Shown here in pieces: positions 1 to 64,000 of a DNA stretch of 64,000 nucleotides; the first letter of the stretch is position 1, and every line of letters begins with the position of its first letter. The notes under the pieces are model-generated. The model did no database searches, was not told the DNA's origin, and saw only the letters and a list, made by a program, of their open reading frames with translations. A program made the translations under genes and the position numbers. Source of the stretch: Desulfuromonas sp. AOP6 (GTDB lineage Bacteria > Desulfobacterota > Desulfuromonadia > Desulfuromonadales > SZUA-540); assembly GCF_009731355.2 (NCBI RefSeq), contig NZ_AP022810.1:2508001-2572000 (forward strand), written 5' to 3'.

Positions 1-50
1 TTTGGTACCACTCTCATTGTTATCATGAAGCAGAAAAGATGCAATAGCCT

Positions 51-1403
<1,353 letters not shown>

Positions 1404-1447
1404 CGCCCGCCAAGGACACTTTCCCTTTGAAGATTCGCAAAGTTTGG

Positions 1448-1476
1448 AATATAGGGAAACCCCCTACCCTTGTCAA
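1448..1476 (-). promoter_or_regulatory. Sigma-70-type promoter for ffh
   Basis: On the minus strand a perfect -35 box TTGACA (1471-1476) is followed after exactly 17 bases by TATATT (1448-1453). Transcription would begin near 1441, about 38 bases before the ffh start codon. Confidence 0.72.
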
Positions 1477-1501
1477 GCAAAAACCAGAGAACGTTAAAGC
1501 G

Positions 1502-1765
1502 TCAAGACTTCAGGGCGACCTGGACAAACTCGTCCCCCTTGCGGAGGTAGAGCTCGGCGGGCTGCAGCCCCTTACCCCGCAACACAGCGGCAACGACTGT
1601 CTCTTCTGAGCTGGCGTAGCGAATAGCAAGGCCACAATCCGAGCTGAGCTGACGGGGAACTGGAATAAGAAGGATATCCGCGCCGGCAACCTTGAGAATT
1701 TTCTCAGCCTCCATGACTCGATGTACAGAATGAAAAACCGCCACCAGATCGCCATCACGAACCAT
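1502..1765 (-). CDS. DUF3343 (putative Se/S carrier-like) protein
   Basis: A small soluble protein of about 87 residues resembling DUF3343, a family annotated as putative Se/S carrier protein-like and often found near selenium or sulfur trafficking genes. Features recalled from the family are a start of the type LVAVFHSVHRVMEAEKIL, a central PVPRQLSSDCGLAIRY segment with one cysteine, and a short C-terminal strand region. The ATG at 1765 is preferred because GGAG lies 8-10 bases upstream; a GTG at 1780 would add five residues. It reads towards ffh but ffh has its own promoter. The link to selenium is family knowledge plus the presence of a predicted selenoprotein at 39.1 kb, not direct evidence. 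Confidence 0.72.
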   Translation of the reverse strand: MVRDGDLVAVFHSVHRVMEAEKILKVAGADILLIPVPRQLSSDCGLAIRYASSEETVVAAVLRGKGLQPAELYLRKGDEFVQVALKS

Positions 1766-1838
1766 ATTCCCAACTCCCACATGCAGATTTCGGCAGAATG
1801 GCAGGCTCGCAGCCGACCGAATCTGATTTTATCATGGA

Positions 1839-1868
1839 TTGACAGTCTTTCGACAAAACAGGTAGACT
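1839..1868 (+). promoter_or_regulatory. Candidate promoter for the 1914 gene and the DUF721 gene
   Basis: TTGACA at 1839-1844, an 18-base spacer and TAGACT at 1863-1868 lie in the divergent gap between the DUF3343 gene and the plus-strand pair. The -10 matches four of six consensus positions. Confidence 0.42.
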
Positions 1869-1913
1869 CCTGTCAACTTATATTCGACCAACTTCCAGGG
1901 GAAAGAGACGGCC

Positions 1914-2171
1914 TTGAATCTCACTCTCACCATGAACCACATCAGCCTGATTTCTTTCGCCCTTCTCGCCAACATCCCCCTGGGCTATCTGCGACAGCGG
2001 TGCCGGAAATACTCCTTGCGATGGTTTGTTTACATCCACCTGTCTATTCCCTTCATTGCCACCTGGCGTTTGACCTCGGACCTCGGCTGGGAAATTATCC
2101 CTTTCACACTGGCTGCCGCCATCGCCGGTCAGATTCTTGGGGGAAGAATCTATCACCGGAGCAGGTCATGA
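1914..2171 (+). CDS. Small membrane protein of unknown function
   Basis: An 85-residue protein with two hydrophobic segments, roughly residues 8-24 and 62-78, separated by a basic, aromatic stretch. I do not recognise a family. The start is uncertain. TTG at 1914 has AGGGGAAAG about 10 bases upstream, while the ATG at 1932 has no obvious ribosome binding site. Its stop codon overlaps the start of the next gene in an ATGA arrangement, so the two are probably translationally coupled. The small size and coupling argue that it is real; nothing in the sequence shows what it does. Confidence 0.6.
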   Translation: MNLTLTMNHISLISFALLANIPLGYLRQRCRKYSLRWFVYIHLSIPFIATWRLTSDLGWEIIPFTLAAAIAGQILGGRIYHRSRS

Positions 2172-2674
2172 GCAGAAAAACGGAAACAGGCCGAAGCCAG
2201 ATCCAGCTGGTCGGCACGCTGCTGGAAAATCTTTTCCGCCAGCGTGGCCTCGAAGGGAAGAGACAGGAATACAAGGCCTGGCTCGTCTGGGAAGAGGCCG
2301 TTGGTCCCCAGATTGCCGCCCGGGCCAGACCGATCCGTATCCGGGAAGGTGTCCTTGAAGTACGCGTGGACCACCCCGTCTGGATGCAGCAACTACAGCT
2401 GATGAAACCGAAAATCCTCACCCGGCTCAACGCCCTGCTGGGGGAAGAGGTTATTAACGATCTATTCCTGCGGCAAGGCGCCCACAGGCCGCCGGAAGCA
2501 CCTCCGCCTACTCCGGAAGAAATCGACTGGCAATCGGCCTCACTGACGGATGAGGATCGTCAGGAGATCCGCCAGACCGTCATGGCACTCGGCGATCCCG
2601 AAGTGCGGAATAGCCTGGAAGACCTTCTCACCAAACAGAAGAAACTGCAACGGGCACGAGAGAAAGAAGACTAG
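2168..2674 (+). CDS. DUF721 (DciA-like) protein
   Basis: A 168-residue protein whose middle part matches the DUF721 pattern: a basic N-terminus, a WxxAVGPQIAARARP segment near residues 42-57, and the VRVDHPVWMQQLQLMKPKIL segment that follows. DUF721 includes DciA, the ancestral loader/operator of the DnaB replicative helicase in bacteria without DnaC or DnaI. That role is family knowledge; this gene is not next to dnaA or gyrB. The C-terminal third is a charged acidic helix rich in E and K. ATG at 2168 overlaps the stop of the preceding gene (ATGA). Its stop codon overlaps that of the convergent methyltransferase gene. Confidence 0.75.
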   Translation: MSRKTETGRSQIQLVGTLLENLFRQRGLEGKRQEYKAWLVWEEAVGPQIAARARPIRIREGVLEVRVDHPVWMQQLQLMKPKILTRLNALLGEEVINDLFLRQGAHRPPEAPPPTPEEIDWQSASLTDEDRQEIRQTVMALGDPEVRNSLEDLLTKQKKLQRAREKED

Positions 2675-3432
2675 GCAGGTGGCGGCACAGACGTCCTCGC
2701 CTCGTACATGGCCAAAACCTCGCGACTGTATCCATCCCCATCGTAGATAACCAACGGACCCTCTACCGCCAGCCCGGGCTTTGCGCCCTTACGCCCCTCT
2801 ACCAAAACGAGGCGGGCAGCTTCTTCGGCGCGGGACAACACGATCCGCAGCCGCTTGGGCTCCAGCCTTTTCAGGCGCATGGCGCACAGAAGATCAGTTA
2901 GACGCTCGGCCAGGTGAATAACAAAAAAGCGACCCCCGTCATCCAGATGCCGGGCGGCCGTTTCCACAAAATCCTCCAGACCTCCAGCCAACTCATGGCG
3001 GGCCGCCGCTCTTTCCGAACCAGGGGACAGCCGCCCCGTCCCGGCGGGGCGATAAGGCGGATTGGACAACACGGCTGTAAAGGGCGCAAAGCGGCTCAAT
3101 ACCTCCGGAATACGCATATCTCCGAACACAACCTCAATTCTCTTTTCCAATCGGTTCAAACAGGCGCTCCGACGGGCCCTGTCCGCCAGTTCTTCCTGCA
3201 ATTCGACCGCTACAATCTGCACAGATGGGTGGCGACTGGCCAAGAGCAGAGGAATGATACCCGCCCCCGTGCCCAGGTCAAGGACCCGATCCTGCGGACG
3301 GATTTGTGCAAAACTGCAGAGCAGCACCGGATCAAGGGAAAAACGATATCCAGTTTTCCCCTGCAGAATTTTCAACCCTGGCCGCAAATCGTCAAGGGTT
3401 TCCCCGTCTTTTAGCCAGCGCTCAGTATCCAT
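2671..3432 (-). CDS. tRNA1(Val) A37 N6-methyltransferase-like (TrmN6/YfiC family)
   Basis: A class I SAM-dependent methyltransferase of 253 residues. The glycine-rich SAM-binding motif LDLGTGAGI lies near residues 51-59, and the catalytic SNPPYRP motif near 124-130 is the NPPY type used for exocyclic amino groups. Length and the pattern around DTERWLKDGETLD and GYRFSLD near the N-terminus agree with the TrmN6/YfiC group, which methylates A37 of tRNA-Val. I chose ATG 3432 because the upstream extension to 3492 is low-complexity and unlike the family. Other small NPPY methyltransferases are close relatives, so the exact substrate is inference. Confidence 0.8.
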   Translation of the reverse strand: MDTERWLKDGETLDDLRPGLKILQGKTGYRFSLDPVLLCSFAQIRPQDRVLDLGTGAGIIPLLLASRHPSVQIVAVELQEELADRARRSACLNRLEKRIEVVFGDMRIPEVLSRFAPFTAVLSNPPYRPAGTGRLSPGSERAAARHELAGGLEDFVETAARHLDDGGRFFVIHLAERLTDLLCAMRLKRLEPKRLRIVLSRAEEAARLVLVEGRKGAKPGLAVEGPLVIYDGDGYSREVLAMYEARTSVPPPA

Positions 3433-3532
3433 AACCCTGTAACCCCCACCAGCACCTGTGCCGCCCCAAAAAATAGGGGACGGTCTGATCACCGTCCCCT
3501 GCCTTTTGTAACGAAAGCCTCAAGATCCTTAA

Positions 3533-4393
3533 TCAGGATCCTCCGTAGGAATGAAGACCGGAAAGAACCAGGTTAACACCAAGGTAGCAGAACAGAGTGG
3601 CGGCGAATCCGATAATGGAAAGCCAGGCCGCCCGCTTGCCAACCCAGCCCCGGGTAAAGCGGGCATGCAGAAAGGCCGCGTAGATGAACCACACGATCAG
3701 ACTCCAGGTCTCCTTGGGATCCCAACTCCAGTAGGTGCCCCAGGCATAGTTGGCCCAGGCGGCGCCGGTGACAATACCAAGGGTCAACAGCGGGAAGCCG
3801 ATCATGATGGCTTTATAGTTCATGTCATCCAACACTTTGGTGCTGGGAAACAGACCGAGAATTCCACCGGCAGGAGAATCCTCCGGGCTCTTCTCTTCAC
3901 GTCCAGCCTTGATCAGATACATGATGGAGACACCACAGGCCACCGCGAAGGCCGCGTAGCCGAGAAAACAGGTGATGACATGGTACGTGAGCCAGTTGCT
4001 CTGCAGAGCCGGAACCAGAGGCTCAATAGCGTCGTTGAGCCGCAGTTGAGCCCAAGTCATAGACAGAAAAGCGAATGGGAGAACAAAAGCACCGATGGAT
4101 CGTTGGCGGTACTTGAGATCCATCAGGATATAGATCAGCAGGATGGTCCAGGAAAAAAAGACCACCGATTCATAGAGATTGGACAGGGGCGCATAGCCGT
4201 CGGCCCCCAGCAATTTGTAGGTCTCGCTCCACCTTACCCCGATAGCGGCGGTGTGCACCACGAAGCCAACATACGCCAAAATGTTAGCGCCGAGGGCGAT
4301 GGCCCGACTGCGGGTGGCCAGATAGACCACAAACAGCACCATCGAGGCGAAGTAGGCCAGAGTTACGGCGTTGAACAGTTGTGTACTGGTCAT
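3533..4393 (-). CDS. ccsB: Cytochrome c biogenesis protein CcsB (ResC/CcsA-type)
   Basis: Heme export and ligation component of system II cytochrome c maturation, working with ResB/Ccs1 in the inner membrane to attach heme to apocytochromes outside the cytoplasm. The 286 residues have about eight hydrophobic segments. The tryptophan-rich heme-handling motif of the family is plain (WANYAWGTYWSWDPKE near residues 217-232), with conserved histidines in flanking loops. It lies 30 bases downstream of resB on the same strand, the usual system II arrangement. The start has GGGGGGAAAG upstream. Multiheme cytochromes are the likely clients in this kind of organism, though none is encoded here. Confidence 0.93.
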   Translation of the reverse strand: MTSTQLFNAVTLAYFASMVLFVVYLATRSRAIALGANILAYVGFVVHTAAIGVRWSETYKLLGADGYAPLSNLYESVVFFSWTILLIYILMDLKYRQRSIGAFVLPFAFLSMTWAQLRLNDAIEPLVPALQSNWLTYHVITCFLGYAAFAVACGVSIMYLIKAGREEKSPEDSPAGGILGLFPSTKVLDDMNYKAIMIGFPLLTLGIVTGAAWANYAWGTYWSWDPKETWSLIVWFIYAAFLHARFTRGWVGKRAAWLSIIGFAATLFCYLGVNLVLSGLHSYGGS

Positions 4394-4423
4394 TTTTTCT
4401 TTCCCCCCATAGAGGTCTGTAGA

Positions 4424-5785
4424 TTAAGCCTTAAGTTCGTCTTTGAGTTTTGCCTTGAAATCATCGAAGAACAGCTCGAAAGCAGGCTGATTGCGGTGGG
4501 CAGAGCCACCGATCCGAACGCCTATTTTACCATTGACTGGCTGCAGGGTCACCCAGATACGTCTATGGGAAATAAAAAATGCGGCCAGCGATCCGAAAAT
4601 CATCAGGAAACAGCCCAGCCAGACGACCCAGACGCCGGGGTCTTTGGCGACTTGCAGGCCCGTGTAATAACGCTGCTTGATTTCGAGCAGGCTGAAGATG
4701 AATTCATCGCCGCGCTGGGCATCGAATTCGGGGAAATTCTGCAGCACGACAAAGGGATTCCCATGCTGACCGTCCGCCGTGTTGACGTGCATCTGGATCG
4801 CCGGACCGAAGCGGTCATAGGAAGGTGTCGACGCAGTGACGGCAAAAGACCGTCCACCTGGCAGCGCTACATGCTCCCCCTGGCGAGCCACATATTCATT
4901 GACTTCATCGGTACTGCGAGTGCGAACACGCATTTTGAAGGACGGTTCACCGGCGGGTCCGTAGCTCGACTGGTAAAAAGTGATTCCCTGATAACTGAGA
5001 GGATCGTTAACCTCAATGGTCTTCTTCAGAACTTCCTGGCCCCCATCGAGCACAACCAGATCACTGACATATTCTTTCGGACGCCCCCCCCCTTCATAGA
5101 AGGACACCTCAAAACGGTCACAACGCACTGCGAAGGGCAGCTTTACCGCTTCGTTGGTTCCGAACAGGCGAACCGTGTCGGCGGAAGTCCCCTCTACCAC
5201 ATTCATGTACCCCTTGTAGCCCCAGATATTGCCGATAATCGCCCCGACAAAAATAATGAGGATCGAGAGATGGGTCACATAGACGCCAAATCGGGCATAA
5301 GGGCCCTTCTGGGCAAAAAGATAAATGCGATCGTCCTCGCGGGTCTCCACGGCGCCGGCAAAATGTTTCTGCACAAAACTGCGCAGATGCCCGGCAGCCT
5401 CGTCCATCGTTCCGCCCGTTACGACTTCGTCAGCGTTGGACAGGGTCCGGAAAAGAGCATCATCCCCCTTGAGTTGGGGATGCATGACCGTATTCCACAC
5501 CCGGGGAAAGCGCTTGATGGAGCAACAAATGAGGTTAAGAGAGAAGAGTCCGAGCAAGGACAGGAACCACCAGGAATGGTACATGTCGAAAAACTGCAGA
5601 GAATCAAGAAACTTGTACGTCTTCTCCGTGTAGACCTGCAGATATTCCTGGGGAGAAAGGTTCTGCTGCACCACCGTGCCGATAATGGACGTCACGGCCA
5701 ACAGGATCAAGGTTGTGATGGTTAGCTTCAGGGAACAGAGAAAGTCCCACACTGACGTCAGAAAACTTTTTTCTTTTGCGGTCAA
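4424..5785 (-). CDS. resB: Cytochrome c biogenesis protein ResB (Ccs1)
   Basis: Partner of CcsB in system II cytochrome c maturation. The 453 residues show an N-terminal pair of membrane segments (about 10-35 and 65-90), a third near 150-170, a large extracytoplasmic domain, and a last membrane segment near 390-415, as in Ccs1/ResB. The start codon is TTG at 5783-5785, supported by AGGAG eight bases upstream; no in-frame ATG fits better. It is the first gene of a two-gene operon with ccsB. The 310 bases upstream hold a repeated element and a possible promoter, described separately. Confidence 0.93.
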   Translation of the reverse strand: MTAKEKSFLTSVWDFLCSLKLTITTLILLAVTSIIGTVVQQNLSPQEYLQVYTEKTYKFLDSLQFFDMYHSWWFLSLLGLFSLNLICCSIKRFPRVWNTVMHPQLKGDDALFRTLSNADEVVTGGTMDEAAGHLRSFVQKHFAGAVETREDDRIYLFAQKGPYARFGVYVTHLSILIIFVGAIIGNIWGYKGYMNVVEGTSADTVRLFGTNEAVKLPFAVRCDRFEVSFYEGGGRPKEYVSDLVVLDGGQEVLKKTIEVNDPLSYQGITFYQSSYGPAGEPSFKMRVRTRSTDEVNEYVARQGEHVALPGGRSFAVTASTPSYDRFGPAIQMHVNTADGQHGNPFVVLQNFPEFDAQRGDEFIFSLLEIKQRYYTGLQVAKDPGVWVVWLGCFLMIFGSLAAFFISHRRIWVTLQPVNGKIGVRIGGSAHRNQPAFELFFDDFKAKLKDELKA

Positions 5786-5985
5786 AATCGTGTCTCCTGG
5801 ATAGAGTTCTGGATCAATAGAGCGGCCTTGGACTATCTAAGATTAAAGATTTTCCGTTACGCAAGAAAAGTGCCGAAGGCCACAAACCACACAAAAACAG
5901 TCAATAAAGCACTGTTCCAGGATTATTCTTGGTCAAAGCCCTGCGGCATCAGCCCTGCCGCTTGGCTAAATCCCGTACTCTCCCC

Positions 5986-6008
5986 GTCTTTTGACGGGAG
6001 ATAAAGAC
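5986..6008. repeat. Direct repeat copy A upstream of resB
   Basis: This 23-base element and the 22-base element at 6036-6057 share GTC-TT-TGACGGGA-ATAAAGAC with few differences. The two copies are 50 bases apart, start to start, and bracket the possible resB promoter. They look like a pair of protein binding sites. Confidence 0.5.
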
Positions 6009-6034
6009 TAATCCAGTCATCTAATGATTGTCAA
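6006..6034 (-). promoter_or_regulatory. Weak candidate promoter for resB-ccsB
   Basis: On the minus strand a perfect TTGACA (6029-6034) is followed after 17 bases by TTAGTC (6006-6011), a poor -10. Its position between two direct repeats is the main support. Confidence 0.3.
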
Positions 6035-6035
6035 C

Positions 6036-6057
6036 GTCCTTATGACGGGATAAAGAC
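6036..6057. repeat. Direct repeat copy B upstream of resB
   Basis: Second copy of the element at 5986-6008. It lies just upstream of the possible -35 box of resB. Confidence 0.5.
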
Positions 6058-6095
6058 CGGTCAAAAGGGGGCATAAATATGCGGGATAGCACATT

Positions 6096-7367
6096 TCAAC
6101 GGTTAAGGGCTTTACGCCCTATATCACCCCGATATTGTGCCCCTTGCCAGCGGATAAGGTGCACTCCGTCGTAGGCTTTGGCAATAGCCTCGGAAACGGT
6201 GGTTCCCAGACCGGTCACGCCCAGCACACGTCCGCCCGTATTGACGACCTTGCCATCGCACAGAGCAGTGCCGGCGTGAAAAACCACCAGATCGTCAAGA
6301 CGGCCCGCTTCTTCAAGCCCGTAAATTTCATGCCCCTGGTCAATGGCACCGGGGTAGCCGCCAGAGGCCATGACGACGCAAACAGCCGACTTGTCGTGCC
6401 ATTCGATACTTGCCTGAGCCAGCTCGCCACGGGCACAGGCCTGCAGCACCGGCACGATGTCGGACTTCATGCGCATCAGCAGAGGCTGCGCTTCGGGGTC
6501 ACCGAAACGAGCATTGTACTCGACTACACGGGCGTTGCCGTTTTTAATCATCAAACCGACGTAAAGAATGCCGCGATAGGGTGTGCCTTCACTGGCCATA
6601 GCGGCGATGGTCGGCCGCACGATACCTTCGACGATTTCGGGATAGAGCGCATCAGTGACCACCGGCGCCGGGGAATAGGCTCCCATGCCGCCGGTATTGG
6701 GGCCTTCGTCATTATCGAAAATACGCTTGTGATCTTGCGACGAGGCCAGAGGCAGGATATTCTGCCCATCGGTAAAAGCAAAGAAGGACGCTTCTTCGCC
6801 ATCCATGAATTCCTCGACCACGACGCGGGCGCCGGCTGCCCCAAAAACCTTATCCAGCATGATGTCATCGACGGCGGCCACCGCCTCCTCGACGGTCGTG
6901 GCGACAACCACTCCCTTGCCGGCCGCGAGACCGTCGGCTTTGACGACGATAGGCGCGCCCTGCTCACGGATATAAGCGACCGCCTGGTCACGGTCGGTAA
7001 AGGTCGCGTAAGCAGCCGTAGGGATGCGGTACTTCGCCATGAGGTCCTTGGAGAAGCTCTTACTGCCCTCCAGTTGGGCCGCGGCCCGGCTCGGCCCGAA
7101 AATCAGCAGCCCGGCGGCCTCGAACAGGTCGACGATACCCAGAGTCAGGGGTACCTCCGGCCCGACCACGGTCAGGTCAATGTCCTTGTCCAGGGCGAAA
7201 TCACAGAGAGCAGCGACCTTATCCGCCGGGATATCGACGCATTCGGCCAAAGCCGCGATGCCTGGGTTGCCCGGCGCGCAATAAATTTTTTCAACCAGGG
7301 GCGACTGGGCAATTTTCCAGATCAGCGCGTGTTCGCGCCCACCGCCACCGACGACCAGAATCTTCAT
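6096..7367 (-). CDS. purD: Phosphoribosylamine-glycine ligase PurD
   Basis: PurD joins 5-phosphoribosylamine and glycine to GAR with ATP, the second step of purine synthesis, in the cytoplasm. The 423 residues match the family length. The N-terminal KILVVGGGGREHAL motif, the ATP-grasp centre (VVKADGLAAGKGV near 140-152) and the metal-binding RFGDPEAQ motif near 290 are all present. ATG 7367 is chosen because GGAGG sits just upstream; an in-frame start at 7379 would place that site inside the gene. purH lies upstream on the same strand, 91 bases away, so the two are probably cotranscribed. Confidence 0.97.
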   Translation of the reverse strand: MKILVVGGGGREHALIWKIAQSPLVEKIYCAPGNPGIAALAECVDIPADKVAALCDFALDKDIDLTVVGPEVPLTLGIVDLFEAAGLLIFGPSRAAAQLEGSKSFSKDLMAKYRIPTAAYATFTDRDQAVAYIREQGAPIVVKADGLAAGKGVVVATTVEEAVAAVDDIMLDKVFGAAGARVVVEEFMDGEEASFFAFTDGQNILPLASSQDHKRIFDNDEGPNTGGMGAYSPAPVVTDALYPEIVEGIVRPTIAAMASEGTPYRGILYVGLMIKNGNARVVEYNARFGDPEAQPLLMRMKSDIVPVLQACARGELAQASIEWHDKSAVCVVMASGGYPGAIDQGHEIYGLEEAGRLDDLVVFHAGTALCDGKVVNTGGRVLGVTGLGTTVSEAIAKAYDGVHLIRWQGAQYRGDIGRKALNR

Positions 7368-7458
7368 AGAAACCTCCAAATGGCAGTAACTGAGTAAAGG
7401 GTGGCACCTAAGGAGACCTACCCGTCAGGCACCACCTGTCACGCGTCACCCCGTCTTT

Positions 7459-9024
7459 TTAATGCCTGAAATGCCGCATGCCGGTGAAGACCATGGCCAT
7501 GCCGTGTTCATCGGCGGCGGCGATAACTTCTTCATCGCGGATGGAGCCGCCCGGCTGGATAACGGCGGCGATACCGGCGGCTGCAGCGTTGTCAATCCCG
7601 TCACGAAAGGGGAAGAAGGCGTCGGAAGCCATGACCGCCCCCTTGACCGCAAGACCAGCGTGCTCGGCCTTGATAGCGGCAATACGAGCGGAATTGACGC
7701 GGCTCATCTGTCCGGCGCCGACGCCGATGGTCATGCTCCCCTTGCCGTAGACAATGGCGTTGGACTTGACAAATTTGGCCACGCGCCAGGTGAAGAGCAG
7801 GTCCTGCATCTCCTCGGCGGTAGGCTGCCTCTTCGTGACGACCTGAAGTTCAGCCGTGAGGTCAAGGTCCGTATCCTGCACGAGCAGACCGCCATTGACC
7901 CGTTTAAAATCAAGGCGCTGACCGGGAGTGGCCAGCCACTGGCCACATGCGAGCAGGCGCACGTTCTTTTTGGCCGCGACCACCTCCACCGCTTCGGGCG
8001 CCACCTGAGGGGCAATGATCACTTCGACAAACTGCCGGTCGACAATAGCTTTGGCCGTTTCGGCGTCGAGTTCACCGTTGAAGGCGATGATGCCGCCGAA
8101 GGCTGATTCCGGATCGGTGCTGAAGGCACGGTTGTAGGCGTCGAGCAGGTCCTTGCCAATGGCCACGCCGCAGGGATTGGCGTGTTTGACGATGACACAG
8201 GCAGGCCCTTCGCTGAACTGCTTGACGCACTCGAGGGCAGCGTCGGTGTCGCCGATGTTGTTGTAGGACAGCTCCTTGCCCTGCAGTTGGCGAGCCGTGG
8301 CGATAGAAGCCTCGCGCACATCCTTCTCGACATAGAAGGCCGCCTTCTGGTGGGGATTCTCCCCGTAGCGCATCCCCTGGGCCTTCTTGTACTGCAGGGT
8401 CAATGTCGGTGGAAACTCGGCGCAGTCGGCGTCAAGACGGCGGCCGAGCCAGTTGGAGATGGCGCCGTCATAGGCCGCCGTATGCTGGTAGACCTTGACA
8501 GCCAGGCGAAAATTGGTCTCGCGGGAGACACTGCCGCCACTCTTCTTCATCTCCTCAAGGACGGCCGCATAGTCGGCATGATCAACGATGACCGTCACGT
8601 CGCGATTATTCTTGGCGGCGCTGCGCAGCATGGTGGGCCCGCCGATATCGATATTTTCGATGGCGTCTTCCAGCGTGCAGTCTGCCTTGGCCACGGTCGC
8701 TTCAAAAGGGTAGAGGTTGACCAGCACCATATCGATGGGCAGGATGTCGTGTTCAGCCATTTTGGCCACATGCTCGGGGTTGTCGCGCATCCCCAACAGA
8801 CCGCCATGGACCTTGGGGTGCAGTGTCTTCACTCGGCCGTCGAGCATTTCGGGAAAACCGGTAAAATCGGAAACGTCCTGCACAGGCAGCCCCTCCTGGC
8901 GCAACAACGCCGCCGTGCCTCCCGTGGAAAGAATTTCCACACCGAAGCCGTTGAGCTCCCGGGCAAATGCGACGATGCCGGTCTTATCCGAAACACTGAT
9001 GAGGGCACGTTTGATGGCGGCCAT
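7459..9024 (-). CDS. purH: Bifunctional AICAR formyltransferase / IMP cyclohydrolase PurH
   Basis: PurH catalyses the last two steps of IMP synthesis. The 521 residues hold an N-terminal cyclohydrolase domain ([15 protein letters not shown] at 7-21, an MGS-like fold) and a C-terminal AICAR transformylase domain. The [11 protein letters not shown] motif near residue 275 carries the catalytic Lys-His pair, and the protein ends in TGMRHFRH as is typical. AAGGTG lies upstream of the ATG. It forms a purine pair with purD directly downstream. Confidence 0.98.
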
Positions 9025-9086
9025 GACACCTTTCCTTTCTGTTAACTCGTCTTTGTATGCGGTTTACTGAATCTGCGGCTGGCTAA

Positions 9087-9118
9087 AAAACAAAAAAACC
9101 GTCAACAGGCGGTTTTTC
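9087..9118 (-). terminator. Rho-independent terminator after the RACo-like gene
   Basis: On the minus strand an eight-base-pair stem (9094-9101 with 9110-9117) with an eight-base loop is followed by a long T-rich run. It overlaps the stop codon of the 9117-10349 gene and separates it from purH. Confidence 0.65.
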
Positions 9119-10349
9119 AAAAATCGAGCGACATGATAAACGTATCTTCAAAGACCGGCGTACCGGACAGGGGATAGGGCTTGAGGGAGCGGGCCAGTCG
9201 TTCCACTTCGGCAACGCCTTCCGTTCGGAGCAGCATCCGGCCGACCCCCTGCAAGGCTCCACCGGCGACAAATCGAACATTTTCTAGCATGTTTTCCGGC
9301 AGCATGGCAACCCTTTTCAGGACCCCCAGGGGCAGGGATAACCCAAAGGCTCCGGTCACCACCACTGGAATATCCTTAGCCTCTTCCAGGCCCGCTCGCC
9401 TCAGCAAGCAGTCAACTCCGGCCCTGATGGCGCCCTTGGCCAGCTGAAAACTACGGACATCCTGCTGAGTCAGACGCAGATCGACAGCGGCATCCCGAAA
9501 AAGGCGCAGCGAACGCTCCCCGGCCTCCTCGACGATATAGCGGGACAGGTTGGTATCGACACTATCGGCTGCCTGGATGGTGCCACGGGAGTCGAGCAGC
9601 CCCTCCTGCAGAGCCAAAGCGATGGCCTGTGCCAGACCACTGCCGCAAATGCCACGGGCTGGTCCGTCGCCGACGACGGCAAGTTTCCAGCTGTCAGCTT
9701 CTACGGTGATGCTCTCGATGGCGCCCTCGCCCACCGGCATCCCGCAGGAGATCCCCGCCGCTTCAAAAGCAGGCCCTGCCGCCACCGAAGTGACCAGCCA
9801 ACTCCCGTCATGATAGAGTGCCATTTCGCCATTGGTGCCGACATCCAGATAAAGCATGGAGGCTGCCTGAGGGGGACAGGCGTAGAGAAAGGCGACGAGA
9901 TCCCCTCCCACGTAGCCGCTGACCAGGGGGAAGAGATAGAAGGGGCAGGGCAGATCCAGCCCAAGGGAGGCAGGGGCGAGGCTGAGCCCCTGCCGAAAAG
10001 CGGGCTTGTGCGGCGGGTAGAGAATACTGTCAGCCGGGAGCCGGCAAAGCAGATGGGAAACTGCCGGGTTGGCGGCGGCGGCCGCCGCCTGCACCCGGTG
10101 GCGCTGAAGGCCCGCCTGGCGCAACAGCTCGGATAGCAAGGTCTCCATGCCTTCAACCAGAAGGGATTGCAGTCTCGCCCCTTCACCGCGCTGAGCAGCT
10201 TCCAGACGGCGGATCACGTCACTGCCAAGGATGTGCTGGGGGTTGGGTAGCCGCCCTTCGGCCAGCACCCCGCTGTGGGGATCAAGCAGCCGGGCAGCCA
10301 GCGTGGTCGTCCCCAGATCAAAAGCCAAAAAGCATGTTTCACCGGTCAT
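9117..10349 (-). CDS. RACo-like ASKHA ATPase (DUF4445 family) lacking the ferredoxin domain
   Basis: A 410-residue ASKHA-fold protein. FDLGTTTLAA at about residues 9-18 is the first phosphate motif, LDVGTNGEMAL near 172 the second, and VAGGALQGVGR near the C-terminus fits the adenosine site. The middle and C-terminal regions resemble RACo/RamA, reductive activators of corrinoid-dependent enzymes such as methyltransferases. Full-length members carry an N-terminal 2Fe-2S domain of about 100-200 residues. Here the protein begins directly at the ASKHA domain and upstream sequence belongs to alr. It may use a separate ferredoxin or have a different role. No corrinoid protein or methyltransferase is in the window. 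Confidence 0.78.
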   Translation of the reverse strand: MTGETCFLAFDLGTTTLAARLLDPHSGVLAEGRLPNPQHILGSDVIRRLEAAQRGEGARLQSLLVEGMETLLSELLRQAGLQRHRVQAAAAAANPAVSHLLCRLPADSILYPPHKPAFRQGLSLAPASLGLDLPCPFYLFPLVSGYVGGDLVAFLYACPPQAASMLYLDVGTNGEMALYHDGSWLVTSVAAGPAFEAAGISCGMPVGEGAIESITVEADSWKLAVVGDGPARGICGSGLAQAIALALQEGLLDSRGTIQAADSVDTNLSRYIVEEAGERSLRLFRDAAVDLRLTQQDVRSFQLAKGAIRAGVDCLLRRAGLEEAKDIPVVVTGAFGLSLPLGVLKRVAMLPENMLENVRFVAGGALQGVGRMLLRTEGVAEVERLARSLKPYPLSGTPVFEDTFIMSLDF

Positions 10350-10395
10350 CGTGGGATCCCTTCAGCCCTGCCGCGGCATTTACCACGGGCTCGAC

Positions 10396-11529
10396 TCAGC
10401 CCTCATCACGGTAAAGACGGGGGATCTGCTTGCCAACCTGACAGAAAATTTCGTAGGAGATGGTTCCAGACTTTTCCGCCAGCTCCTCGGCACAAATGCA
10501 GTTATCCCCGTCCTCGCCCAGCAGTGTCACCCTGTCCCCCACCCGGACCCCGGGAATATCGCTGACATCGATCATTGTCCAGTTCATGCACACGGTACCG
10601 GCCACCCGCGCCCGCTGCCCACGCACCAGCACCTCGCCGCATCCGGACAGGTGCCGGTTGTATCCATCACTGTAGCCCACCGGAATGGCAGCCAGCACGG
10701 AGGGACGCGTGGCCTTGAAGCGATGACCGTAGGACACTCCGGTGCCGGCGGGAACCTGCTTGAGTTGGTAGATATGAGTGCGCCAGCCCATCACCGGCCG
10801 CAGGTCCAGCCGGTCGGCGAAGGCAGCGGATGGCAGCGCCCCATAGAGGACGATACCGGGACGCACCAGATTGCACTCGGGCAGATGGTGGGCGAAGAGC
10901 GCAGCGCTGTTGCTCAGATGAATCCACGGGGGCTGGTAACCGGCATCACGGATCTGCTGAAGCATGAGGCAGAAAACTTCATACTGGCGGGCGGTCAGGG
11001 GATCCTGCGGCACATCGGCCAGCGCCAGATGCGAGAGCACGCCTTCCAGCCGCAGCCCTTTCCAGGCGCTCAGTTCACGCAGCACCTCGCCAAGCTCCTC
11101 GGGGCGAAAACCGACCCGCCCCATGCCCGTGTCGAGCTTGAGGTGGAAGGGACAGGACTGGCCGGTCGCCAAGGCGACCCTGTTGAGGCGCCTGGCGGTC
11201 TCCACATCGAACAGGATCGGGATTAACCCGTGACGGAGAAGAGCCTCTTCCTGCCCCGGAAAAAATCCACCCAGGATTATGACAGGAAGGTCGATACCCG
11301 CCTCACGCAGCCGTTGCCCTTCCTGCACCGAAGCAACACCAAAAAAATCGGCCCCCTCGTCCTGCAGGCAGGCAGCCACCGGCCCCATTCCGTGACCATA
11401 GGCGTCCGCCTTGACGATAGCCAACAGTTTGCGGCCTTCCCCCGCCTGTTTTCGCGCCTGGCGAAAATTGTGACGAAGGGCAACGAGATTTATTTCGACA
11501 AAAGTTGGAAACGATGAATCAGGAGACAT
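10396..11529 (-). CDS. alr: Alanine racemase
   Basis: PLP-dependent racemase that makes D-alanine for peptidoglycan. In 377 residues the PLP lysine sits in the LLAIVKADAYGHG motif near residue 40, the second catalytic tyrosine in TGVSYGHRFKATRP near 255, and the FFGVASVQEG and HLKLDTGMGRVG segments are typical. The N-terminal barrel and C-terminal beta domain are complete. It precedes the RACo-like gene by 46 bases on the same strand and may be cotranscribed with it. The thiamine operon is divergent. Confidence 0.97.
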   Translation of the reverse strand: MSPDSSFPTFVEINLVALRHNFRQARKQAGEGRKLLAIVKADAYGHGMGPVAACLQDEGADFFGVASVQEGQRLREAGIDLPVIILGGFFPGQEEALLRHGLIPILFDVETARRLNRVALATGQSCPFHLKLDTGMGRVGFRPEELGEVLRELSAWKGLRLEGVLSHLALADVPQDPLTARQYEVFCLMLQQIRDAGYQPPWIHLSNSAALFAHHLPECNLVRPGIVLYGALPSAAFADRLDLRPVMGWRTHIYQLKQVPAGTGVSYGHRFKATRPSVLAAIPVGYSDGYNRHLSGCGEVLVRGQRARVAGTVCMNWTMIDVSDIPGVRVGDRVTLLGEDGDNCICAEELAEKSGTISYEIFCQVGKQIPRLYRDEG

Positions 11530-11637
11530 AACAGAAAGGCCTCTGGGGAAAAATTTTTCTTAGCACGACAGCCCGAGACTGTAAAGGAGAAACTCTGAAC
11601 AAGTGCCGGCCGAATCGTTATTCCTGCATTATTCTGG

Positions 11638-11666
11638 TTGACAGCAAAACCCTAATCCATTAGGCT
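11638..11666 (+). promoter_or_regulatory. Candidate promoter of the thiamine operon
   Basis: TTGACA (11638-11643), 17-base spacer, TAGGCT (11661-11666). It would start transcription about 70 bases before the TPP riboswitch. The -10 matches only three of six consensus bases, so position is the main support. Confidence 0.45.
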
Positions 11667-11744
11667 TTTTCCTTCTTCTCGCTGCTTTAGCAGGGGATGA
11701 AAGGCGGCCAGGGCCAGCATGGGAGGGGCCGTTTGAAAAGTGCA

Positions 11745-11834
11745 GACCGCTAGGGGAGTGGCACACTGAGAATCCCGCAACCAGGGATGACCCTTTGAAC
11801 CTGATCCGGTTCGTACCGGCGTAGGGAAGCGGCG
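11745..11834 (+). promoter_or_regulatory. TPP riboswitch (THI element)
   Basis: All hallmarks of the thiamine pyrophosphate aptamer are present in order: CTAGGGGAGTG at 11750-11760, the CTGAGA motif, a variable hairpin, GACCCTTTGAACCTGATC, and GTACCGGCGTAGGGAAGCGG at the 3' side. The ends pair as P1 (CCGC with GCGG). It lies directly upstream of a terminator and the thiED gene, so TPP binding most likely stops transcription of the operon. Confidence 0.95.
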
Positions 11835-11856
11835 AGAGGAACCGGTTGTTTTTCCG

Positions 11857-11896
11857 ATCGTCATGCCCCCTGCGAAGGCATGACGATTTTTTATTT
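11857..11896 (+). terminator. Riboswitch-controlled terminator before thiED
   Basis: An 11-base-pair perfect stem (11857-11867 with 11877-11887), nine-base loop, then TTTTTATTTT. It stands 24 bases downstream of the TPP aptamer and 19 bases before the thiED start, as expected for the expression platform. Confidence 0.9.
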
Positions 11897-11914
11897 TGGA
11901 ACTGAGAGCCAACC

Positions 11915-13333
11915 ATGATTGACGGACTTTACCTGATCACGGCCCAGGAACCTGTGGAAACCATGCTGGGCAAGGTTGCCGCCGCACTGCTGGGAGGCGC
12001 CCGCGTCGTCCAGTACCGGGACAAGGTGCGGCCCGATCAGGAGCAGCTGGTCATCGCCAACCAGCTCAAACATCTCTGCCGGCAGCGGGGAGCCACCTTT
12101 ATCGTCAACGATGATCCCGTCATCGCTCAGGCCAGCGGCGCCGACGGCGTCCATATCGGTCAGCAGGACGGCGGCATCAGTGAAGCCCGCCGCATCCTGG
12201 GGCAGAACAAGATCATCGGTGTCTCCACCCGCAATGCCGAAGAAGCCCTGAAGGCCCAGATGCAGGGGGCGGATTACGTTGCCGTCGGCAGTATCTATCC
12301 GACCTCCAGCAAGGATGACATCCAAGTTGTTGGGCTCGATATGCTCAAGAAGGTGCGTAAGGCCGTGCAGGTGCCGGTGGTGGCCATCGGCGGCATCAAC
12401 TGCGACAACGGCAACGACGTCCTTAAAGCTGGGGCCGACGCTCTCTGTGTCATCTCGGCGGTCATGGCCGACCCGGCTCCTGAGCTGGCCGCCGGCGAAA
12501 TGGCCCTGCTTTTCAATCATCGCAACCCTTTCCCCCGCGGCAAGGTTCTCACTATCGCCGGCTCGGATTCGGGGGGGGGAGCGGGCATTCAGGCCGACCT
12601 CAAAACCATCACCCTGCTCGGCAGCTTCGGCATGAGCGCCATCACCGCCCTGACGGCCCAAAACACACTCGGTGTCAAAGGCGTGCACCCGGCCCCCGTG
12701 GATTTTGTCACGGCACAGATCGAAGCGGTGCTGGCGGACCTGGGCACCGATACGGTCAAAACAGGCATGCTCTTTTCAGCTGAGATCGTCGAAGAAGTGG
12801 CCCGCGCCATCCGCGTGCACGCGCTGCTCGCCGTGGTCGACCCGGTCATGATTGCCAAGGGAGGCGCTCCACTCCTGCAACAGGAGGCTATCGCCGCCTT
12901 TCTCAAGCACCTGCTCCCCGTCTCTTACCTGCTGACCCCCAATCTGCCGGAGACGGAGGCTCTTACCGGCCTCGCCGTGCGCAACGAGAAGGATATGGAA
13001 CGTGCCGCCCGCCGGTTGCAACAGATGGGCGCCCGCAATGTCCTGATCAAAGGCGGCCATCTTGAAGGAGCCGCCGTCGACCTGCTGCTGGCCGATGACC
13101 AGCTGCATCGCTTCGCCGCCCCGCGGCTGAGCACCCCCAATACCCACGGCACCGGCTGCACCTACTCGGCCGCCATCGCTACCTTCCTCGCCCAGGGGGT
13201 GCCGCTGATTCAGGCCGTCGAGCAAGCCAAGACGTTTATTACTGAAGCCATCAGAAGCACCTTTGATTTGGGCACGGGACATGGCCCCGTCAACCACTAC
13301 CGGGCCGCCCAGCTTTTTCACCAGCCCGAGTGA
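11915..13333 (+). CDS. thiED: Fused thiamine phosphate synthase / HMP-P kinase ThiE-ThiD
   Basis: A 472-residue fusion. Residues 1 to about 205 are ThiE: VVQYRDK near 33, a pyrophosphate-binding FIVNDDPVIAQASGADGVHIGQ run and the GADYVAVGSIYPT loop. Residues from about 210 are ThiD, starting TIAGSDSGGGAG and containing a PVMIAKGG segment and the C-terminal THGTGCTYSAAIA anion-hole motif. ThiD phosphorylates HMP-P to HMP-PP, and ThiE joins HMP-PP to the thiazole phosphate, so the fusion supplies its own substrate. It is controlled by the TPP riboswitch and followed 68 bases later by thiC, which makes HMP-P. Thiazole genes are not in the window. Confidence 0.96.
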   Translation: MIDGLYLITAQEPVETMLGKVAAALLGGARVVQYRDKVRPDQEQLVIANQLKHLCRQRGATFIVNDDPVIAQASGADGVHIGQQDGGISEARRILGQNKIIGVSTRNAEEALKAQMQGADYVAVGSIYPTSSKDDIQVVGLDMLKKVRKAVQVPVVAIGGINCDNGNDVLKAGADALCVISAVMADPAPELAAGEMALLFNHRNPFPRGKVLTIAGSDSGGGAGIQADLKTITLLGSFGMSAITALTAQNTLGVKGVHPAPVDFVTAQIEAVLADLGTDTVKTGMLFSAEIVEEVARAIRVHALLAVVDPVMIAKGGAPLLQQEAIAAFLKHLLPVSYLLTPNLPETEALTGLAVRNEKDMERAARRLQQMGARNVLIKGGHLEGAAVDLLLADDQLHRFAAPRLSTPNTHGTGCTYSAAIATFLAQGVPLIQAVEQAKTFITEAIRSTFDLGTGHGPVNHYRAAQLFHQPE

Positions 13334-13401
13334 ACCCGGTTCGGCAATTTTTTCATAACAGACGGTCTGCCTGAGCGGATCGTAAAAGCGAGGAAAAACC
13401 C

Positions 13402-14703
13402 ATGACCCAGCTTGAAATCGCCCGACAGGGCCTGATCTCCGACAAAATGAAACAGGCCGCTGCCGCCGAAAGCATCGATCCTGAAATTCTGCGTCAGCGT
13501 ATCGCCGAAGGCACCGCCATCATCTGCCACAACAATCTGCACACAAACGGCATCCCCCTGGCGGTGGGCAAGGGTCTGCGTACCAAGATCAACGCCAATA
13601 TCGGCACCAGCAAGGACGACACCAGCATCGACAAGGAACTGGAAAAAGCCCGCGTCGCCGTGGCGGCCGGCGCCGACGCCATCATGGACCTGTCCACCGG
13701 CGGCCCCATCGACGAGATCCGCGCCGCCATCATCCGTGAAACCAGCGCCTGCATCGGCTCGGTCCCCCTTTACCAGGCTGCCGTCGACACCGTCGTCCGC
13801 AAAAAGAAAGCCATGGTCGATATGACGGTTGATGAAATCTTCGACGGTATCAAGAAGCACCTCGACGACGGCGTCGACTTCATCACCGTGCACTGCGGCG
13901 TCACCCGTGCCACCGTCGAGCGTATGGACCGTGAGGGACGCATCATGGAAGTCGTTTCCCGCGGGGGCTCCTTCACGATCGAATGGATGACCCGCAACCA
14001 GGCCGAAAACCCCCTCTACGAGCATTTCGACCGCCTGCTCGAACTGGTCAAGCCCTATGATGCGACCCTCTCGCTCGGCGACGGCTTCCGCCCCGGCTGC
14101 CTGGCCGATGCCACCGACCGCGCCCAGATTCATGAACTCATTGTCCTGGGCGAACTGACCCAGCGCGCCTGGGCTGCCGGCGTGCAGGTGATGATTGAAG
14201 GGCCGGGACACGTCCCCCTCAACCAGATCGAAGCCAATATCCAACTGCAGAAGCGCCTCTGCCATGGCGCGCCCTTTTATGTGCTGGGGCCGCTCGTCAC
14301 CGACATCGCCCCCGGTTACGACCACATCACCAGCGCGATCGGCGGCACTCTGGCCGCCGCGGCCGGCGCCGATTTCCTCTGTTATGTCACTCCCAGCGAG
14401 CACCTGCGACTGCCCACCGTCGAGGATGTACATGAAGGCGTCATGGCCAGCCGCATCGCCGCCCACGCCGCCGACATCGTCAAGGGCGTCAAGGGCGCCA
14501 TCGACAAAGATAACGCCATGGCCCGCGCCCGTAAGGAGCTGGACTGGGAAAAACAGTTCGAGCTGGCTATCGACCCCCAAAAAGCTCGTCGCCTGCGGGC
14601 CGAATCGGGCGTCGACGAGGAACACGGCGCCTGCACCATGTGTGGGGAATTCTGCGCCTACAAGGTCATGAACGAGCGTAAACGGCAGAGCATCGCCGGC
14701 TGA
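13402..14703 (+). CDS. thiC: Phosphomethylpyrimidine synthase ThiC
   Basis: Radical SAM enzyme that rearranges aminoimidazole ribotide to HMP phosphate. The 433 residues match the short ThiC type that lacks the extra N-terminal domain of enterobacterial enzymes. The C-terminal [4Fe-4S] motif CTMCGEFCAYK (Cx2Cx4C, about residues 413-423) is intact. LGDGFRPG and EGPGHVPLNQ active-site motifs are present. AGCGAGGAAAAACCC precedes the ATG. Together with thiED it forms the riboswitch-controlled operon, ended by a strong terminator. Confidence 0.97.
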   Translation: MTQLEIARQGLISDKMKQAAAAESIDPEILRQRIAEGTAIICHNNLHTNGIPLAVGKGLRTKINANIGTSKDDTSIDKELEKARVAVAAGADAIMDLSTGGPIDEIRAAIIRETSACIGSVPLYQAAVDTVVRKKKAMVDMTVDEIFDGIKKHLDDGVDFITVHCGVTRATVERMDREGRIMEVVSRGGSFTIEWMTRNQAENPLYEHFDRLLELVKPYDATLSLGDGFRPGCLADATDRAQIHELIVLGELTQRAWAAGVQVMIEGPGHVPLNQIEANIQLQKRLCHGAPFYVLGPLVTDIAPGYDHITSAIGGTLAAAAGADFLCYVTPSEHLRLPTVEDVHEGVMASRIAAHAADIVKGVKGAIDKDNAMARARKELDWEKQFELAIDPQKARRLRAESGVDEEHGACTMCGEFCAYKVMNERKRQSIAG

Positions 14704-14732
14704 GGCGAGCCCCCCGTGCAAATTTGGCTTGG

Positions 14733-14774
14733 AAAATGCCCCAACGCCTGCTGGCGGGGGCATTTTTCTTTTTT
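14733..14774 (+). terminator. Terminator of the thiamine operon
   Basis: Ten-base-pair outer stem AAAATGCCCC (14733-14742) with GGGGCATTTT (14757-14766), further pairing inside the loop, followed by a T-rich run. Confidence 0.88.
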
Positions 14775-14899
14775 CGACCGATAACCCAGGGGCTCTGCAC
14801 GGGAACAATCTTTATGGTTGAAATCCGGCCCACGTTCATGTTTAGATTAACGAATTTGGCTTGGCCAAATATCTCACCACCCGGGAGGGATATGGAACT

Positions 14900-15700
14900 A
14901 TGTGTGCAAAAAAAGCAGTAAAAAAAACCAGTCGTCCCAAGCGCCCCCACAAAATCAAACTGCGGGGCTTCAACAACCTGACGAAAACCCTGTCCTTCAA
15001 CATCTATGATGTCTGCTACGCCCGCGCGCCCCAGGCCCGCAAGGAGTATCTGGAATATATCGATGAGGAGTACAACTCAGAGCGTCTGGTAAAGATCCTC
15101 ACCGAGGTGGCCGACATCATCGGAGCCAACATTCTCAATGTGTCCAGCCAGGATTACGATCCCATGGGGGCCAGCGTCACCATCCTCATCGCCGAGGAAC
15201 CGGTGGACCCCAAACCAGACCAGGTCCTTGCCCATCTCGACAAGAGCCACCTGTGCATCCATACTTACCCGGAAACCGATTCCAGAACCGGCGTGTCGAC
15301 CTTCCGCGTCGATGTCGACGTGTCGACCTGCGGCAAGATCAGCCCGCTGAAGGCCCTCAACCACCTGGTCAATTCTTTCGAGTCGGACATCGTTCTCATG
15401 GATTACAAGGTGCGTGGCTTCACCCGCGACGTCAAGGGCACCAAACACTATATCGACCACAAGATTCTGTCGATCCAGCAGTTCATCAAAAAATCGACCC
15501 TGGACCTCTACCAGTGTGTGGACATCAATATCCATCAGGAGAATCTCTTCCACACCAAGATGCTGCTGCGCGACTTCAACCTCGACAACTACCTGTTCGC
15601 CAGCGCCGCCAAGGACTTCTCCCCCGAAGAAAAGGCGCGGGTAAAGGAAAGTCTGCAAAAAGAGATGACCGAGATTTTTTATTCCAAAAATATTTATTGA
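14900..15700 (+). CDS. speD: S-adenosylmethionine decarboxylase SpeD (proenzyme)
   Basis: Pyruvoyl enzyme that decarboxylates SAM for spermidine synthesis. The 266 residues resemble the long, E. coli-type enzyme rather than the short archaeal/Bacillus type. The self-cleavage site is [13 protein letters not shown], and Ser116 would become the pyruvoyl group. The N-terminus is very basic. ATG 14900 is chosen because GGGAGG lies about 11 bases upstream; an in-frame ATG at 14861 would bury that site. No spermidine synthase (speE) is next to it. Confidence 0.93.
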
Positions 15701-15731
15701 GCAGAGGTCGTACGTCCGCAGAAGGAGAGTC

Positions 15732-16970
15732 ATGGTTACGGTCGTGGGAAAGATATTAGGCACATTGACTATCGGAGCAACCCTGATCATGACAGCCTGT
15801 TCGCCCCCAAAACTTTCAGGCGACCCGCAAACTCCTTACCACCCCGCCCGGCCGCCCGTCGTCGGCGATATCCTTCATCTGCCGACCGGAACCTTCGTCA
15901 GTGAAGAGCAGATGCTCACAGCGGCGACGGATGCACGCCTGGTCTATGTGGGGGAAACCCATGACAATCCCGCCTCCCATCGTTTGCAGTTGACCGTCCT
16001 GCAGGCGATGGCTGAAAGACATCCCGGTCGGGTGGCTGTTGGCATGGAGATGTTTACCCCCGCCCAGCAGGACATCCTGGATCGCTGGACAACTGGCGAA
16101 CTCAACGAAAAAGAGTTTCTCAAGAAATCCCGCTGGTACGCTACCTGGAACATGGATTTTGCCTACTATCGGGAACTTCTCGTCTTCGCCCGCGATAATC
16201 GCATCCCCGTTGTCGGTCTGAATGCTGACAAAGACCTGGTACGCGCTGTTGGGCAGAAAGCCTTTGAGCAACTCGACGAGACAGAGCGCCAGCGACTGCC
16301 GCAAATCGACATGAGCGACCCCTATCATCGCGCCATGGTCGAAGCCATCTACGGTGGCCACAGCCAGGGGAACAGCATGCTGGATGGATTTTTACGGGTT
16401 CAGAATCTCTGGGATGAGGCCATGGCCGAGAGCATCGTGCGCTTCCTGGACAACCGGGAGGACGATTCCTGGCGCATGATGATCGTCGCCGGCGGCAACC
16501 ATGTGCGCTATGGGTACGGTATCCCCCGCCGGGTTTTCCGCCGGCTTCCTACCTCCTATTCCCTCATCGGGTCAAGGGAACTCGACATCCCCGAAAGTAA
16601 AAAAGACCGCCTCATGGACGTAGAGATGCCCGACTTTCCCATGCCGCCCTATGATTTCATGGCTTTCACCGAATACGAGGATCTGCCGCAACAGGAAGTC
16701 AAACTCGGGGCCATGCTGGATGACTCGCAGGGTAAGGTCTTGATCAAGGGAGTGATTCCGGGCTCGGCAGCCGCCGAAGCAGGTCTTCAGGAAGCTGACA
16801 TTATCCGCCAGTTCAACGGGCTGCCCATCGAGGAGGCCTTCGACCTCATCTACGAAGTAAAGCAGCGACAGGAAGGCGACCGGGCGACGCTGATCCTCGA
16901 GCGGGGTGGACAGACCCTGTCACTGGAGGTGAGGTTCAAGGCCCTGCCACCAAACCACCACGCCAAATAA
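15732..16970 (+). CDS. ChaN-like (Tiki superfamily) lipoprotein with C-terminal PDZ domain
   Basis: A predicted lipoprotein of 412 residues. The signal segment ends at MTAC near residue 23, so the cysteine would be lipidated. Residues about 45-285 match ChaN/DUF399: YVGETHDN near 70, AVGMEMFTPAQQ near 105 and GGNHVRYGYGIPRR near 255. Known ChaN binds heme, and the wider Tiki group contains metalloproteases. Residues about 315-405 form a PDZ domain (VIPGSAAAEAGLQEADII). PDZ fusion suggests envelope quality control or substrate recognition, but this is inference. It follows speD by 31 bases and ends at a strong terminator. Confidence 0.82.
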   Translation: MVTVVGKILGTLTIGATLIMTACSPPKLSGDPQTPYHPARPPVVGDILHLPTGTFVSEEQMLTAATDARLVYVGETHDNPASHRLQLTVLQAMAERHPGRVAVGMEMFTPAQQDILDRWTTGELNEKEFLKKSRWYATWNMDFAYYRELLVFARDNRIPVVGLNADKDLVRAVGQKAFEQLDETERQRLPQIDMSDPYHRAMVEAIYGGHSQGNSMLDGFLRVQNLWDEAMAESIVRFLDNREDDSWRMMIVAGGNHVRYGYGIPRRVFRRLPTSYSLIGSRELDIPESKKDRLMDVEMPDFPMPPYDFMAFTEYEDLPQQEVKLGAMLDDSQGKVLIKGVIPGSAAAEAGLQEADIIRQFNGLPIEEAFDLIYEVKQRQEGDRATLILERGGQTLSLEVRFKALPPNHHAK

Positions 16971-16972
16971 CC

Positions 16973-17016
16973 CGGAACAGAAAAGGCCGCCTCAATGGGC
17001 GGCCTTTTCTGTTCCG
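16973..17016. terminator. Bidirectional terminator between the ChaN-like gene and fba
   Basis: A perfect 19-base-pair inverted repeat (16973-16991 with 16998-17016) around a six-base loop. AAAA and TTTT tracts within the stem let it act for both converging genes. Confidence 0.85.
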
Positions 17017-17032
17017 TCGATTTTCAAGGTTC

Positions 17033-18013
17033 TCAGGCCTTGCCGGCGCTGCCCAGTACCGTCTCGTTTTTATGCTTGATAAGAGCGATGAGCTCCTGGC
17101 GGGCGGCGCCTAGATATTTACGCGGGTCGAACTCCTCGGGATTCTTGGCCAGATATTCGCGAACCTTGGCAGTAACCGCCAGTCGGCCATCGGAGTCAAT
17201 ATTGATCTTGCACACGGCACTGGCCGCCGCCTGTCGCAGCTGGTCCTCAGGCACACCGACTGCCCCTTCCATGCGGCCGCCGTACGCGTTGATGAGGCGG
17301 ACATAGTCCTGCACCACGCTGGAGGCCCCGTGCAGCACGATGGGGAAGCCAGGGATCCGCTTCTCGATCTCCGTAAGGATATCGAAGCGCAGCGGCGGCA
17401 CCTGCTCCCCTTCCTTGAGCTTGAACTTGTAGGCGCCGTGACTTGTTCCGATGGAGATCGCCAGCGAATCGACCCCCGTCTTCTTGACGAAATCCTCGAC
17501 TTCCTCGGGTTTGGTGTAAGTGGAGTGATCCGCCTGCACTTCGTCCTCGATGCCGGCCAGAACCCCCAGTTCCCCCTCGACGGTCACGTCATGGGCATGG
17601 GCATATTCTACAACCTGTCGAGTCAGCGCCACGTTCTCTTCGTAAGGGAGGTGCGACCCATCGATCATGACAGAGGAGAAGCCGGAATCAACGCAGGACT
17701 GACACAGCTCCAGGGAGTCACCGTGGTCAAGATGCAGGGCGATGGGAATATTGGAGCCCATTTCGCGCACCATTTCCACCGCACCCAGGGCCATGTAGCG
17801 CAGCATGGTGCTGTTGGCGTAGCTGCGAGCCCCCTTGCTGACCTGAATAATGACGGGAGAAGCCGTCTCGGCACACGCCGTGACAATGGCCTGCAACTGT
17901 TCGAGGTTATTAAAGTTATAGGCAGGAATGGCATAACCACCCCCCACGGCCCTTTGGAACATGTCCCGGGTGTTGACCAGTCCCAACTCACTGAAATGCA
18001 CTTTTTCGCCCAT
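17033..18013 (-). CDS. fba: Class II fructose-bisphosphate aldolase
   Basis: Zinc-dependent aldolase cleaving or forming fructose 1,6-bisphosphate. In 326 residues the ALHLDHGDS motif near 91-99 holds zinc and catalytic residues, GELGVLAGIED near 143-153 and LHGASSV near 225 complete the metal and substrate sites. The start has GGGAGG upstream. It is divergent from gap, so two glycolytic/gluconeogenic genes share this control region. In an acetate-type respirer the gluconeogenic direction is likely, which is inference. Confidence 0.95.
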   Translation of the reverse strand: MGEKVHFSELGLVNTRDMFQRAVGGGYAIPAYNFNNLEQLQAIVTACAETASPVIIQVSKGARSYANSTMLRYMALGAVEMVREMGSNIPIALHLDHGDSLELCQSCVDSGFSSVMIDGSHLPYEENVALTRQVVEYAHAHDVTVEGELGVLAGIEDEVQADHSTYTKPEEVEDFVKKTGVDSLAISIGTSHGAYKFKLKEGEQVPPLRFDILTEIEKRIPGFPIVLHGASSVVQDYVRLINAYGGRMEGAVGVPEDQLRQAAASAVCKINIDSDGRLAVTAKVREYLAKNPEEFDPRKYLGAARQELIALIKHKNETVLGSAGKA

Positions 18014-18143
18014 GACTTCCAGCCTCCCTGTCTTTTTCGACTATTTCAAAACACAGTGTTGCTACCAGATGCAACCGGATAATAGATAACAGCTCGCCCC
18101 GGTGAAGTCCAGCCCAAAGTCGCCATTTTTGCCGTCAAGGGGG

Positions 18144-18172
18144 TTGAAAAAGGGGGTAAGTTCGTTTAGGAT
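18144..18172 (+). promoter_or_regulatory. Promoter of gap
   Basis: TTGAAA (18144-18149), 17-base spacer, TAGGAT (18167-18172), about 66 bases before the gap start codon. Confidence 0.6.
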
Positions 18173-18238
18173 ACGCCCGATTTTGAGCTATCCTGATCAC
18201 ACCTGTCTTGATTCATTAACCCATAGAAGGAAACGCCC

Positions 18239-19684
18239 ATGAATTCGACAAAGCAGGAAGATTACCTCAAGGACTGGCAGCAGCGCGAGGAACTCGCTGA
18301 AGCGATGCTCCCCATCATTGGCAGGCTCTATCGCGACCGCAACGTGGTCATCTCCCTTTACGGGCGGCCCCTGATCAATCCGTCCACCATCGACATTCTC
18401 AAGGCCCATCGTTTCGCCCGGCAGATCCTGGAGAACGAACTGTCGGTACGGGACAGCTTTCCCGTTCTCAAGGCCGTCAGCGAGCTTGACCTGGCGCCGG
18501 CGCGGATCGACATCGGCAAGCTGACGGTTCGCTACCAGGCTCAGGCCACCGGCGAGCCGATGGAACAGTTTGTCCGCCGTGAGCTGACTTCGGTCAACAC
18601 CGGCAAGGGCTCCATGCGACAGGAACCCCAGGATATCGTCCTCTACGGCTTTGGCCGCATCGGCCGTCTACTCGCCCGTCTGCTGATTGAAAAGACCGGC
18701 GGTGGCGACAAACTGCGCCTGCGGGCCGCTGTCGTTCGCAAAGGCAGCGCCGACGATCTCATCAAGCGCGCCAGCCTTTTGCGTCGGGACTCTGTCCATG
18801 GCTTTTTCCGCGGCGCCATCACGGTCGATGAACAGGAAAACGCCATCGTGGCCAACGGCAACATGATCCGCATTATCTACGCCGATGATCCGGAGAATGT
18901 CGACTACACCCAGTATGGCATCAAGGATGCCATCGTCATCGACAACACGGGGAAATGGCGCGATCGCGAAGGACTCGGCCGGCATCTGAAGAGCAAAGGC
19001 ACTTCGGCCGTCATCCTGACAGCCCCGGGCAAAGGGGACATCCCCAACATCGTCTACGGCGTCAACAATGAGCTCATCAGCCCCCTGGAAAAAATCTTCT
19101 CTGCCGCCAGCTGCACAACAAACGCCATCGTTCCAGTGCTCAAAGCTGTCAATGACCGGTTCGGCATCGTTCATGGCCACGTGGAGACCTGTCATTCCTA
19201 CACCAATGACCAGAACCTGATCGACAACTACCACAAGAACAACCGCCGTGGCCGCAGCGCCCCTCTCAACATGGTCATCACCGAGACGGGAGCAGCCAAG
19301 GCGGTTGCCAAAGCGCTGCCGGAACTTACGGGCAAACTCACCGGCAACGCCATTCGCGTGCCGACCCCTAACGTGTCTTTGGCCATACTCAACCTGACCT
19401 TGACGGAAGGAACCAGCGTACAGGAGCTGAACAGCTACCTGAGGGACGTTTCTCTCAACTCACCACTGCAACAACAGATTGACTACACCAATTCTCCCGA
19501 GGTCGTCTCCAGTGACTTTGTCGGTTCCCGGCACGCCGGCATCGTCGATTCGCTGGCCACTATCGTCGACGGCAACCGCTGCGTTCTTTACGTCTGGTAC
19601 GACAACGAGTTCGGCTACAGTGCCCAGGTGGTACGCATCGTCGAAAAGATGTCCGGTCTCGAACTGCCAGTACTACCGGCCTAA
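18239..19684 (+). CDS. gap: Glyceraldehyde-3-phosphate dehydrogenase, long form
   Basis: A phosphorylating GAPDH of 481 residues, about 150 longer than the classical enzyme because of an N-terminal extension of roughly 130 residues. The Rossmann motif LYGFGRIGRLLARLL begins near 136. The catalytic cysteine is in AASCTTNAIVP near 291. The C-terminal WYDNEFGYSAQVVR motif is intact. Long-form GAPDH proteins of this kind exist in several proteobacteria. The extension contains an NPSTIDILKAHRFARQ segment whose function I cannot state. It is monocistronic, with its own promoter and terminator. Confidence 0.93.
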   Translation: MNSTKQEDYLKDWQQREELAEAMLPIIGRLYRDRNVVISLYGRPLINPSTIDILKAHRFARQILENELSVRDSFPVLKAVSELDLAPARIDIGKLTVRYQAQATGEPMEQFVRRELTSVNTGKGSMRQEPQDIVLYGFGRIGRLLARLLIEKTGGGDKLRLRAAVVRKGSADDLIKRASLLRRDSVHGFFRGAITVDEQENAIVANGNMIRIIYADDPENVDYTQYGIKDAIVIDNTGKWRDREGLGRHLKSKGTSAVILTAPGKGDIPNIVYGVNNELISPLEKIFSAASCTTNAIVPVLKAVNDRFGIVHGHVETCHSYTNDQNLIDNYHKNNRRGRSAPLNMVITETGAAKAVAKALPELTGKLTGNAIRVPTPNVSLAILNLTLTEGTSVQELNSYLRDVSLNSPLQQQIDYTNSPEVVSSDFVGSRHAGIVDSLATIVDGNRCVLYVWYDNEFGYSAQVVRIVEKMSGLELPVLPA

Positions 19685-19696
19685 CTTTACACAGAA

Positions 19697-19730
19697 AAGG
19701 GCCACCTGCTTGGCAGGTGGCCCTTCTTCG
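19697..19730. terminator. Terminator between gap and rpsU
   Basis: Thirteen-base-pair stem (19697-19709 with 19713-19725) with a three-base loop and short T-rich tracts on both sides. It could serve both converging genes. Confidence 0.75.
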
Positions 19731-19756
19731 TTACCGTGATACTTCAATGCGAGAGA

Positions 19757-19951
19757 TCAGTCCGTCTTCATCAGCCGCATTTTTTTACGCAGCCGGCGCT
19801 GGGCTTCCTTTTCTTTGCGCTTACGCTTGACGCTGGGCTTTTCGTAGAATTTGCGCTGCTTCATTTCACGAAACAACCCCTCCTGCTGCAGCTTGCGCTT
19901 GAGAACCCGGATCGCCTTTTCGACGTTGTTGTCGACGACATGGATTTCCAC
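19757..19951 (-). CDS. rpsU: Small ribosomal subunit protein S21 (bS21)
   Basis: A 64-residue, strongly basic protein with the S21 pattern: EIHVVDNNVEKAIRVLKRKL at the N-terminus, GLFREMKQRKFYEKPS in the middle and an arginine/lysine-rich tail. S21 sits near the anti-Shine-Dalgarno region of the 30S subunit and helps initiation. Here it stands alone rather than in the classic rpsU-dnaG-rpoD operon. Confidence 0.96.
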   Translation of the reverse strand: MEIHVVDNNVEKAIRVLKRKLQQEGLFREMKQRKFYEKPSVKRKRKEKEAQRRLRKKMRLMKTD

Positions 19952-20056
19952 TGACTCTTCACCTCGCTTTCTTATCTATTTACACTTCACCAGGTCACCC
20001 AGGCGAAGAATAAGACGGCAATGTACACCAACACCATCAAAAAATCAATACAAATT

Positions 20057-21178
20057 TCACTTACACTCCCCGTCCGTAACAAAGAGACCAACAGAGAGCC
20101 CGCCATTGACCAGATCGGCAATCTTCTTCAGGGGTAGACCGACAGCGTCAACCAGAGGCGAGGCTGGGCAGAAAATAGCGCGGCGCCAGCCGCAAAAGCT
20201 TTGGGCATAGACATGCCCCAGCTGGCGGTAGAGAGGGGCCAGATTCTCGCCTTTTCCCAGACGCTCTCCATAGGGCGGATTGCACAGAATGGTGCCGGCC
20301 ACGGCGCTGGCCCGGCTTTCGGCCAGATCTGCCACCTCCAGGCGGACAAGATCGGCAACTCCCGCGCGCTCGGCGTTGCGTCTGGCGGCCGCTAGCGCCA
20401 CCGGATTCCGGTCAGACCCGCAGATAGACACCTCAATCTCGCGCCTGGCTCGGGCAGCTTCCAACTTGAGAGCCTCCCAAAGACCCGGACGAAAACCGGG
20501 CCAGTTCATAAAAGCAAAGTGACGTCCCCCTCCCGGGGGCAGGTTGGCCGCCAGCAGCGCTCCCTCGATGACAAAGGTACCCGATCCGCACATAGGGTCG
20601 ACCAGAGGAGTCCCGCCATCCCAACCCAACAGAGCCAGGATGCCCGCCGCCAGGGTTTCGCGCAGAGGAGCCTGCGCCGACTCTTCGCGATATCCGCGTC
20701 GGTGCAGCAGTTCACCGGAGGTATCCATCGAGATCTGGCAGTGGTCGTCATCAAAGCGCACGAGGACCAGTTGCTCCTCGCCCTGCCCCGCCTCCAACTG
20801 GCGACCAAGGGAGCGGTCAATGGCAGCAGCGACTGTTTCGGCAATACGCCCCCCATGAACGAGGCGGGAGCGATGGCTCGCTGTTTTCACGCGCACAGAG
20901 GTCTCTGCCCGGATGAAGCGCCCCCAGGGCAGCCTCAACGCCTTTTTGTACAGGTCGGGGAAGTCGCGGCTGCGGAAAGCCCCGAGGCGGATCACCACGC
21001 GACTGGCGGTGCGCAGCCACAAGTTGGCGCGGTAGATATCCGCCAGCGTTCCCGTGAACTCTACTCCGCCCGGCACCGCGGCAACTCCGGCCATGCCGAG
21101 ATGTTGCAGTTCGGCGGCACAAACCACCTCCAATCCGGGTGCCGTTACAGCGAATAGTTGTCCTTCCAGTCTTTTCAC
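20057..21178 (-). CDS. THUMP-domain RNA (guanine-N2) methyltransferase, RlmL-N/YpsC type
   Basis: A 373-residue RNA methyltransferase. Residues 1-160 hold a ferredoxin-like fold and THUMP domain (FAVTAPGLEVVCAAEL at the start; RVKTASHRSRL near 95). Residues 165-373 form the UPF0020 catalytic domain with a VDPMCGSGTFVIEGAL SAM motif near 192 and ILCNPPYGERLG catalytic motif near 300. Family members methylate N2 of guanine in 23S rRNA, like the N-terminal half of RlmL or YpsC. The exact target is inferred from family, not shown. Confidence 0.85.
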   Translation of the reverse strand: MKRLEGQLFAVTAPGLEVVCAAELQHLGMAGVAAVPGGVEFTGTLADIYRANLWLRTASRVVIRLGAFRSRDFPDLYKKALRLPWGRFIRAETSVRVKTASHRSRLVHGGRIAETVAAAIDRSLGRQLEAGQGEEQLVLVRFDDDHCQISMDTSGELLHRRGYREESAQAPLRETLAAGILALLGWDGGTPLVDPMCGSGTFVIEGALLAANLPPGGGRHFAFMNWPGFRPGLWEALKLEAARARREIEVSICGSDRNPVALAAARRNAERAGVADLVRLEVADLAESRASAVAGTILCNPPYGERLGKGENLAPLYRQLGHVYAQSFCGWRRAIFCPASPLVDAVGLPLKKIADLVNGGLSVGLFVTDGECK

Positions 21179-21333
21179 AGGCCCTCCCCAAACATTGAAA
21201 GCGGCGATCCTAGCACAGCGATGTTTCCTTGACCAGAAATCCCCACTTCTTCAGCTCATTTAGCCCTGCATACCTGGTCAAATTCTGCTACTATTTCTAC
21301 ATTTCCATTAACAACCGGGAGGCTGTCGAACCG

Positions 21334-22272
21334 ATGAATTATTCCGACATGGATATCGATTGGGCGTACCTGCTCGAACGCGTTGAAACCCTCATGGATC
21401 TCGGCGAAGAGTACCTGGGGCGCCAACTGGCCGAGTACGAAATCGAGGCGGAGGCCTTCCAAAGCACTATCGCCTTTCGCTGGCAACGACAGGCAACCGC
21501 TGGGTGGCTTGTGCCCGTGCCCTTCCCGGACACACCGGACCATGCAGACCTTCTCGGTATCGACGCCACACTGCAGCGGCTCAACCAGAACACCCTGCAG
21601 TTCGTCCGAGGCTATCCGGCCAACAACGTCCTTTTGTGGGGCGAGCGGGGCAGCGGCAAGTCCTCGGCTGTCAAGGGGCTCATCAACCAGTTTTCCAGCC
21701 AGGGTCTGCGTCTGGTGGAAGTACAGAAGGAGGATCTCTTTCAGCTCCCCCTCATCACCGGCCGACTGCGGGATCTCGACTATCGCTTCATCCTCTTCTG
21801 TGATGATCTGTCTTTTGACGAATCGGAGGTATCTTACCGGGAACTCAAAGCACTTCTGGAAGGCGGCATCGAGTCTCGCCCGGCCAATGTGCTCGTCTAT
21901 GCCACCAGCAACCGGCGTCATCTGATGCCTGAGCGTTTCGAGGACAACAGCATGGATGCGGAGATTCACCCCGAGGAACGCATTGCCGAAAAGCTCTCGC
22001 TGTCGGACCGCTTTGGTATTACCCTCGGTTTTTATCCCATGTCCCAGGAAACCTACCTGGCCATTGTGCGTCACCTGAGCCGCCGCCGAAAGGTAAAAAT
22101 ATCGGCCAAAAGACTGGAGAGGGAAGCGCTGCAATGGGCTCTGCGTCGTGGCGCGCGCTCCGGGCGGGTCGCCCGCCAGTTTGTGGATGACCTCAGCGGA
22201 AGGCTCCTGGTGGAAGCGGAAAGAAAAAAGGGTGGCGGCAAACAGAAAAAACCCGAAACAAAACCCCTCTGA
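21334..22272 (+). CDS. AAA+ ATPase, DUF815 family
   Basis: A predicted ATPase of 312 residues with a Walker A motif WGERGSGKSSAVKG near residues 101-114 and a Walker B motif RFILFCDDLSFDE near 151. VLVYATSNRRHLMPERFEDN (about 187-206) is the characteristic sensor region of DUF815. Family function is unknown; members are widespread in proteobacteria. ATG 21334 has GGGAGG about 12 bases upstream. The protein ends in a basic, lysine-rich tail (KKGGGKQKK). The 281 bases after it contain several DnaA-box-like motifs. Confidence 0.85.
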   Translation: MNYSDMDIDWAYLLERVETLMDLGEEYLGRQLAEYEIEAEAFQSTIAFRWQRQATAGWLVPVPFPDTPDHADLLGIDATLQRLNQNTLQFVRGYPANNVLLWGERGSGKSSAVKGLINQFSSQGLRLVEVQKEDLFQLPLITGRLRDLDYRFILFCDDLSFDESEVSYRELKALLEGGIESRPANVLVYATSNRRHLMPERFEDNSMDAEIHPEERIAEKLSLSDRFGITLGFYPMSQETYLAIVRHLSRRRKVKISAKRLEREALQWALRRGARSGRVARQFVDDLSGRLLVEAERKKGGGKQKKPETKPL

Positions 22273-22553
22273 CCGAATTCGCAACCCATTGTTTCATCGA
22301 TACTTTTAGCACTCATCCACAGTTTCGTGGAAAACCCTGTGGGGAACTCGAAAAGAGCCGTGGGCAAGTCCTGTGAGCACCTCTCTTTCCAGCCTTTTGC
22401 CTATTTTTTAATCAAGAGGAGGAGATATAAAGGCGAGACGAAAACGAAAGGATTCTTGAGCTGAAACACGATCTGTAGTAATAAAGAGATAGCCTGAAAG
22501 CCATGGGGGGCACCTTCCCAAGACGCCCATCTCACACCGGAGGAAGAGCACAG
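22273..22553. other. Intergenic region with DnaA-box-like motifs
   Basis: No gene is seen. Near its left end four degenerate TTATNCACA-like motifs cluster. The middle holds an A/T and purine-rich tract (GAGGAGGAGATATAAAGG). I see no terminator with a clear T-run. Confidence 0.4.
22313..22367. repeat. Cluster of degenerate DnaA-box-like 9-mers
   Basis: TCATCCACA at 22313-22321 (one mismatch to TTATCCACA), then on the opposite strand TTTTCCACG (22326-22334), TTCCCCACA (22338-22346) and TTGCCCACG (22359-22367), each two or more mismatches away. The spacing of the first three is tight. Confidence 0.3.
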
Positions 22554-23315
22554 ATGGTCCAGATGACCGAAGCCGCCCTTTTCGATGCCTGCCGGATTCT
22601 TTTTGGCCAGGAACTGAACCTCAATCGCGACTTTCTCTTCTACCTCCAGCCCTGCGGTGCCAAATCAGCCTATCGCAGCAAGGCCAAACAGACGCATCCG
22701 GATCGCTTTGCCGATGCTGAAAAAAAGCGGCAAAATGTCCTGTTTCATGATCTGACCAGCGCTTACAAGCTTATCAACACCTTTCTGGAGCAGCGGGAAA
22801 AAGGGCATATCCTGCCTCTGCGCAACTCCGGCCCACGCGCCAGGACCAGTGCTTCTCCAACTCGTCCCCGCCCCCCGGCTTCGCCGGCCGGCACCTTCTA
22901 TGCCGGGGACCTGCCCCAGCGAAACCTGGAATTCGGCCTCTATCTCTACTATCGCGGCTACATCTCCTACCAACAACTCATCGCGGCACTCGTCTGGCAG
23001 AGAGCCCAAAGGCCGGCCATCGGGGAAATAGCCCGCCGCTGGGGATGGCTCGACGAGGTCGCGCTGCGCCATGTTCTCACCTCACGGGGAGCTTTCAGCC
23101 GTTTCGGGCAGCGGGCCGTCAAGCTCGGCGTATTGACCCCTTTCCAGGTACAGACCTTGCTCCGCTACCAGCAGAACCTCCACAAGCGTATCGGCCAGTA
23201 CTTCGTCGAGAGCAACCTTCTGAGCGCCCAGGATATTGAAAAGCTGGTCGAAGAACTGAAAACCCACAACCAGAAGGTAGCCGTCGGGCGGCGCTCCGCC
23301 AGCCCCTCCTTTTAA
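22554..23315 (+). CDS. J-domain protein with C-terminal helical repeat-like region
   Basis: A 253-residue protein. The N-terminal region (about 5-85) is a J domain with an HPD motif in KQTHPDRFA near residue 47, the signature that stimulates DnaK ATPase. A proline-rich linker (about 95-118) follows. The C-terminal half has two related helical stretches: LYYRGYISYQQLIAALVWQR / IARRWGWLDE and FGQRAVKLGVLTPFQVQTLLRYQQ / IGQYFVESNLLSAQD, resembling the small helical modules in N-terminal regions of secretion ATPases. ATG 22554 is chosen because GGAGGAAG lies upstream. A DnaK co-chaperone role follows from the HPD motif; the client is unknown. Confidence 0.75.
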   Translation: MVQMTEAALFDACRILFGQELNLNRDFLFYLQPCGAKSAYRSKAKQTHPDRFADAEKKRQNVLFHDLTSAYKLINTFLEQREKGHILPLRNSGPRARTSASPTRPRPPASPAGTFYAGDLPQRNLEFGLYLYYRGYISYQQLIAALVWQRAQRPAIGEIARRWGWLDEVALRHVLTSRGAFSRFGQRAVKLGVLTPFQVQTLLRYQQNLHKRIGQYFVESNLLSAQDIEKLVEELKTHNQKVAVGRRSASPSF

Positions 23316-23341
23316 CGCTCTTCACCCATCCTTTCCCCAGC

Positions 23342-24028
23342 TCACAACGGAAAAGGAGCAGACTCCGGCTTCAGGGTCGGCATGACACCGGCTCGGCGCA
23401 GGCGGTTGAGATATTCGACCCGCGAAATCGCCTGCCCGCCCAAGGAAGCCAGGTGGGAAGTCGGCAGCTGACAGTCGATCATCTCGAAATCATGGGACGC
23501 CAGGCTGCGCGCCAGAAAAACCAGGGCCAGCTTGGAGGCGTTGCTGCGGCGGTGAAACATCGACTCGCCAAAGAAGCAGCGCCCCAGACAAACACCGTAC
23601 AATCCGCCGACCAGCTCCTTTCCCTGCCAGCATTCGACCGAATGCGCGAAACCCATCCTGTGCAGCTGGCCATAGGCATCCAGCATTTCATCGGTGATCC
23701 AGGTTCCCGCACTATCCCTTCGGTCTGAACCACAGGCCAGCATAACGTCGTCAAAAGCGCGGTCGACCGTCAGCTCGAAGGGGCCACGGCGGATCACTTT
23801 GTCAAGGCTGCGGGAAACATGAATGGCGGTCGGTTCGATAATGAAACGGGGGTCGGGCGACCACCAGAGGATGGGATCCCCCTCGTTGAACCAGGGGAAT
23901 ATGCCGGAGGAATAGGCTAGAAGAAGTCGCTGTGGAGACAGATCCCCACCGACAGCCAGCAGACCATCAGGCTCGGCCAGGTGAGGCGGCGGAAAAAGCA
24001 GCTGCTCTGACAGTTGAAATACGGGCAC
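23342..24028 (-). CDS. aat: Leucyl/phenylalanyl-tRNA-protein transferase
   Basis: Aat attaches Leu or Phe to the N-terminus of proteins beginning with Lys or Arg, making primary N-degrons. In 228 residues the family motifs FPPPHLAEPDGLLAVGGDLSP-like start, GIFPWFNEGDPILWWSPDPR near 40-59, AHSVECWQG near 128 and GESMFHRRSNASKLAL near 153-168 are intact. It lies 21 bases downstream of clpA on the same strand. Together with clpS and clpA it makes a single N-degron operon: tagging, recognition and unfolding. Confidence 0.96.
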   Translation of the reverse strand: MPVFQLSEQLLFPPPHLAEPDGLLAVGGDLSPQRLLLAYSSGIFPWFNEGDPILWWSPDPRFIIEPTAIHVSRSLDKVIRRGPFELTVDRAFDDVMLACGSDRRDSAGTWITDEMLDAYGQLHRMGFAHSVECWQGKELVGGLYGVCLGRCFFGESMFHRRSNASKLALVFLARSLASHDFEMIDCQLPTSHLASLGGQAISRVEYLNRLRRAGVMPTLKPESAPFPL

Positions 24029-24049
24029 CGATGAATCCCCAGGAGCGCC

Positions 24050-26302
24050 TCAGACGTAGGAAAAAGTCAGGGTGTCCTGGCGCAGACCGACACGCACGGT
24101 CCCCCCCTTGCTCAGCCGTCCGAACAGGATTTCGCTGGCAATGACATCACTGACTTCCGTCTGAATGAGCCGGGCAAGCGGACGAGCACCGTAAACCGGG
24201 TCGTAACCCCGCTGCGCAAAATACCGACGGGCAGCCGGGGAGACTTTGAGGGCAATGCCCTTCTCCCGCAGGGGAGCCGACAGCTCGTTGAAAAACTTGT
24301 CGACGATCCTTACGATCACTTCCTCAGCGAGACTGCTGAAAGCGATGATGGCATCAAGGCGATTGCGAAACTCGGGCGAGAAGGTCCGTTCGACAGCATG
24401 ACGGGGATCTCCCGCCGAAGCCGCCGCCTTGCTGAACCCGATGGGGTTGGCGCTCATTTCCCGGGCGCCGGCGTTACTGGTCATGATGAGGACGACGTTG
24501 CGGAAGTCGGCCTTCTTCCCATTATTGTCGGTGAGAGTGCCGTGATCCATGACCTGCAGCAGGATATTGAAAAGATCGGGATGGGCCTTCTCAATCTCGT
24601 CAAGCAGCAGTATCGCATAGGGATGCCTGATGACGGCATCGGTCAGTAGGCCGCCCTGTTCGAAACCGACATAGCCCGGCGGCGAACCGATGAGGCGCGC
24701 CACTGAATGCTTCTCCATGTATTCACTCATGTCGAAGCGGATGAACTCCACGCCCATCTGGACGGCCAGCTGTTTGGCGACCTCCGTCTTGCCCACCCCG
24801 GTAGGACCCGTGAACAGGAAGGAACCCGTGGGTTTTTCCGGATGGCCCAGGCCGGCCCGGGAACGCAGCACCGCGCGGCAAAGGGCGTCGATGGCCGGAT
24901 CCTGCCCGAACACGCGCGCCTTGATATCCCTGGCAAGGGTCTTCAGGCGCTGGCGGTCCCGCGCCGAGACCTGCCGCTGCGGGATACGCGCGATACGGGC
25001 GATCGTTTCTTCTATTTCACGGATCCCCACTTCCTGTCGTGACCGCGGATGCAGCCGGAAGGAGGCACCCACCTCGTCGATGACGTCAATGGCCTTGTCC
25101 GGCAAGTGGCGAAAGTTGATGTGGCGGGCCGACAGCTCAGCGGCGGCCCGCAGCGCTTCTTCGCTGTAACGGACGCCGTGATGCTCTTCATAGTGGGACT
25201 TCAACCCCCGAAGAATGGCGAGGGTCTCCTCGACACTCGGTTCAGGAACATCGATCTTCTGAAAACGGCGGGACAAAGCCCGGTCCTTCTCAAAAAGATT
25301 CTTGTATTCCTCATAGGTGGTTGAACCGATGCAGCGCAGCTCACCGGAGGCGAGTACCGGCTTGAGAATATTGGAGGCATCCATCGAGCCACCGCTGGTA
25401 GCGCCGGCGCCCACGACGGTGTGGATTTCATCTATAAAGAGGATGGCTTTGCCTTTTTTGGCCAGGGCGGCCAGTACCGCCTTGAGCCGTTCCTCGAAAT
25501 CCCCGCGGAACTTGGTACCGGCCAGCAGCGCCCCCATATCGAGGGAAAAGATCTCAAAATCCGTCAGCATGTCAGGCACTTCACCCCGCGCCATGCGCAG
25601 CGCCAGCCCTTCAGCCAGCGCCGTCTTGCCGACACCCGGTTCGCCTACATAGATGGGGTTGTTCTTGCGCCGTCGGCACAGCACCAGCAGAGTTCTCTCG
25701 ACTTCCGTCTCGCGACCGATGAGAGGATCGATCTTGCCGGCCCGGGCTTTTTCCAGCAGATTGACGGTAAAAATTTTCAAGGGGTCCTTGGCAGGTGCCG
25801 ACTTGACCCCGCCTCCCCCCGAATCCTCACGGCCTGAGCCCGGTGAGGGTTCTCCCTCCTGCCGGCTGGGCATTTTGGCGACACCGTGAGAAATATAGTG
25901 AAGCACATCGAGGCGGCCTACCCCCTGAAGTTTGAGAAAATGGGCGGCGTGAGAATTTTTCTCTTCCAGAATCGCGACCAGGACATCCCCGATGGTGATC
26001 TGGTTTTTACCGGCGGAATGCATGTGAACCACGGTACTCTGGAGCACTCTCTGCAACCCTACCGTCTGCTCGGGTACCGCCTCGCTTTCAGTGGCGACAC
26101 TCTCCATCTGGTTGGTCATAAAATCTTCGAGCATGGCACGCAGGGTCTCAAGATCACCCCCGCAGTGGCGAATGATATCCTGCCCATCCCCATCGAAGAG
26201 AATGGCGTAGAGCACGTGTTCCGTCGTGAGGTATTCATGACGGCGGCGCTGAGCTTCCCGCACCGCCAGAGAAAAAGTGATTTGTACTTCTTGGTTGAAC
26301 AT
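24050..26302 (-). CDS. clpA: ATP-dependent Clp protease ATP-binding subunit ClpA
   Basis: AAA+ unfoldase that feeds substrates to ClpP. The 750 residues contain an N-terminal double Clp repeat (about 1-150), a linker rich in glycine and serine (about 150-170), a first AAA module with [13 protein letters not shown] near 223 and a second with [13 protein letters not shown] near 495, then a C-terminal domain with the [16 protein letters not shown] motif. ATG 26302 gives the classic MFNQEVQ start. It lies 17 bases downstream of clpS and is followed by aat. No clpP is in the window. Confidence 0.97.
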
Positions 26303-26319
26303 GGCGACACCGTCCTTTT

Positions 26320-26634
26320 TCAGGCTTTTTCGAGACTGCACTTCAACGGAAAACCTTCTTTCCTGGCCATGACGTGTACCCTGGCAACCTTCGTCTCGGC
26401 AATTTCATGGGGGTAGGTTCCGCAATCCCCGACCCCCTTGATATGAATATGCAGCATGATGCGGTTGGCCTCAGGGGGCGTCTTGTGGAAGACTGTTTCC
26501 AGGGCGGTGACCACGAATTCCATGGTCGTGTAGTCATCGTTGTGCATCAGAACACGATACAGAGGAGGAAAGGCAACCTTTTCCTTCTCTGCAGCGGCGG
26601 ATTTTACTCCCGGCGATGATACAGGTCTATCCAC
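26320..26634 (-). CDS. clpS: ATP-dependent Clp protease adaptor ClpS
   Basis: Adaptor that binds N-degrons and hands them to ClpA. The 104 residues carry a flexible N-terminus and the core with VLMHNDDYTTMEFVV near residues 34-48, where Asn-Asp-Asp recognises the alpha-amino group, and the IMLHIHIKGVG helix/strand near 68-78 containing the conserved histidine. First gene of the clpS-clpA-aat operon; a GGDEF/EAL gene is divergent. Confidence 0.96.
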   Translation of the reverse strand: MDRPVSSPGVKSAAAEKEKVAFPPLYRVLMHNDDYTTMEFVVTALETVFHKTPPEANRIMLHIHIKGVGDCGTYPHEIAETKVARVHVMARKEGFPLKCSLEKA

Positions 26635-26884
26635 GGCTATCCTCTTCCTACAGGGCCATAATTGACCATCATACTAACACAGCTGGTGCAAAACTTCCAT
26701 CCCTTGCCCCCGCCTGCAAACAGAGGACTTGGCCGGCAAGATCGTGACATTCTAACGAAAATCGGTCCTTCAGGAATTGACTTCCAGGCCATCTCGGGGA
26801 AAATCAAAGGAAGACAGTAAAGATTTCTGCGGCGATTGCGGCTTAAGGATTTTTTGAACCCAAGCGTTTACCGGACAGGCTGCC
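26635..26884. other. Divergent control region, clpS and GGDEF-EAL genes
   Basis: 250 bases without a gene. I see no convincing promoter pair, terminator or repeat. A GGACAGG-like ribosome binding site precedes the ATG at 26885. Confidence 0.4.
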
Positions 26885-28810
26885 ATGCTGAAAGTCTTTT
26901 CACAATACGCCGCCTGGTTCCTTCTGGGCAGCACGCTGCTCAGCAGTTTTTCAGCCATGCAGAAATTGCTTGTCGGTATCCCTTTTCACCTACAAGGGTT
27001 TTTCGTCCCCATTTTTTTCGGCGGCTGCTGCGGGGTCATCCTGAACGTCTGGCGACGCAGATGGAAAGATTCCGCCCACTCTCTTCTGGAAAGTGAAGCG
27101 CGTTATCGCAGTCTTTACGACAATGCACCCGTCATGCTTCATTCCATAGATACCCATGGCCGTCTGCTCACTGTCAGCAAATTCTGGCTGGAAACCCTGG
27201 GCTACGAAGCATCAGAAGTCCTCGGTTACAAGCTGACGGATTTCATGACCCAAACTTCACGGCAGATGGCCGAACAGACCATTTTACCCAAGTTCTTCAA
27301 AACGGGTTCCGTCAAATATATCCCGTACCAGTTTGTCAAAAAAAACGGAGATGTTATCGAAGTTCTGCTCTCGGCCATTGCCGATCGCGACGCGCATGGG
27401 CGCATAGAGCGCAGTCTGGCCGTGGCCATCGATGTCACTGAACATCGCCAGGCCGAGCTTGAGGTCAAAAAGCTGGCCTACTACGACACGCTCACCGAGC
27501 TGCCCAACCGCACCCTCTTCCATGATCGTCTTGGGCAGGCTCTGGCGCACGCTCGCCGCAACAACTCGCGCGTCGAGGTGCTGTTTCTCGACCTGGATCG
27601 CTTCAAGGTCATCAACGACACCCTCGGTCATGCCGTCGGGGACGAGTTTCTTAAGATTATCGCGCAGCGATTGAGGGACTGCATGCGTCAGGGGGATACG
27701 GTCGCCCGCCTCGGCGGCGACGAATTCGTCATCGTTCTTTCCAGCAGCAACGGCGATCAGGACGGGGCCGCCTTTGCCGAACGCATACTTGAGACCCTGG
27801 CGCAGCCGGTGAGACTGGCGGGCGGCGAACTCTGTACCACGGCCAGCATCGGCATCAGCATCTATCCTTTGGACGGCGTGGATATCGACACTCTGTTACG
27901 CAATGCCGATATCGCCATGTATGCAGCCAAAGAGCATGGCCGCAACAATTATCAATTCTTTTCCGATGAAATGAATATCCGGGTGGTGGAAAAGCTGGGG
28001 ATCGAGACGAGTTTGCGGCGGGCGATCGATCGTGGCGAGCTCTTTCTCACGTACCAGCCGCAGATCGATATCGAATCAGGGACGATCATCGGGGTTGAAT
28101 CCCTGCTGCGCTGGAACCACCCTCAAGAGGGGCTCATTTCGCCGGATAAATTCATCCCCGTTGCCGAGGAGACCGGCTTGATCAATCCTATCGGCGAATG
28201 GGCTTTGCGCATGGCCTGCCGGCAGGCACGCGAGTGGCAGATTGCCGGCTATCCCCCGGTTAGGATGGCGGTCAACCTTTCCGCCCGCCAGTTCAAGCAG
28301 CTGGGTATCATCGATCTACTTGACCGCATTCTCGATGAAACCGGTCTCGACCCCAGATGGCTCGAACTGGAACTCACCGAAAGTCTGATCATGGACAACA
28401 CGGTGGAAACCATCATGGCCCTCACGGATATCAAGGTACGCGGAATCCACCTGGCCATTGACGATTTTGGGACCGGCTATTCATCCCTGGCCTATCTGAA
28501 GAACTTCCCTATCGACCGCATCAAAATCGCCCAGGAGTTTATCCATGCTATCAATGAAGACGCCGACAGTCGGGCGATTGTCGAGGCCATCATCGCCATG
28601 AGTCACAGCCTGCAGCTCAACGTTCTGGCCGAGGGAGTGGAGACTCTGCAGCAATTGGAATTTCTCACTGCCAGGCAATGCCATGAGATGCAAGGCTTTT
28701 ACTTCTCGCCGCCCTGTACCGCCGCCGAGATGGGTGAACTCTTTGCTATGACCGTCAGCAAGGCGGGCTTCTGCCTGCTGCATGAGAAAACCTCGCGGGG
28801 AAGTCACTGA
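26885..28810 (+). CDS. PAS-GGDEF-EAL cyclic di-GMP signalling protein
   Basis: A 641-residue membrane-anchored c-di-GMP enzyme. Two hydrophobic segments (about 8-24 and 35-52), a PAS domain (about 70-190), a GGDEF domain with intact RLGGDEFVIV near 275-284, and an EAL domain (about 370-620) follow in order. The EAL domain has ESLLRW in place of EALLRW, and intact NLSARQF, ELTES, IDDFGTGYSSL and AEGVET motifs. The position usually Asp in the KID motif is Ala (KIAQEF). Cyclase activity looks possible; phosphodiesterase activity is likely but less certain. The PAS domain has no visible heme or flavin signature. The gene stands alone. Confidence 0.92.
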   Translation: MLKVFSQYAAWFLLGSTLLSSFSAMQKLLVGIPFHLQGFFVPIFFGGCCGVILNVWRRRWKDSAHSLLESEARYRSLYDNAPVMLHSIDTHGRLLTVSKFWLETLGYEASEVLGYKLTDFMTQTSRQMAEQTILPKFFKTGSVKYIPYQFVKKNGDVIEVLLSAIADRDAHGRIERSLAVAIDVTEHRQAELEVKKLAYYDTLTELPNRTLFHDRLGQALAHARRNNSRVEVLFLDLDRFKVINDTLGHAVGDEFLKIIAQRLRDCMRQGDTVARLGGDEFVIVLSSSNGDQDGAAFAERILETLAQPVRLAGGELCTTASIGISIYPLDGVDIDTLLRNADIAMYAAKEHGRNNYQFFSDEMNIRVVEKLGIETSLRRAIDRGELFLTYQPQIDIESGTIIGVESLLRWNHPQEGLISPDKFIPVAEETGLINPIGEWALRMACRQAREWQIAGYPPVRMAVNLSARQFKQLGIIDLLDRILDETGLDPRWLELELTESLIMDNTVETIMALTDIKVRGIHLAIDDFGTGYSSLAYLKNFPIDRIKIAQEFIHAINEDADSRAIVEAIIAMSHSLQLNVLAEGVETLQQLEFLTARQCHEMQGFYFSPPCTAAEMGELFAMTVSKAGFCLLHEKTSRGSH

Positions 28811-29883
28811 CTGTCCCCAAAAGCCTCCCTGCCCACCAGCCTTTCCTGCAGGAAAACCTGCCAAACCCTTTCAGCCAGCGATACTCCATCCGTTGCCACT
28901 GCAGTCAATTCCGCGTGAATCAAGAGGGGATCGATCAGCGAAACCCCTTCCGGCTGCCACTCCTGCCAGGCCAGATGATTGCCGTACAATTGCAGCAGGT
29001 CCACAGGCCCGTCGGGGTCTGGAATCAGGCGGAGCTGCATGAGAAGACGCAGGGCATCGCCGGACAGATGAAGCGCCGCGCGCTGTGGGCGGTAGCCGCC
29101 GAGCAGAAGCGCCGCGCCCAGTTCGCCGCCGATGAGCACCTGCTCCTGCAAACCGTGCTGCCGCAGCAGGTCGGGCAGATCTTCGACTGCCACCCCTGCC
29201 TGCAGCCGGCATCGTCGCAGCAGCAGACGGGGGCGAAGTTTTTCACTGTAGCCGAATTCCCAGCGCTGCAGCAGATCCTCGCCGCGCAGCAACATTCTGC
29301 TGCCGTTGGCATCCCGACTGAGATAGCCCAGCGACTCGAGCTGCTCCAGCGTCTGCCCGATCGTACCCAGAGCAACATTGGCCCGCTGGGCCATATCCCT
29401 GTAGGACAGTCGCAGACTGGCTGGATCCATCAGCAGAATAGAAATCAGTTTGAGCCCCGCAGTTTGGAAAGCACGGCTGCCGCTTTTTTTCCCAGCTGCC
29501 CGGCGACGGCCGCCAATCTCCATCAGCAACGGTGGTTGACACAAATACATATTGCCGGCGGCATCGACATATTCGATGCCGTGTTGACGCAGCTCCCGGG
29601 CCAGGGTTTCCGGCAGGTAATCGGTAAAGAGAAGTCTCGGTACCTCGGGTTGCTGGAAATGAACCTGATTCAGAAGAACGGCGATGGTCAAAGGTGAAAG
29701 TCGCCTTCGTGGCAAAACCCGATATTCGACCTGCCCCCAGACACCCTTAAGTCGCAGGCTCCCCTCCTGGGTCTGCAAGGCCTGTCTGAACCCGGGATCA
29801 ACCTCGCATCCAGGCAGAGCTCGCAGGTTTAGCAGGCAATCTTCCATCATCCGTTCTTCAGCATGGGTCAGCAGCCACGCCAT
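28804..29883 (-). CDS. AbiEi-family antitoxin-like transcriptional regulator, orphan
   Basis: A 359-residue protein of the kind annotated as type IV toxin-antitoxin AbiEi antitoxin. The pattern LLFTDYLPETLARELRQHGIEYVDAAGNMYL (about residues 84-114) is the family core; then comes a helix-turn-helix region with NVALGTIGQTLEQLESLGYLS near 188-208, and a C-terminal nucleotidyltransferase-like region (VLIGGELGAALLLGGY). AbiEi normally represses its operon and neutralises the AbiEii nucleotidyltransferase toxin. No AbiEii gene is adjacent: neighbours are the GGDEF-EAL gene, overlapping by seven bases at the ends, and divergent lemA. It may act as a stand-alone regulator. Family call is from memory. 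Confidence 0.68.
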   Translation of the reverse strand: MAWLLTHAEERMMEDCLLNLRALPGCEVDPGFRQALQTQEGSLRLKGVWGQVEYRVLPRRRLSPLTIAVLLNQVHFQQPEVPRLLFTDYLPETLARELRQHGIEYVDAAGNMYLCQPPLLMEIGGRRRAAGKKSGSRAFQTAGLKLISILLMDPASLRLSYRDMAQRANVALGTIGQTLEQLESLGYLSRDANGSRMLLRGEDLLQRWEFGYSEKLRPRLLLRRCRLQAGVAVEDLPDLLRQHGLQEQVLIGGELGAALLLGGYRPQRAALHLSGDALRLLMQLRLIPDPDGPVDLLQLYGNHLAWQEWQPEGVSLIDPLLIHAELTAVATDGVSLAERVWQVFLQERLVGREAFGDSQ

Positions 29884-29987
29884 GGCAAATCCTCTCTGCG
29901 TTATTATTTGTTCAGATTTAAATCGTGTTCAGGGAATAAAAGCAACATTTTTTTTGTTCACGACTGTTACTGTCTCAGGATCTTCCC

Positions 29988-30016
29988 TTTACATCCGCCG
30001 CCGGCATGACTATATT
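29988..30016 (+). promoter_or_regulatory. Promoter of the lemA-TPM operon
   Basis: TTTACA (29988-29993), exactly 17 bases, TATATT (30011-30016), 49 bases before the lemA start codon. Confidence 0.68.
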
Positions 30017-30064
30017 TTCAAACACACATTTTGCTTTTTTATGAACTGGACAAGGAGCCCTGCC

Positions 30065-30652
30065 ATGAACACGCGTTTTTCCCTCATCGCCATGATTCTG
30101 CTTTCCCTGACTCTACTGTCAGGATGCGGTTACAATGAAATTCAGCGCAATGAAGAAATGGTCTTTGCCTCCTGGGCCGATGTGGAGGCCACCTACCAGC
30201 GTCGAGCGGATCTCATCCCCAACCTGGTCGAAACCGTCAAGGCCTACGCCAGCCACGAGCGGGAGACCTTGCAGTCCGTCACGGAGGCCCGCGCCCGTGT
30301 GGGGCAGGTCAATCTGAGTGGGAAGGATCTGTCCAATCCCGTCGCGCTTGAGAGCTTTCAGTCGGCCCAGGGCGAACTCTCCGGCGCCCTCTCCCGGCTG
30401 CTGGTGGTGGCCGAACGTTATCCCGACCTGAAGGCCAGTCAGAATTTCAGCGACCTTCAGCACCAGCTCGAAGGCACTGAGAACCGCATCAATGTCGCCC
30501 GCCAGCGCTATAATGAGGCGGTGCAGGTCTTCAACACCTCGATCCGCACCTTCCCCAACAACCTGACCAACAAGTTCATGCTGAAACTCGATCGCAAGGA
30601 ACCTTTCAAGGCGGATACCGGTGCAGCGGCGGCGCCCAAGGTTAATTTCTAG
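30065..30652 (+). CDS. lemA: LemA family lipoprotein-like protein
   Basis: A 195-residue LemA protein. It starts with a signal segment ending LLSGC near residue 20, so it may be a lipoprotein. LemA hallmarks follow: YNEIQRNEEMVFASWADVEATYQRRADLIPNLVETVKAYA (in two parts, about 22-60), and a helical region with VARQRYNEAVQVFNTSIRTFP near 155-175. Function of LemA is unsettled; it forms long helical bundles at the membrane. It is the first gene of an operon with two TPM-domain genes, a very common set. Confidence 0.93.
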   Translation: MNTRFSLIAMILLSLTLLSGCGYNEIQRNEEMVFASWADVEATYQRRADLIPNLVETVKAYASHERETLQSVTEARARVGQVNLSGKDLSNPVALESFQSAQGELSGALSRLLVVAERYPDLKASQNFSDLQHQLEGTENRINVARQRYNEAVQVFNTSIRTFPNNLTNKFMLKLDRKEPFKADTGAAAAPKVNF

Positions 30653-30653
30653 C

Positions 30654-31376
30654 ATGCGCGTGAAACGCTTTTTTCTCGCCCTGGCACTGCTCTGCCTGCT
30701 GCCCTTGACGGCCGGCGCCCTCGATGTGCCACCACTGCGCGGCCACGTCAATGACCTGGCCAGCATGCTCTCAGCGGAGATGGAACTGAAGATCGAGCGT
30801 TTTTTGACCGATTTCGAAGCCAGCGACTCGACACAGATTGCTCTTCTCACCGTCGCCTCCCTGCAAGGGGAGCCGTTGGAAGTCTATGCTCTGAAAGTGG
30901 CTGAAGCCTGGGGAATCGGACAGAAAGGGAAGGATAACGGCGCCCTGCTTCTTGTTTCGAGAGACGACCGCAAGATTCGCATCGAAGTCGGCTATGGCCT
31001 GGAGGGGAGACTCACCGACCTTCTTTCCGGACGCATTATTGACCAGGAGATCAGCCCCCGTTTTCGACAGGGGGACTTCGACGGGGGTATCGCTGCAGGC
31101 ATTATCGCCATGGCGGAAGCCGTACGGGGGGAGTATAAGGGGTCGGGATCATCCCGCCAGAAGGAAGAGCGCAATCCCCTCGGCCTGCTGGCTCTGCTGC
31201 TATTTCTGGGGCCGGGATTGCTTTTTCTGACAGGCGGGCGCAGCCATCGCGGCAGTCGCAGAGGCGGTCTATGGATCGGCGGGCCTCCTTTCAGGGGAGG
31301 CGGCGGCTTCGGTGGTGGCGGCTTTGGCGGAGGTGGTGGTGGATTCGGCGGCGGTGGCGCTTCCGGTGGTTGGTGA
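30654..31376 (+). CDS. TPM-domain membrane protein (YgcG family)
   Basis: 240 residues: signal peptide (about 1-22), a TPM domain (about 24-150) with the LTDLLSGRIIDQEISPRFRQGDFDGGI segment split across 122-150, one membrane segment (about 172-190), and a low-complexity tail rich in glycine and phenylalanine with repeated FGGGG units ending GGASGGW. TPM domains have been linked to phosphatase-like folds and photosystem repair in plants; the bacterial role is unknown. It follows lemA by one base after the stop codon and precedes a second TPM gene. Confidence 0.9.
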   Translation: MRVKRFFLALALLCLLPLTAGALDVPPLRGHVNDLASMLSAEMELKIERFLTDFEASDSTQIALLTVASLQGEPLEVYALKVAEAWGIGQKGKDNGALLLVSRDDRKIRIEVGYGLEGRLTDLLSGRIIDQEISPRFRQGDFDGGIAAGIIAMAEAVRGEYKGSGSSRQKEERNPLGLLALLLFLGPGLLFLTGGRSHRGSRRGGLWIGGPPFRGGGGFGGGGFGGGGGGFGGGGASGGW

Positions 31377-31411
31377 CCGTCAACCCTTTTTATCTTTTTA
31401 CAGGAACAGCC

Positions 31412-32047
31412 ATGGTTAAAACCACAGCACAGACATTTTTCAGTGACGAAGAGCGGCAGCGCATCAAAGCCGCCGTGTTCGAAGCCGAAAAACGCACCAG
31501 CGGCGAGATTGTTCCCATGGTGGTAGATACCAGCTACGACTATCCCCGTGCCGAGATTCTCGGCGCGGTCCTTTTATCCCTGGCAACAGGCGTGACCGCA
31601 AGTTGGGCTTTTGGAGACTCTTCCGTCTGGTTCTTTTTGCCCATCTTTGCCCTCGCCTACTTCCCCTTTAAATTCTTCATCCGCTACACTCCGACGCTCA
31701 AGCGGTGCCTCATCCATCCCGTCGAAATCTGCGGCGAGGTAGAGGAAAAAGCCCTCGTCAGTTTTCTGGAGCAAGGACTGCACCATACCCGCAATCACAC
31801 CGGCATCCTCATTCTGCTCTCTCTCTTTGAACGTCGGGTCTATGTGCTGGCCGACCGTGGCATCAACGCCCGCGTTCCCTTGCATGTCTGGGAGGAAATT
31901 GTCGAAACGGTGACTGAGGGCATCCACCAGGGGCTGGCCTGCGACGCCCTTTGCGAAGCCATCACCCGCTGCGCCGAGCTGCTGGAAGAGCACTTCCCCA
32001 GCCGGGAGGATGACCGCAATGAACTGCCCGACCTGATTCTCGGCTGA
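31412..32047 (+). CDS. Second TPM-domain membrane protein
   Basis: 211 residues. The N-terminal AEKRTSGEIVPMVVD pattern and the ADRGINARVP segment near 150 place it in the TPM_phosphatase group found next to lemA and YgcG-like genes. Two hydrophobic stretches (about 50-90) split the domain, so it is inserted in the membrane early. No signal peptide is visible. It lies 35 bases after the first TPM gene and ends near the convergent tmcAL gene. Function is unknown. Confidence 0.85.
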   Translation: MVKTTAQTFFSDEERQRIKAAVFEAEKRTSGEIVPMVVDTSYDYPRAEILGAVLLSLATGVTASWAFGDSSVWFFLPIFALAYFPFKFFIRYTPTLKRCLIHPVEICGEVEEKALVSFLEQGLHHTRNHTGILILLSLFERRVYVLADRGINARVPLHVWEEIVETVTEGIHQGLACDALCEAITRCAELLEEHFPSREDDRNELPDLILG

Positions 32048-32052
32048 TCCCC

Positions 32053-33303
32053 TCATTTTTTGGTGATGACATCCCGATAGTAGTCGCCGCTGCGAGGCCC
32101 GCCGGGCCATTGCCGTTGCAGAAGAGTATAGTTGCGGCCAGCGCGCACCTCCAGTTCCAGCAGACGCTGGGCCAGTTGACAGGTCTCGCTCCCTGCCCCG
32201 TAGGTCCGTTTCAGAATAGATTGTATTCGCGAGTAATTCTGCACCAGAGGCAAAGACCGTCCTTTACGGCAGGCCGCCAGGAAAGCACGGCCTTTCGCCG
32301 TAAAAGCGAGGACATGCAGATAGAGTGGGCCCGCCTCCAGAAAGGCCGCCATATCGTCGGCTTGCACCTCGTTGAGCACATAGGTGAGCAGGCGCTGGAC
32401 GCGGGTACGGGTCAGGTGCCGTGACTTGACGGCGGCCACCAGAGCCTCGTAGGAGTTACTGCACTCGGCGGCTTCGAGCAGGCGCGGCTCAATACCGGCT
32501 TCAACCTGGTAGATCCCTCTCAGAGACTGTGACCCTCTGAAGATGCGAGCCAGCAACAAACGATGCAGATGCTCCTCGTCGAGGCAGCGCTCCTCAGCCA
32601 GAGCCTGCTGCAAAGGGGCTAGAGCCAAAGGGGGAATAAAGGCAGTGACATCCTCGCCGGCAGCGAGTTTGCGGCGGATGCCCGTGGCACTCGCCACATC
32701 CCCCTCAGCCTCCTCATCATGATAACCCGCGCCGAGACGCTGGAGGGTAAAGGGTTGCAGCGGACTGGCCGTTCTGCTCAGGGCCTTGAGATACTCGATG
32801 CCGAGGATGTTGTTGGGCGAGGCCAGCAGGTGGGCAAAGGGGGCGTCCGGTGCCAGCTCCTGCGCCAGTCTGGCCCGCGCTGTCGGATAATTGTAACCCT
32901 GCCGCAGCAGCTCGGCGGTTCTCTGGGTCACCACCTTTTCATTCGCCGTCAACCACTGGGCGCAGTCCTGCAGTGCTGCCAAATCTCCAACTTCGCTACC
33001 GAAGCATAGGGTGTCGACTCCGCCGAGGGCATTCAAGGACTGGATGGCGCCCTGGGCGAAAACCGGGGCGCTGTTGCAGGCCCAGGGGAAAGGAAGCTCC
33101 AGAACCAGATCGACACCAGCCTGCAGAGCCATCTGCGCCCGCACCCATTTATCCACCAGGGCCGGCTCGCCACGCTGCAGGAAATGTCCGCTCATGACCG
33201 CCACCGAAACCTCGGCCCCGGTGAGCTCCAGACTCTGACGCAGGTGGTGGAGATGTCCGTTGTGAAAGGGGTTGTACTCGGTGATCAGACCGACGGCGCG
33301 CAT
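32053..33303 (-). CDS. tmcAL: tRNA(Met) cytidine acetate ligase TmcAL-like
   Basis: A 416-residue protein of the TmcAL (formerly YlbM/DUF795) family, which uses acetate and ATP to acetylate C34 of elongator tRNA-Met. The start MRAVGLITEYNPFHNGHLHHL-type motif (Rossmann nucleotidyl-transferase HxGH) is plain; FSPNN-like and YNYPTARARLAQEL segments follow. ATG 33303 is the first codon consistent with the family N-terminus. sfsA begins eight bases upstream on the same strand. Enzymatic role is by family. Confidence 0.88.
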   Translation of the reverse strand: MRAVGLITEYNPFHNGHLHHLRQSLELTGAEVSVAVMSGHFLQRGEPALVDKWVRAQMALQAGVDLVLELPFPWACNSAPVFAQGAIQSLNALGGVDTLCFGSEVGDLAALQDCAQWLTANEKVVTQRTAELLRQGYNYPTARARLAQELAPDAPFAHLLASPNNILGIEYLKALSRTASPLQPFTLQRLGAGYHDEEAEGDVASATGIRRKLAAGEDVTAFIPPLALAPLQQALAEERCLDEEHLHRLLLARIFRGSQSLRGIYQVEAGIEPRLLEAAECSNSYEALVAAVKSRHLTRTRVQRLLTYVLNEVQADDMAAFLEAGPLYLHVLAFTAKGRAFLAACRKGRSLPLVQNYSRIQSILKRTYGAGSETCQLAQRLLELEVRAGRNYTLLQRQWPGGPRSGDYYRDVITKK

Positions 33304-33310
33304 GGCAGGC

Positions 33311-34006
33311 TTATCCGAGGAGGACGGGGAGAGGCTGGTCGACGCGGTTTTCCGCCGGCGCGACCAGGCTGCGGTAGGCCATGATCTCGACGCCGCAGGC
33401 GGCGGCCTGACGCAGCAGACGGCCGTAGTCGGGATCGATAGCATCAGCGGGGGTGAAGGCTTCGGCTTCACCGCGCTGAACGAGAAAAAAAATGACGGTT
33501 CGAAAACCCTGCTCGCGGGCCGCCATCAGCTCACGCAGGTGTTTCTGCCCCCGCGTCGTCACGGCGTCGGGAAAGCAGGCGACGGTGGGCGCACAGCAGA
33601 GGGTCACGTTTTTCACTTCCACCAGCACTTTTTCTCGTTCATTTTCCAGAAAAAAGTCGATGCGGCTAGACCCAAAGGGGTACTCCGTTCTCACCCGGTA
33701 ACCCTCCAGGCTGGCAATGGATCCGTTGCGCAGAGCTTCTTCCACAACCCGGTTGGTGCGGTGGGTGTGGGTATCAACCCAGTGGCCGTTGACTTTGATG
33801 AGTTCCAGAGTGTAGGGGAGTTTTCGCTGGGGATTGTCCGAGGTGGATATCAACACAGGGTGCCCCGGCACAGCGCACTGCTGCATGCTCCCCGTATTGG
33901 GGGTGTGAGCCGTCACCACGCGGCCGTCGGCCAGCTCGATATCGGTGAGAAAGCGCTGATAGCGCCGCAGCAGGCGCCCCTCCAGGAGGGGCTGTGGCAG
34001 TTTCAT
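33311..34006 (-). CDS. sfsA: SfsA family protein (sugar fermentation stimulation homologue)
   Basis: 231 residues with the SfsA pattern: RRYQRFLTDIEL near 14-25, VTAHTPNTGSMQQC near 32-45, YPFGSSRIDFFLEN near 108-121 and VEVKNVTLC near 128-136. The latter resembles restriction-endonuclease-like active sites (D and ExK), and SfsA has been described as a nucleic-acid-binding or nuclease-like fold. ATG overlaps the stop codon of serB upstream (ATGA), so translation is probably coupled. The physiological role is not settled. Confidence 0.9.
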   Translation of the reverse strand: MKLPQPLLEGRLLRRYQRFLTDIELADGRVVTAHTPNTGSMQQCAVPGHPVLISTSDNPQRKLPYTLELIKVNGHWVDTHTHRTNRVVEEALRNGSIASLEGYRVRTEYPFGSSRIDFFLENEREKVLVEVKNVTLCCAPTVACFPDAVTTRGQKHLRELMAAREQGFRTVIFFLVQRGEAEAFTPADAIDPDYGRLLRQAAACGVEIMAYRSLVAPAENRVDQPLPVLLG

Positions 34007-35199
34007 TGGTCGATCTCGGCCATCTCCCGCTCGGAGAAGCCAAGCAGATAGAGAATAGAGTCGAGACTCTGCTGGTTGATATGGTAATCAGCCTGCTCCC
34101 GCACCCGGGCTTTGGCATTGAAGGCGATGCCCAGCCCGGCTTTGCCCAGCATGGGCAGATCGTTGGCGCCGTCACCGATGGCCACCACCTGGTCGAGGGT
34201 GATCCCCTCCTGGCAGGCAATTTCCTCCAGCAACTGAGCCTTGCGGGCCCCATCGACGATTTCCCCCTTAACCGCACCGGTCACCTTGCCGTCAGCGATC
34301 TCCAGGTCATTGGCGTAGGCATAGTCCAGGCCCAGTTCGGTCTTGAGGCGGTCTGTGAAAAACTTGAAGCCCCCAGAGATGACCGCCGTGCGGAAACCGA
34401 GACGCTTGAGAATGCGCACCAGGTTCTTGGCTCCGGGTGTGAAAGGGATATGCCGGTAGACCTCCTCAAGAGCATCGACCGACAGCCCCTGCAGCAGGGC
34501 CACCCGCTCCCGCAGCGCCCCCTGAAAGTCGAGCTCGCCGTTCATGGCCCGCAGGGTGATATCCGCCACCTGCTCCCCGACTCCGGCCAGGCGGGCCAGT
34601 TCGTCGATAACTTCGATCTGGATGAGGGTGGAATCCATGTCCATTACCACCAGACGCTTGGCCCGGCGGTAGAGGCTCTCCTTCTGCATGGCGATGTCGA
34701 CGCCGAGGCTGGCGCCGACGCGCAACAGTCTGCGGGTCATGGCCTTGACATCCAGTTCAGGCGGCGTCGTGATGAGAAACTCAACGCAGCGCAACTGTCC
34801 CTGTGTCAGCTTGGAGATACGCTCGATATTGACCCGGTTATCCGCCAGGATGCGCGACACCCGCGCCAGCGAGGTAGCGCTCACCTCGCCGCCCAGAATG
34901 GTCACCACGTAGGCGTGCTTGGTCGTTTTGCGTCGGTACTCCGATTCGGAAAGCACCTGAAAATCGAGATCCAGCCCGAGCTCCTTGGCCAGAAAAAGAA
35001 GGTCCTTGATCAGGGGTTTCTGGTCGCTCTCGCCCGTGGGAAAATCGATGAGCACCGAAAAGGAAAGCAGCGTGTGGGTCACCGTCTGCTCGATGTCGCG
35101 GATACGCGCTCCGGCGGCAGCGATATTACCGGTAACGGCGGCGACGATGCCCGGCTTGTCCGGCCCGGTCATGGTAACAAGAACCATCTTACGATCCAT
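34003..35199 (-). CDS. serB: Phosphoserine phosphatase SerB with two ACT domains
   Basis: Makes serine from phosphoserine. 398 residues: two ACT-type domains at the N-terminus (about 1-80 and 95-175), then a HAD phosphatase with the catalytic VVMDMDSTLIQIEVID motif near 190-205, the AVISGGFKFF motif near 280 and GDGANDLPML near 350. The ATG at 35199 has AAAGGGG upstream. Overlaps sfsA by four bases. ACT domains suggest amino acid feedback, as in other long SerB proteins. Confidence 0.95.
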   Translation of the reverse strand: MDRKMVLVTMTGPDKPGIVAAVTGNIAAAGARIRDIEQTVTHTLLSFSVLIDFPTGESDQKPLIKDLLFLAKELGLDLDFQVLSESEYRRKTTKHAYVVTILGGEVSATSLARVSRILADNRVNIERISKLTQGQLRCVEFLITTPPELDVKAMTRRLLRVGASLGVDIAMQKESLYRRAKRLVVMDMDSTLIQIEVIDELARLAGVGEQVADITLRAMNGELDFQGALRERVALLQGLSVDALEEVYRHIPFTPGAKNLVRILKRLGFRTAVISGGFKFFTDRLKTELGLDYAYANDLEIADGKVTGAVKGEIVDGARKAQLLEEIACQEGITLDQVVAIGDGANDLPMLGKAGLGIAFNAKARVREQADYHINQQSLDSILYLLGFSEREMAEIDQ

Positions 35200-35346
35200 G
35201 ATGATAAACAACCCCTTTCATCTGTCCTGAAAAACGCCGGTATTCTATCGTTAAACCCCACCCCCTGCAACCCCGTAAACGCGCCGACGCCTCCCTCCCG
35301 CTTTTTCGAGCCTGCAATTTTTCCCACTAAAAAACTGAATTTTGCG

Positions 35347-35375
35347 TTGACCTTTTCCCATCCTTTTGGTAATGT
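35347..35375 (+). promoter_or_regulatory. Candidate promoter of a small RNA
   Basis: TTGACC (35347-35352), exactly 17 bases, TAATGT (35370-35375). The -35 matches five of six bases and the -10 three of six. Confidence 0.42.
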
Positions 35376-35381
35376 TTACCC

Positions 35382-35472
35382 AATTGGTCAGGTTCACACT
35401 TGGCTAATTGATACAACCCTCCTTCCTTTTGCGCATCGGCCTCTCTCCTGGCCGGTGCGCGTTTTTTATTTT
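35382..35472 (+). ncRNA. Candidate small RNA of about 90 nt
   Basis: Defined at the 5' side by the promoter-like pair at 35347-35375 and at the 3' side by a perfect-looking intrinsic terminator at 35431-35472. No open frame with a ribosome binding site fits inside; an 11-codon frame exists but looks accidental. It lies between divergent genes, so it is not simply the tail of a neighbour: serB starts leftward at 35199. It could also be an attenuated leader of the acyl-CoA synthetase gene 280 bases further on. No homology search was possible. Confidence 0.4.
35431..35472 (+). terminator. Strong intrinsic terminator in the 35.4 kb gap
   Basis: Eleven-base-pair stem (35431-35441 with 35450-35460, one G-U pair), eight-base loop, then GTTTTTTATTTT. 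No plus-strand gene lies upstream, which is why a small RNA is proposed. Confidence 0.85.
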
Positions 35473-35479
35473 ATGCCCC

Positions 35480-35598
35480 CCAAAAACAGCTTACGGTCCT
35501 ACATAGAAGCAGACACGACCAGCTTGATAGATATGGAGTTGGGCAGACCAGGGCACTGGAGCCAGGCAACTCGATGTTGAGAGAAGTCTTGTTTTTGG
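35480..35598 (+). ncRNA. Candidate structured RNA element with a three-way-junction fold
   Basis: The ends pair as CCAAAAACA (35480-35488) with TGTTTTTGG (35590-35598). Inside, AGCT/GGTC pair with GACC/AGCT (35488-35498 with 35517-35524), and a second hairpin is built from GAGTTG, GGC and CCAG (35536-35551) with CTGG, GCC and CAACTC (35556-35572) around a GGCA tetraloop. The strand cannot be decided because the pairing is equally good on the minus strand. No known family is recognised. Confidence 0.3.
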
Positions 35599-35750
35599 CA
35601 GCGATGGACTGGTGATCCGGTTCTCCAAAAAGCCCAGAAGATGGCGGAGGCGACAAAACAGACAGGATAGACTACCCTTGGTTTTTATTTTGCGCCATAA
35701 TGGGCGCCTCCATCTCACCATCACTCTGACGGACGAAAGGAATGTCTGCC

Positions 35751-37397
<1,647 letters not shown>

Positions 37398-37420
37398 GGC
37401 TCCCCCGCCTAAAAAGAGCA

Positions 37421-37455
37421 AAGCCGCCCGTGGATGCACCGGGCGGCTTTTTTTG
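37421..37455 (+). terminator. Terminator after the acyl-CoA synthetase gene
   Basis: Ten-base-pair stem (37421-37430 with 37440-37449), nine-base loop and a TTTTTTT run. A shorter T-rich tract on the other strand may also serve the convergent 37504 gene. Confidence 0.88.
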
Positions 37456-37503
37456 TCCTTGGCCTTTGTCAGGCTTTAGCGATGAAAACTTCGTAGGATC
37501 GTT

Positions 37504-37725
37504 TTATTCCTGCAGGTGCAGCGTCGAGCGCTGGACCGTCTCGCAGTCGCGGCATTTGAAGATGCGCGTGTCGTGCCACCAGGGCTCCGTCCCCCAGTAG
37601 GAGGGATGCCCTTCCGAATCGATGTGTTCGACATCGTTGAAGTTCTTGGATTCTTGGCACTCGGAACAAAAGAGCCAGACCTTGCCGTCGACACAGGCCT
37701 TGACGAATTCAGCGGGATTGGACAT
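37504..37725 (-). CDS. Small zinc-ribbon-like protein
   Basis: A 73-residue protein with two cysteine pairs, FCSECQES near 19-26 and FKCRDCETVQ near 55-64, the spacing of a zinc ribbon. A WWHDTR segment lies between. No family name comes to mind. It lies 33 bases downstream of aroC on the same strand and may be cotranscribed. It could be a nucleic-acid- or protein-binding accessory factor; the sequence does not show which. Confidence 0.75.
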   Translation of the reverse strand: MSNPAEFVKACVDGKVWLFCSECQESKNFNDVEHIDSEGHPSYWGTEPWWHDTRIFKCRDCETVQRSTLHLQE

Positions 37726-37758
37726 GGAATGACCTCGTTTCAGATATAAATAGGGGCG

Positions 37759-38847
37759 TCAGCGCAGAGACTGGCGCGTCTTCTGCTGCAGCAGCAGGTC
37801 CATGAGAACCAGCGCCGCCATGCTCTCGACAATGGGCACGGCGCGGGGGACCACGCAGGGATCGTGGCGGCCGCGGGCCTTGAGTTCGACCTCGCGGCCA
37901 GCGAAGTCGGCGGTGCGCTGGGCCTGGCCGATGGTTGCCGTCGGCTTGAAGGCCACGCGGAAATAGATGGGTTCGCCGTTGGAAATGCCGCCCTGCACGC
38001 CGCCGCTGTGGTTGGTGAGGGTGCCGAGGCGCTCTTCCTTGGCCACGAAGGGATCGTTGTGCTGGGAACCGAGCATACGGGCTCCGGCGAAACCGGAGCC
38101 GATATCAAAGCCCTTGCTGGCCGGAATGGAAAGCATGGCCGCTGCCATACAGGCTTCGAGCTTGTCAAAGACCGGCTCGCCCAGACCGGCCGGCACCTGT
38201 CGGCAGACGCAGGTGATGACGCCGCCGATGGAATCCTGCTGCTCCCGCGCCGCGAGGATGGCCGCCTCCATGTGTTTGGCTGCTTCCGCGTCAGGGCAGC
38301 GGACGTCGGAGCCATCGACCTGGGCGCGGCTGATACGGTCCATATCTACTGTCGGGGCTTGCTCGTTGCCGATGGCGCTGACCCAGGCGACGATCTCGAT
38401 GCCATACTCTTCGCGCAGATATTTTTCGGCCAGGGCGCCGGCGGCCACGCGGCCGATGGTCTCGCGGGCGCTGGCACGACCGCCGCCGCTGGCGGCGCGG
38501 ATACCGTACTTCATCTGATAGGTGTAGTCGGCATGGGAGGGTCGGGGCACAGCGTCCGTCTCCGTGTAATCTCCCGGCCGGAAGTCCTTGTTGCCCACCA
38601 GCAGGCAGATGGGGGTGCCGAGGGTGCGCCCCCGCTCGACGCCGGAGAGAATGGCGACCTGATCCTTCTCGTCCCGCGGCGTCGTCAGCGCGCTCTGCCC
38701 CGGCCGACGCCGGTCAAGCTGCGCCTGGATATCGGCTTCGCACAGCGCCATATCCGGCGGGCAGCCATCCACCACCACGCCCACCCCGGCGCAGTGGGAT
38801 TCACCAAAGGTTGAAATCCTGAAAAGCGTTCCGAATTGACTCGACAT
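37759..38847 (-). CDS. aroC: Chorismate synthase AroC
   Basis: Last step of the shikimate pathway: EPSP to chorismate with reduced FMN. 362 residues with the family motifs [14 protein letters not shown] near 12-25, [14 protein letters not shown] near 103-116, [21 protein letters not shown] near 121-141 and [17 protein letters not shown]-type C-terminal motif (KARGRHDPC). ATG 38847 has AGGAG close upstream. The GTG six bases earlier would overlap that site. Confidence 0.97.
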
Positions 38848-39096
38848 CCCCACTCCTGGCGAAAGTCTCCCCCGCAGGTCATTGCCGGCGGAGATCGCGG
38901 TTAAAGGCAGTCTGGACGGACAAAAAAGCTTGCATCTGTCCGTGAAAACCCGATTTAATTACAACGCCCCCTTGAAACTGTCAAGAAATTAGCGGAAAAA
39001 CGAGGGGGTAGCCAGGAATCTGCACCGCCCTTCCCCCCTGACCGGCCCGTGTCCGGCGTGGGCTATGGGGCAACCAACAGCTTGCGAGGAGGAACG

Positions 39097-39348
39097 ATGA
39101 AAGTCCGTAAAAAAATTCTGGATTACGAGTACGAAGAAGTCATCGACGTCAAACACCGCGAACTGATCCGGGTGGCCTGCGCCGTGGCCGTCGGCTGCCC
39201 CGACTGACTGAAGAAGCACTTCGCGGTCGCGAAGGAAGCAGGAGCCAGCGAGGCGGAACTCAAGGAGGCCATGGCCTACGGCATCATCGCGCCCTCAGGG
39301 CGGGCCAAAAACTTCACCCTGCGCATGCAGGAAGAACTCGAATTCTGA
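39097..39348 (+). CDS. AhpD-like selenoprotein (CxxU) with in-frame UGA
   Basis: An 83-residue reading frame interrupted by one TGA (39205-39207, codon 37), followed by coherent coding sequence to a normal TGA at 39346-39348. With Sec at 37 the redox motif is Cys34-Pro-Asp-Sec37, followed by Leu-Lys-Lys-His41 and AKEAGASEAELKEAMAYG, the CxxC-xxxH-xxA-xxxGAS-xxE layout of the AhpD/carboxymuconolactone decarboxylase redox core. A hairpin with a GGUC loop lies 11 bases past the UGA, as a bacterial SECIS should. GAGGAGG precedes the ATG. Selenocysteine-containing AhpD-like proteins are known in deltaproteobacteria. Role: thiol peroxidase or reductase-type activity is inferred. A plain stop-truncated pseudogene is the alternative, but conservation across the UGA argues against it. 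Confidence 0.82.
39205..39241 (+). promoter_or_regulatory. Putative bacterial SECIS element
   Basis: Begins with the UGA. A six-base-pair stem CTTCGC (39219-39224) with GCGAAG (39229-39234) closes a GGTC loop. A lower CTG/CAG pairing (39208-39210 with 39239-39241) is possible. Loop G-U and distance of about 18-20 bases from the UGA agree with SelB recognition rules known from fdhF. Confidence 0.65.
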
Positions 39349-39367
39349 TGGTGGCCGCGGCCGCCCT

Positions 39368-40120
39368 TCACAGGCGGCCAAGCAGGCGCAGCAAACCGTC
39401 CAGCGCCGTGTAGGGGTGCGGCGGACAACCGGGGATATAGAGGTCGACGGGGAGCAGATCACCGAGGCCGTTGTGACACTCGGGACTGCCGCGGAAAGGG
39501 CCGCCGCCAATGGCACAGGCGCCGGAGGCGATGACCAGCTTCGGCTCGGGCACGGCGGCGTAGGTGTCGAGCAGGGCGCTCTTCATGTTTTCAGTGACCG
39601 GCCCGGTGACCAGAATGCCGTCGGCATGGCGCGGCGAGGCGACGAACTGGATGCCGAAACGGCCCAAGTCAAAGACCAGGGTGCCGAGCACGTTGAGGTC
39701 GGCTTCGCAGGCGTTGCAGCCGCCGGCGGAGACCTGGCGCAGCTTCAGAGAGCGCCCGAACAGTTTTTTCATGCGGGCGTCGAGGGCTTCCGCCAGCGGG
39801 TAAACGTCCCCATCGACCACCAGCCCTTCACGGCGGCGAGACGCCAGTCGATAATCGCGGCAGAAGGAGAGGCCGCCATGAGTGCAGGCCGTACAGTCGG
39901 CGCAGAAGAGGCAGAGCCCCATATCGACTGCTACTTTGCCCTCCTGCCGTTTCACGGCGCCATAGGGACAGCCACGCAGGCAGTCTTCACAGCCCGACGG
40001 GCAAAGTTCCGGCTGCAGGCGGGGCAGACCACGAAAACGCTCCGGCAGCACCGGCTCTTCCTTGGGATACTTGCCCGTTCGATAGCCCTGACGAAAGCGT
40101 TCGGCAATAATTTTCAGCAT
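39368..40120 (-). CDS. Ehr complex: fused HyfH-like ferredoxin and HyfI/NuoB-like small subunit
   Basis: A 250-residue fusion. Residues about 35-85 form a polyferredoxin part with Cys40, 44, 47, 51 (Cx3Cx2Cx3CP) and Cys70, 73, 76, 79. Residues about 115-250 match NuoB/HyfI, with Cys135 and Cys138 (GGCNACEAD), Cys in ASGACAIGG and Cys in PGCPPHP ligating the proximal [4Fe-4S] cluster. In E. coli hydrogenase 4 these are two genes, hyfH and hyfI. The subunit would pass electrons between an unknown soluble partner and the HyfG-like large subunit. ATG 40120 removes an unrelated upstream extension. Last gene of the operon; it faces the selenoprotein gene. Confidence 0.9.
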   Translation of the reverse strand: MLKIIAERFRQGYRTGKYPKEEPVLPERFRGLPRLQPELCPSGCEDCLRGCPYGAVKRQEGKVAVDMGLCLFCADCTACTHGGLSFCRDYRLASRRREGLVVDGDVYPLAEALDARMKKLFGRSLKLRQVSAGGCNACEADLNVLGTLVFDLGRFGIQFVASPRHADGILVTGPVTENMKSALLDTYAAVPEPKLVIASGACAIGGGPFRGSPECHNGLGDLLPVDLYIPGCPPHPYTALDGLLRLLGRL

Positions 40121-40140
40121 CGCTCGTTCTCCATCCCCAC

Positions 40141-41652
40141 TTACAGATCGAAGCCGCAGTAGGAAAGATTGAAACTCTTGTTGCACAAGGGAAAGTCGGA
40201 TATCTGCTCCTCGCGCAGGGCCATGGCCAGGCCGTTCCAGTTGCGGAAGGAGGGATCCACGACCTTGTAGCGCGAAAACCGGCCGGCGGCATCGGTCAGG
40301 GCCACATGCACGATTTCGCCGCGCCACCCCTCCGTCAGCGATACGGCCAGACTGTCCGCTGCCAGCGGGGCCATCTCCGCCCGCGCCGCGCCGTCCGGCA
40401 GCCGGCTGAGCCAGTAACGGATCTGCCTGAGGGAGTCGTAGATCTCCCGTCGGCGCACATGGGCCCTGGCGAAGACATCCCCACCCTCTTCCAGAACGAC
40501 GTGATCGAAGTCATCGACATAGGCACCGGCAGGATGATGGATACGGGAGTCGATGGCCAACCCGCAGGAGCGGGCCGCCATGCCCACGAGGCCGAGGGAC
40601 TCGGCGTCCTCGGTGGCGACCTTCCCCGTCCCCTCCAGTCGGGCCAGCGCCGAGGGACTATCGAAGAAGAGTTCGATCGCCCCGCGCGTATCGCGCGCGA
40701 TCACCGCCAGACGCTGCAAAAGATGGGCGACCAGCACCGGCTCCGCGTCGAATCCGACCCCGCCGGGACGGATCATCCCGCGCCCGAAGCGACTGCCGCA
40801 CAGTTCGGCGCTCAAGTTGAGATAGTCGCCGCGGATGCGGCCGCAGAAGCTCGCCGTCGGCAGAAAGCCTACATCCCCGGCGAGAGCGCCGATGTCGCCG
40901 ACATGGTTGGCCAGGCGCTCCAACTCCAGCGCCACCGCCCGCAGCACCTGCCCTCGCGGCGGCACCGGGCAGCCGCCCAACGCCTCCAGCACCTGGCAGT
41001 ACGCGGTGGCGTGGCCGATGGTGGTGTCCCCAGCCGCCGCCTCCAGCTGGTGCAGGGTACTGGCATGAGGGCCACCACGCAGAAGGGCTTCGAGTCCCCG
41101 ATGCTGAAAGCCGAGGGAGATCTCCAGATGCATGACCTTTTCGCCATGACACTGAAAGCGAAAATGCCCCGGCTCGATCACCCCGGCATGCACCGGCCCG
41201 ACGGCGACTTCGTGCACCTCTTCCCCTTCGACCCGGTAGAACTCCATATCCCCCGGCACGGGATGAGCGCTCCCCGCCCGCCCCCAGGCATCCCGTCCGG
41301 GCACCCAGGATGAATGGAAGCGCACCGGCTTGAACCAGGGGTGCCCTTCCGGCAGCACGCCGAACTGTTCGGCGAATTCCCGCTCAAAGAGGTGCAGCTG
41401 GGGAATTTCCGGAGTCAGGGAGGGGAAACGACTGCCGACCCGCGACCGTAGCAGATGCAGCTCCCCCTTCCAGTCGTGAGCCACCAGGGCAAAGAGTTCC
41501 ACCGCGCCGTCCGCCGCCAAACGCCCGAAGTAGGCCGACACCCTCCCCTGCTGTTCGAGATCGGCCTTCAACCGGGAGCCGAAAACCTCGTAGTCGAGAA
41601 CGGGGATCTCATTCAACTGTACAGTCCCGCCATTTTTCACGATGGGCATCAT
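40141..41652 (-). CDS. Ehr complex: HyfG-like (NuoC-NuoD fusion) large subunit without Ni-Fe site
   Basis: 503 residues. The first 150 are NuoC-like (QLHLFEREFAEQFGVLPEGHPWFKP) and the rest NuoD/hydrogenase large-subunit-like. Hydrogenases of this group use RxCGxC and DPCxxC to bind nickel. Aligning by eye to HycE, the first pair is Ala and Thr (AAAGDTTIGH) and the second is Ser and Asn (VVDPSFRNW), so all four ligands are gone. The tail DFPLCNKSFNLSY is typical of energy-converting-hydrogenase-related proteins. The subunit probably forms the quinone- or partner-facing cavity. Start ATG 41652 overlaps the hyfF-like stop (ATGA); a longer open frame upstream is antisense coding noise. Confidence 0.9.
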   Translation of the reverse strand: MMPIVKNGGTVQLNEIPVLDYEVFGSRLKADLEQQGRVSAYFGRLAADGAVELFALVAHDWKGELHLLRSRVGSRFPSLTPEIPQLHLFEREFAEQFGVLPEGHPWFKPVRFHSSWVPGRDAWGRAGSAHPVPGDMEFYRVEGEEVHEVAVGPVHAGVIEPGHFRFQCHGEKVMHLEISLGFQHRGLEALLRGGPHASTLHQLEAAAGDTTIGHATAYCQVLEALGGCPVPPRGQVLRAVALELERLANHVGDIGALAGDVGFLPTASFCGRIRGDYLNLSAELCGSRFGRGMIRPGGVGFDAEPVLVAHLLQRLAVIARDTRGAIELFFDSPSALARLEGTGKVATEDAESLGLVGMAARSCGLAIDSRIHHPAGAYVDDFDHVVLEEGGDVFARAHVRRREIYDSLRQIRYWLSRLPDGAARAEMAPLAADSLAVSLTEGWRGEIVHVALTDAAGRFSRYKVVDPSFRNWNGLAMALREEQISDFPLCNKSFNLSYCGFDL

Positions 41653-43073
41653 GCGTTCACCTCCAGCAGGGCGGCAGCGTCCCGCAGCAGGCGCTGCAGG
41701 GGTTCGGGCAGGTAGAGTCCCAGCACCAGCACGACCAGCAGCAGAAAGAGCGGCGGCGCCACCAGCGGCAGCCGGTCCCGGAAATGAACCTGCTCCACCT
41801 CCGCCTCCCCCTGAGTCACGGCCAGCACCGTGGCCCCCATACCGATAAAGATGACGGCCAGCAGCACCAGCACCGTAGCGCCGACCCACATCTGACCGCT
41901 GGCGAACATGCCGCGCAGCATGGTGAACTCGCTGAGAAAGGGGCCGAAGGGGGGCGAGCCGGTAATCGCCAGAAAGCCGGCCAGAAAGATGGCGCTGGAG
42001 ACGGGCAATACCGACAGCGCGCCCCGCACATCCTGCAGGCGCTTGCTGGCAAAGGCCCGATGAATATTGCCGGCACAGAGGAAGAGACAGCCCTTGGTCA
42101 TGGCATTGTTGACCAGATGCAGCAGGGCGCCGAAAGTGGCCAGGCCGCCGATACCGACCCCCACGGCCAGCAGCCCCATGTGCTCGACGCTCGAATAGGC
42201 GAGCAGACGTTTGATATCGCCCTGCCGGACAATGAAAATGGCCGCCAGCAGCAGGGAGAGCAGGCCCATGCCGAGCAGCATCTGCCGGGCCAGGGCCAGA
42301 TCGCCGGCCGCTCCCATTAACTGCACCCCGCGCAGGATGGCGAGAAAAGCCACAGAGGTCAGACCGCCGGCCAGCAGGGCGCCAACCAGACCAGGCGCCT
42401 CGCCGTAGGCATCGGGCTTCCAGCTGTGCAGAGGCGCCAGCCCCATCTTGGTGCCGAAGCCGACCAGCAGAAAGACGAAACCGGCATGCAGCCAAGGCTG
42501 GGCCAGATTCGGCCCCGCCGCCAGCAGGTCATCGAGCTGCAGACTGACCGGCACGCCGTTACCGAGAGCCGCATAGGCTACAAAGAGGATACCGACCATG
42601 GCCAGCGCGATGCCTACCGAGCAGAGAATGAGATATTTCCAGGTCGCTTCGATGGAAAGGCGGTTGCGATTGTAATAGATCAGTGGGGCGCTGGCGATGG
42701 TGGTCGTCTCCACCGCCACCCACAGCAGACCGAGATGGCGGGCCGCCACGGCCAGCGTCATGGCCGCGAGAAAGACCAGCAGGCAGGCGACCATCAGGCG
42801 GTTCCCCCGCTCCGCATGCAGGTTGAGGTATTCGACGGCGTAGATGGAACAGGCCAGGTAGAGCAGACTGGTCACCAGCAGGACAAGCTGGGAGAGGGCA
42901 TCGAGGCCGAGCCAGGGAGTCGGCAAAGAGGGAGCCTGACTGACCACGGTGACGGCCAGCGCGAAGTGAAGGACGCCACTGACCGGCAGCAGCCAGCTTC
43001 GCACCCGGAAAGAGGGTAGCGCCACGGCCAGGGCGGCCAAGGCCAGAGGAAAGAGAATCAGCAACATCAGCAT
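41649..43073 (-). CDS. Ehr complex: HyfF-like antiporter-type membrane subunit
   Basis: 474 residues, about 13-14 membrane segments. Proton-channel residues of MrpD/NuoM-type subunits are visible: Glu in LWVAVETTTIAS, Lys in GFGTKMGLAPLHSW and Lys in NNAMTKGCLFL. It resembles HyfF, the antiporter-like subunit at one end of hydrogenase-4-type complexes. Translationally coupled to the large subunit downstream and four bases after the hyfE-like stop. Whether protons or sodium move is not shown by the sequence. Confidence 0.9.
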   Translation of the reverse strand: MLMLLILFPLALAALAVALPSFRVRSWLLPVSGVLHFALAVTVVSQAPSLPTPWLGLDALSQLVLLVTSLLYLACSIYAVEYLNLHAERGNRLMVACLLVFLAAMTLAVAARHLGLLWVAVETTTIASAPLIYYNRNRLSIEATWKYLILCSVGIALAMVGILFVAYAALGNGVPVSLQLDDLLAAGPNLAQPWLHAGFVFLLVGFGTKMGLAPLHSWKPDAYGEAPGLVGALLAGGLTSVAFLAILRGVQLMGAAGDLALARQMLLGMGLLSLLLAAIFIVRQGDIKRLLAYSSVEHMGLLAVGVGIGGLATFGALLHLVNNAMTKGCLFLCAGNIHRAFASKRLQDVRGALSVLPVSSAIFLAGFLAITGSPPFGPFLSEFTMLRGMFASGQMWVGATVLVLLAVIFIGMGATVLAVTQGEAEVEQVHFRDRLPLVAPPLFLLLVVLVLGLYLPEPLQRLLRDAAALLEVNA

Positions 43074-43077
43074 CGTG

Positions 43078-43716
43078 TTATTCCTTCAAAACGGACAGTC
43101 GGGTGGTGTCCACGGTGGAGAACTCCCGGTTGATCTGGTTGATCACAATCCCCATAACAAAAACAGCGACGAGCAGATCGAGCAGCACCCCCGCTTCCAC
43201 GACCAGGGGCATCGCCTCGCTGAGCAGGATGCTGAAAATGAAGATACCGTTTTCCAGCATCAGATAGCCGAGCACCTGGGTGATGGCCTTGCGCCGCGTC
43301 ATCAGCAGCATAAACCCGGCAAAGAGGGTGGCCAGGGAGGTGGGGACGTAGAGTCCGCCCTGATGTTCCGGCAGCAGCGGCAGAAAATCAGCGAAGATGA
43401 AGGCCCCGGCCGTGAGCATCGCCCCGATGATCAGGGTGGGGACGAAACCGATAAGTGCCTCGACCTCGCGACGAATGCGTACCTCACGGATGGCCCGCAG
43501 CAGGAGCCAGGGAATGAACACCCCCTTGAGGATAAAAGCGGTGGCCGTCAGCATCAGGGTATGCCAGGAAATACCGTGGGCCAGGCACGGCAGCAGCGCA
43601 ATGAGGGCGCCTTGCAGGGCCACAACCCGGATGCAGGCCACCAGACGCGCGCTGCCCAGGGTGAAGAAGTTGATGAGAATCACCAGCAGCAGGCAGAGGT
43701 TGCTCAATTCAATCAT
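43078..43716 (-). CDS. Ehr complex: HyfE-like membrane subunit
   Basis: 212 residues, six or seven membrane segments. HyfE-like proteins combine NuoJ/NuoK-related features; the KAITQVLGYLMLENGIFIF segment (about 132-150) with Glu in a membrane helix is the NuoK-like core. Lies between the hyfC-like gene (12 bases) and the hyfF-like gene (4 bases), as in hydrogenase-4 operons. Confidence 0.88.
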   Translation of the reverse strand: MIELSNLCLLLVILINFFTLGSARLVACIRVVALQGALIALLPCLAHGISWHTLMLTATAFILKGVFIPWLLLRAIREVRIRREVEALIGFVPTLIIGAMLTAGAFIFADFLPLLPEHQGGLYVPTSLATLFAGFMLLMTRRKAITQVLGYLMLENGIFIFSILLSEAMPLVVEAGVLLDLLVAVFVMGIVINQINREFSTVDTTRLSVLKE

Positions 43717-43728
43717 GGGTCCTAACTC

Positions 43729-44640
43729 CTAACGAAGCACCAGCACCAGGGCAAATATGGAGATCAGCATGGTGCCGATGAGCACCTGGGGTACGCGCAC
43801 CAGGCGCAGGCGGGCCATGGTCGACTCCACCACGCCGATCAGCACGGCCAGCAGCAGCAGGCCACCGAGGTAGACGCCCCCGTCCAGCAGCGGGCTGCCC
43901 GTCTCAAAGGGCAAAGCCAAACGGACGACAAGAGAGCCCAGCACCATCAGTTTGAGGGCGGCGCCGTACAGGACCATGCCGAAAGCCGGGCCGCTGTGAT
44001 CAAGCACCATGACCTCGTGGATCATCGTCAGCTCAAGGTGGGTATTGGGGTCGTCGAAGGGAATGCGGGAATTCTCCACCAGCAGCACGACAAAGAGGCA
44101 GACGGTGATCAGCCCCAGCGAAGCCGACGCCACCGTCCAGGAGGAACCCAGGCCGGCCCCAAGCAAAGCCCCGAGGGAAAGGCCATCGGCCAGACGGGCG
44201 AGCACAATCAGGGAAAAGAGCAGGGTCGGTTCGGCGAGACAGGAAAAGGTCACCTCGCGCGCTGCCCCCATCCCCTCGAAACTCGAACCCGTATCCAGGG
44301 CCGCCGAGGCCACAAAAAAACGGGACAGCCCGAAGAGATAGACAAAGAGGATCAAATCTCCCTGGAAAGAGATGGGCGCGGGCAGGGCGCCGAAGGGGAG
44401 CAGAAGCGAGGCCAGAATCGGCACGGCCAGCCCGACCACCGGCCCGGCCAGAAAGACCCAGGTCGTCGTGTGGCTCAGGACGAACCCCTTGCGCCACAGG
44501 CGGGCCAGGTCATAGTAGGGTTGCAGCAGGGGTGCTCCCCGCCGGCCGGCGAACAGAGCCTTGGTGCGGTTGATCACCCCCTGCAGCAGAGGCGCAAACA
44601 GCAGCAGAAGCACCAGGTGGACCAGAACATTGACAAACAT
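43729..44640 (-). CDS. Ehr complex: HyfC/NuoH-like membrane subunit
   Basis: 303 residues, about eight membrane segments, homologous to NuoH, HycD and HyfC, the subunit that anchors the peripheral arm. Recognisable parts are AGRRGAPLLQPYYDLARLWRK near 31-51, and the loop NSRIPFDDPNTHLELTMIHE near 195-214, rich in acidic residues that line the entry cavity in complex I relatives. Ten bases separate it from the preceding antiporter-like gene. Confidence 0.92.
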   Translation of the reverse strand: MFVNVLVHLVLLLLFAPLLQGVINRTKALFAGRRGAPLLQPYYDLARLWRKGFVLSHTTTWVFLAGPVVGLAVPILASLLLPFGALPAPISFQGDLILFVYLFGLSRFFVASAALDTGSSFEGMGAAREVTFSCLAEPTLLFSLIVLARLADGLSLGALLGAGLGSSWTVASASLGLITVCLFVVLLVENSRIPFDDPNTHLELTMIHEVMVLDHSGPAFGMVLYGAALKLMVLGSLVVRLALPFETGSPLLDGGVYLGGLLLLAVLIGVVESTMARLRLVRVPQVLIGTMLISIFALVLVLR

Positions 44641-44650
44641 CGAAGCCTCC

Positions 44651-46630
44651 TCAACCGCAGGCGATTACCATAAGCAGGGTCAGCAGGGTCAAAGCGATAT
44701 AGAGCAGATAAAAAGCGGGTCTGCCGTTCTGCAGAAAACGCCGCAGCAGGGTGAAAAGCCAGGCCAATCCCTGACTGAGCGGCAACAGGAAACGGTCGAG
44801 CACAGCGTCCGGCGTGTGGCTGGAAAAGGCCGTCTCTGCCGGAAAAAGCCCCTTGGGTGGCTGTTCATGGCGACTTGTCCACAGCCCACCCCGGAAGAGT
44901 CCAACCAGCAGGTCAGCAAAGGAAGAGGCGCTGTACTGCATGCGAGGGGCCGGGAATTGGTAACCGCACCCCCAGGTAGCCACCCGCGGGGCCCCGGCAT
45001 GGCCGCGTCGTTGCAGCCAGAGCCACAACCCGGCCATCACCACCAGCAACAAAGCAGCCACCAGGCTGAGACGGGAGAGCGGCGCCAGCGGCGCCTCCAG
45101 TTCGAGACCGGCGACCTGCGCCGACCAGACCGTCGCGGCCCGCTGCAGCAAGGGGGCCAGGGTCCAGGGGAGCAGGCCGATCCAGATGCAGGCCGTCAGC
45201 AGAGCGAGCATGGGCAGGCGCATGGACCAGACCGCCGGCTTGGCCGTAGCCGCCGCGGGGCAGCGGGGTTCTCCCAAAAAGACCACGCCGAAGACTTTGA
45301 CAAAGCAGGCCACCGCCAGAGCGCCGATGAGAGCAAGGACCGGGGCAGCCAGCACGGCCCATGGGCTGACGGGGCCGGTCCCCTGCAGCGAATCGAAAGC
45401 GCCCAGGTAAATCAGCCACTCACTGACAAAACCGTTGAGGGGAGGCAGCCCGCAGATGGCGACGGCACCGCCCAAAAAGCAGACGGCCGTCCAGGGCAGA
45501 CGCCGGAACAGCCCTCCCATGTGATCCATCTCGCGGGTCCCTGTGGCCTGGATGACCGACCCCGCCGCCAGGAACAGGAGCGACTTAAACAGGCCATGAT
45601 TGACCGTGTGCAGCAGCGCACCCGAAATCCCCAGCAGGACCATGGTCGGCTGCTCAAAAGTGCGCCCGAGCAGAGCTACCGCCAGGCCGATGACAATGAT
45701 GCCGATATTCTCAACACTATGGTAGGCGAGAAGCCGCTTGATATCGTGCTGGGCCAGGGCCAGGGCCACGCCCAGCACGCCCGATATGGCTCCGAGCACT
45801 AGCAGGCCCATCCCCCAGCTCACCGGAATATCGGCATAAAAGGAGGTCAGACGCACCAGGCCGTAAATGCCGGTCTTGATCATGACCCCGGAGAGTAGCG
45901 CCGAAGCATGGCTGGGGGCTGCGGCATGAGCGCCCGGCAGCCAGATATGCAGAGGCATGATGCCGGCCTTGAGACCAAAACCGAAGAGACCGAGCAGAAA
46001 GATGGCCGTGCCGGTACCGGCAGAGGCGATGGAGGCCGCCGCGGGAAAGGCGAAGGAGCCGACCACGGACGCCAGCAGGGCGAAGAGGGCAAAGAGGGCC
46101 AGGGTGCCCGTGTGGGTCGCCGCCAGATAGATCAGACCGGCCCGCCGGCTGTCCGCCTTGTCATCTTCGGTGGTAATTAGAAAGAAACCGGCCAGGGCCA
46201 TGGCTTCCCAGGCGAAGAGGAACAGCAAGCTGTTTTGCGCCGTCAGCACCAGCATGAGAGCGCCGGCGATCAGGCCATAGAAAATGCGTAACTTTTTGGC
46301 GCTGGCCCCATGCCGTCGCTGGGGCCAGTAGCCGAGCCCATAGACCGCGCCGGCACTGACCACCAGAAAGAGCGGCAGGAGAAACAGGGCGGAAAGGGCA
46401 TCGAGCTGCAGCACGAATTCGGCACCGGGCACCCCCCAGGGCAGCCGCAGGCGATTCGTGGCCGGGGCCAGCAGGGCCATGATTGCGGCGGCCAGACCGC
46501 AGGTCGTTCCCAGCAGGGTCAGCAGGCAGCTCAAGCGCTCTCCCCAAAGGGCCTGGCGCCGGGCCATCAGGCCGGGAAAACCGGAAAAGAGCAGCAGCAG
46601 GATCCCGGTCAGGAATAATCCCATGGTCAT
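44651..46630 (-). CDS. Ehr complex: second HyfB/HyfD-like antiporter-type subunit
   Basis: 659 residues, about 15 or 16 membrane segments. Channel residues are present: Glu in LFAWEAMALAGFF, Lys in GFGLKAGIMPLHIW, Lys in SGVMIKTGIYGLVR and Lys in NHGLFKSLLFL. ATG 46630 overlaps the stop of the preceding hyfB-like gene (ATGA), which sets the start; upstream in-frame sequence is not part of the family. The C-terminal third has an extra cytoplasmic or peripheral stretch (PRVATWGCGYQFPAPRMQYSASSFADL-type, in pieces) seen in HyfB. A tandem duplicate of the upstream gene by architecture. Confidence 0.9.
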   Translation of the reverse strand: MTMGLFLTGILLLLFSGFPGLMARRQALWGERLSCLLTLLGTTCGLAAAIMALLAPATNRLRLPWGVPGAEFVLQLDALSALFLLPLFLVVSAGAVYGLGYWPQRRHGASAKKLRIFYGLIAGALMLVLTAQNSLLFLFAWEAMALAGFFLITTEDDKADSRRAGLIYLAATHTGTLALFALFALLASVVGSFAFPAAASIASAGTGTAIFLLGLFGFGLKAGIMPLHIWLPGAHAAAPSHASALLSGVMIKTGIYGLVRLTSFYADIPVSWGMGLLVLGAISGVLGVALALAQHDIKRLLAYHSVENIGIIVIGLAVALLGRTFEQPTMVLLGISGALLHTVNHGLFKSLLFLAAGSVIQATGTREMDHMGGLFRRLPWTAVCFLGGAVAICGLPPLNGFVSEWLIYLGAFDSLQGTGPVSPWAVLAAPVLALIGALAVACFVKVFGVVFLGEPRCPAAATAKPAVWSMRLPMLALLTACIWIGLLPWTLAPLLQRAATVWSAQVAGLELEAPLAPLSRLSLVAALLLVVMAGLWLWLQRRGHAGAPRVATWGCGYQFPAPRMQYSASSFADLLVGLFRGGLWTSRHEQPPKGLFPAETAFSSHTPDAVLDRFLLPLSQGLAWLFTLLRRFLQNGRPAFYLLYIALTLLTLLMVIACG

Positions 46631-48624
46631 GGCACCCCCCTCCCGGCCCAGACACCCCAGGCCAGCAACAGGGTACAGGCCATGAAAATATAGAGCAGAT
46701 AGACATGCAGTCGCCCCTGCTGCAGCCAGCGAAGACGCACGCACCAGTGGGTCACCCTGGCGATGCCGGGCAGGAACAGACGGGTCAGTACCGGGTCGAG
46801 GGACTGCTGGCTTAGGCCTATGCGCCCTGGAAAAACCCCTCGCAACAGCGGGCGATTTACCTGCGGAGCGAGGAGGTGAGGAACCAGGTGGCTCTGGGTG
46901 AGCTCGGCATAGGCCTCACCCGTGTACTCGACCCGGGACGAGGAAAAGGCAAAGCCGCAGCTCCAGGTCCCGCGACGAGCGACAGGCCGGTGATGACGGA
47001 GCCAGAGAAGGAGGGCGGCGATAACCAGAAGGCTGAGCCCGATGAGACCGTGGAACTGACCCAGTTTCCCCACGCGCAACAGCACCGGGGCCAGGGCCGC
47101 CTGACCGCCGGGAACGAGCTGCTCAAGGGGCAAGGCCAACAGAGACAAGGCGCCCTGAGGGAACACGCCGACCAAAAGACAGCCGGCCAGCAGCACTCCC
47201 ATAGGGCCCAGCAGGGACAGGGAAGACTCCCGTGCCTGCTCGGCGGGCAGACTGCGGGGGCTGCCCAGCAGAACAATCCCGGCCAGACGGGTAAAGGCCA
47301 GCACGGCCAGGGCGCCGACCAGGCCGAGCAGACCGACCAGCAGCAGGGAGAGCAGGCCACTGAAACCGGCATCCAGCACGCCTTCCTGCAGCAGCCCCAG
47401 GTAGATGAGCCATTCACTCACCAGGCCGTTGAAGGGCGGCAGGGCGGCGATGGCCAGACAGCCGCCGAGCAAGAGGCCGCCCGTCCAGGGCATGCGCTTG
47501 AGCAAGCCGCCGAGCTGATCCATATCCCGCGTTCCCGTGGCCTGCAGAACGCTGCCGGCGCCCAGAAAGAGCAGCCCCTTGAAGAGGGCATGATTCCAGA
47601 TGTGCAGCAGGCCGCCGGCAAACCCGAAGAGGGCCAGCGTGGGATGCCCGTTGGCCTGCGCGAAAAAGCCCAGGCCCAGGCCGAGAAAGATGATCCCCAC
47701 ATTCTCCATGGTCGAGTAGGCCAGACACCGTTTGATATCCCTCTGAAAATTGGCCATGACAATGCCATAGAGGGCCCCGGCCCCACCCAGGGCCATGAGC
47801 ACGACGCCGGCCAGCGGCAACGCCGACGGCAAAAAGCTGCCGGCCCGCAGGATGCCGTAGATACCCACTTTCACCAGTACCCCCGACATCAGGGCCGAAA
47901 CATGGCTGGGAGCGGCGGGATGGGCATCGGGCAGCCAGACATGCAGGGGAAAGAGACCGGCCTTGATACCGAAACCGGCCAGGGCAGCAACATACAGCAA
48001 GCCGGTAGTCTTGGAGGAGAGCTGCGCCAGGCCGGTAAAGTCCGCGAAATCGAAACTGCCGCAAATGGTGCCGGCCGCCACAAAAAAGGCCAGCAGCAGC
48101 ACCAGTCCCAGATGGGCAACAACCAGATAAAGCCAAGCCGCCTCCCTCACCTCGGCCTGACGATGCTCGAAGGCCACCAGGAAAAAAGAGGTCAGCGTCA
48201 TGACCTCCCAGGCCATGAGGAAGAGCACCGCATTGGCGGAAACAACCACCAGCATCATGGCCGCAACCATAAGATTGAGAAAAAACCAGTGCGGCCCCAG
48301 GGCGGCCGGGTGGGCGTGTCCCTGCAGATATCCCGGTGCGTACAAGGCGCAGAGCAGGGCCACAAGGCACATGGGCAACAGAAAAAAGGCAGCGAGGGGA
48401 TCAAGAGAGAGGAGCAGGTGACCACCGGGCACTCCCCAGGCCAGCTCCCAGGATTGCGGTGTGGCACTGCGCAGAGTCGTGAGGGCGGCCGCCAGCCCGG
48501 CCAGGGATCCAGCCACCAGCCCGACTGCACCGAGGCTGGTGGTCAGCCGTGGTCGACAAAAGCTGAGCAGGGCAGCAAACGCCGAGGCGACGAAAATCAA
48601 AAGAGCCAGCAGCAGCAGATTCAT
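46627..48624 (-). CDS. Ehr complex: first HyfB-like antiporter-type subunit
   Basis: 665 residues with about 15 or 16 membrane segments, NuoL/HyfB-like. Glu in FLMAWEVMTLTSFF, Lys in GFGIKAGLFPLHVWLP, Lys in SGVLVKVGIYGILR and Lys in NHALFKGLLFL match channel residues of complex I antiporter subunits. The C-terminal RGTWSCGFAFSSSRVEYTGEAYAEL region is HyfB-type. It begins 29 bases after the regulator gene on the same strand, so regulator and complex form one operon. With the neighbouring subunit and HyfF it gives three antiporter-like subunits. Confidence 0.9.
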   Translation of the reverse strand: MNLLLLALLIFVASAFAALLSFCRPRLTTSLGAVGLVAGSLAGLAAALTTLRSATPQSWELAWGVPGGHLLLSLDPLAAFFLLPMCLVALLCALYAPGYLQGHAHPAALGPHWFFLNLMVAAMMLVVVSANAVLFLMAWEVMTLTSFFLVAFEHRQAEVREAAWLYLVVAHLGLVLLLAFFVAAGTICGSFDFADFTGLAQLSSKTTGLLYVAALAGFGIKAGLFPLHVWLPDAHPAAPSHVSALMSGVLVKVGIYGILRAGSFLPSALPLAGVVLMALGGAGALYGIVMANFQRDIKRCLAYSTMENVGIIFLGLGLGFFAQANGHPTLALFGFAGGLLHIWNHALFKGLLFLGAGSVLQATGTRDMDQLGGLLKRMPWTGGLLLGGCLAIAALPPFNGLVSEWLIYLGLLQEGVLDAGFSGLLSLLLVGLLGLVGALAVLAFTRLAGIVLLGSPRSLPAEQARESSLSLLGPMGVLLAGCLLVGVFPQGALSLLALPLEQLVPGGQAALAPVLLRVGKLGQFHGLIGLSLLVIAALLLWLRHHRPVARRGTWSCGFAFSSSRVEYTGEAYAELTQSHLVPHLLAPQVNRPLLRGVFPGRIGLSQQSLDPVLTRLFLPGIARVTHWCVRLRWLQQGRLHVYLLYIFMACTLLLAWGVWAGRGVP

Positions 48625-48653
48625 GACATCAGGTACCCGCCTTCAGGAATCCT

Positions 48654-49331
48654 TCATTTTTGGCAACAGTCCTCAGCCCGGCCCAGCGCCGCAAAAATCT
48701 CCTCCCGGCTCCCCTGTTCCGTCAGGGTCTTGCGGAAGGCGTGGTCATGCAGAACAAAGCCGAGGAGAGAAAGGAGATGCAGATGCGCGCGCAGTGTGGG
48801 GGCGATCAGGGTAAACAGAATCTGGACGGGGATGCCGTCGAGGGCGTAAAAATCTACCGGCTGCTCAAGAAAGCACAATGTCACCGTCGGTCGGGTGACA
48901 TGCAGCAACGACGGATTGCGCGGATGCGGCAGGGCGATCCCTTCGCCAATGCCGGTGGAAGCCAGCTTTTCGCGAGCGATGAGCACCCGGCACAGGTAAT
49001 CGCGATCGACCTCATCGGGCAGTCGCAGATGTTCCACCACATCAGCCAGCACCTCGTCCCGACTTTTCCCCTCCAGGCGGTAGAAGATTCCCCCGGCCTC
49101 CATCGCCTCGGTCAGGCGCGGCAGCGGCAGGGCATCGCCTTCCGGCTCGGACAACAGTTCGGGCGATATGCCCATGCGCCGCGACGTCGCCCATTCCAGC
49201 AGCTCGGCCCGATTAAAGCGATAACTCTCATGGACCTTGTAGGCCGGCACGATCTCCTGCTTGATCCAGCGATAGATGGTCTTTTCGGAGACCGACAGCA
49301 ACTTGGCGGCGTCTTTAACAGAAACGTTCAT
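48654..49331 (-). CDS. Excisionase-type HTH regulator fused to a PTS EIIA(Ntr)-like domain
   Basis: 225 residues. Residues 1-50 are an excisionase-family helix-turn-helix (VKDAAKLLSVSEKTIYRWIKQ, then PAYKVHESYRFNRAELLEWA). Residues about 75-222 are an EIIA(Ntr)/fructose type domain; GIALPHPR (about 140-147) contains the histidine that receives phosphate in this family. ATG 49331 has AGGTG upstream; GTG 49340 is the alternative. It is the first gene of the Ehr operon and its promoter carries repeats suited to autoregulation. Phosphorylation of the histidine could link expression to PTS(Ntr) state; that is inference. Confidence 0.85.
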   Translation of the reverse strand: MNVSVKDAAKLLSVSEKTIYRWIKQEIVPAYKVHESYRFNRAELLEWATSRRMGISPELLSEPEGDALPLPRLTEAMEAGGIFYRLEGKSRDEVLADVVEHLRLPDEVDRDYLCRVLIAREKLASTGIGEGIALPHPRNPSLLHVTRPTVTLCFLEQPVDFYALDGIPVQILFTLIAPTLRAHLHLLSLLGFVLHDHAFRKTLTEQGSREEIFAALGRAEDCCQK

Positions 49332-49342
49332 TTTTATCACCT

Positions 49343-49379
49343 ATGACATATGTCATTTCATTTGGACATCTTTGGACAT
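49343..49379. promoter_or_regulatory. Operator cluster in front of the regulator-Ehr operon
   Basis: Two perfect copies of ATGTCCAAA on the minus strand (49361-49369 and 49371-49379), ten bases apart, i.e. one helical turn, overlapping the -10 box and likely start site. Next to them is a perfect 14-base palindrome ATGACATATGTCAT (49343-49356). Confidence 0.6.
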
Positions 49380-49406
49380 TATTTTTCTCTACGAGCAAAT
49401 TGTCAA
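49378..49406 (-). promoter_or_regulatory. Promoter of the regulator-Ehr operon
   Basis: On the minus strand TTGACA (49401-49406), exactly 17 bases, AATAAT (49378-49383): a perfect -35 and five of six matches at -10. The start would lie near 49371. Confidence 0.72.
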
Positions 49407-49533
49407 CAGCTTTATGGGCCCGAAAGAGATATTTATAGAAAAATCCATATAAACTTCTTCTCGACAAAGGCTTCCCCCGATGACAACCTTCTGCTACAGT
49501 CCTCGCCTGGCAGGCAAAACAGAGGAAATCGTC

Positions 49534-50562
49534 ATGCTCCCCCCCTCCCCCAACACCCAAATGTTCTGCACCCAACCCTTCGACTGGTGCGAGATTCACC
49601 CCGACGGCCAGGTCTTTCTGTGCTGTCCGGCCTGGCTGAAGACCTCCGTCGGCAACCTCCTGCACGCCCCCCTCGACCAGATCTGGAATGGCGAGCGGGC
49701 CCGCCAGGTGCGCAAGGCCATCCTCGAAGGCAGCTTTTCCGGCTGCAACCGCCAGCGCTGCCCCCGCCTGGCCAGCGCCACCGCACCGGTCATGCCCCTG
49801 GCCCAGGTGACCGATCCGGACATCCGGCAGGCACTGCAGTCTGGTGACACCACCCTGACCTATGGCCCCAGGACCCTCAACCTCTGCCACGATCGCAGCT
49901 GTAATCTGGCCTGTGCCAGTTGCCGCCGCGACTTTCACCTGGCGCAGGGAACCGCACTGGAAACCGTCGCTGTCCTGACGGAAAAAATTCGCCGCCAAGC
50001 GGGCCCCTCGGCCGAGACCCTGATCCTCAGCGGCACCGGTGATCCCTTCGGCAGCCCGACCTACCGGGATTTGCTGCAGAACTTCGATGCCGGGGATTTC
50101 CCCCGGCTGAAAAGCATCCGTCTGCACAGCAACGGCCAGCTCTGGAACAAATCCTTGTGGGAATCGCTGACGCCGATTCATCCCTATGTGCAGACCGCCG
50201 AGATCTCCATCGACGCCGCCACGGCGGCGACCTACACCCTTAACCGTCGTGGCGGGGATTTCCGGCTGCTGCTCGACAACCTGCGCTATATTGCCGGACT
50301 TCCCATTGCCCTCACCCTCAGCTTCGTCGTCCAGACCAACAACTACCGGGAGATGCCGGCCTTCGTCGCTCTGGCCCACAACCTGGGCGCCGCCGTCTAT
50401 TTCAGCCAGCTGGTCAACTGGGGCACCTTCAGCCGTCAGGAATTTGGAGAGCGTGCCATACACCGGGCCGATCATCCGGATCACGCCGACTTTCTCCTCG
50501 TGCTGCGATCACTCGTCGACACTCCCCGGGTCGATCTCGGCAATCTCAGTTCCCTGCTGTGA
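49534..50562 (+). CDS. Radical SAM protein with N-terminal SPASM domain
   Basis: 342 residues. The first 80 look like a SPASM auxiliary-cluster domain: Cys12, Cys19, the DGQVFLCC pair at 30-31, VGNLLHAPLDQIWNGER and Cys71/Cys76. A radical SAM domain follows with CNLACASC (Cys123, Cys127, Cys130) and an LILSGTGDPFG segment in place of the GGE strand. SPASM normally lies C-terminal, so the order is inverted. ATG 49534 has GAGGAAA upstream and gives a compact start; ATG 49480 would add 18 residues. It is divergent from the Ehr regulator. The substrate, perhaps a peptide or protein, is unknown. Confidence 0.75.
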   Translation: MLPPSPNTQMFCTQPFDWCEIHPDGQVFLCCPAWLKTSVGNLLHAPLDQIWNGERARQVRKAILEGSFSGCNRQRCPRLASATAPVMPLAQVTDPDIRQALQSGDTTLTYGPRTLNLCHDRSCNLACASCRRDFHLAQGTALETVAVLTEKIRRQAGPSAETLILSGTGDPFGSPTYRDLLQNFDAGDFPRLKSIRLHSNGQLWNKSLWESLTPIHPYVQTAEISIDAATAATYTLNRRGGDFRLLLDNLRYIAGLPIALTLSFVVQTNNYREMPAFVALAHNLGAAVYFSQLVNWGTFSRQEFGERAIHRADHPDHADFLLVLRSLVDTPRVDLGNLSSLL

Positions 50563-50630
50563 AAAAACATGGCTTTGTGATGAAGTTCGCTCTGGGCATC
50601 GTCTCCCTCAAGCCAAGATTTCCAAAAAAA

Positions 50631-50653
50631 CTGTTTGCTTTTTAGGCAAACAG
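50631..50653. promoter_or_regulatory. Inverted repeat overlapping the helicase promoter
   Basis: Perfect CTGTTTGC (50631-50638), seven bases, GCAAACAG (50646-50653). It covers the -35 box and most of the spacer, so a bound protein would block polymerase. On the minus strand it is followed by seven T, so it could also terminate antisense transcription. Confidence 0.5.
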
Positions 50654-50663
50654 TGTCTATAGT
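50635..50663 (+). promoter_or_regulatory. Promoter of the DEAD-box helicase gene
   Basis: TTGCTT (50635-50640), exactly 17 bases, TATAGT (50658-50663). The -10 matches five of six bases. Confidence 0.62.
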
Positions 50664-50989
50664 GCGTGGTTCAGCGTTAACGCTACCAGCGGAAAAGTCC
50701 TCTATTGCCGGCCCGTCCGGTTTTTCCTCTGCCCCATCGATCACTGACCCCCCTGCAATCATTCCCTTCGGATATTGCGCAGCACTTCGGTTGGCGACGA
50801 TGCGTTCATGCCAACGGTGTTGTGCACAACCGTTTCCCTTGGGACAGTCGTTTGTCCCAGCGGTATCGCACCCCGAACATTACTCACTGTTTCGTCCTTC
50901 GAGCAGCCATTGCGTGTCCGCATAGAGGAAGGCTTGTGCCTTGCGGCTGCATAGATTCGTGCCGGCGACGAAATCAGCAAGGATTCTGC

Positions 50990-52312
50990 ATGTCTTTTAC
51001 CGAACTCAACCTGTCTGCCCCCGTCCTCAAAGCCGTCCTCGAGTGCGGGTACACCACCCCGACCCCTATTCAGGCCAAGGCGATCCCCGAAGCCCTGCAG
51101 GGCAAAGATCTGATCGCCAGCGCCCAGACGGGCACCGGCAAGACCGCCGCCTTCATGCTGCCAGCTCTTGAGCGTCTGGCCACTCTGAAAAAAGGCCCCA
51201 AGGGCGCCCCGCGCATCCTGGTGCTGACGCCTACCCGCGAACTGGCCAGCCAGGTAACGGAGGCCACCCGCACCTATGGCAAGTATCTGCGTATCCGCAG
51301 CGCCGTCATCCTGGGCGGCAGCCCTTACCGCGAGCAGTTCAAAGCTCTGTCGCAGCCCCTCGACCTGGTCGTCGCCACGCCGGGACGCCTCATCGACCAC
51401 CTCGATCGCGGCAGCCTCGACCTGTCGCGCGTGGAAATCCTCGTTCTTGACGAAGCTGACCGCATGCTCGACATGGGCTTTCAGCAGGATGTGGAAAAAA
51501 TTACCGCGGCTACCCCGACCAACCGCCAGACCCTGCTCTTTACCGCCACCCTCGACCAGGCCATGACCAAGCTGGCCATGGCCCTGCTGAAGAACCCGGT
51601 TAAGATCGCGCTGGCAACCCAGGGCTCCACCAGCCTGAAAATCGAACAGCGCCTGCACGTGACGGACAACCTGGAACACAAGCAGCGCCTGCTCGAACAC
51701 CTGGTCAGCGACAGCAGCATGAACCAGGCCATCATTTTCTCGGCCACCAAGCGCGACGCCGACCGCCTGGCCCAGGATCTGTCCTCCCGGGGCCATCGCG
51801 CCGCCGCCCTGCACGGTGACATGACCCAGGGCGCCCGCAACCGCACCGTGCGTGACCTGCGCAACGGCCGTGTCAAGTTGCTGGTCGCCACGGATGTCGC
51901 CGCCCGCGGTATCGACATCACCGGCATCAGCCACGTCATCAACTTCGACCTGCCCAAGTTTGCCGAGGACTATGTCCACCGCATCGGCCGCACGGGCCGT
52001 GCTGGCGCCTCCGGGACAGCTATCTCCTTTGCTTCCGGGAGCGACGCCCTGGCCCTGCAGCGCATTGAGCGCTACATCGGCCAATCGCTGCCCCAGCATG
52101 TCGTCCCCGGCCTGGAGCCGACCCGTGGCCTCAGCCCGCAGCCCCGCCGTACCAGCCGCAAACCCCAAGGCGGCAAACCCGTACGACAACAGCGCTCCTA
52201 CGGTAAAACCGAAGAAGGTCGCCCGCAACAGCGCCGCACTGGCGGCGCCAGTCGCCCCTTTGGCGCCAAACCCAAGAGCGAGCCCGTGGTCATACACCGC
52301 CGCAGCCGCTGA
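50990..52312 (+). CDS. DEAD-box ATP-dependent RNA helicase (RhlE-like)
   Basis: 440 residues. Motif I SAQTGTGKTAAF near 44, PTRELA near 81, VATPGRLIDHL near 125, DEAD near 147 (VLDEADRMLDMGFQ), FTATL near 182, ARGIDI near 304 and HRIGRTGRAG near 327 are intact. The DMGF sequence after DEAD and the basic arginine/lysine/glutamine-rich C-terminal tail (about 370-440) fit the RhlE/CsdA-like groups. It unwinds structured RNA, for ribosome assembly or mRNA decay. The long leader with its own promoter suggests cold or growth control. It ends at a strong terminator. Confidence 0.95.
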   Translation: MSFTELNLSAPVLKAVLECGYTTPTPIQAKAIPEALQGKDLIASAQTGTGKTAAFMLPALERLATLKKGPKGAPRILVLTPTRELASQVTEATRTYGKYLRIRSAVILGGSPYREQFKALSQPLDLVVATPGRLIDHLDRGSLDLSRVEILVLDEADRMLDMGFQQDVEKITAATPTNRQTLLFTATLDQAMTKLAMALLKNPVKIALATQGSTSLKIEQRLHVTDNLEHKQRLLEHLVSDSSMNQAIIFSATKRDADRLAQDLSSRGHRAAALHGDMTQGARNRTVRDLRNGRVKLLVATDVAARGIDITGISHVINFDLPKFAEDYVHRIGRTGRAGASGTAISFASGSDALALQRIERYIGQSLPQHVVPGLEPTRGLSPQPRRTSRKPQGGKPVRQQRSYGKTEEGRPQQRRTGGASRPFGAKPKSEPVVIHRRSR

Positions 52313-52334
52313 TAAAACCACCGCCATCCTGACC

Positions 52335-52369
52335 AAAAGCCGGTGCGCTTTGTGCGCACCGGCTTTTTT
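52335..52369 (+). terminator. Terminator after the helicase gene
   Basis: Perfect 14-base-pair stem AAAAGCCGGTGCGC (52335-52348) with its complement (52354-52367), five-base loop, then TTTTTT. Confidence 0.92.
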
Positions 52370-52396
52370 ATTCCCTGCCTTTTGCTGATGCAGATT

Positions 52397-52446
52397 TTGA
52401 CAACTCTCCCCTAGCTGTGCTATCTATTACGATTCGCATACGAATC
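52397..52446 (+). promoter_or_regulatory. marR promoter with palindromic operator
   Basis: TTGACA (52397-52402), 18 bases, TATCTA (52421-52426), then the perfect inverted repeat GATTCG-CATA-CGAATC at 52431-52446, immediately downstream of the -10 and on the likely start site. A 16-base palindrome in this position is typical of MarR autoregulation. Confidence 0.55.
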
Positions 52447-52496
52447 TTTTGCTTCGAAATAAATATCGAACTTATCTAATCACCAGAGGTCGCCAC

Positions 52497-53081
52497 ATGA
52501 CATCTCAACCCAAAAAACCGGCCACGGAGACCCACGAAACCCCAAACACCCCAGTGTCCGCCATCCATCAACCACCCCGCATCCCTTCAAGCAACTACGA
52601 ACTGCGTATCCTTCAAGCCCTGCGGCGCATCATCCGGGCTACAGAAATCCATTCGCAGAAGCTGATCCAGCAGCACAACATCACCGGCCCCCAACTCGGC
52701 TGTCTGCTGGCACTCATCGAGCACGGCCCCCTGCCCACCACCACCTTGGCTCATAAAATCTACCTCAGCCCCAGCACCGTGGTCGGCATTGTCGACCGCC
52801 TCGAAGAAAAGGGCCTGGTCGTCCGTCAGCGCAGCAGCCGTGATCGCCGACAAGTTCAGGTGGTGGCAACGGAAGCGGGTCAGCGCCTGGCTGGCGAGGC
52901 GCCCAGCCCCCTGCAGGAATCCCTGGCCGTCGCCCTGAAGGAACTGCCTGAGCTGGAAAGAGTCTCCATCACCCTCTCCCTGGAGAAAGTCGTGGATCTG
53001 ATGGAGGCACGCAAGATTGATGCGGCGCCCCTGCTCGCCACTGGCCCCATCGCTTCGCCACCGAATTCTGACACCCCCTGA
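52497..53081 (+). CDS. MarR-family transcriptional regulator
   Basis: 194 residues with a long unstructured N-terminus (about 1-40, rich in Pro and Thr), a winged-helix domain with GPQLGCLLALIEHGPLPTTTLAHKIYLSPSTVVGIVDRLEEKGLVVRQRSSRDRRQ (given in parts: recognition helix about 85-100, wing about 105-118), and a helical C-terminus for dimerisation. AGAGG precedes the ATG. It lies 77 bases upstream of the opuA genes on the same strand and is likely their regulator, comparable to MarR-type regulators of compatible solute genes (GbsR, EctR). The ligand is not known. Confidence 0.88.
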   Translation: MTSQPKKPATETHETPNTPVSAIHQPPRIPSSNYELRILQALRRIIRATEIHSQKLIQQHNITGPQLGCLLALIEHGPLPTTTLAHKIYLSPSTVVGIVDRLEEKGLVVRQRSSRDRRQVQVVATEAGQRLAGEAPSPLQESLAVALKELPELERVSITLSLEKVVDLMEARKIDAAPLLATGPIASPPNSDTP

Positions 53082-53158
53082 CTCTCAGTCTATTTTTCAC
53101 GTACTGTCTCTCTGAAGTGGTCATCCCCTTTTTTCCTTATAAAAAAGACAGGAATGCT

Positions 53159-54340
53159 ATGACACCAAAGATCAAGGTCGAAAATCTTTACAAGGTTTTC
53201 GGCAAGAACTCCCGTGCCGGGATCAAAATGCTGGAGGAAGGCCTGGGCAAGGAAGAACTGCTGCGACGCCACAAGCTGGCGGTAGGCATCAACAAGGTCT
53301 CCTTCGACATCAACGAGGGGGACTTCCTGGTGGTCATGGGACTTTCCGGCAGCGGCAAGTCGACCCTCATCCGCTGTCTTAATCGTCTCATTGAGCCGAC
53401 GGGTGGCAAGGTCTTCATCGATGGAATCGACATCACCACACTGTCGGAAGAGGCCCTACGCCAGACACGACTGAAGAAATTCGGCATGGTCTTCCAGCGC
53501 TTTGCTCTCTTCCCCCATCGCACCGTCCTGCAGAATGCCGAGTATGGCCTGGAGATTCAGGGCATCGCTCTTGACGAAAGGCAGGCCAAAGCGCAGGAGG
53601 CTCTCGAACTGGTGGGCCTCAAAGGCTGGGAGGATTCCTATCCCGCTCAGCTCAGCGGCGGCATGCAGCAGCGCGTCGGTCTGGCCCGGGCGCTGGCCCT
53701 CGACCCCGACATCCTGCTGATGGACGAGGCTTTCAGCGCCCTCGATCCCCTCATTCGCCGTGAAATGCAGGACGAACTACTGGCTCTGCAGAGCCGGGTC
53801 AACAAAACCATCGTCTTTATCACCCACGATCTCGACGAGGCTCTCAAACTCGGCGACAAGATCATCATCATGCGCGACGGCGCCGTCGTGCAGGCCGGTA
53901 CACCGGAAGAGATTCTCACCAACCCCGCCGATGACTATGTCGAAAAGTTTATCGAAGACGTCGACGTCTCCAAAATTCTCACAGCCGAATCGGTCATGCA
54001 CAAGGCCACCGCCGTCACCTTCCCCAAGGATGGCCCCAAAACCGCCCTGCACAAGATGAAGGAAGTCGGTCTTTCCGGCATCCTGGTGGTGGACAAGGAG
54101 CGGCGACTGCTCGGCATCCTCTCGGCTGAGGACGCCTCGAAGCTGGCCAAGAACAACGAACCGAGCATCGAAACGGCCATTGTTCGCGACGTTCCCCAGG
54201 TTCACCCTGGCGCCAGCCTGCAGGAACTCTTCGCTTTCGAAAACTTTCCCGTCGCCGTCGTCGATGAGGACAAGAAACTCAAAGGCATCATCGTCCGCGG
54301 CGCCCTGCTGGCCGCCATGGCAGAAAGGAGGCTCAGCTGA
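53159..54340 (+). CDS. opuAA: Glycine betaine/proline ABC transporter ATP-binding protein
   Basis: 393 residues. The ATPase has Walker A GLSGSGKSTL at 61-70, signature LSGGMQQRVGLARAL near 165 and Walker B LLMDEAFSALDP near 188. The N-terminus includes the KVFGKN start typical of OpuAA/ProV. Residues about 280-393 hold a tandem CBS pair, which in OpuA senses ionic strength. Overlaps the permease gene by one base (TGATG). Energises uptake of glycine betaine or proline betaine. Confidence 0.95.
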   Translation: MTPKIKVENLYKVFGKNSRAGIKMLEEGLGKEELLRRHKLAVGINKVSFDINEGDFLVVMGLSGSGKSTLIRCLNRLIEPTGGKVFIDGIDITTLSEEALRQTRLKKFGMVFQRFALFPHRTVLQNAEYGLEIQGIALDERQAKAQEALELVGLKGWEDSYPAQLSGGMQQRVGLARALALDPDILLMDEAFSALDPLIRREMQDELLALQSRVNKTIVFITHDLDEALKLGDKIIIMRDGAVVQAGTPEEILTNPADDYVEKFIEDVDVSKILTAESVMHKATAVTFPKDGPKTALHKMKEVGLSGILVVDKERRLLGILSAEDASKLAKNNEPSIETAIVRDVPQVHPGASLQELFAFENFPVAVVDEDKKLKGIIVRGALLAAMAERRLS

Positions 54341-55185
54341 TGGATATGCCCCTGCCGAAGTTTCCCCTGGGAAAAGGCATTGAAGCCCTTATCGATTTTT
54401 TTACCCATCATTTCGCCTTTATCACCAAGGGTCTTTCCCGGGTCACCGAGACCGGCATCGACGCCCTGGTCGAGGGCATGCTCTTTTTGCCCCCCTGGCT
54501 GCTCATCCTCATCTTCGCCGGCATTGCCCTGTGGCTGAGTGGACGGCGCATTGCCATTTTCGCCCTCGCCGGGTTGCTCTTTATCTGGAACCTGGGTTTG
54601 TGGGAGCCAACGGTTTCCACTATCGCCCTGGTCCTCATCGCCACCCTCGTAGCCGTTGCCATAGGTATTCCCATTGGCATCATGGCCGCTCTTTTCAACG
54701 GGGTGAACCGGGTCACCATGCCCGTGCTCGATTTCATGCAGACCATGCCGGCTTTCGTCTATCTGATCCCGGCCATTCCCTTTTTCGGTCTGGGGCCTGT
54801 TTCCGCCATTTTCTCCACCGTCATCTTCGCTATGCCGCCGGCCATCCGTCTGACCTGCCTCGGCATCCGGCAGGTGCCGGAAGAGCTCATCGAAGCGGCG
54901 GACGCCTTCGGCTCGACCCGCCGGCAGAAGCTGCTCAAGCTGCAGCTGCCGCTGGCGACGCCGACCATCATGGCCGGCGTCAACCAGACCATCATGCTGT
55001 CCCTGTCCATGGTCGTCATCGCTGCCATGATCGGCGCCGGCGGTCTGGGTGGGGAAGTCTGGAAGGCGATTCAGCGTCTGAAGCCGGGGATGGGTTTTGA
55101 GGCCGGCCTGGGTGTGGTTATCGTCGCCATCATCCTCGACCGTATTACCCAGAAAATAACCACCCGTAAATCCGTCAACCTTTAA
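54340..55185 (+). CDS. opuAB: Glycine betaine/proline ABC transporter permease
   Basis: 281 residues, about seven membrane segments. The EAA-type loop PEELIEAADAFGSTRRQKLLKLQLPLATPTIMAG (in parts, about 180-213) that contacts the ATPase is clear, and ALFNGVNRVTMPVLDFMQTMPAFVYLIP (about 119-146) is typical of ProW/OpuAB. The start overlaps the stop of the ATPase gene. The binding protein is encoded separately 19 bases downstream. Confidence 0.95.
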   Translation: MDMPLPKFPLGKGIEALIDFFTHHFAFITKGLSRVTETGIDALVEGMLFLPPWLLILIFAGIALWLSGRRIAIFALAGLLFIWNLGLWEPTVSTIALVLIATLVAVAIGIPIGIMAALFNGVNRVTMPVLDFMQTMPAFVYLIPAIPFFGLGPVSAIFSTVIFAMPPAIRLTCLGIRQVPEELIEAADAFGSTRRQKLLKLQLPLATPTIMAGVNQTIMLSLSMVVIAAMIGAGGLGGEVWKAIQRLKPGMGFEAGLGVVIVAIILDRITQKITTRKSVNL

Positions 55186-55204
55186 CACGAACAAGGAGAT
55201 AAAA

Positions 55205-56095
55205 ATGACATCACGCATGATTCGTATTCCTGTCATTCTGCTGGCCCTGTTGAGTATCGGGCTTTTCGCCTGCACCAAACAGGAAACCGACACCACCTCC
55301 AAAGAGGACTCACCGACCAAAAAGACCGTTGAACTGGCTTACGTCGAGTGGTCTTCGGAAGTGGCCAGCACCAACGTGGTCAAGGCTGTTCTGCAAGAGA
55401 AGATGGGCTACCAGGTCAAAACTATTCCGGTCAGCGCTGCTGCCATGTGGCAGTCCATCGCCTCCAACGACGCCGACGGCATGGTCGCCGCCTGGCTGCC
55501 AACCACCCATGGCCACTACCTTGATGAACTCAAGGACAAGCTCGTCGACCTCGGGCCCAATCTGGTCGGCACTCGCATCGGCCTGGTCGTGCCGGCCTAC
55601 GTGACCATCGACTCGCTGGAAGAGCTCAACGCCACTGCCGAAAAGTTCGATGGCCGCATCATCGGCATCGACCCAGGGGCCGGCCTTATGTCCAAAACGG
55701 AGCTCGCCCTTACTGAATACGGGCTGGACAACTTCAAACTCATCGAAGGGAGCGGCGCCACCATGACCGCGGCTTTGGCCGACGCCATCAAGAACGAGCA
55801 GTGGGTCGTTGTCACTGGCTGGACACCGCACTGGAAGTTCGCGGCCTGGGACCTCAAATATCTGAAAGACCCTAAAAACGTCTTCGGTGGCGAAGAGGTC
55901 ATCCACACCATCGTGCGCAAGGGTCTGCAGGAAGAACAGCCCGAGGTCTATGCTTTCCTGGATAAATTCAACTGGTCTCCCGAAGACATGGCCGCGGTCA
56001 TGGTCTGGAATGAGGAAGAGGGTGCTGACCCATATGAAAACGCCAAGCGCTGGATCAATGAAAATCCGGAAAAAGTAGCCGAGTGGCTGAAGTAA
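55205..56095 (+). CDS. opuAC: Glycine betaine ABC transporter substrate-binding lipoprotein
   Basis: 296 residues. The signal peptide ends with LFAC near residue 23, so it is a lipoprotein anchored to a membrane. The OpuAC fold follows, with VELAYVEWSSEVASTNVV near 40-57, a VAAWLPTTHGHYLDEL segment near 97 and GWTPHWKFAAWDLKYL near 202; aromatic residues in these loops form the cage for the quaternary ammonium head. Third gene of the betaine transporter, followed by a hairpin. Confidence 0.95.
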   Translation: MTSRMIRIPVILLALLSIGLFACTKQETDTTSKEDSPTKKTVELAYVEWSSEVASTNVVKAVLQEKMGYQVKTIPVSAAAMWQSIASNDADGMVAAWLPTTHGHYLDELKDKLVDLGPNLVGTRIGLVVPAYVTIDSLEELNATAEKFDGRIIGIDPGAGLMSKTELALTEYGLDNFKLIEGSGATMTAALADAIKNEQWVVVTGWTPHWKFAAWDLKYLKDPKNVFGGEEVIHTIVRKGLQEEQPEVYAFLDKFNWSPEDMAAVMVWNEEEGADPYENAKRWINENPEKVAEWLK

Positions 56096-56122
56096 CTGAC
56101 AGGCAAGCGCGACAGGCATGAG

Positions 56123-56159
56123 CACGAAGGGGCGGCACCGAAAGGGCCGCCCCTTCGTG
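56123..56159 (+). terminator. Hairpin after the betaine transporter operon
   Basis: A perfect 14-base-pair stem (56123-56136 with 56146-56159) with a nine-base loop. It lacks a clear T-run, so it may terminate weakly or protect the mRNA end; it also faces the convergent 56171 gene. Confidence 0.5.
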
Positions 56160-56170
56160 TGTCTGAGGGC

Positions 56171-56905
56171 TCAGAGATGGAGATGAACGAGAAAAGGCGA
56201 GTCGATGCCGTCACGGTGCAGAAGCTCCCGTACCGCGGCCTCCCCCTGCGCCAGCGCCTCACCTAGGCCGTGTTGGCGCTGCAGATGAACAAGATAGGGC
56301 AGATTGCCGCTGACGGCCACACCAAAAGTCTCACGCATGGCCAGAATGGCGGTGGTTTCCAGCACCCGGGCCTGTTCCTGGGTGGCCTCCACATAGTGGG
56401 TGGGAAAAGCCACCACGGCGCGGTCAAGGCTGTCCATAAAGAGAGTGCGTTCCAGCGGCGTCAGCTCGGCGAAGTCAATAGCGCACCAGTCGGCGGGCCG
56501 GGTGGAGAGCAGGGCCCGACAGGCGAAGGGGCGCACGGTGTAGACCGTGCAGGCCCCGTCCGCACCGAGAAAGGGACAGGCGCCGACCCGTCGCCGATAA
56601 TGGCGCAGGAAAGTTTTGAAGTCGTCGATGCCGGCGAGTTCCGTCGCCATCCCCTCCACGGTGGACTCCACCGCCGCCGCCTGCTCTGCACTGAGCGCGT
56701 CGCTGACCAGCAGGGCTTCGGTCAACGGCACGTCAACGTGAAGGGTGCAGCAGTTGTGGCACCCCCTGCCACAGTGAATCTTCCCAGCGCGCGCGCCATA
56801 GTCCTTGCACCAGCGGGCGATATCCCGGTCCAGCCGATTATGGTCCTCATCAACAGCCTCTTTCAGCGCGGGCCAACCTGCCATTTTTTCCCCTGTCAAC
56901 GTCAT
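56171..56905 (-). CDS. YkgJ-family cysteine cluster protein
   Basis: 244 residues with the CGRGCHNCCTLHVDVPLTEA-type motif near 44-62, a second cysteine in CPFLGADGACTVYTVRPFACR near 112-132, as in the YkgJ/UPF0153 group that binds zinc or iron through clustered cysteines. AGGGAG precedes the ATG. Function is unknown; some relatives affect flagellin methylation or metal handling. Divergent from the glycosyltransferase gene and facing the opuA operon. Confidence 0.82.
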   Translation of the reverse strand: MTLTGEKMAGWPALKEAVDEDHNRLDRDIARWCKDYGARAGKIHCGRGCHNCCTLHVDVPLTEALLVSDALSAEQAAAVESTVEGMATELAGIDDFKTFLRHYRRRVGACPFLGADGACTVYTVRPFACRALLSTRPADWCAIDFAELTPLERTLFMDSLDRAVVAFPTHYVEATQEQARVLETTAILAMRETFGVAVSGNLPYLVHLQRQHGLGEALAQGEAAVRELLHRDGIDSPFLVHLHL

Positions 56906-56981
56906 TTTCTCCCTACCTTTTTACCGCCTGTTGCACTACCGTGGAGACAGGAATATAAACCGGAACACCTGCGGAGTGGAT

Positions 56982-58133
56982 ATGAATATTCTCTTCTGGC
57001 TGGGGCTCGTCACCCTGCTCATCATTACCCCGGCGGCGGTAATCGCCTATACCGGCAGCCGCCGGCTGACTTTTCTGCGCGAAGTGGTCCCGGCGCTGTC
57101 CGTTAAACCACCCAAGGTCTCGGTGGTCATCGCCGCCCGCAACGAACAGCGCCACATTCGGCAGGCCCTGCAGTCAATCCTGCAGCTTGATTACCCTGAC
57201 TACGAAGTGATTGTGGTCAACGACCGCTCGGAAGACGCCACCGGCGCCATCCTGCAGGAGATGAGCGCCAGCGAAGAACGCCTGCGCCTGCTCACCATCG
57301 ACGAACTGCCAGCCGGCTGGCTCGGCAAGAACCACGCCCTCTGGCGCGGCAGTGCGTTGGCCGGCGGCGATCTGCTCCTCTTCACCGACGCCGACGTGGT
57401 CATGGAACCGAGCACCCTGGCACGCGCCGTCGCCCTCCTTGAGGGTGAAAACCTCGATCACCAGGCCGCCACCCCGGTGCCTCACATGCCCACCCATTTT
57501 CTCAATATTTTCGGGGCCACCTTCGGCCTGATCTTCGGCATGTACGTGCGCCCCTGGAAAGTTCGCGACCCCAAAAGCCGCTGCCACATCGGCATCGGCG
57601 CCTTCAATCTGGTGCGCACGACAGCCTACCGGGAGGTTGGCGGCCACCGCACCATCGCCCTGCGCCCGGACGACGACCTCAAGCTGGGCAAGATTATCAA
57701 AAAAGGGGGGTTTTCACAGGATATCGCTTATGGCACCGACCTCATCAGCGTCGAGTGGTACGCCAGCGTCGGCGAGGTGATCCGCGGGCTGGAGAAGAAC
57801 GTCTTTGCCGGCACCGACTACCGCCTGTCTCTGATTATCGCCGGCGCCCTTTTCCATCTGGCCGTCAGCGTCTGGCCCTACGCGGCCCTCCTGCTGACGA
57901 CAGGGACAACCCGCCTCCTCTATGCGGCCATCGTCGCGGTGCTGACCTTCAGCCTGATCGACGGCGCCCGCTTTCACGGCTATCGGCGCTGGTACGCCGC
58001 CGGCTACCCCCTGGCCGCCGCCCTCTTTGCCTACATCCTGCTGCGCTCCGTCACTCTCAATCTTTTGCACGGCGGCATCACCTGGCGCGGCACCTTCTAT
58101 TCCTTGGCGGAACTGCGCCAGAACAGGGTGTGA
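56982..58133 (+). CDS. Membrane glycosyltransferase, family 2 type
   Basis: 383 residues. An N-terminal membrane segment (about 4-22), a GT-A domain with VSVVIAARNEQRHIRQALQS near 46-65, DDRSEDAT-like VVNDRSEDATG near 81, the FTDADVVMEPSTLARA motif near 130 with the DxD residues, and RPDDDLKLGKIIKK near 228. Then three or four membrane segments at the C-terminus (about 285-375). It is a sugar transferase acting at the membrane; donor and acceptor are not shown. Related proteins decorate carotenoids, hopanoids or lipids. Divergent from the YkgJ-type gene. Confidence 0.82.
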   Translation: MNILFWLGLVTLLIITPAAVIAYTGSRRLTFLREVVPALSVKPPKVSVVIAARNEQRHIRQALQSILQLDYPDYEVIVVNDRSEDATGAILQEMSASEERLRLLTIDELPAGWLGKNHALWRGSALAGGDLLLFTDADVVMEPSTLARAVALLEGENLDHQAATPVPHMPTHFLNIFGATFGLIFGMYVRPWKVRDPKSRCHIGIGAFNLVRTTAYREVGGHRTIALRPDDDLKLGKIIKKGGFSQDIAYGTDLISVEWYASVGEVIRGLEKNVFAGTDYRLSLIIAGALFHLAVSVWPYAALLLTTGTTRLLYAAIVAVLTFSLIDGARFHGYRRWYAAGYPLAAALFAYILLRSVTLNLLHGGITWRGTFYSLAELRQNRV

Positions 58134-58136
58134 GCC

Positions 58137-60038
58137 TCAGTCCCCCGCTTTTTTCCGTTCGAGCTCTTCCCAGCGCGCCATCAGTTCCTCCAGCCGGCTT
58201 TCGGCCAGGGCAAACTGGCGGGCCGTTTCCTGCAGCCGACCGCTGTCGCCGCCCAGACGGGCAGGGTCGGAGAGCATCGCTTCCAGTTCGGCCATTTCCG
58301 CTTCCCTTGCGGCGATTTCGGCCTCCACCGCTTCGAGCTCCCGCTGTTCCTTGTAACTGAGCCCGGCCCGCTTGCGCCCCTTCGCTTCCGTCTCTTTGGC
58401 CTTGGGAGGCGCCTTCAGCGCTGCCGACTCCTCGGCCTCCAGGGCCTGCAGACGGCAGAAATCGTCGTAGTTACCCTCATAGAATTGCACGTGGCCATCC
58501 TTTTCAAAATGGAGGATGCCGGTGGCGATGCGATCGAGAAACCAGCGGTCGTGAGTGACGACGAGCACGCAGCCGGGGAACGCGTTGAAGGCCTCTTCGA
58601 GCACCTGCATGGTGGGGATGTCGAGATCGTTGGTCGGCTCGTCGAGGATGATGAGGTTGGCTTCCTCGAGCATGAGTTTGGCCAGCAGCAGGCGGGCACG
58701 CTCGCCGCCGGAGAGGGTGGAGATGCGCTTGCGCTGCTCATCGCGGGAGAAGAGAAAGTCCTCCAGATAGCCGATTTTGTGGCGCTTGTGGCCGGCGACC
58801 GTGACCCAGTCCCCCTCCCCCACGGCCTCGTGCACGAACTGCTCGGGATCGAGGCCGCTGCGGGCCTGATCGAGGTAGCCGATGCGCGTGTTTTTGCCGA
58901 GAACGACGGTGCCGGCGGCAGGCGAGAGCTCGCCGAGAACCGTGCGCAGCAGAGTGGTCTTGCCGCAACCGTTGGGACCGAGGATGCCGATACGCTCCCC
59001 CTTGCGCATGATGAGGTCGAGGTCGCGAATGAGGGAACGGTCACCCATCTCGACCGACAGCCCGGCCAGTTCGAGGATGGTGCCGCCAAGACGCTGCCCC
59101 ATCTCCAGTTCGAGCTTCATCTCCCGGCCGGATCCGGTCTTCTTCTGCCCCTGCAGTTGTTCGACCCGGTCGATGCGTGCCTTCTGCTTGGTGGTGCGGG
59201 CCTTGGCCCCGCGCTGCAACCAGGCTTCCTCGCGACGCAGCAGATTGAGCAGGCGGTCCTGGGAGCGTTCCTCGCGCAGCAGCAGCTCCTGCTTCTGCTC
59301 CAGGTAGGCGCTGTACCCACCGGCGAAGGACGTCAGTTGCCCCTGGTCGATTTCAAACATGCGGTTGACGACCCGATCGAGAAAGTAGCGGTCATGGGTG
59401 ACAAGCATGACCGCCCCGGCGAAGCTGCGCAGGGCCGTTTCCAGCCAGGCGACGGTGTCGGCGTCCAGATGGTTGGTGGGCTCGTCGAGCAGCAGCAGTT
59501 CGGGCTCGCGCAGCAGCGCCGCCGCCAGGGCGACCCGCTTGACGCCGCCGCCGGAGAGTTCGCCCACCCGCTGCTGTGGATCGGCCAGATCGAGCTGACC
59601 GCAGAGGTCGGCTACCTTGTGATCGAGATTCCAGGCCCCGTGCAGGTCGAGCCAGCTCTGGATTTCATGCTGTTCGTGCAGCAGACGCTCGGCGGCATCC
59701 CCGTGGGCGGTGTGCAGTTCGTCCGAGATGGCCTGAAAGCGGGAGAGACGCCGGCGCGCTTCGCCGAGGGCGGCATCGAGGGTCTGGCGGATGCTCAGGG
59801 CGGGATCGAGTTCAGGCTCCTGCGGCAGATAGACGGCGGTCAGGTCGCGCTTGCGAATAACCCGCCCTTCATCGGCCGTTTCGAGACCGGCGATGATGCG
59901 CAGCAGCGTCGACTTGCCGCAGCCGTTACGGCCGATGACCCCGACCTTCTCCTCCTCGCCGAGGGTGAGACCTATGCCGGCCAATACGTTGCGAGCGCCG
60001 TAACTTTTGTGCAGATCGGTTATGTCGATGACGTTCAT
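58137..60038 (-). CDS. uup: ABC-F ATPase, Uup-like
   Basis: 633 residues, two ATP-binding cassettes without membrane segments: Walker A GRNGCGKSTLL near 35 and GPNGCGKTTLL near 352, signatures LSGGGVKRVALAAALL near 158 and LSGGERARLLLAKLML near 447. The arginine-rich linker between them (about 250-310) and a C-terminal coiled coil (about 555-633) match Uup, which acts on ribosomes and on DNA (Holliday-junction-like structures). Follows the glycosyltransferase gene in convergent orientation. Confidence 0.93.
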   Translation of the reverse strand: MNVIDITDLHKSYGARNVLAGIGLTLGEEEKVGVIGRNGCGKSTLLRIIAGLETADEGRVIRKRDLTAVYLPQEPELDPALSIRQTLDAALGEARRRLSRFQAISDELHTAHGDAAERLLHEQHEIQSWLDLHGAWNLDHKVADLCGQLDLADPQQRVGELSGGGVKRVALAAALLREPELLLLDEPTNHLDADTVAWLETALRSFAGAVMLVTHDRYFLDRVVNRMFEIDQGQLTSFAGGYSAYLEQKQELLLREERSQDRLLNLLRREEAWLQRGAKARTTKQKARIDRVEQLQGQKKTGSGREMKLELEMGQRLGGTILELAGLSVEMGDRSLIRDLDLIMRKGERIGILGPNGCGKTTLLRTVLGELSPAAGTVVLGKNTRIGYLDQARSGLDPEQFVHEAVGEGDWVTVAGHKRHKIGYLEDFLFSRDEQRKRISTLSGGERARLLLAKLMLEEANLIILDEPTNDLDIPTMQVLEEAFNAFPGCVLVVTHDRWFLDRIATGILHFEKDGHVQFYEGNYDDFCRLQALEAEESAALKAPPKAKETEAKGRKRAGLSYKEQRELEAVEAEIAAREAEMAELEAMLSDPARLGGDSGRLQETARQFALAESRLEELMARWEELERKKAGD

Positions 60039-60069
60039 GGGGTATCCTGGTGGCGCCTCAGAGTGCCGT

Positions 60070-60735
60070 TCATGCCGTGGTGAAGCCGATGCTCAGCATC
60101 CCCGCTTTTAGAATGTAGACCCCAAAAGCGATGAGCAGCAGGCCGCTGAGCAGCCGTACGGCTAGAGGATGTCGATTGACGGCGCGTATTTTCTGGCGCA
60201 CGGACTGGCTGGCGTAGCCGACCAGCAGCATGGGGATGGCGAAGCCGAGGGAGTAGACGGCCAGCAACAGGAGTCCGACGGAAAGACGGCCGTCCGTAGC
60301 CACCATGGCCAGCAGCCCCGACAGCACGGGACCGACACAGGGGATCCACACCAGCCCCAGCGTCAGCCCGAGGATCAACCCCGACCAGCGCCCCGACCCC
60401 GCCGCCGGCAGGCGCGAAAAAAAGGTGAGCCGCTTGAAGAGGTTGACATCGAAGAGCATGAGGACACCGAAGAAAATGACCACCACCCCCGCCACCTTTT
60501 CCAGCGTCGGCATGGCGCCGGCCACGGCGCCGCCGAAGAGGGAACTCACGGCCCCCATGGCGATAAAGCTGATGCTGAGTCCGAGGACGATGAGTACAGG
60601 ACGCAGCCGGTGATCCTGGGGCGTGCCGGTGACGATGATGGGAACAACGGGGAGCACGCAAGGGGAAGCCAGACTGGCAAAGCCTGCAACCAGGGCCATG
60701 AGCAGCGAGGACAGCGACAAATCAAGGGGCATCAC
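60070..60735 (-). CDS. ccdA: CcdA/DsbD-type thiol-disulfide transporter
   Basis: 221 residues, six membrane segments. The two redox-active cysteines are in the family motifs LASPCVLPVVP near 22-32 and VWIPCVGPVLSG near 133-144. CcdA carries reducing equivalents from cytoplasmic thioredoxin across the membrane for cytochrome c maturation or periplasmic thiol repair. Its substrate may be the thioredoxin-like lipoprotein encoded four bases upstream, and it complements the CcsB-ResB system at 3.5-5.8 kb. Confidence 0.92.
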   Translation of the reverse strand: MMPLDLSLSSLLMALVAGFASLASPCVLPVVPIIVTGTPQDHRLRPVLIVLGLSISFIAMGAVSSLFGGAVAGAMPTLEKVAGVVVIFFGVLMLFDVNLFKRLTFFSRLPAAGSGRWSGLILGLTLGLVWIPCVGPVLSGLLAMVATDGRLSVGLLLLAVYSLGFAIPMLLVGYASQSVRQKIRAVNRHPLAVRLLSGLLLIAFGVYILKAGMLSIGFTTA

Positions 60736-60739
60736 GACC

Positions 60740-61150
60740 TCACTGCTTTGCGGCGCTTTTCAGCAGAGAACGAATTTCATCGGCGCTGCGCACCCCGGGG
60801 GGAAGACGCTTGATTTCACGCCCCTCGCCATCGACCAGCACCAGCGCCGGCAAGCCGCGGATACCGTAGGCATAGAAGTAATTGAGGTCCTCGGGGACCG
60901 TCGTCTGCACATAACGAAGCTCGGCCTTGCCGTCCAGCTCAGCGGCCATCCGGATGAGAATGTCATGCTGCAGGCGGCAGGGACCACCGTTGGGGTCGAG
61001 AAAAAAGACCAGAAAAGGACCAGCGGCCTGCTCGCCAGCCTGTCCGGACACGGTCACCGCCGGCGACGAAGCCTCCGTTTTCTGCTCGCTGTCGGTACAG
61101 GCCGGCAACAGGGCGAACAAAATCAGCAATAACACTTTTATCATCTGCAT
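60740..61150 (-). CDS. Thioredoxin-fold lipoprotein with a single active-site cysteine
   Basis: 136 residues. Signal peptide ending ALLPAC near residue 18, so a lipoprotein outside the cytoplasm. A thioredoxin-like domain follows: FFLDPNGGPCRLQHDIL (about 47-63), the cis-proline loop GIRGLPALVLVDGEG near 95 and a C-terminal helix. The usual CxxC is GGPC, so only one cysteine is left. The gene lies next to ccdA and is probably its partner. ATG 61150 is preferred because upstream frame is not signal-peptide-like. A monothiol mechanism is inference. Confidence 0.8.
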   Translation of the reverse strand: MQMIKVLLLILFALLPACTDSEQKTEASSPAVTVSGQAGEQAAGPFLVFFLDPNGGPCRLQHDILIRMAAELDGKAELRYVQTTVPEDLNYFYAYGIRGLPALVLVDGEGREIKRLPPGVRSADEIRSLLKSAAKQ

Positions 61151-61252
61151 AGAACCTCCCGGGATAGGTGACGAAAGATCGTGAGAAGGTAATATAGTGA
61201 CCACCGGGCGGCGGCGCAAGGGGAAAGGGAAGAAACCGACTGTATCTGAAGA

Positions 61253-63217
61253 TCAGCTGCGCATGCCCCGCCCGAAGTGGCGCTTGGTGGAATCCTGCAG
61301 CTTGGCGGCGGCCCGCAGGGCCTCGCGCAGGATATCCTGCTCGTTTTTGGAGAGGGCGTAGGGATCGATGTAGTGGGAAGGTGTTTTCCCCTGCTCGATG
61401 AGAGCTATTTCGTGGCGCAGGCGCAGAAAGGTGAAAGCTTCGAAGGCCGCCTTGAGATGCTCGGCGGTCTCGTGATTGAAGACGCCCAGCCGCACGAGCT
61501 CGTCCAGCCGCTCCACCGTGGTGGTGGCATCTACCCCCTTCTCCAGCAGAAACATGCGCACGCAATCGACGATAAAAACGCTGCCGGCCTGTTTCAGAGA
61601 AATAAGGCCTTTGTGTTCACCGCTCTTTTCCACCACAAAGCGCCCCAGCATGCCGAGGGGAGATTTAAGGTTGAGATCGTTCTCCAGCAGATAGAAAAAA
61701 AAGATCGGGTGGCGGCGCAAGGCCTCATGCAGGATGCTGCGCAAATCCCGGCAGAGAGTGGCGTCACCGGCCAGGGGCATAAAATCGAGAAAGATGGTGG
61801 AATACATGACCCTTTTGGGTTCGGGCACGGTGATCCAGCGTGTAATGCGCTCTTTCCAGTCCTTGAGCCGTCCACGCCAGTACGGATTGTTGGCCATGAC
61901 CTTGCCGTTGCACAGGGGATAGCCGATGCGTTCGAAAGCCTGTACCAGCCGCTCCGAAAAGGGTTTGAAGAAGGCTTCGACCCGCTCCAGTTCCGAATCG
62001 GGGAAATCCTCGTAGAGCAGGCCGTTGTCCTGGTCGGGATTGAGAAGCATCTCCTTGCGGCCGCCGCTTCCCATGATGATGAGGCAGAAACGGATGGGGG
62101 GCGGCACCTTCCCTTCCTGCTTCATCTCGGCGAGAATGAGATCGAAACAGCGCCTCATGATGCAGTGGTGAATATAGGAGAGAATCTCCATGGTCTCGAA
62201 ATGGGAGCGCGCCTCGCCCATGAGGGCCTTGGCCACCTTGACAACACTGGCACGAGCCGTCACCAGCTCGTCGATGGAGCGCGCCTCCTTGACGCTGCCC
62301 ACCAGGATCATCGACTTCTGGCTGCGGTATTTCATGAGATCGCGCAAGGTCACCATGCCCACCACTTCACCGCTATCGATGACCGGCATGTGCTTGATGC
62401 GGTGCCCCATGAGAAAGCTGGTGGCCTCGTACATATAGGCGTCCACGGGCATGGTATGGGGATTGGCGGTCATGACGTCGGCGGCGGTCAGCATGTCGCA
62501 ATCGGCGCCTTCCCGAGCCATGACCTTACGCACCAGATCATGCTCGGTGATGATCCCCGCGGCGGCTTTTTGGTCATCTCGGACAATGAGCGAGCCGATG
62601 CCACGCTCAATCATCAGGCGAGCCACCTCGCGCACTGGAGTAGTCGACGTACAGGTCTCCACCGGCGACGACATGATCTCGGACAGGCGCTTTTTGAATG
62701 GATAGGCCTCCATCTGCGTCAGCGCCTTCTGGGTATGATCCTCGACCATCTCCGAATAGAGGCTGCGCACGCGAGAAAGGATGGTACGAGTGAAGTGCTC
62801 GGTAATCTGGGGGCAATGCTTGGCGGCACGGGTCAGCAGTTCCTGAGGCAGCAGATAACACTCCGTGGCTTTCACCGTGCGGGCTCCGGCCGTGTAGCGT
62901 TCGCCGGTAAAGATGGGGGTTGCACCGAAAAACTGTCCCTCCTTGCGGTAGTCGACGACCATTTCCACACCGCCGGGAGTCAGGGCGACGATCTCCACCA
63001 GCCCCTTATTGATTAAATAAAGATACCCGGTTGGAGAATCATGCTGGTGAAAAACATGGGTGTGGGGAGGGAACTTCTGGGTGACGGCATGCTGTTCGAA
63101 ATCGGCCAGAATATCCGCCGGGAGCTGACTGAAGGGTTCCGTAGCTTGTAAGGTCTTTATCAAATCCATGACAACCCCGCTTTTGCCTGCCATAACTCTG
63201 CCCTGGTGTGCCGTCAT
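61253..63217 (-). CDS. cNMP-binding, CBS and DUF294 nucleotidyltransferase-like signalling protein
   Basis: 654 residues. Order: cyclic-nucleotide-binding-like domain (about 25-150), tandem CBS domains (about 190-315, with MTANPHTMPVDAYMYEATSFL), and a DUF294 putative nucleotidyltransferase (GSGGRKEMLLNPDQDNGLLY near 391-410, the G-S-x-x-R then DxD pattern of GlnD-type enzymes) plus its C-terminal substrate-binding domain. ATG 63217 is supported by AGGAGG ten bases upstream. Genes of this build are common beside acetate-type sodium:solute symporters and may tune carbon uptake. Neighbour at 63.8 kb is such a symporter. Confidence 0.88.
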   Translation of the reverse strand: MTAHQGRVMAGKSGVVMDLIKTLQATEPFSQLPADILADFEQHAVTQKFPPHTHVFHQHDSPTGYLYLINKGLVEIVALTPGGVEMVVDYRKEGQFFGATPIFTGERYTAGARTVKATECYLLPQELLTRAAKHCPQITEHFTRTILSRVRSLYSEMVEDHTQKALTQMEAYPFKKRLSEIMSSPVETCTSTTPVREVARLMIERGIGSLIVRDDQKAAAGIITEHDLVRKVMAREGADCDMLTAADVMTANPHTMPVDAYMYEATSFLMGHRIKHMPVIDSGEVVGMVTLRDLMKYRSQKSMILVGSVKEARSIDELVTARASVVKVAKALMGEARSHFETMEILSYIHHCIMRRCFDLILAEMKQEGKVPPPIRFCLIIMGSGGRKEMLLNPDQDNGLLYEDFPDSELERVEAFFKPFSERLVQAFERIGYPLCNGKVMANNPYWRGRLKDWKERITRWITVPEPKRVMYSTIFLDFMPLAGDATLCRDLRSILHEALRRHPIFFFYLLENDLNLKSPLGMLGRFVVEKSGEHKGLISLKQAGSVFIVDCVRMFLLEKGVDATTTVERLDELVRLGVFNHETAEHLKAAFEAFTFLRLRHEIALIEQGKTPSHYIDPYALSKNEQDILREALRAAAKLQDSTKRHFGRGMRS

Positions 63218-63278
63218 ACGAAAAAAGCCTCCTGGAACGGGAAGCTTCTTTCATTGTTCGAACGGGGACAACCCGCCA

Positions 63279-63668
63279 TCAGGAGGCGGAGGAGTCTTTC
63301 TTCTTTTTTTTACGGCCCAGGTTCATGGGATGCGCCTGCCGGCTGATGATGAAATCGAGGAAGATCTTGATCCAGATGGTCGAACCGGCCACGGCGATCC
63401 AGGATTGCGGATCTTGCAGCGCCCCCAGGCCGAGCAGGATACCCAGCGCGGTTCCCAGCGCCACCAGGCCGGCGGCCAGATTGACCAGCCCCACCAGGGT
63501 GGCCCATTTCTCCGGCCGGGGAGGCGACTCTCCCCGCTTGAGGGCGACTTCGGAATAATCGCGCTTGCCGAATATCCGCCAGGTCCGCCGCAGCCAGAAG
63601 AAGGCCATGGGGAACAGGGCGAGAAACAAAACCCACTGCAGCACGAAATTGAAATAGTAGTTGAACAT
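63279..63668 (-). CDS. Small membrane protein between the DUF294 gene and the symporter
   Basis: 129 residues with three hydrophobic stretches (about 6-25, 60-84 and 88-108) and a strongly basic tail (GRKKKKKDSSAS). I do not recognise it. The small subunit DUF4212 of some symporters was considered, but the sequence pattern does not match. ATG 63668 gives a normal membrane start. Lies 61 bases upstream of the DUF294 gene on the same strand, so a shared transcript is likely; a terminator separates it from the symporter. Confidence 0.6.
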   Translation of the reverse strand: MFNYYFNFVLQWVLFLALFPMAFFWLRRTWRIFGKRDYSEVALKRGESPPRPEKWATLVGLVNLAAGLVALGTALGILLGLGALQDPQSWIAVAGSTIWIKIFLDFIISRQAHPMNLGRKKKKKDSSAS

Positions 63669-63761
63669 AATCAGACTCCCGTCATCCTCTACAGACCCGA
63701 AACACCGTTTAAAACGAACCCTTTTTACCTGATGAAGAAGGCTGCAATCAATATAAATCTG

Positions 63762-63791
63762 AAAAAAAACCCCGCCAGCGCACTGGCGGGG
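63762..63791 (-). terminator. Terminator after the symporter gene
   Basis: On the minus strand a nine-base-pair stem (63770-63778 with 63783-63791), four-base loop and eight T. It ends the symporter transcript before the small membrane protein gene. Confidence 0.88.
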
Positions 63792-63834
63792 TAAACAAAT
63801 CAAACTGACATTCTGTAATTAGCGTATGGAAAGC

Positions 63835-64000
63835 CTAGTGTCCGTGGCTTCCATCCACAGCCTTGGCACCACGAGGTACGCGGACGCTTTCGACCAGGTG
63901 CTGGATGTGCTCGGGGGGAGCTGCGGTCATCTTGCTGACCACATAAGCCACGCCGAAGTTGATCAGGGCACCGATGGCACCGAAGGCCTCGGGGGTGATG
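63835..64000 (-). CDS. Sodium:solute symporter (ActP-like), C-terminal end
   Basis: Partial gene; only the last 54 codons are inside the window and the N-terminal part lies beyond its right edge. The end reads ITPEAFGAIGALINFGVAYVVSK, then PPPEHIQHLVESVRVPRG-like sequence (TAAPPEHIQHLVESVRVPRG), the typical tail of acetate/cation symporters of the SSS family. Stop TAG at 63835-63837. Acetate is a likely substrate given the DUF294 neighbour, but the segment is too short to prove it. Confidence 0.8.
   Translation of the reverse strand, partial: ITPEAFGAIGALINFGVAYVVSKMTAAPPEHIQHLVESVRVPRGAKAVDGSHGH

Follow-up and report, generated by a model that had tools for sequence, protein, structure and literature searches.

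A GSU3128-family AhpD-like gene of Desulfuromonas sp. AOP6 with a probable selenocysteine codon and an embedded SECIS hairpin

In Desulfuromonas sp. AOP6, a short gene for an AhpD-like protein contains an in-frame UGA, and the question raised by this locus is whether the codon marks a broken gene or is read as selenocysteine (Sec). The window, i.e. the whole stretch of DNA that was analysed, comprises 64,000 nucleotides of contig NZ_AP022810.1, and coordinates are those of the window unless another contig or locus is named.

Reading frame and family assignment

The frame started with ATG at 39097, contained a single internal UGA at codon 37 (in CPDU) and ended with TGA at 39346-39348, exactly as described in the first-pass annotation, which had reported an 83-codon frame with one UGA forming CPD-U. 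The good ribosome-binding site reported there was also recovered, and purine-rich sites were present at the matching position in relatives. The predicted 83-residue product is MKVRKKILDYEYEEVIDVKHRELIRVACAVAVGCPDULKKHFAVAKEAGASEAELKEAMAYGIIAPSGRAKNFTLRMQEELEF, and the features of the locus are listed below.

39087-39092, + strand: AGGAGG, ribosome-binding-like site 4 nt before the ATG (sequence)
39097-39348, + strand: predicted selenoprotein gene, AhpD-like, GSU3128 family (NF041047), 83 residues and a UGA stop (sequence, profile matches, homologue alignment)
39160-39162, + strand: Glu22 codon, at the AhpD Glu118 position (invariant in alignment A1; relay residues from PMC3141380)
39196-39198, + strand: Cys34 codon, at the AhpD Cys130 position (invariant, 53/53)
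39205-39207, + strand: UGA codon 37, probably read as Sec, at the AhpD Cys133 position (TGA, 53/53)
39217-39219, + strand: His41 codon, at the AhpD His137 position (invariant, 53/53)
39219-39234, + strand: SECIS hairpin, stem CUUCGC/GCGAAG, loop GGUC at 39225-39228 (folding, codon conservation, bSECIS rules)

The product was matched by NCBIfam NF041047 ("GSU3128 family (seleno)protein") with 160.4 bits against a cut-off of 110, residues 1-82 lying on positions 1-83 of the 84 in the profile, and by Pfam CMD (PF02627) with 48.5 bits (8.7e-13) against a gathering score of 23, which bears out the AhpD-like/CMD identity proposed earlier. The CxxU motif of NF041047, in which UGA takes the second redox position, was present as C34-P-D-U37. 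The score with TIGR00777 (AhpD proper) was 14.9 bits against a cut-off of 192, and the profile matches indicate an AhpD-like protein, not AhpD proper.

The family is not new. A Sec-containing "distant AhpD homolog" was described in Geobacter sulfurreducens and G. uraniumreducens by Zhang et al. 2006 (PMC1794560), the same family was given as CxxU with accession AAR36519.2 in a 2022 review (PMC9312934), and NF041047 was entered as "Distant AhpD homolog, CxxU" in a 2026 review (PMC13188914). AAR36519 is probably GSU3128 itself, and a literature search on the name GSU3128 found no paper in the collection that was searched. The window copy has the same CxxU, length and taxonomic home (Geobacter and relatives) as the NF041047 family, with no difference of substance, and is an orthologue from a different genus of that group. 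Standard gene callers had been expected to miss the gene or to call a pseudogene; a Sec-blind caller would indeed stop at codon 37, but the gene is less hidden than supposed, since a curated NCBI model exists.

Conservation on both sides of the UGA

Across 84,980 species genomes, 52 homologues with 66-86% identity were recovered. Upstream of the UGA they showed 79% amino-acid identity against 57% identity at third positions, and downstream the mean amino-acid identity was 88% against 56% at third positions. This is a protein-coding signature on either side of the UGA, and it indicates that the frame stays coding after it, where the invariant residues include His41, Gly49 and Asn72. The continued AhpD-like sequence noted at first pass is thus real, and its conservation in homologues, the lack of which was named there as a point that could overturn the selenoprotein reading, was strong in the 52 sequences.

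An ordinary Cys-type AhpD-like gene broken by a chance stop, either as a pseudogene or through a sequencing error, would need a change of just one base from TGC or TGT to TGA, and the behaviour of a Sec-blind gene caller, which ends the frame at codon 37, fits such a gene too. Against this, the equivalent codon was TGA in 52/52 independent species assemblies (53/53 with the window gene) and in all family members of the order, purifying selection persisted past the UGA, and the gene was restricted to genomes with selA but for one incomplete assembly. Pseudogene and sequencing error were rejected on this conservation and are highly improbable.

The suggestion that homologues might carry Cys at position 37 held for distant CMD relatives only; the family proper yielded no Cys form, either among the 52 species homologues or among the order members. 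When 395 genomes were sampled from the phylum, one UGA was present in each of the 16 members that exceeded the NF041047 cut-off, no Cys form scored above that cut-off, and CMD proteins lacking an in-frame stop were seen only at about 50 bits or below. Five distant AhpD-like relatives (65-71 bits, below the NF041047 cut-off) had an in-frame UGA too; in these the stem CUUCGC/GCGAAG was preserved, and the loop was GGGC, GGCC or GGCG.

Selenocysteine machinery and distribution

The host genome (one contig, 3.27 Mb, 100% complete) contained tRNA-Sec (77 bits), selA (620 bits), selB (395 bits) and selD (359 bits), and the three protein genes adjoined one another. The capacity of the organism to make selenocysteine, which had been inferred at first pass and made to depend on selB and selC, is supported by these genes. 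The selD gene (C1:2471810-2472736) had an in-frame UGA of its own (SARSAGU).

The possibility that UGA generally encodes an amino acid other than Sec in this organism was also considered. The window gene and several homologues used UGA as terminator, and the complete Sec machinery was present; a changed code was rejected because UGA stops in the same genes, and its probability is negligible. Sec decoding of codon 37 is strongly, though indirectly, supported by the comparative data.

Within the order, the gene was found in 28 of 58 genomes, always in the UGA form. Of these 28 genomes, 27 had selA and only G422, an assembly of 78% completeness, did not; the gene was absent from the five remaining selA-negative genomes of the order. 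One genome had a second family copy (G420:C112:13813-14040) with an in-frame TAG besides the TGA, which is perhaps a decayed paralogue.

All three CMD-domain matches of the host genome, i.e. the window gene, MduS and a YciW-related protein, had an in-frame UGA, each in a CxxU motif; the other two genes were located at C1:877942 and C1:829756. MduS (NF045649, 636 bits) and the YciW-related protein likewise have AhpD-type domains with CxxU through the in-frame UGA. MduS, unlike the window protein, has a methyltransferase domain and a second Sec, giving two UGAs, whereas the YciW-related protein is longer and reached 105 of 310 bits, which is below its family cut-off.

The SECIS hairpin

The hairpin CUUCGC-GGUC-GCGAAG started 11 nt past the UGA. 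The first-pass annotation was right about the hairpin and its GGUC loop, but had placed it directly after the UGA, from which it is separated by that gap. In single-sequence folding its z-score was 0.26, and when the peptide was recoded at random with synonymous codons, the same 6-bp stem arose in about 28% of cases, because the peptide H-F-A-V-A-K fixes several of its pairs. By itself, the hairpin is not improbable for this peptide.

The significance of the hairpin comes from its conservation. Synonymous observed/expected entropy was 0.15 for the six hairpin codons against a mean of 0.80 across blocks, the lowest of the gene, and the stem was unbroken in 51 of 53 sequences. The hairpin codons were thus near-frozen at synonymous sites, which the protein does not require, and this suggests selection on the RNA. 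All four published bSECIS constraints agreed with the window hairpin (4-nt loop GGUC, 6 bp, 17 nt, -8.7 kcal/mol). The fdhF element of Escherichia coli, confirmed in E. coli genomes, also folded with a GGUC loop, and its gap from UGA to upper stem was likewise 11 nt. The window copy carries a canonical SECIS. Rfam, run across the window and at low threshold around the gene, returned nothing relevant at the selenoprotein gene.

UGA decoding as Sec competes with termination in bacteria, and the stability of the mini-hairpin is modest at -8.7 kcal/mol. It could be imagined on these grounds that translation usually stops at the UGA to yield a 36-residue peptide that has its own function, and that Sec read-through depends on selenium supply. 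However, the UGA lies inside the conserved CMD core, with His41, Gly49 and Asn72 past it, so the truncated peptide would be without the active site, and a gene with two such products is very unlikely.

The locus very probably encodes a standalone 83-residue redox protein of AhpD/CMD fold, in which UGA codon 37 is selenocysteine and the SECIS is embedded in the coding sequence, and which is likely a selenol peroxidase or disulfide reductase. This selenoprotein reading, already put forward at first pass, is upheld by the Sec machinery, the UGA in 52/52 homologues, the constraint on both sides of it, the near-frozen hairpin codons and the NF041047 match. UGA codon 37 would be read by SelB-bound Sec-tRNA-Sec, with the hairpin within codons 41-46 acting as SECIS, and the UGA at position 84 would terminate translation.

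The hairpin varied among relatives outside the window. Six Trichlorobacter-type relatives (L056, L058, L064, L065, L070 and L073) had the loops CCUG or UCUG instead of GGUC, which lack the G that the published bSECIS rule places within the first two loop positions; the L070 and L064 genomes still have selB. In two further relatives (L059:1743-1758 and L061:1805-1820) the usual stem had two mismatches, and an alternative 6-bp hairpin with a canonical loop, CGCCUU-GGCA-AAGGCG, was found 3 nt downstream. It is possible, though doubtful, that the SECIS was remodelled within the family, by a loop swap in the Trichlorobacter-type relatives and an apparent shift of the hairpin by 3 nt in L059 and L061.

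Predicted fold and active site

The AlphaFold2 model of the window protein was mostly helical with a mean pLDDT of 88. Among solved structures, the best matches by sequence and by fold were CMD/AhpD-like proteins (3bey, 7y4r, 5dik and 1vke), the fold matches being modest, with a TM of about 0.6 and a best E of 0.007.

In AhpD of Mycobacterium tuberculosis the proton relay is composed of Glu118, Cys130, His132, Cys133 and His137 (PMC3141380), for which the counterparts by spacing were Glu22, Cys34, Asp36, Sec37 and His41. Four of the five relay positions were kept, Sec replacing Cys133, and the position of His132, reportedly not absolutely conserved in AhpD (PMC3141380), was Asp or Thr. As far as model and alignment go, an AhpD-like fold with the active-site residues is shown.

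M. tuberculosis AhpD (PDB 1gu9, 1knc) and PA0269 of Pseudomonas aeruginosa (2o4d) have the CMD core and the relay of Glu, CxxC and His, with which Glu22, Cys34, Sec37 and His41 are equally spaced. The window protein differs from both: Sec stands where they have the second Cys, and Asp or Thr where they have His132 or Tyr50. It is about half as long as M. tuberculosis AhpD, and showed no sign of coupling to AhpC.

Peroxidase or disulfide-reductase chemistry based on the selenol is supported by the retention of four relay positions and by Sec in the place of the second cysteine. The likeliest function is that of a small selenol peroxidase or disulfide reductase of the AhpD type, with a presumed substrate and electron donor. 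Glu22, Cys34, Sec37 and His41 would form the AhpD-like proton relay; Sec37, presumably the attacking residue, would attack a peroxide or a disulfide, then make a Se-S bond with Cys34, and would be reduced anew, probably by a cellular thiol donor.

Genomic context

No conserved neighbour or operon partner was found across the group. In the window the gene was flanked on the opposite strand by chorismate synthase and by a cluster resembling complex I or a membrane hydrogenase (39368-44640, - strand), which is convergent with the selenoprotein gene, and most relatives were without these flanks. Six relatives within the Geobacteraceae had a transporter-like gene directly 3' on the same strand, which was MatE by Pfam in the two that were tested. 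In addition, a TPP riboswitch (73 bits) was located at 11742-11844 (+ strand) of the window.

Significance

With this gene, a selenoprotein family that has been known since 2006 gains a well-supported orthologue, and the picture of selenocysteine decoding stays unchanged. The only mildly new point is the SECIS loop change in the Trichlorobacter-type relatives, outside the window; if true, SelB recognition in that lineage would be relaxed or altered. In its home group, the GSU3128 family seems to exist solely as the selenocysteine form.

Follow-up and report, generated by a model that had tools for sequence, protein, structure and literature searches.

Gene content of the ehr locus and its upstream companion

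The window analysed here, a stretch of 64,000 nucleotides from the 3.27-Mb single-contig genome of Desulfuromonas sp. AOP6, contains seven minus-strand open reading frames spanning positions 39368–48624. They encode, in 5' to 3' order, the subunits B1, B2, C, E, F, L (G) and S (H and I fused) of an Ehr (Ech-hydrogenase-related) complex, a family reportedly known since Coppi 2005. Three of these subunits are antiporter-like, namely the HyfB-type B1 (46627..48624; 665 aa; conserved E140, K221 and E404), a second HyfB-type subunit B2 (44651..46630; 659 aa; E142, K221 and E404) and the HyfF-type F (41649..43073; 474 aa; E122, K209 and E382), and all three retained the TM5 Glu, TM7 Lys and TM12 Glu, as the initial annotation of this DNA had described for their channel residues. 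The membrane arm also includes EhrC (43729..44640), a HyfC/HycD/NuoH-type anchor with a modified E-channel entry (N199, H201), and EhrE (43078..43716), a HyfE-type subunit with a NuoK-like C-terminal part (NCBIfam hydrogenase 4 membrane subunit, 3.9e-23). The 503-aa large subunit EhrL (40141..41652) combines NuoC-like and NuoD/HycE-like regions, and the 250-aa EhrS (39368..40120) is an N-terminal ferredoxin-type domain fused to a NuoB/HyfI-like small subunit with eight plus four cluster cysteines.

Pfam and NCBIfam matches comprised three Proton_antipo_M domains, NADHdh, an Oxidored_q2-like domain, Complex1_30kDa with Complex1_49kDa, and Oxidored_q6, and the hydrogenase-4-like subunit set of Ehr (antiporter-like subunits, anchor, HyfE-like subunit, large and small subunits) is complete at the locus. 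Together with the 4-nt ATGA overlaps at the B1/B2 and F/L junctions, these matches confirmed the gene order B-B'-C-E-F-G-HI given previously, which had been read as translationally coupled; the remaining gaps between ehr genes measure 4–20 nt. EhrL aligned to E. coli HycE over residues 75–498 (phmmer E 2e-45), which together with at least 577 relatives confirmed in GTDB genomes excludes a chance match. The family is widespread, and its named loci span over a dozen phyla. Elsewhere the host genome encodes NuoCD- and NuoD-type proteins at two further sites, as well as HypD and RnfC.

An additional gene, 29 bp upstream of ehr B1 and outside the span first annotated, encodes a putative operon regulator with HTH_17 and PtsN-like PTS EIIA domains (48654..49331, minus strand; Pfam HTH_17 1.5e-14, PTS_EIIA_2 2.7e-26), and the transcription unit probably starts at this gene. 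Of 101 Ehr loci examined (the window, 20 loci from the same order and 80 named records of many phyla), 57, belonging to several phyla, have a relative of this HTH-EIIA gene nearby, mostly directly upstream and on the same strand. Across 277 genomes of the class, 139 possessed both Ehr and HTH-EIIA, 34 Ehr only, 15 HTH-EIIA only and 89 neither (odds ratio 24; Fisher p 6e-28, uncorrected for relatedness), and the counts within the order for the same categories were 45, 9, 10 and 72. Among 59 full-length sequences, 92% carry His at the residue aligned to the EIIA phosphorylation site (H139), and 22 of the 24 Ehr genomes checked for HPr encode it. From the domains of this protein we infer a role in transcriptional regulation; the literature searched contained no published link between EIIA and Ehr and no description of such a companion for known Ehr systems. 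Where Ehr is absent, HTH-EIIA precedes a DUF1275 membrane-protein gene in G010 and a SulP permease gene in G033, so the family may have a broader role in ion transport.

The neighbourhood of this companion varied among relatives. A DUF1275 membrane-protein gene (~244 aa) lies between HTH-EIIA and ehr B1 in genomes G001, G002, G015 and G021 (loci L023, L025, L028, L131 and L127), at the place where the window holds merely 29 bp (48625–48653), and in G010 the HTH-EIIA gene still adjoins it without Ehr. A radical SAM/SPASM gene (49480–50562), divergent from the HTH-EIIA gene, was not among the recurring neighbours at other Ehr loci, which besides HTH-EIIA comprised two further gene groups only, at scattered positions.

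Ligand positions, pocket conservation and phylogeny of the large subunit

The C-terminal block of EhrL aligned without gaps to E. coli HycE, HyfG and NuoCD (MAFFT), and none of the four cysteines that bind the Ni-Fe site in group 4 [NiFe] hydrogenases (CGxC and DPCxxC) is left: HycE C241, C244, C531 and C534 correspond to A207, T210, S497 and G500. In this alignment the L1 equivalent comprises codons A207-G208-D209-T210 (41023..41034, minus strand), and the true L2 equivalent lies at the extreme C-terminus in codons N495–L503 (NLSYCGFDL; 40144..40170, minus strand), where HycE DPCYSC is matched by NuoCD DFVMSD and Ehr NLSYCG. The initial annotation was thus right that all four cysteines are lost and that L1 became Ala/Thr, but its Ser/Asn reading of L2 had been placed on DPSFRN (residues 466–471; 40240..40257, minus strand), a motif common to NuoD and HycE in which DPSFRNW of EhrL pairs with AATYANW of HycE and TPSFAHL of NuoCD. 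A correct alignment restoring the four ligands had been named as grounds for rejecting that annotation, and the corrected one restores none. Five group 4 hydrogenases of the same bacterial order showed CxxC and DPCISC at the L1 and L2 positions, indicating that ligands in Ehr would have been detected. EhrL ends at L503, opposite HycE R537, and lacks, like NuoCD, the C-terminal tail that extends beyond this position in HycE and HyfG; all 101 Ehr large subunits terminate in DL.

Analysis of the 101 large subunits showed that G208, D209, E160, H250, E403, R444, N491, K492, S493, S497, Y498, G500 and D502 are invariant, and N495 was present in 100 of the 101. The 80 named loci had been retrieved by the patterns PVHAG[IV]IE and DFP[LV][CN]NKS, so that these two stretches are biased, but the key positions 207–210, 444 and 495–503 fall outside both patterns, and the same pocket conservation occurred in 40 further sequences of the class retrieved by profile alone. 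As judged from these sequences, the Ehr pocket substitutions are themselves fixed, being near-invariant across many phyla.

Residue roles described for E. coli formate hydrogenlyase (PMC9474812) were used to read this pocket. The proton Glu of the beta1-beta2 loop is retained (HycE E193, EhrL E160), as are the His, Glu and Arg of the proton route (H250, E403 and R361) and the canopy Arg (R444), while canopy Asp529 is replaced by Asn. In EhrL, I159 takes the place of the complex I quinone His (NuoCD H224), and G208 that of the Tyr adjacent to E272. Residues mapped over 95 EhrC orthologues showed that the positions of HycD E199 and E201, which are Glu also in NuoH, hold Asn (or Thr/Ala) and an invariant His (95/95), and that R108, E130, E138, E203 and E206 are retained, with E189 nearly always so. 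Most of 99 EhrS sequences possessed the eight ferredoxin-type and four proximal-cluster cysteines, the latter with hydrogenase-type CxxC spacing. Structure prediction, which had been proposed as a way to see what fills the former Ni-Fe cavity, gave an AF2 model of EhrL with a good core; the pocket loops 150–169 and 485–503 fell below pLDDT 50, and the cavity could thus not be read from it. Fold searching did no more than confirm HycE/NuoCD-like folds (HycE TM 0.81).

Phylogenetic analysis of 48 large subunits, suggested earlier to separate group 4 from Ehr clades, placed the window sequence in a single Ehr clade with 100/100 support and a long stem. This clade consisted of type 1, to which the window belongs, the divergent sequences L038 and L039, which form a pair, and a second type approximately 35% identical, with HycE/HyfG, Ech-type hydrogenases and NuoD-type proteins outside. 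Geobacter-type sequences from G. argillaceus (L064) and Geomonas (L087) fell in the same clade, which together with the absent Ni-Fe ligands bears out the assignment to Ehr. The locus shares with the known Ehr of Geobacter (GSU0739-0745) and Nitrospirales the same seven-gene hydrogenase-4-like set and the absence of Ni-Fe ligands, and no essential difference was found in a comparison made through named Geobacter sequences, with GSU0739-0745 itself left out. The tree is unrooted and the program warned of long branches; the description of Ehr as having lost its Ni-Fe site therefore holds for the absence of ligands, with the direction of change likely rather than proven. On this tree, Ehr and complex I are likely to have lost Ni-Fe independently. 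Type 1 members mix phyla, for example a 'Treponema' metagenome-assembled genome (L058) that groups with one from Planctomycetota (L051), which suggests lateral spread of Ehr.

Two genomes carry tandem type 1 and type 2 Ehr operons (G024, L026 3500–20000; G037, L037 741–16301), the type 2 operon having a single B subunit and approximately 35% identity to type 1, and in G037 an HTH-EIIA gene sits between the two operons. Several genomes of the order also encode a NuoD-like protein of ~370 aa without Ni-Fe cysteines (L141, L142 and L144–L146) that branches beside NuoD.

Selection, maturation and candidate electron partners

Comparison to a same-genus genome gave dN/dS values of 0.018–0.177 across all eight genes (neighbouring aroC, 0.126), calculated by the Nei-Gojobori method from this one genome pair at unsaturated pS values of 0.18–0.31. 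All genes are under purifying selection, and Ehr is thus no relic, at least in this lineage. A published account of long-term electrode strains took missense mutations in two ehr genes as relaxed selection and described Ehr as a non-functional complex under drift (PMC13194489); the low dN/dS values speak against that claim, again for this lineage, as do the intact state of all the genes, the near-invariant pocket across phyla and the detection of Ehr proteins in G. sulfurreducens (PMC7894505). A decayed, non-functional hydrogenase is hence largely contradicted here and has become hardly credible. Ehr also did not show the Hyp dependence of group 4 [NiFe] hydrogenases: several near-complete genomes that lack HypD retain it (G115, a single contig, and G034, G124, G112, G091 and G020), indicating that it does not need Ni-Fe maturation, and no Hyp genes were found in the flanks of the 101 loci.

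This independence bears on formate as electron donor. Formation of H2 from formate via Ehr has been suggested (PMC7894505), and a related published hypothesis for Riflemargulisbacteria (PMC6349859) proposes a formate dehydrogenase, encoded in trans, that docks on EhrS and supplies electrons from formate, which Geobacter proteomics hints at, as Ehr subunits of G. sulfurreducens were more abundant with formate (PMC7894505). The absence of a need for Ni-Fe maturation argues against H2 production, which would require the very ligands that Ehr lacks, and unlike in formate hydrogenlyase, where an FdhF-type module is encoded along, an FdhF-like gene occurred near only one of the 101 loci; a docking formate dehydrogenase is accordingly improbable in our estimate. 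In complex I the NADH module is likewise encoded along, and NuoE/F/G genes occurred near three of the 101 Ehr loci, two of which represented separate complex I operons. None of the gene groups recurring in the flanks was a dehydrogenase family, the probes by name having covered FdhF, NuoE/F/G and Hyp, and the earlier remark that no NADH, formate or CO module stands beside Ehr is true of this locus and, for formate and NADH, of nearly all 101. The sole locus with both FdhF-like and NuoG/NuoF-like genes nearby, on the opposite strand, belongs to the divergent Ehr type (L038 10926–13994, G008).

Another candidate is a ferredoxin:menaquinone oxidoreductase with a rebuilt quinone site in place of the complex I His/Tyr pair, passing electrons from ferredoxin-reducing oxidoreductases to menaquinone with ion pumping. 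NuoD is the best NCBIfam match of EhrL, the host genome possesses two MqnA/D-type genes, and 26 of 49 named Ehr genomes have a menaquinone pathway, of which 24 carry MqnA/MqnD (PF02621) and two MenD above cut-off. The other 23 showed neither pathway, counts that rest on drafts of unstated and possibly limited completeness and allow for other quinone routes, and included all Elusimicrobia (3/3), Spirochaetes (3/3), Riflebacteria (2/2) and Omnitrophota (2/2) tested. Rectinema cohabitans, a congener of one Ehr host, is described as obligately fermentative and lacking genes for respiration (PMC6052044), and Ehr-bearing Riflemargulisbacteria likewise yielded no complete quinone pathway (PMC6349859). 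Pocket residues were identical in the 23 hosts without known menaquinone pathways, and no pocket residue separated hosts with and without a pathway; the best single separating position, 483, is uncorrected and confounded by phylogeny. The 23 hosts with an unchanged pocket, the missing quinone His/Tyr (I159, G208) and the canopy Asn together disfavour a quinone link as the general function, and menaquinone is an unlikely general substrate if one pocket serves one substrate. We therefore regard the ferredoxin:menaquinone assignment as unlikely too. Of the 'ferredoxin- or quinone-linked ion pump' proposed initially, the ferredoxin part appears reasonable from the wire of eight plus four cysteines and the quinone part is disfavoured as a general function. 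Among other markers examined, UbiA (PF01040) was too general as a quinone test (45/49 positive) and was replaced by MqnA/D and MenD, a NuoF-type domain (PF10589) was present in most hosts without a menaquinone pathway and hence uninformative, and Rnf was rejected as a functional alternative to Ehr, the presence of the two being independent.

Reduction of sulfane sulfur (polysulfide), as in archaeal MBS, was weighed as well. MBS and Mbx resemble Ehr as non-hydrogenase members of the superfamily with antiporter modules and a ferredoxin-fed iron-sulfur wire (in Ehr a probable one), and MBS likewise lacks Ni-Fe and quinone ligands (PMC7684303). However, MBS as described there uses a three-Cys, open-iron proximal cluster with a shortened loop, keeps two MbsL cysteines and has no proton Glu, and Ehr is opposite on all three counts, with a four-Cys, CxxC-spaced proximal cluster, the proton Glu and none of these large-subunit cysteines. 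MBS-type chemistry is thus unsupported, and we consider it very improbable.

Proposed mechanism and meaning of Ehr

Comparison to the better-known relatives outlines what sets Ehr apart. It shares with E. coli Hyf/Hyc the subunit types, the fold, the proton Glu and route and the four-Cys proximal cluster, but differs by the loss of the four Ni-Fe ligands, the canopy Asp to Asn change, the missing cleavable C-terminal tail and the lack of formate dehydrogenase or maturation genes alongside. With complex I (NuoD/NuoB/NuoH) it has in common the large-subunit family and fold, the logic of the membrane arm and the absence of Ni-Fe, and it differs by the missing quinone His/Tyr and canopy Asp, the lack of an NADH module, and an EPGHFR loop and CxxC proximal cluster of the hydrogenase type.

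The best explanation, in which we place middling confidence and to which the loss of ligands at all four positions with same-order positive controls contributed, is that Ehr would be an intact ferredoxin-linked, ion-translocating membrane oxidoreductase of the complex I/group 4 hydrogenase superfamily with a proton-coupled substrate in the former Ni-Fe pocket. A soluble low-potential carrier, judging from the domain type most likely ferredoxin, would dock on EhrS at its ferredoxin domain, with electrons crossing the three-cluster iron-sulfur wire between this carrier and a small substrate or cofactor. The latter would sit among D209, N491, K492, N495, S497 and Y498 together with R444 and E160, and its proton-coupled chemistry may drive the passage of H+ or Na+ through subunits C, F, B2 and B1, or be driven by it. 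H2 is not this substrate, and menaquinone bound in the manner of complex I is an unlikely one. The HTH-EIIA protein probably links operon expression to a PtsN-type phosphorelay.

Published accounts still call the function of Ehr unknown (PMC12342949, PMC10284858). To the known family this analysis adds a corrected motif, signs of constraint, the finding that Ehr does without Ni-Fe maturation, a case against a general menaquinone partner and a conserved HTH-EIIA companion. We would only tentatively go further and suggest that Ehr could represent a third catalytic type of the complex I superfamily, beside the Ni-Fe (H2) and quinone types, in which a fixed Asp/Lys/Asn/Ser/Tyr pocket would act, by redox chemistry coupled to protons, on a small molecule or cofactor new to the superfamily, common to respiring and fermenting phyla and expressed through a dedicated HTH-EIIA (PtsN-type) protein. 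The question of Ehr is narrowed to a complex that is no hydrogenase, no relic and probably no menaquinone reductase in general; residues for mutation are now named in its pocket, and the HTH-EIIA companion may reveal the conditions that induce it.
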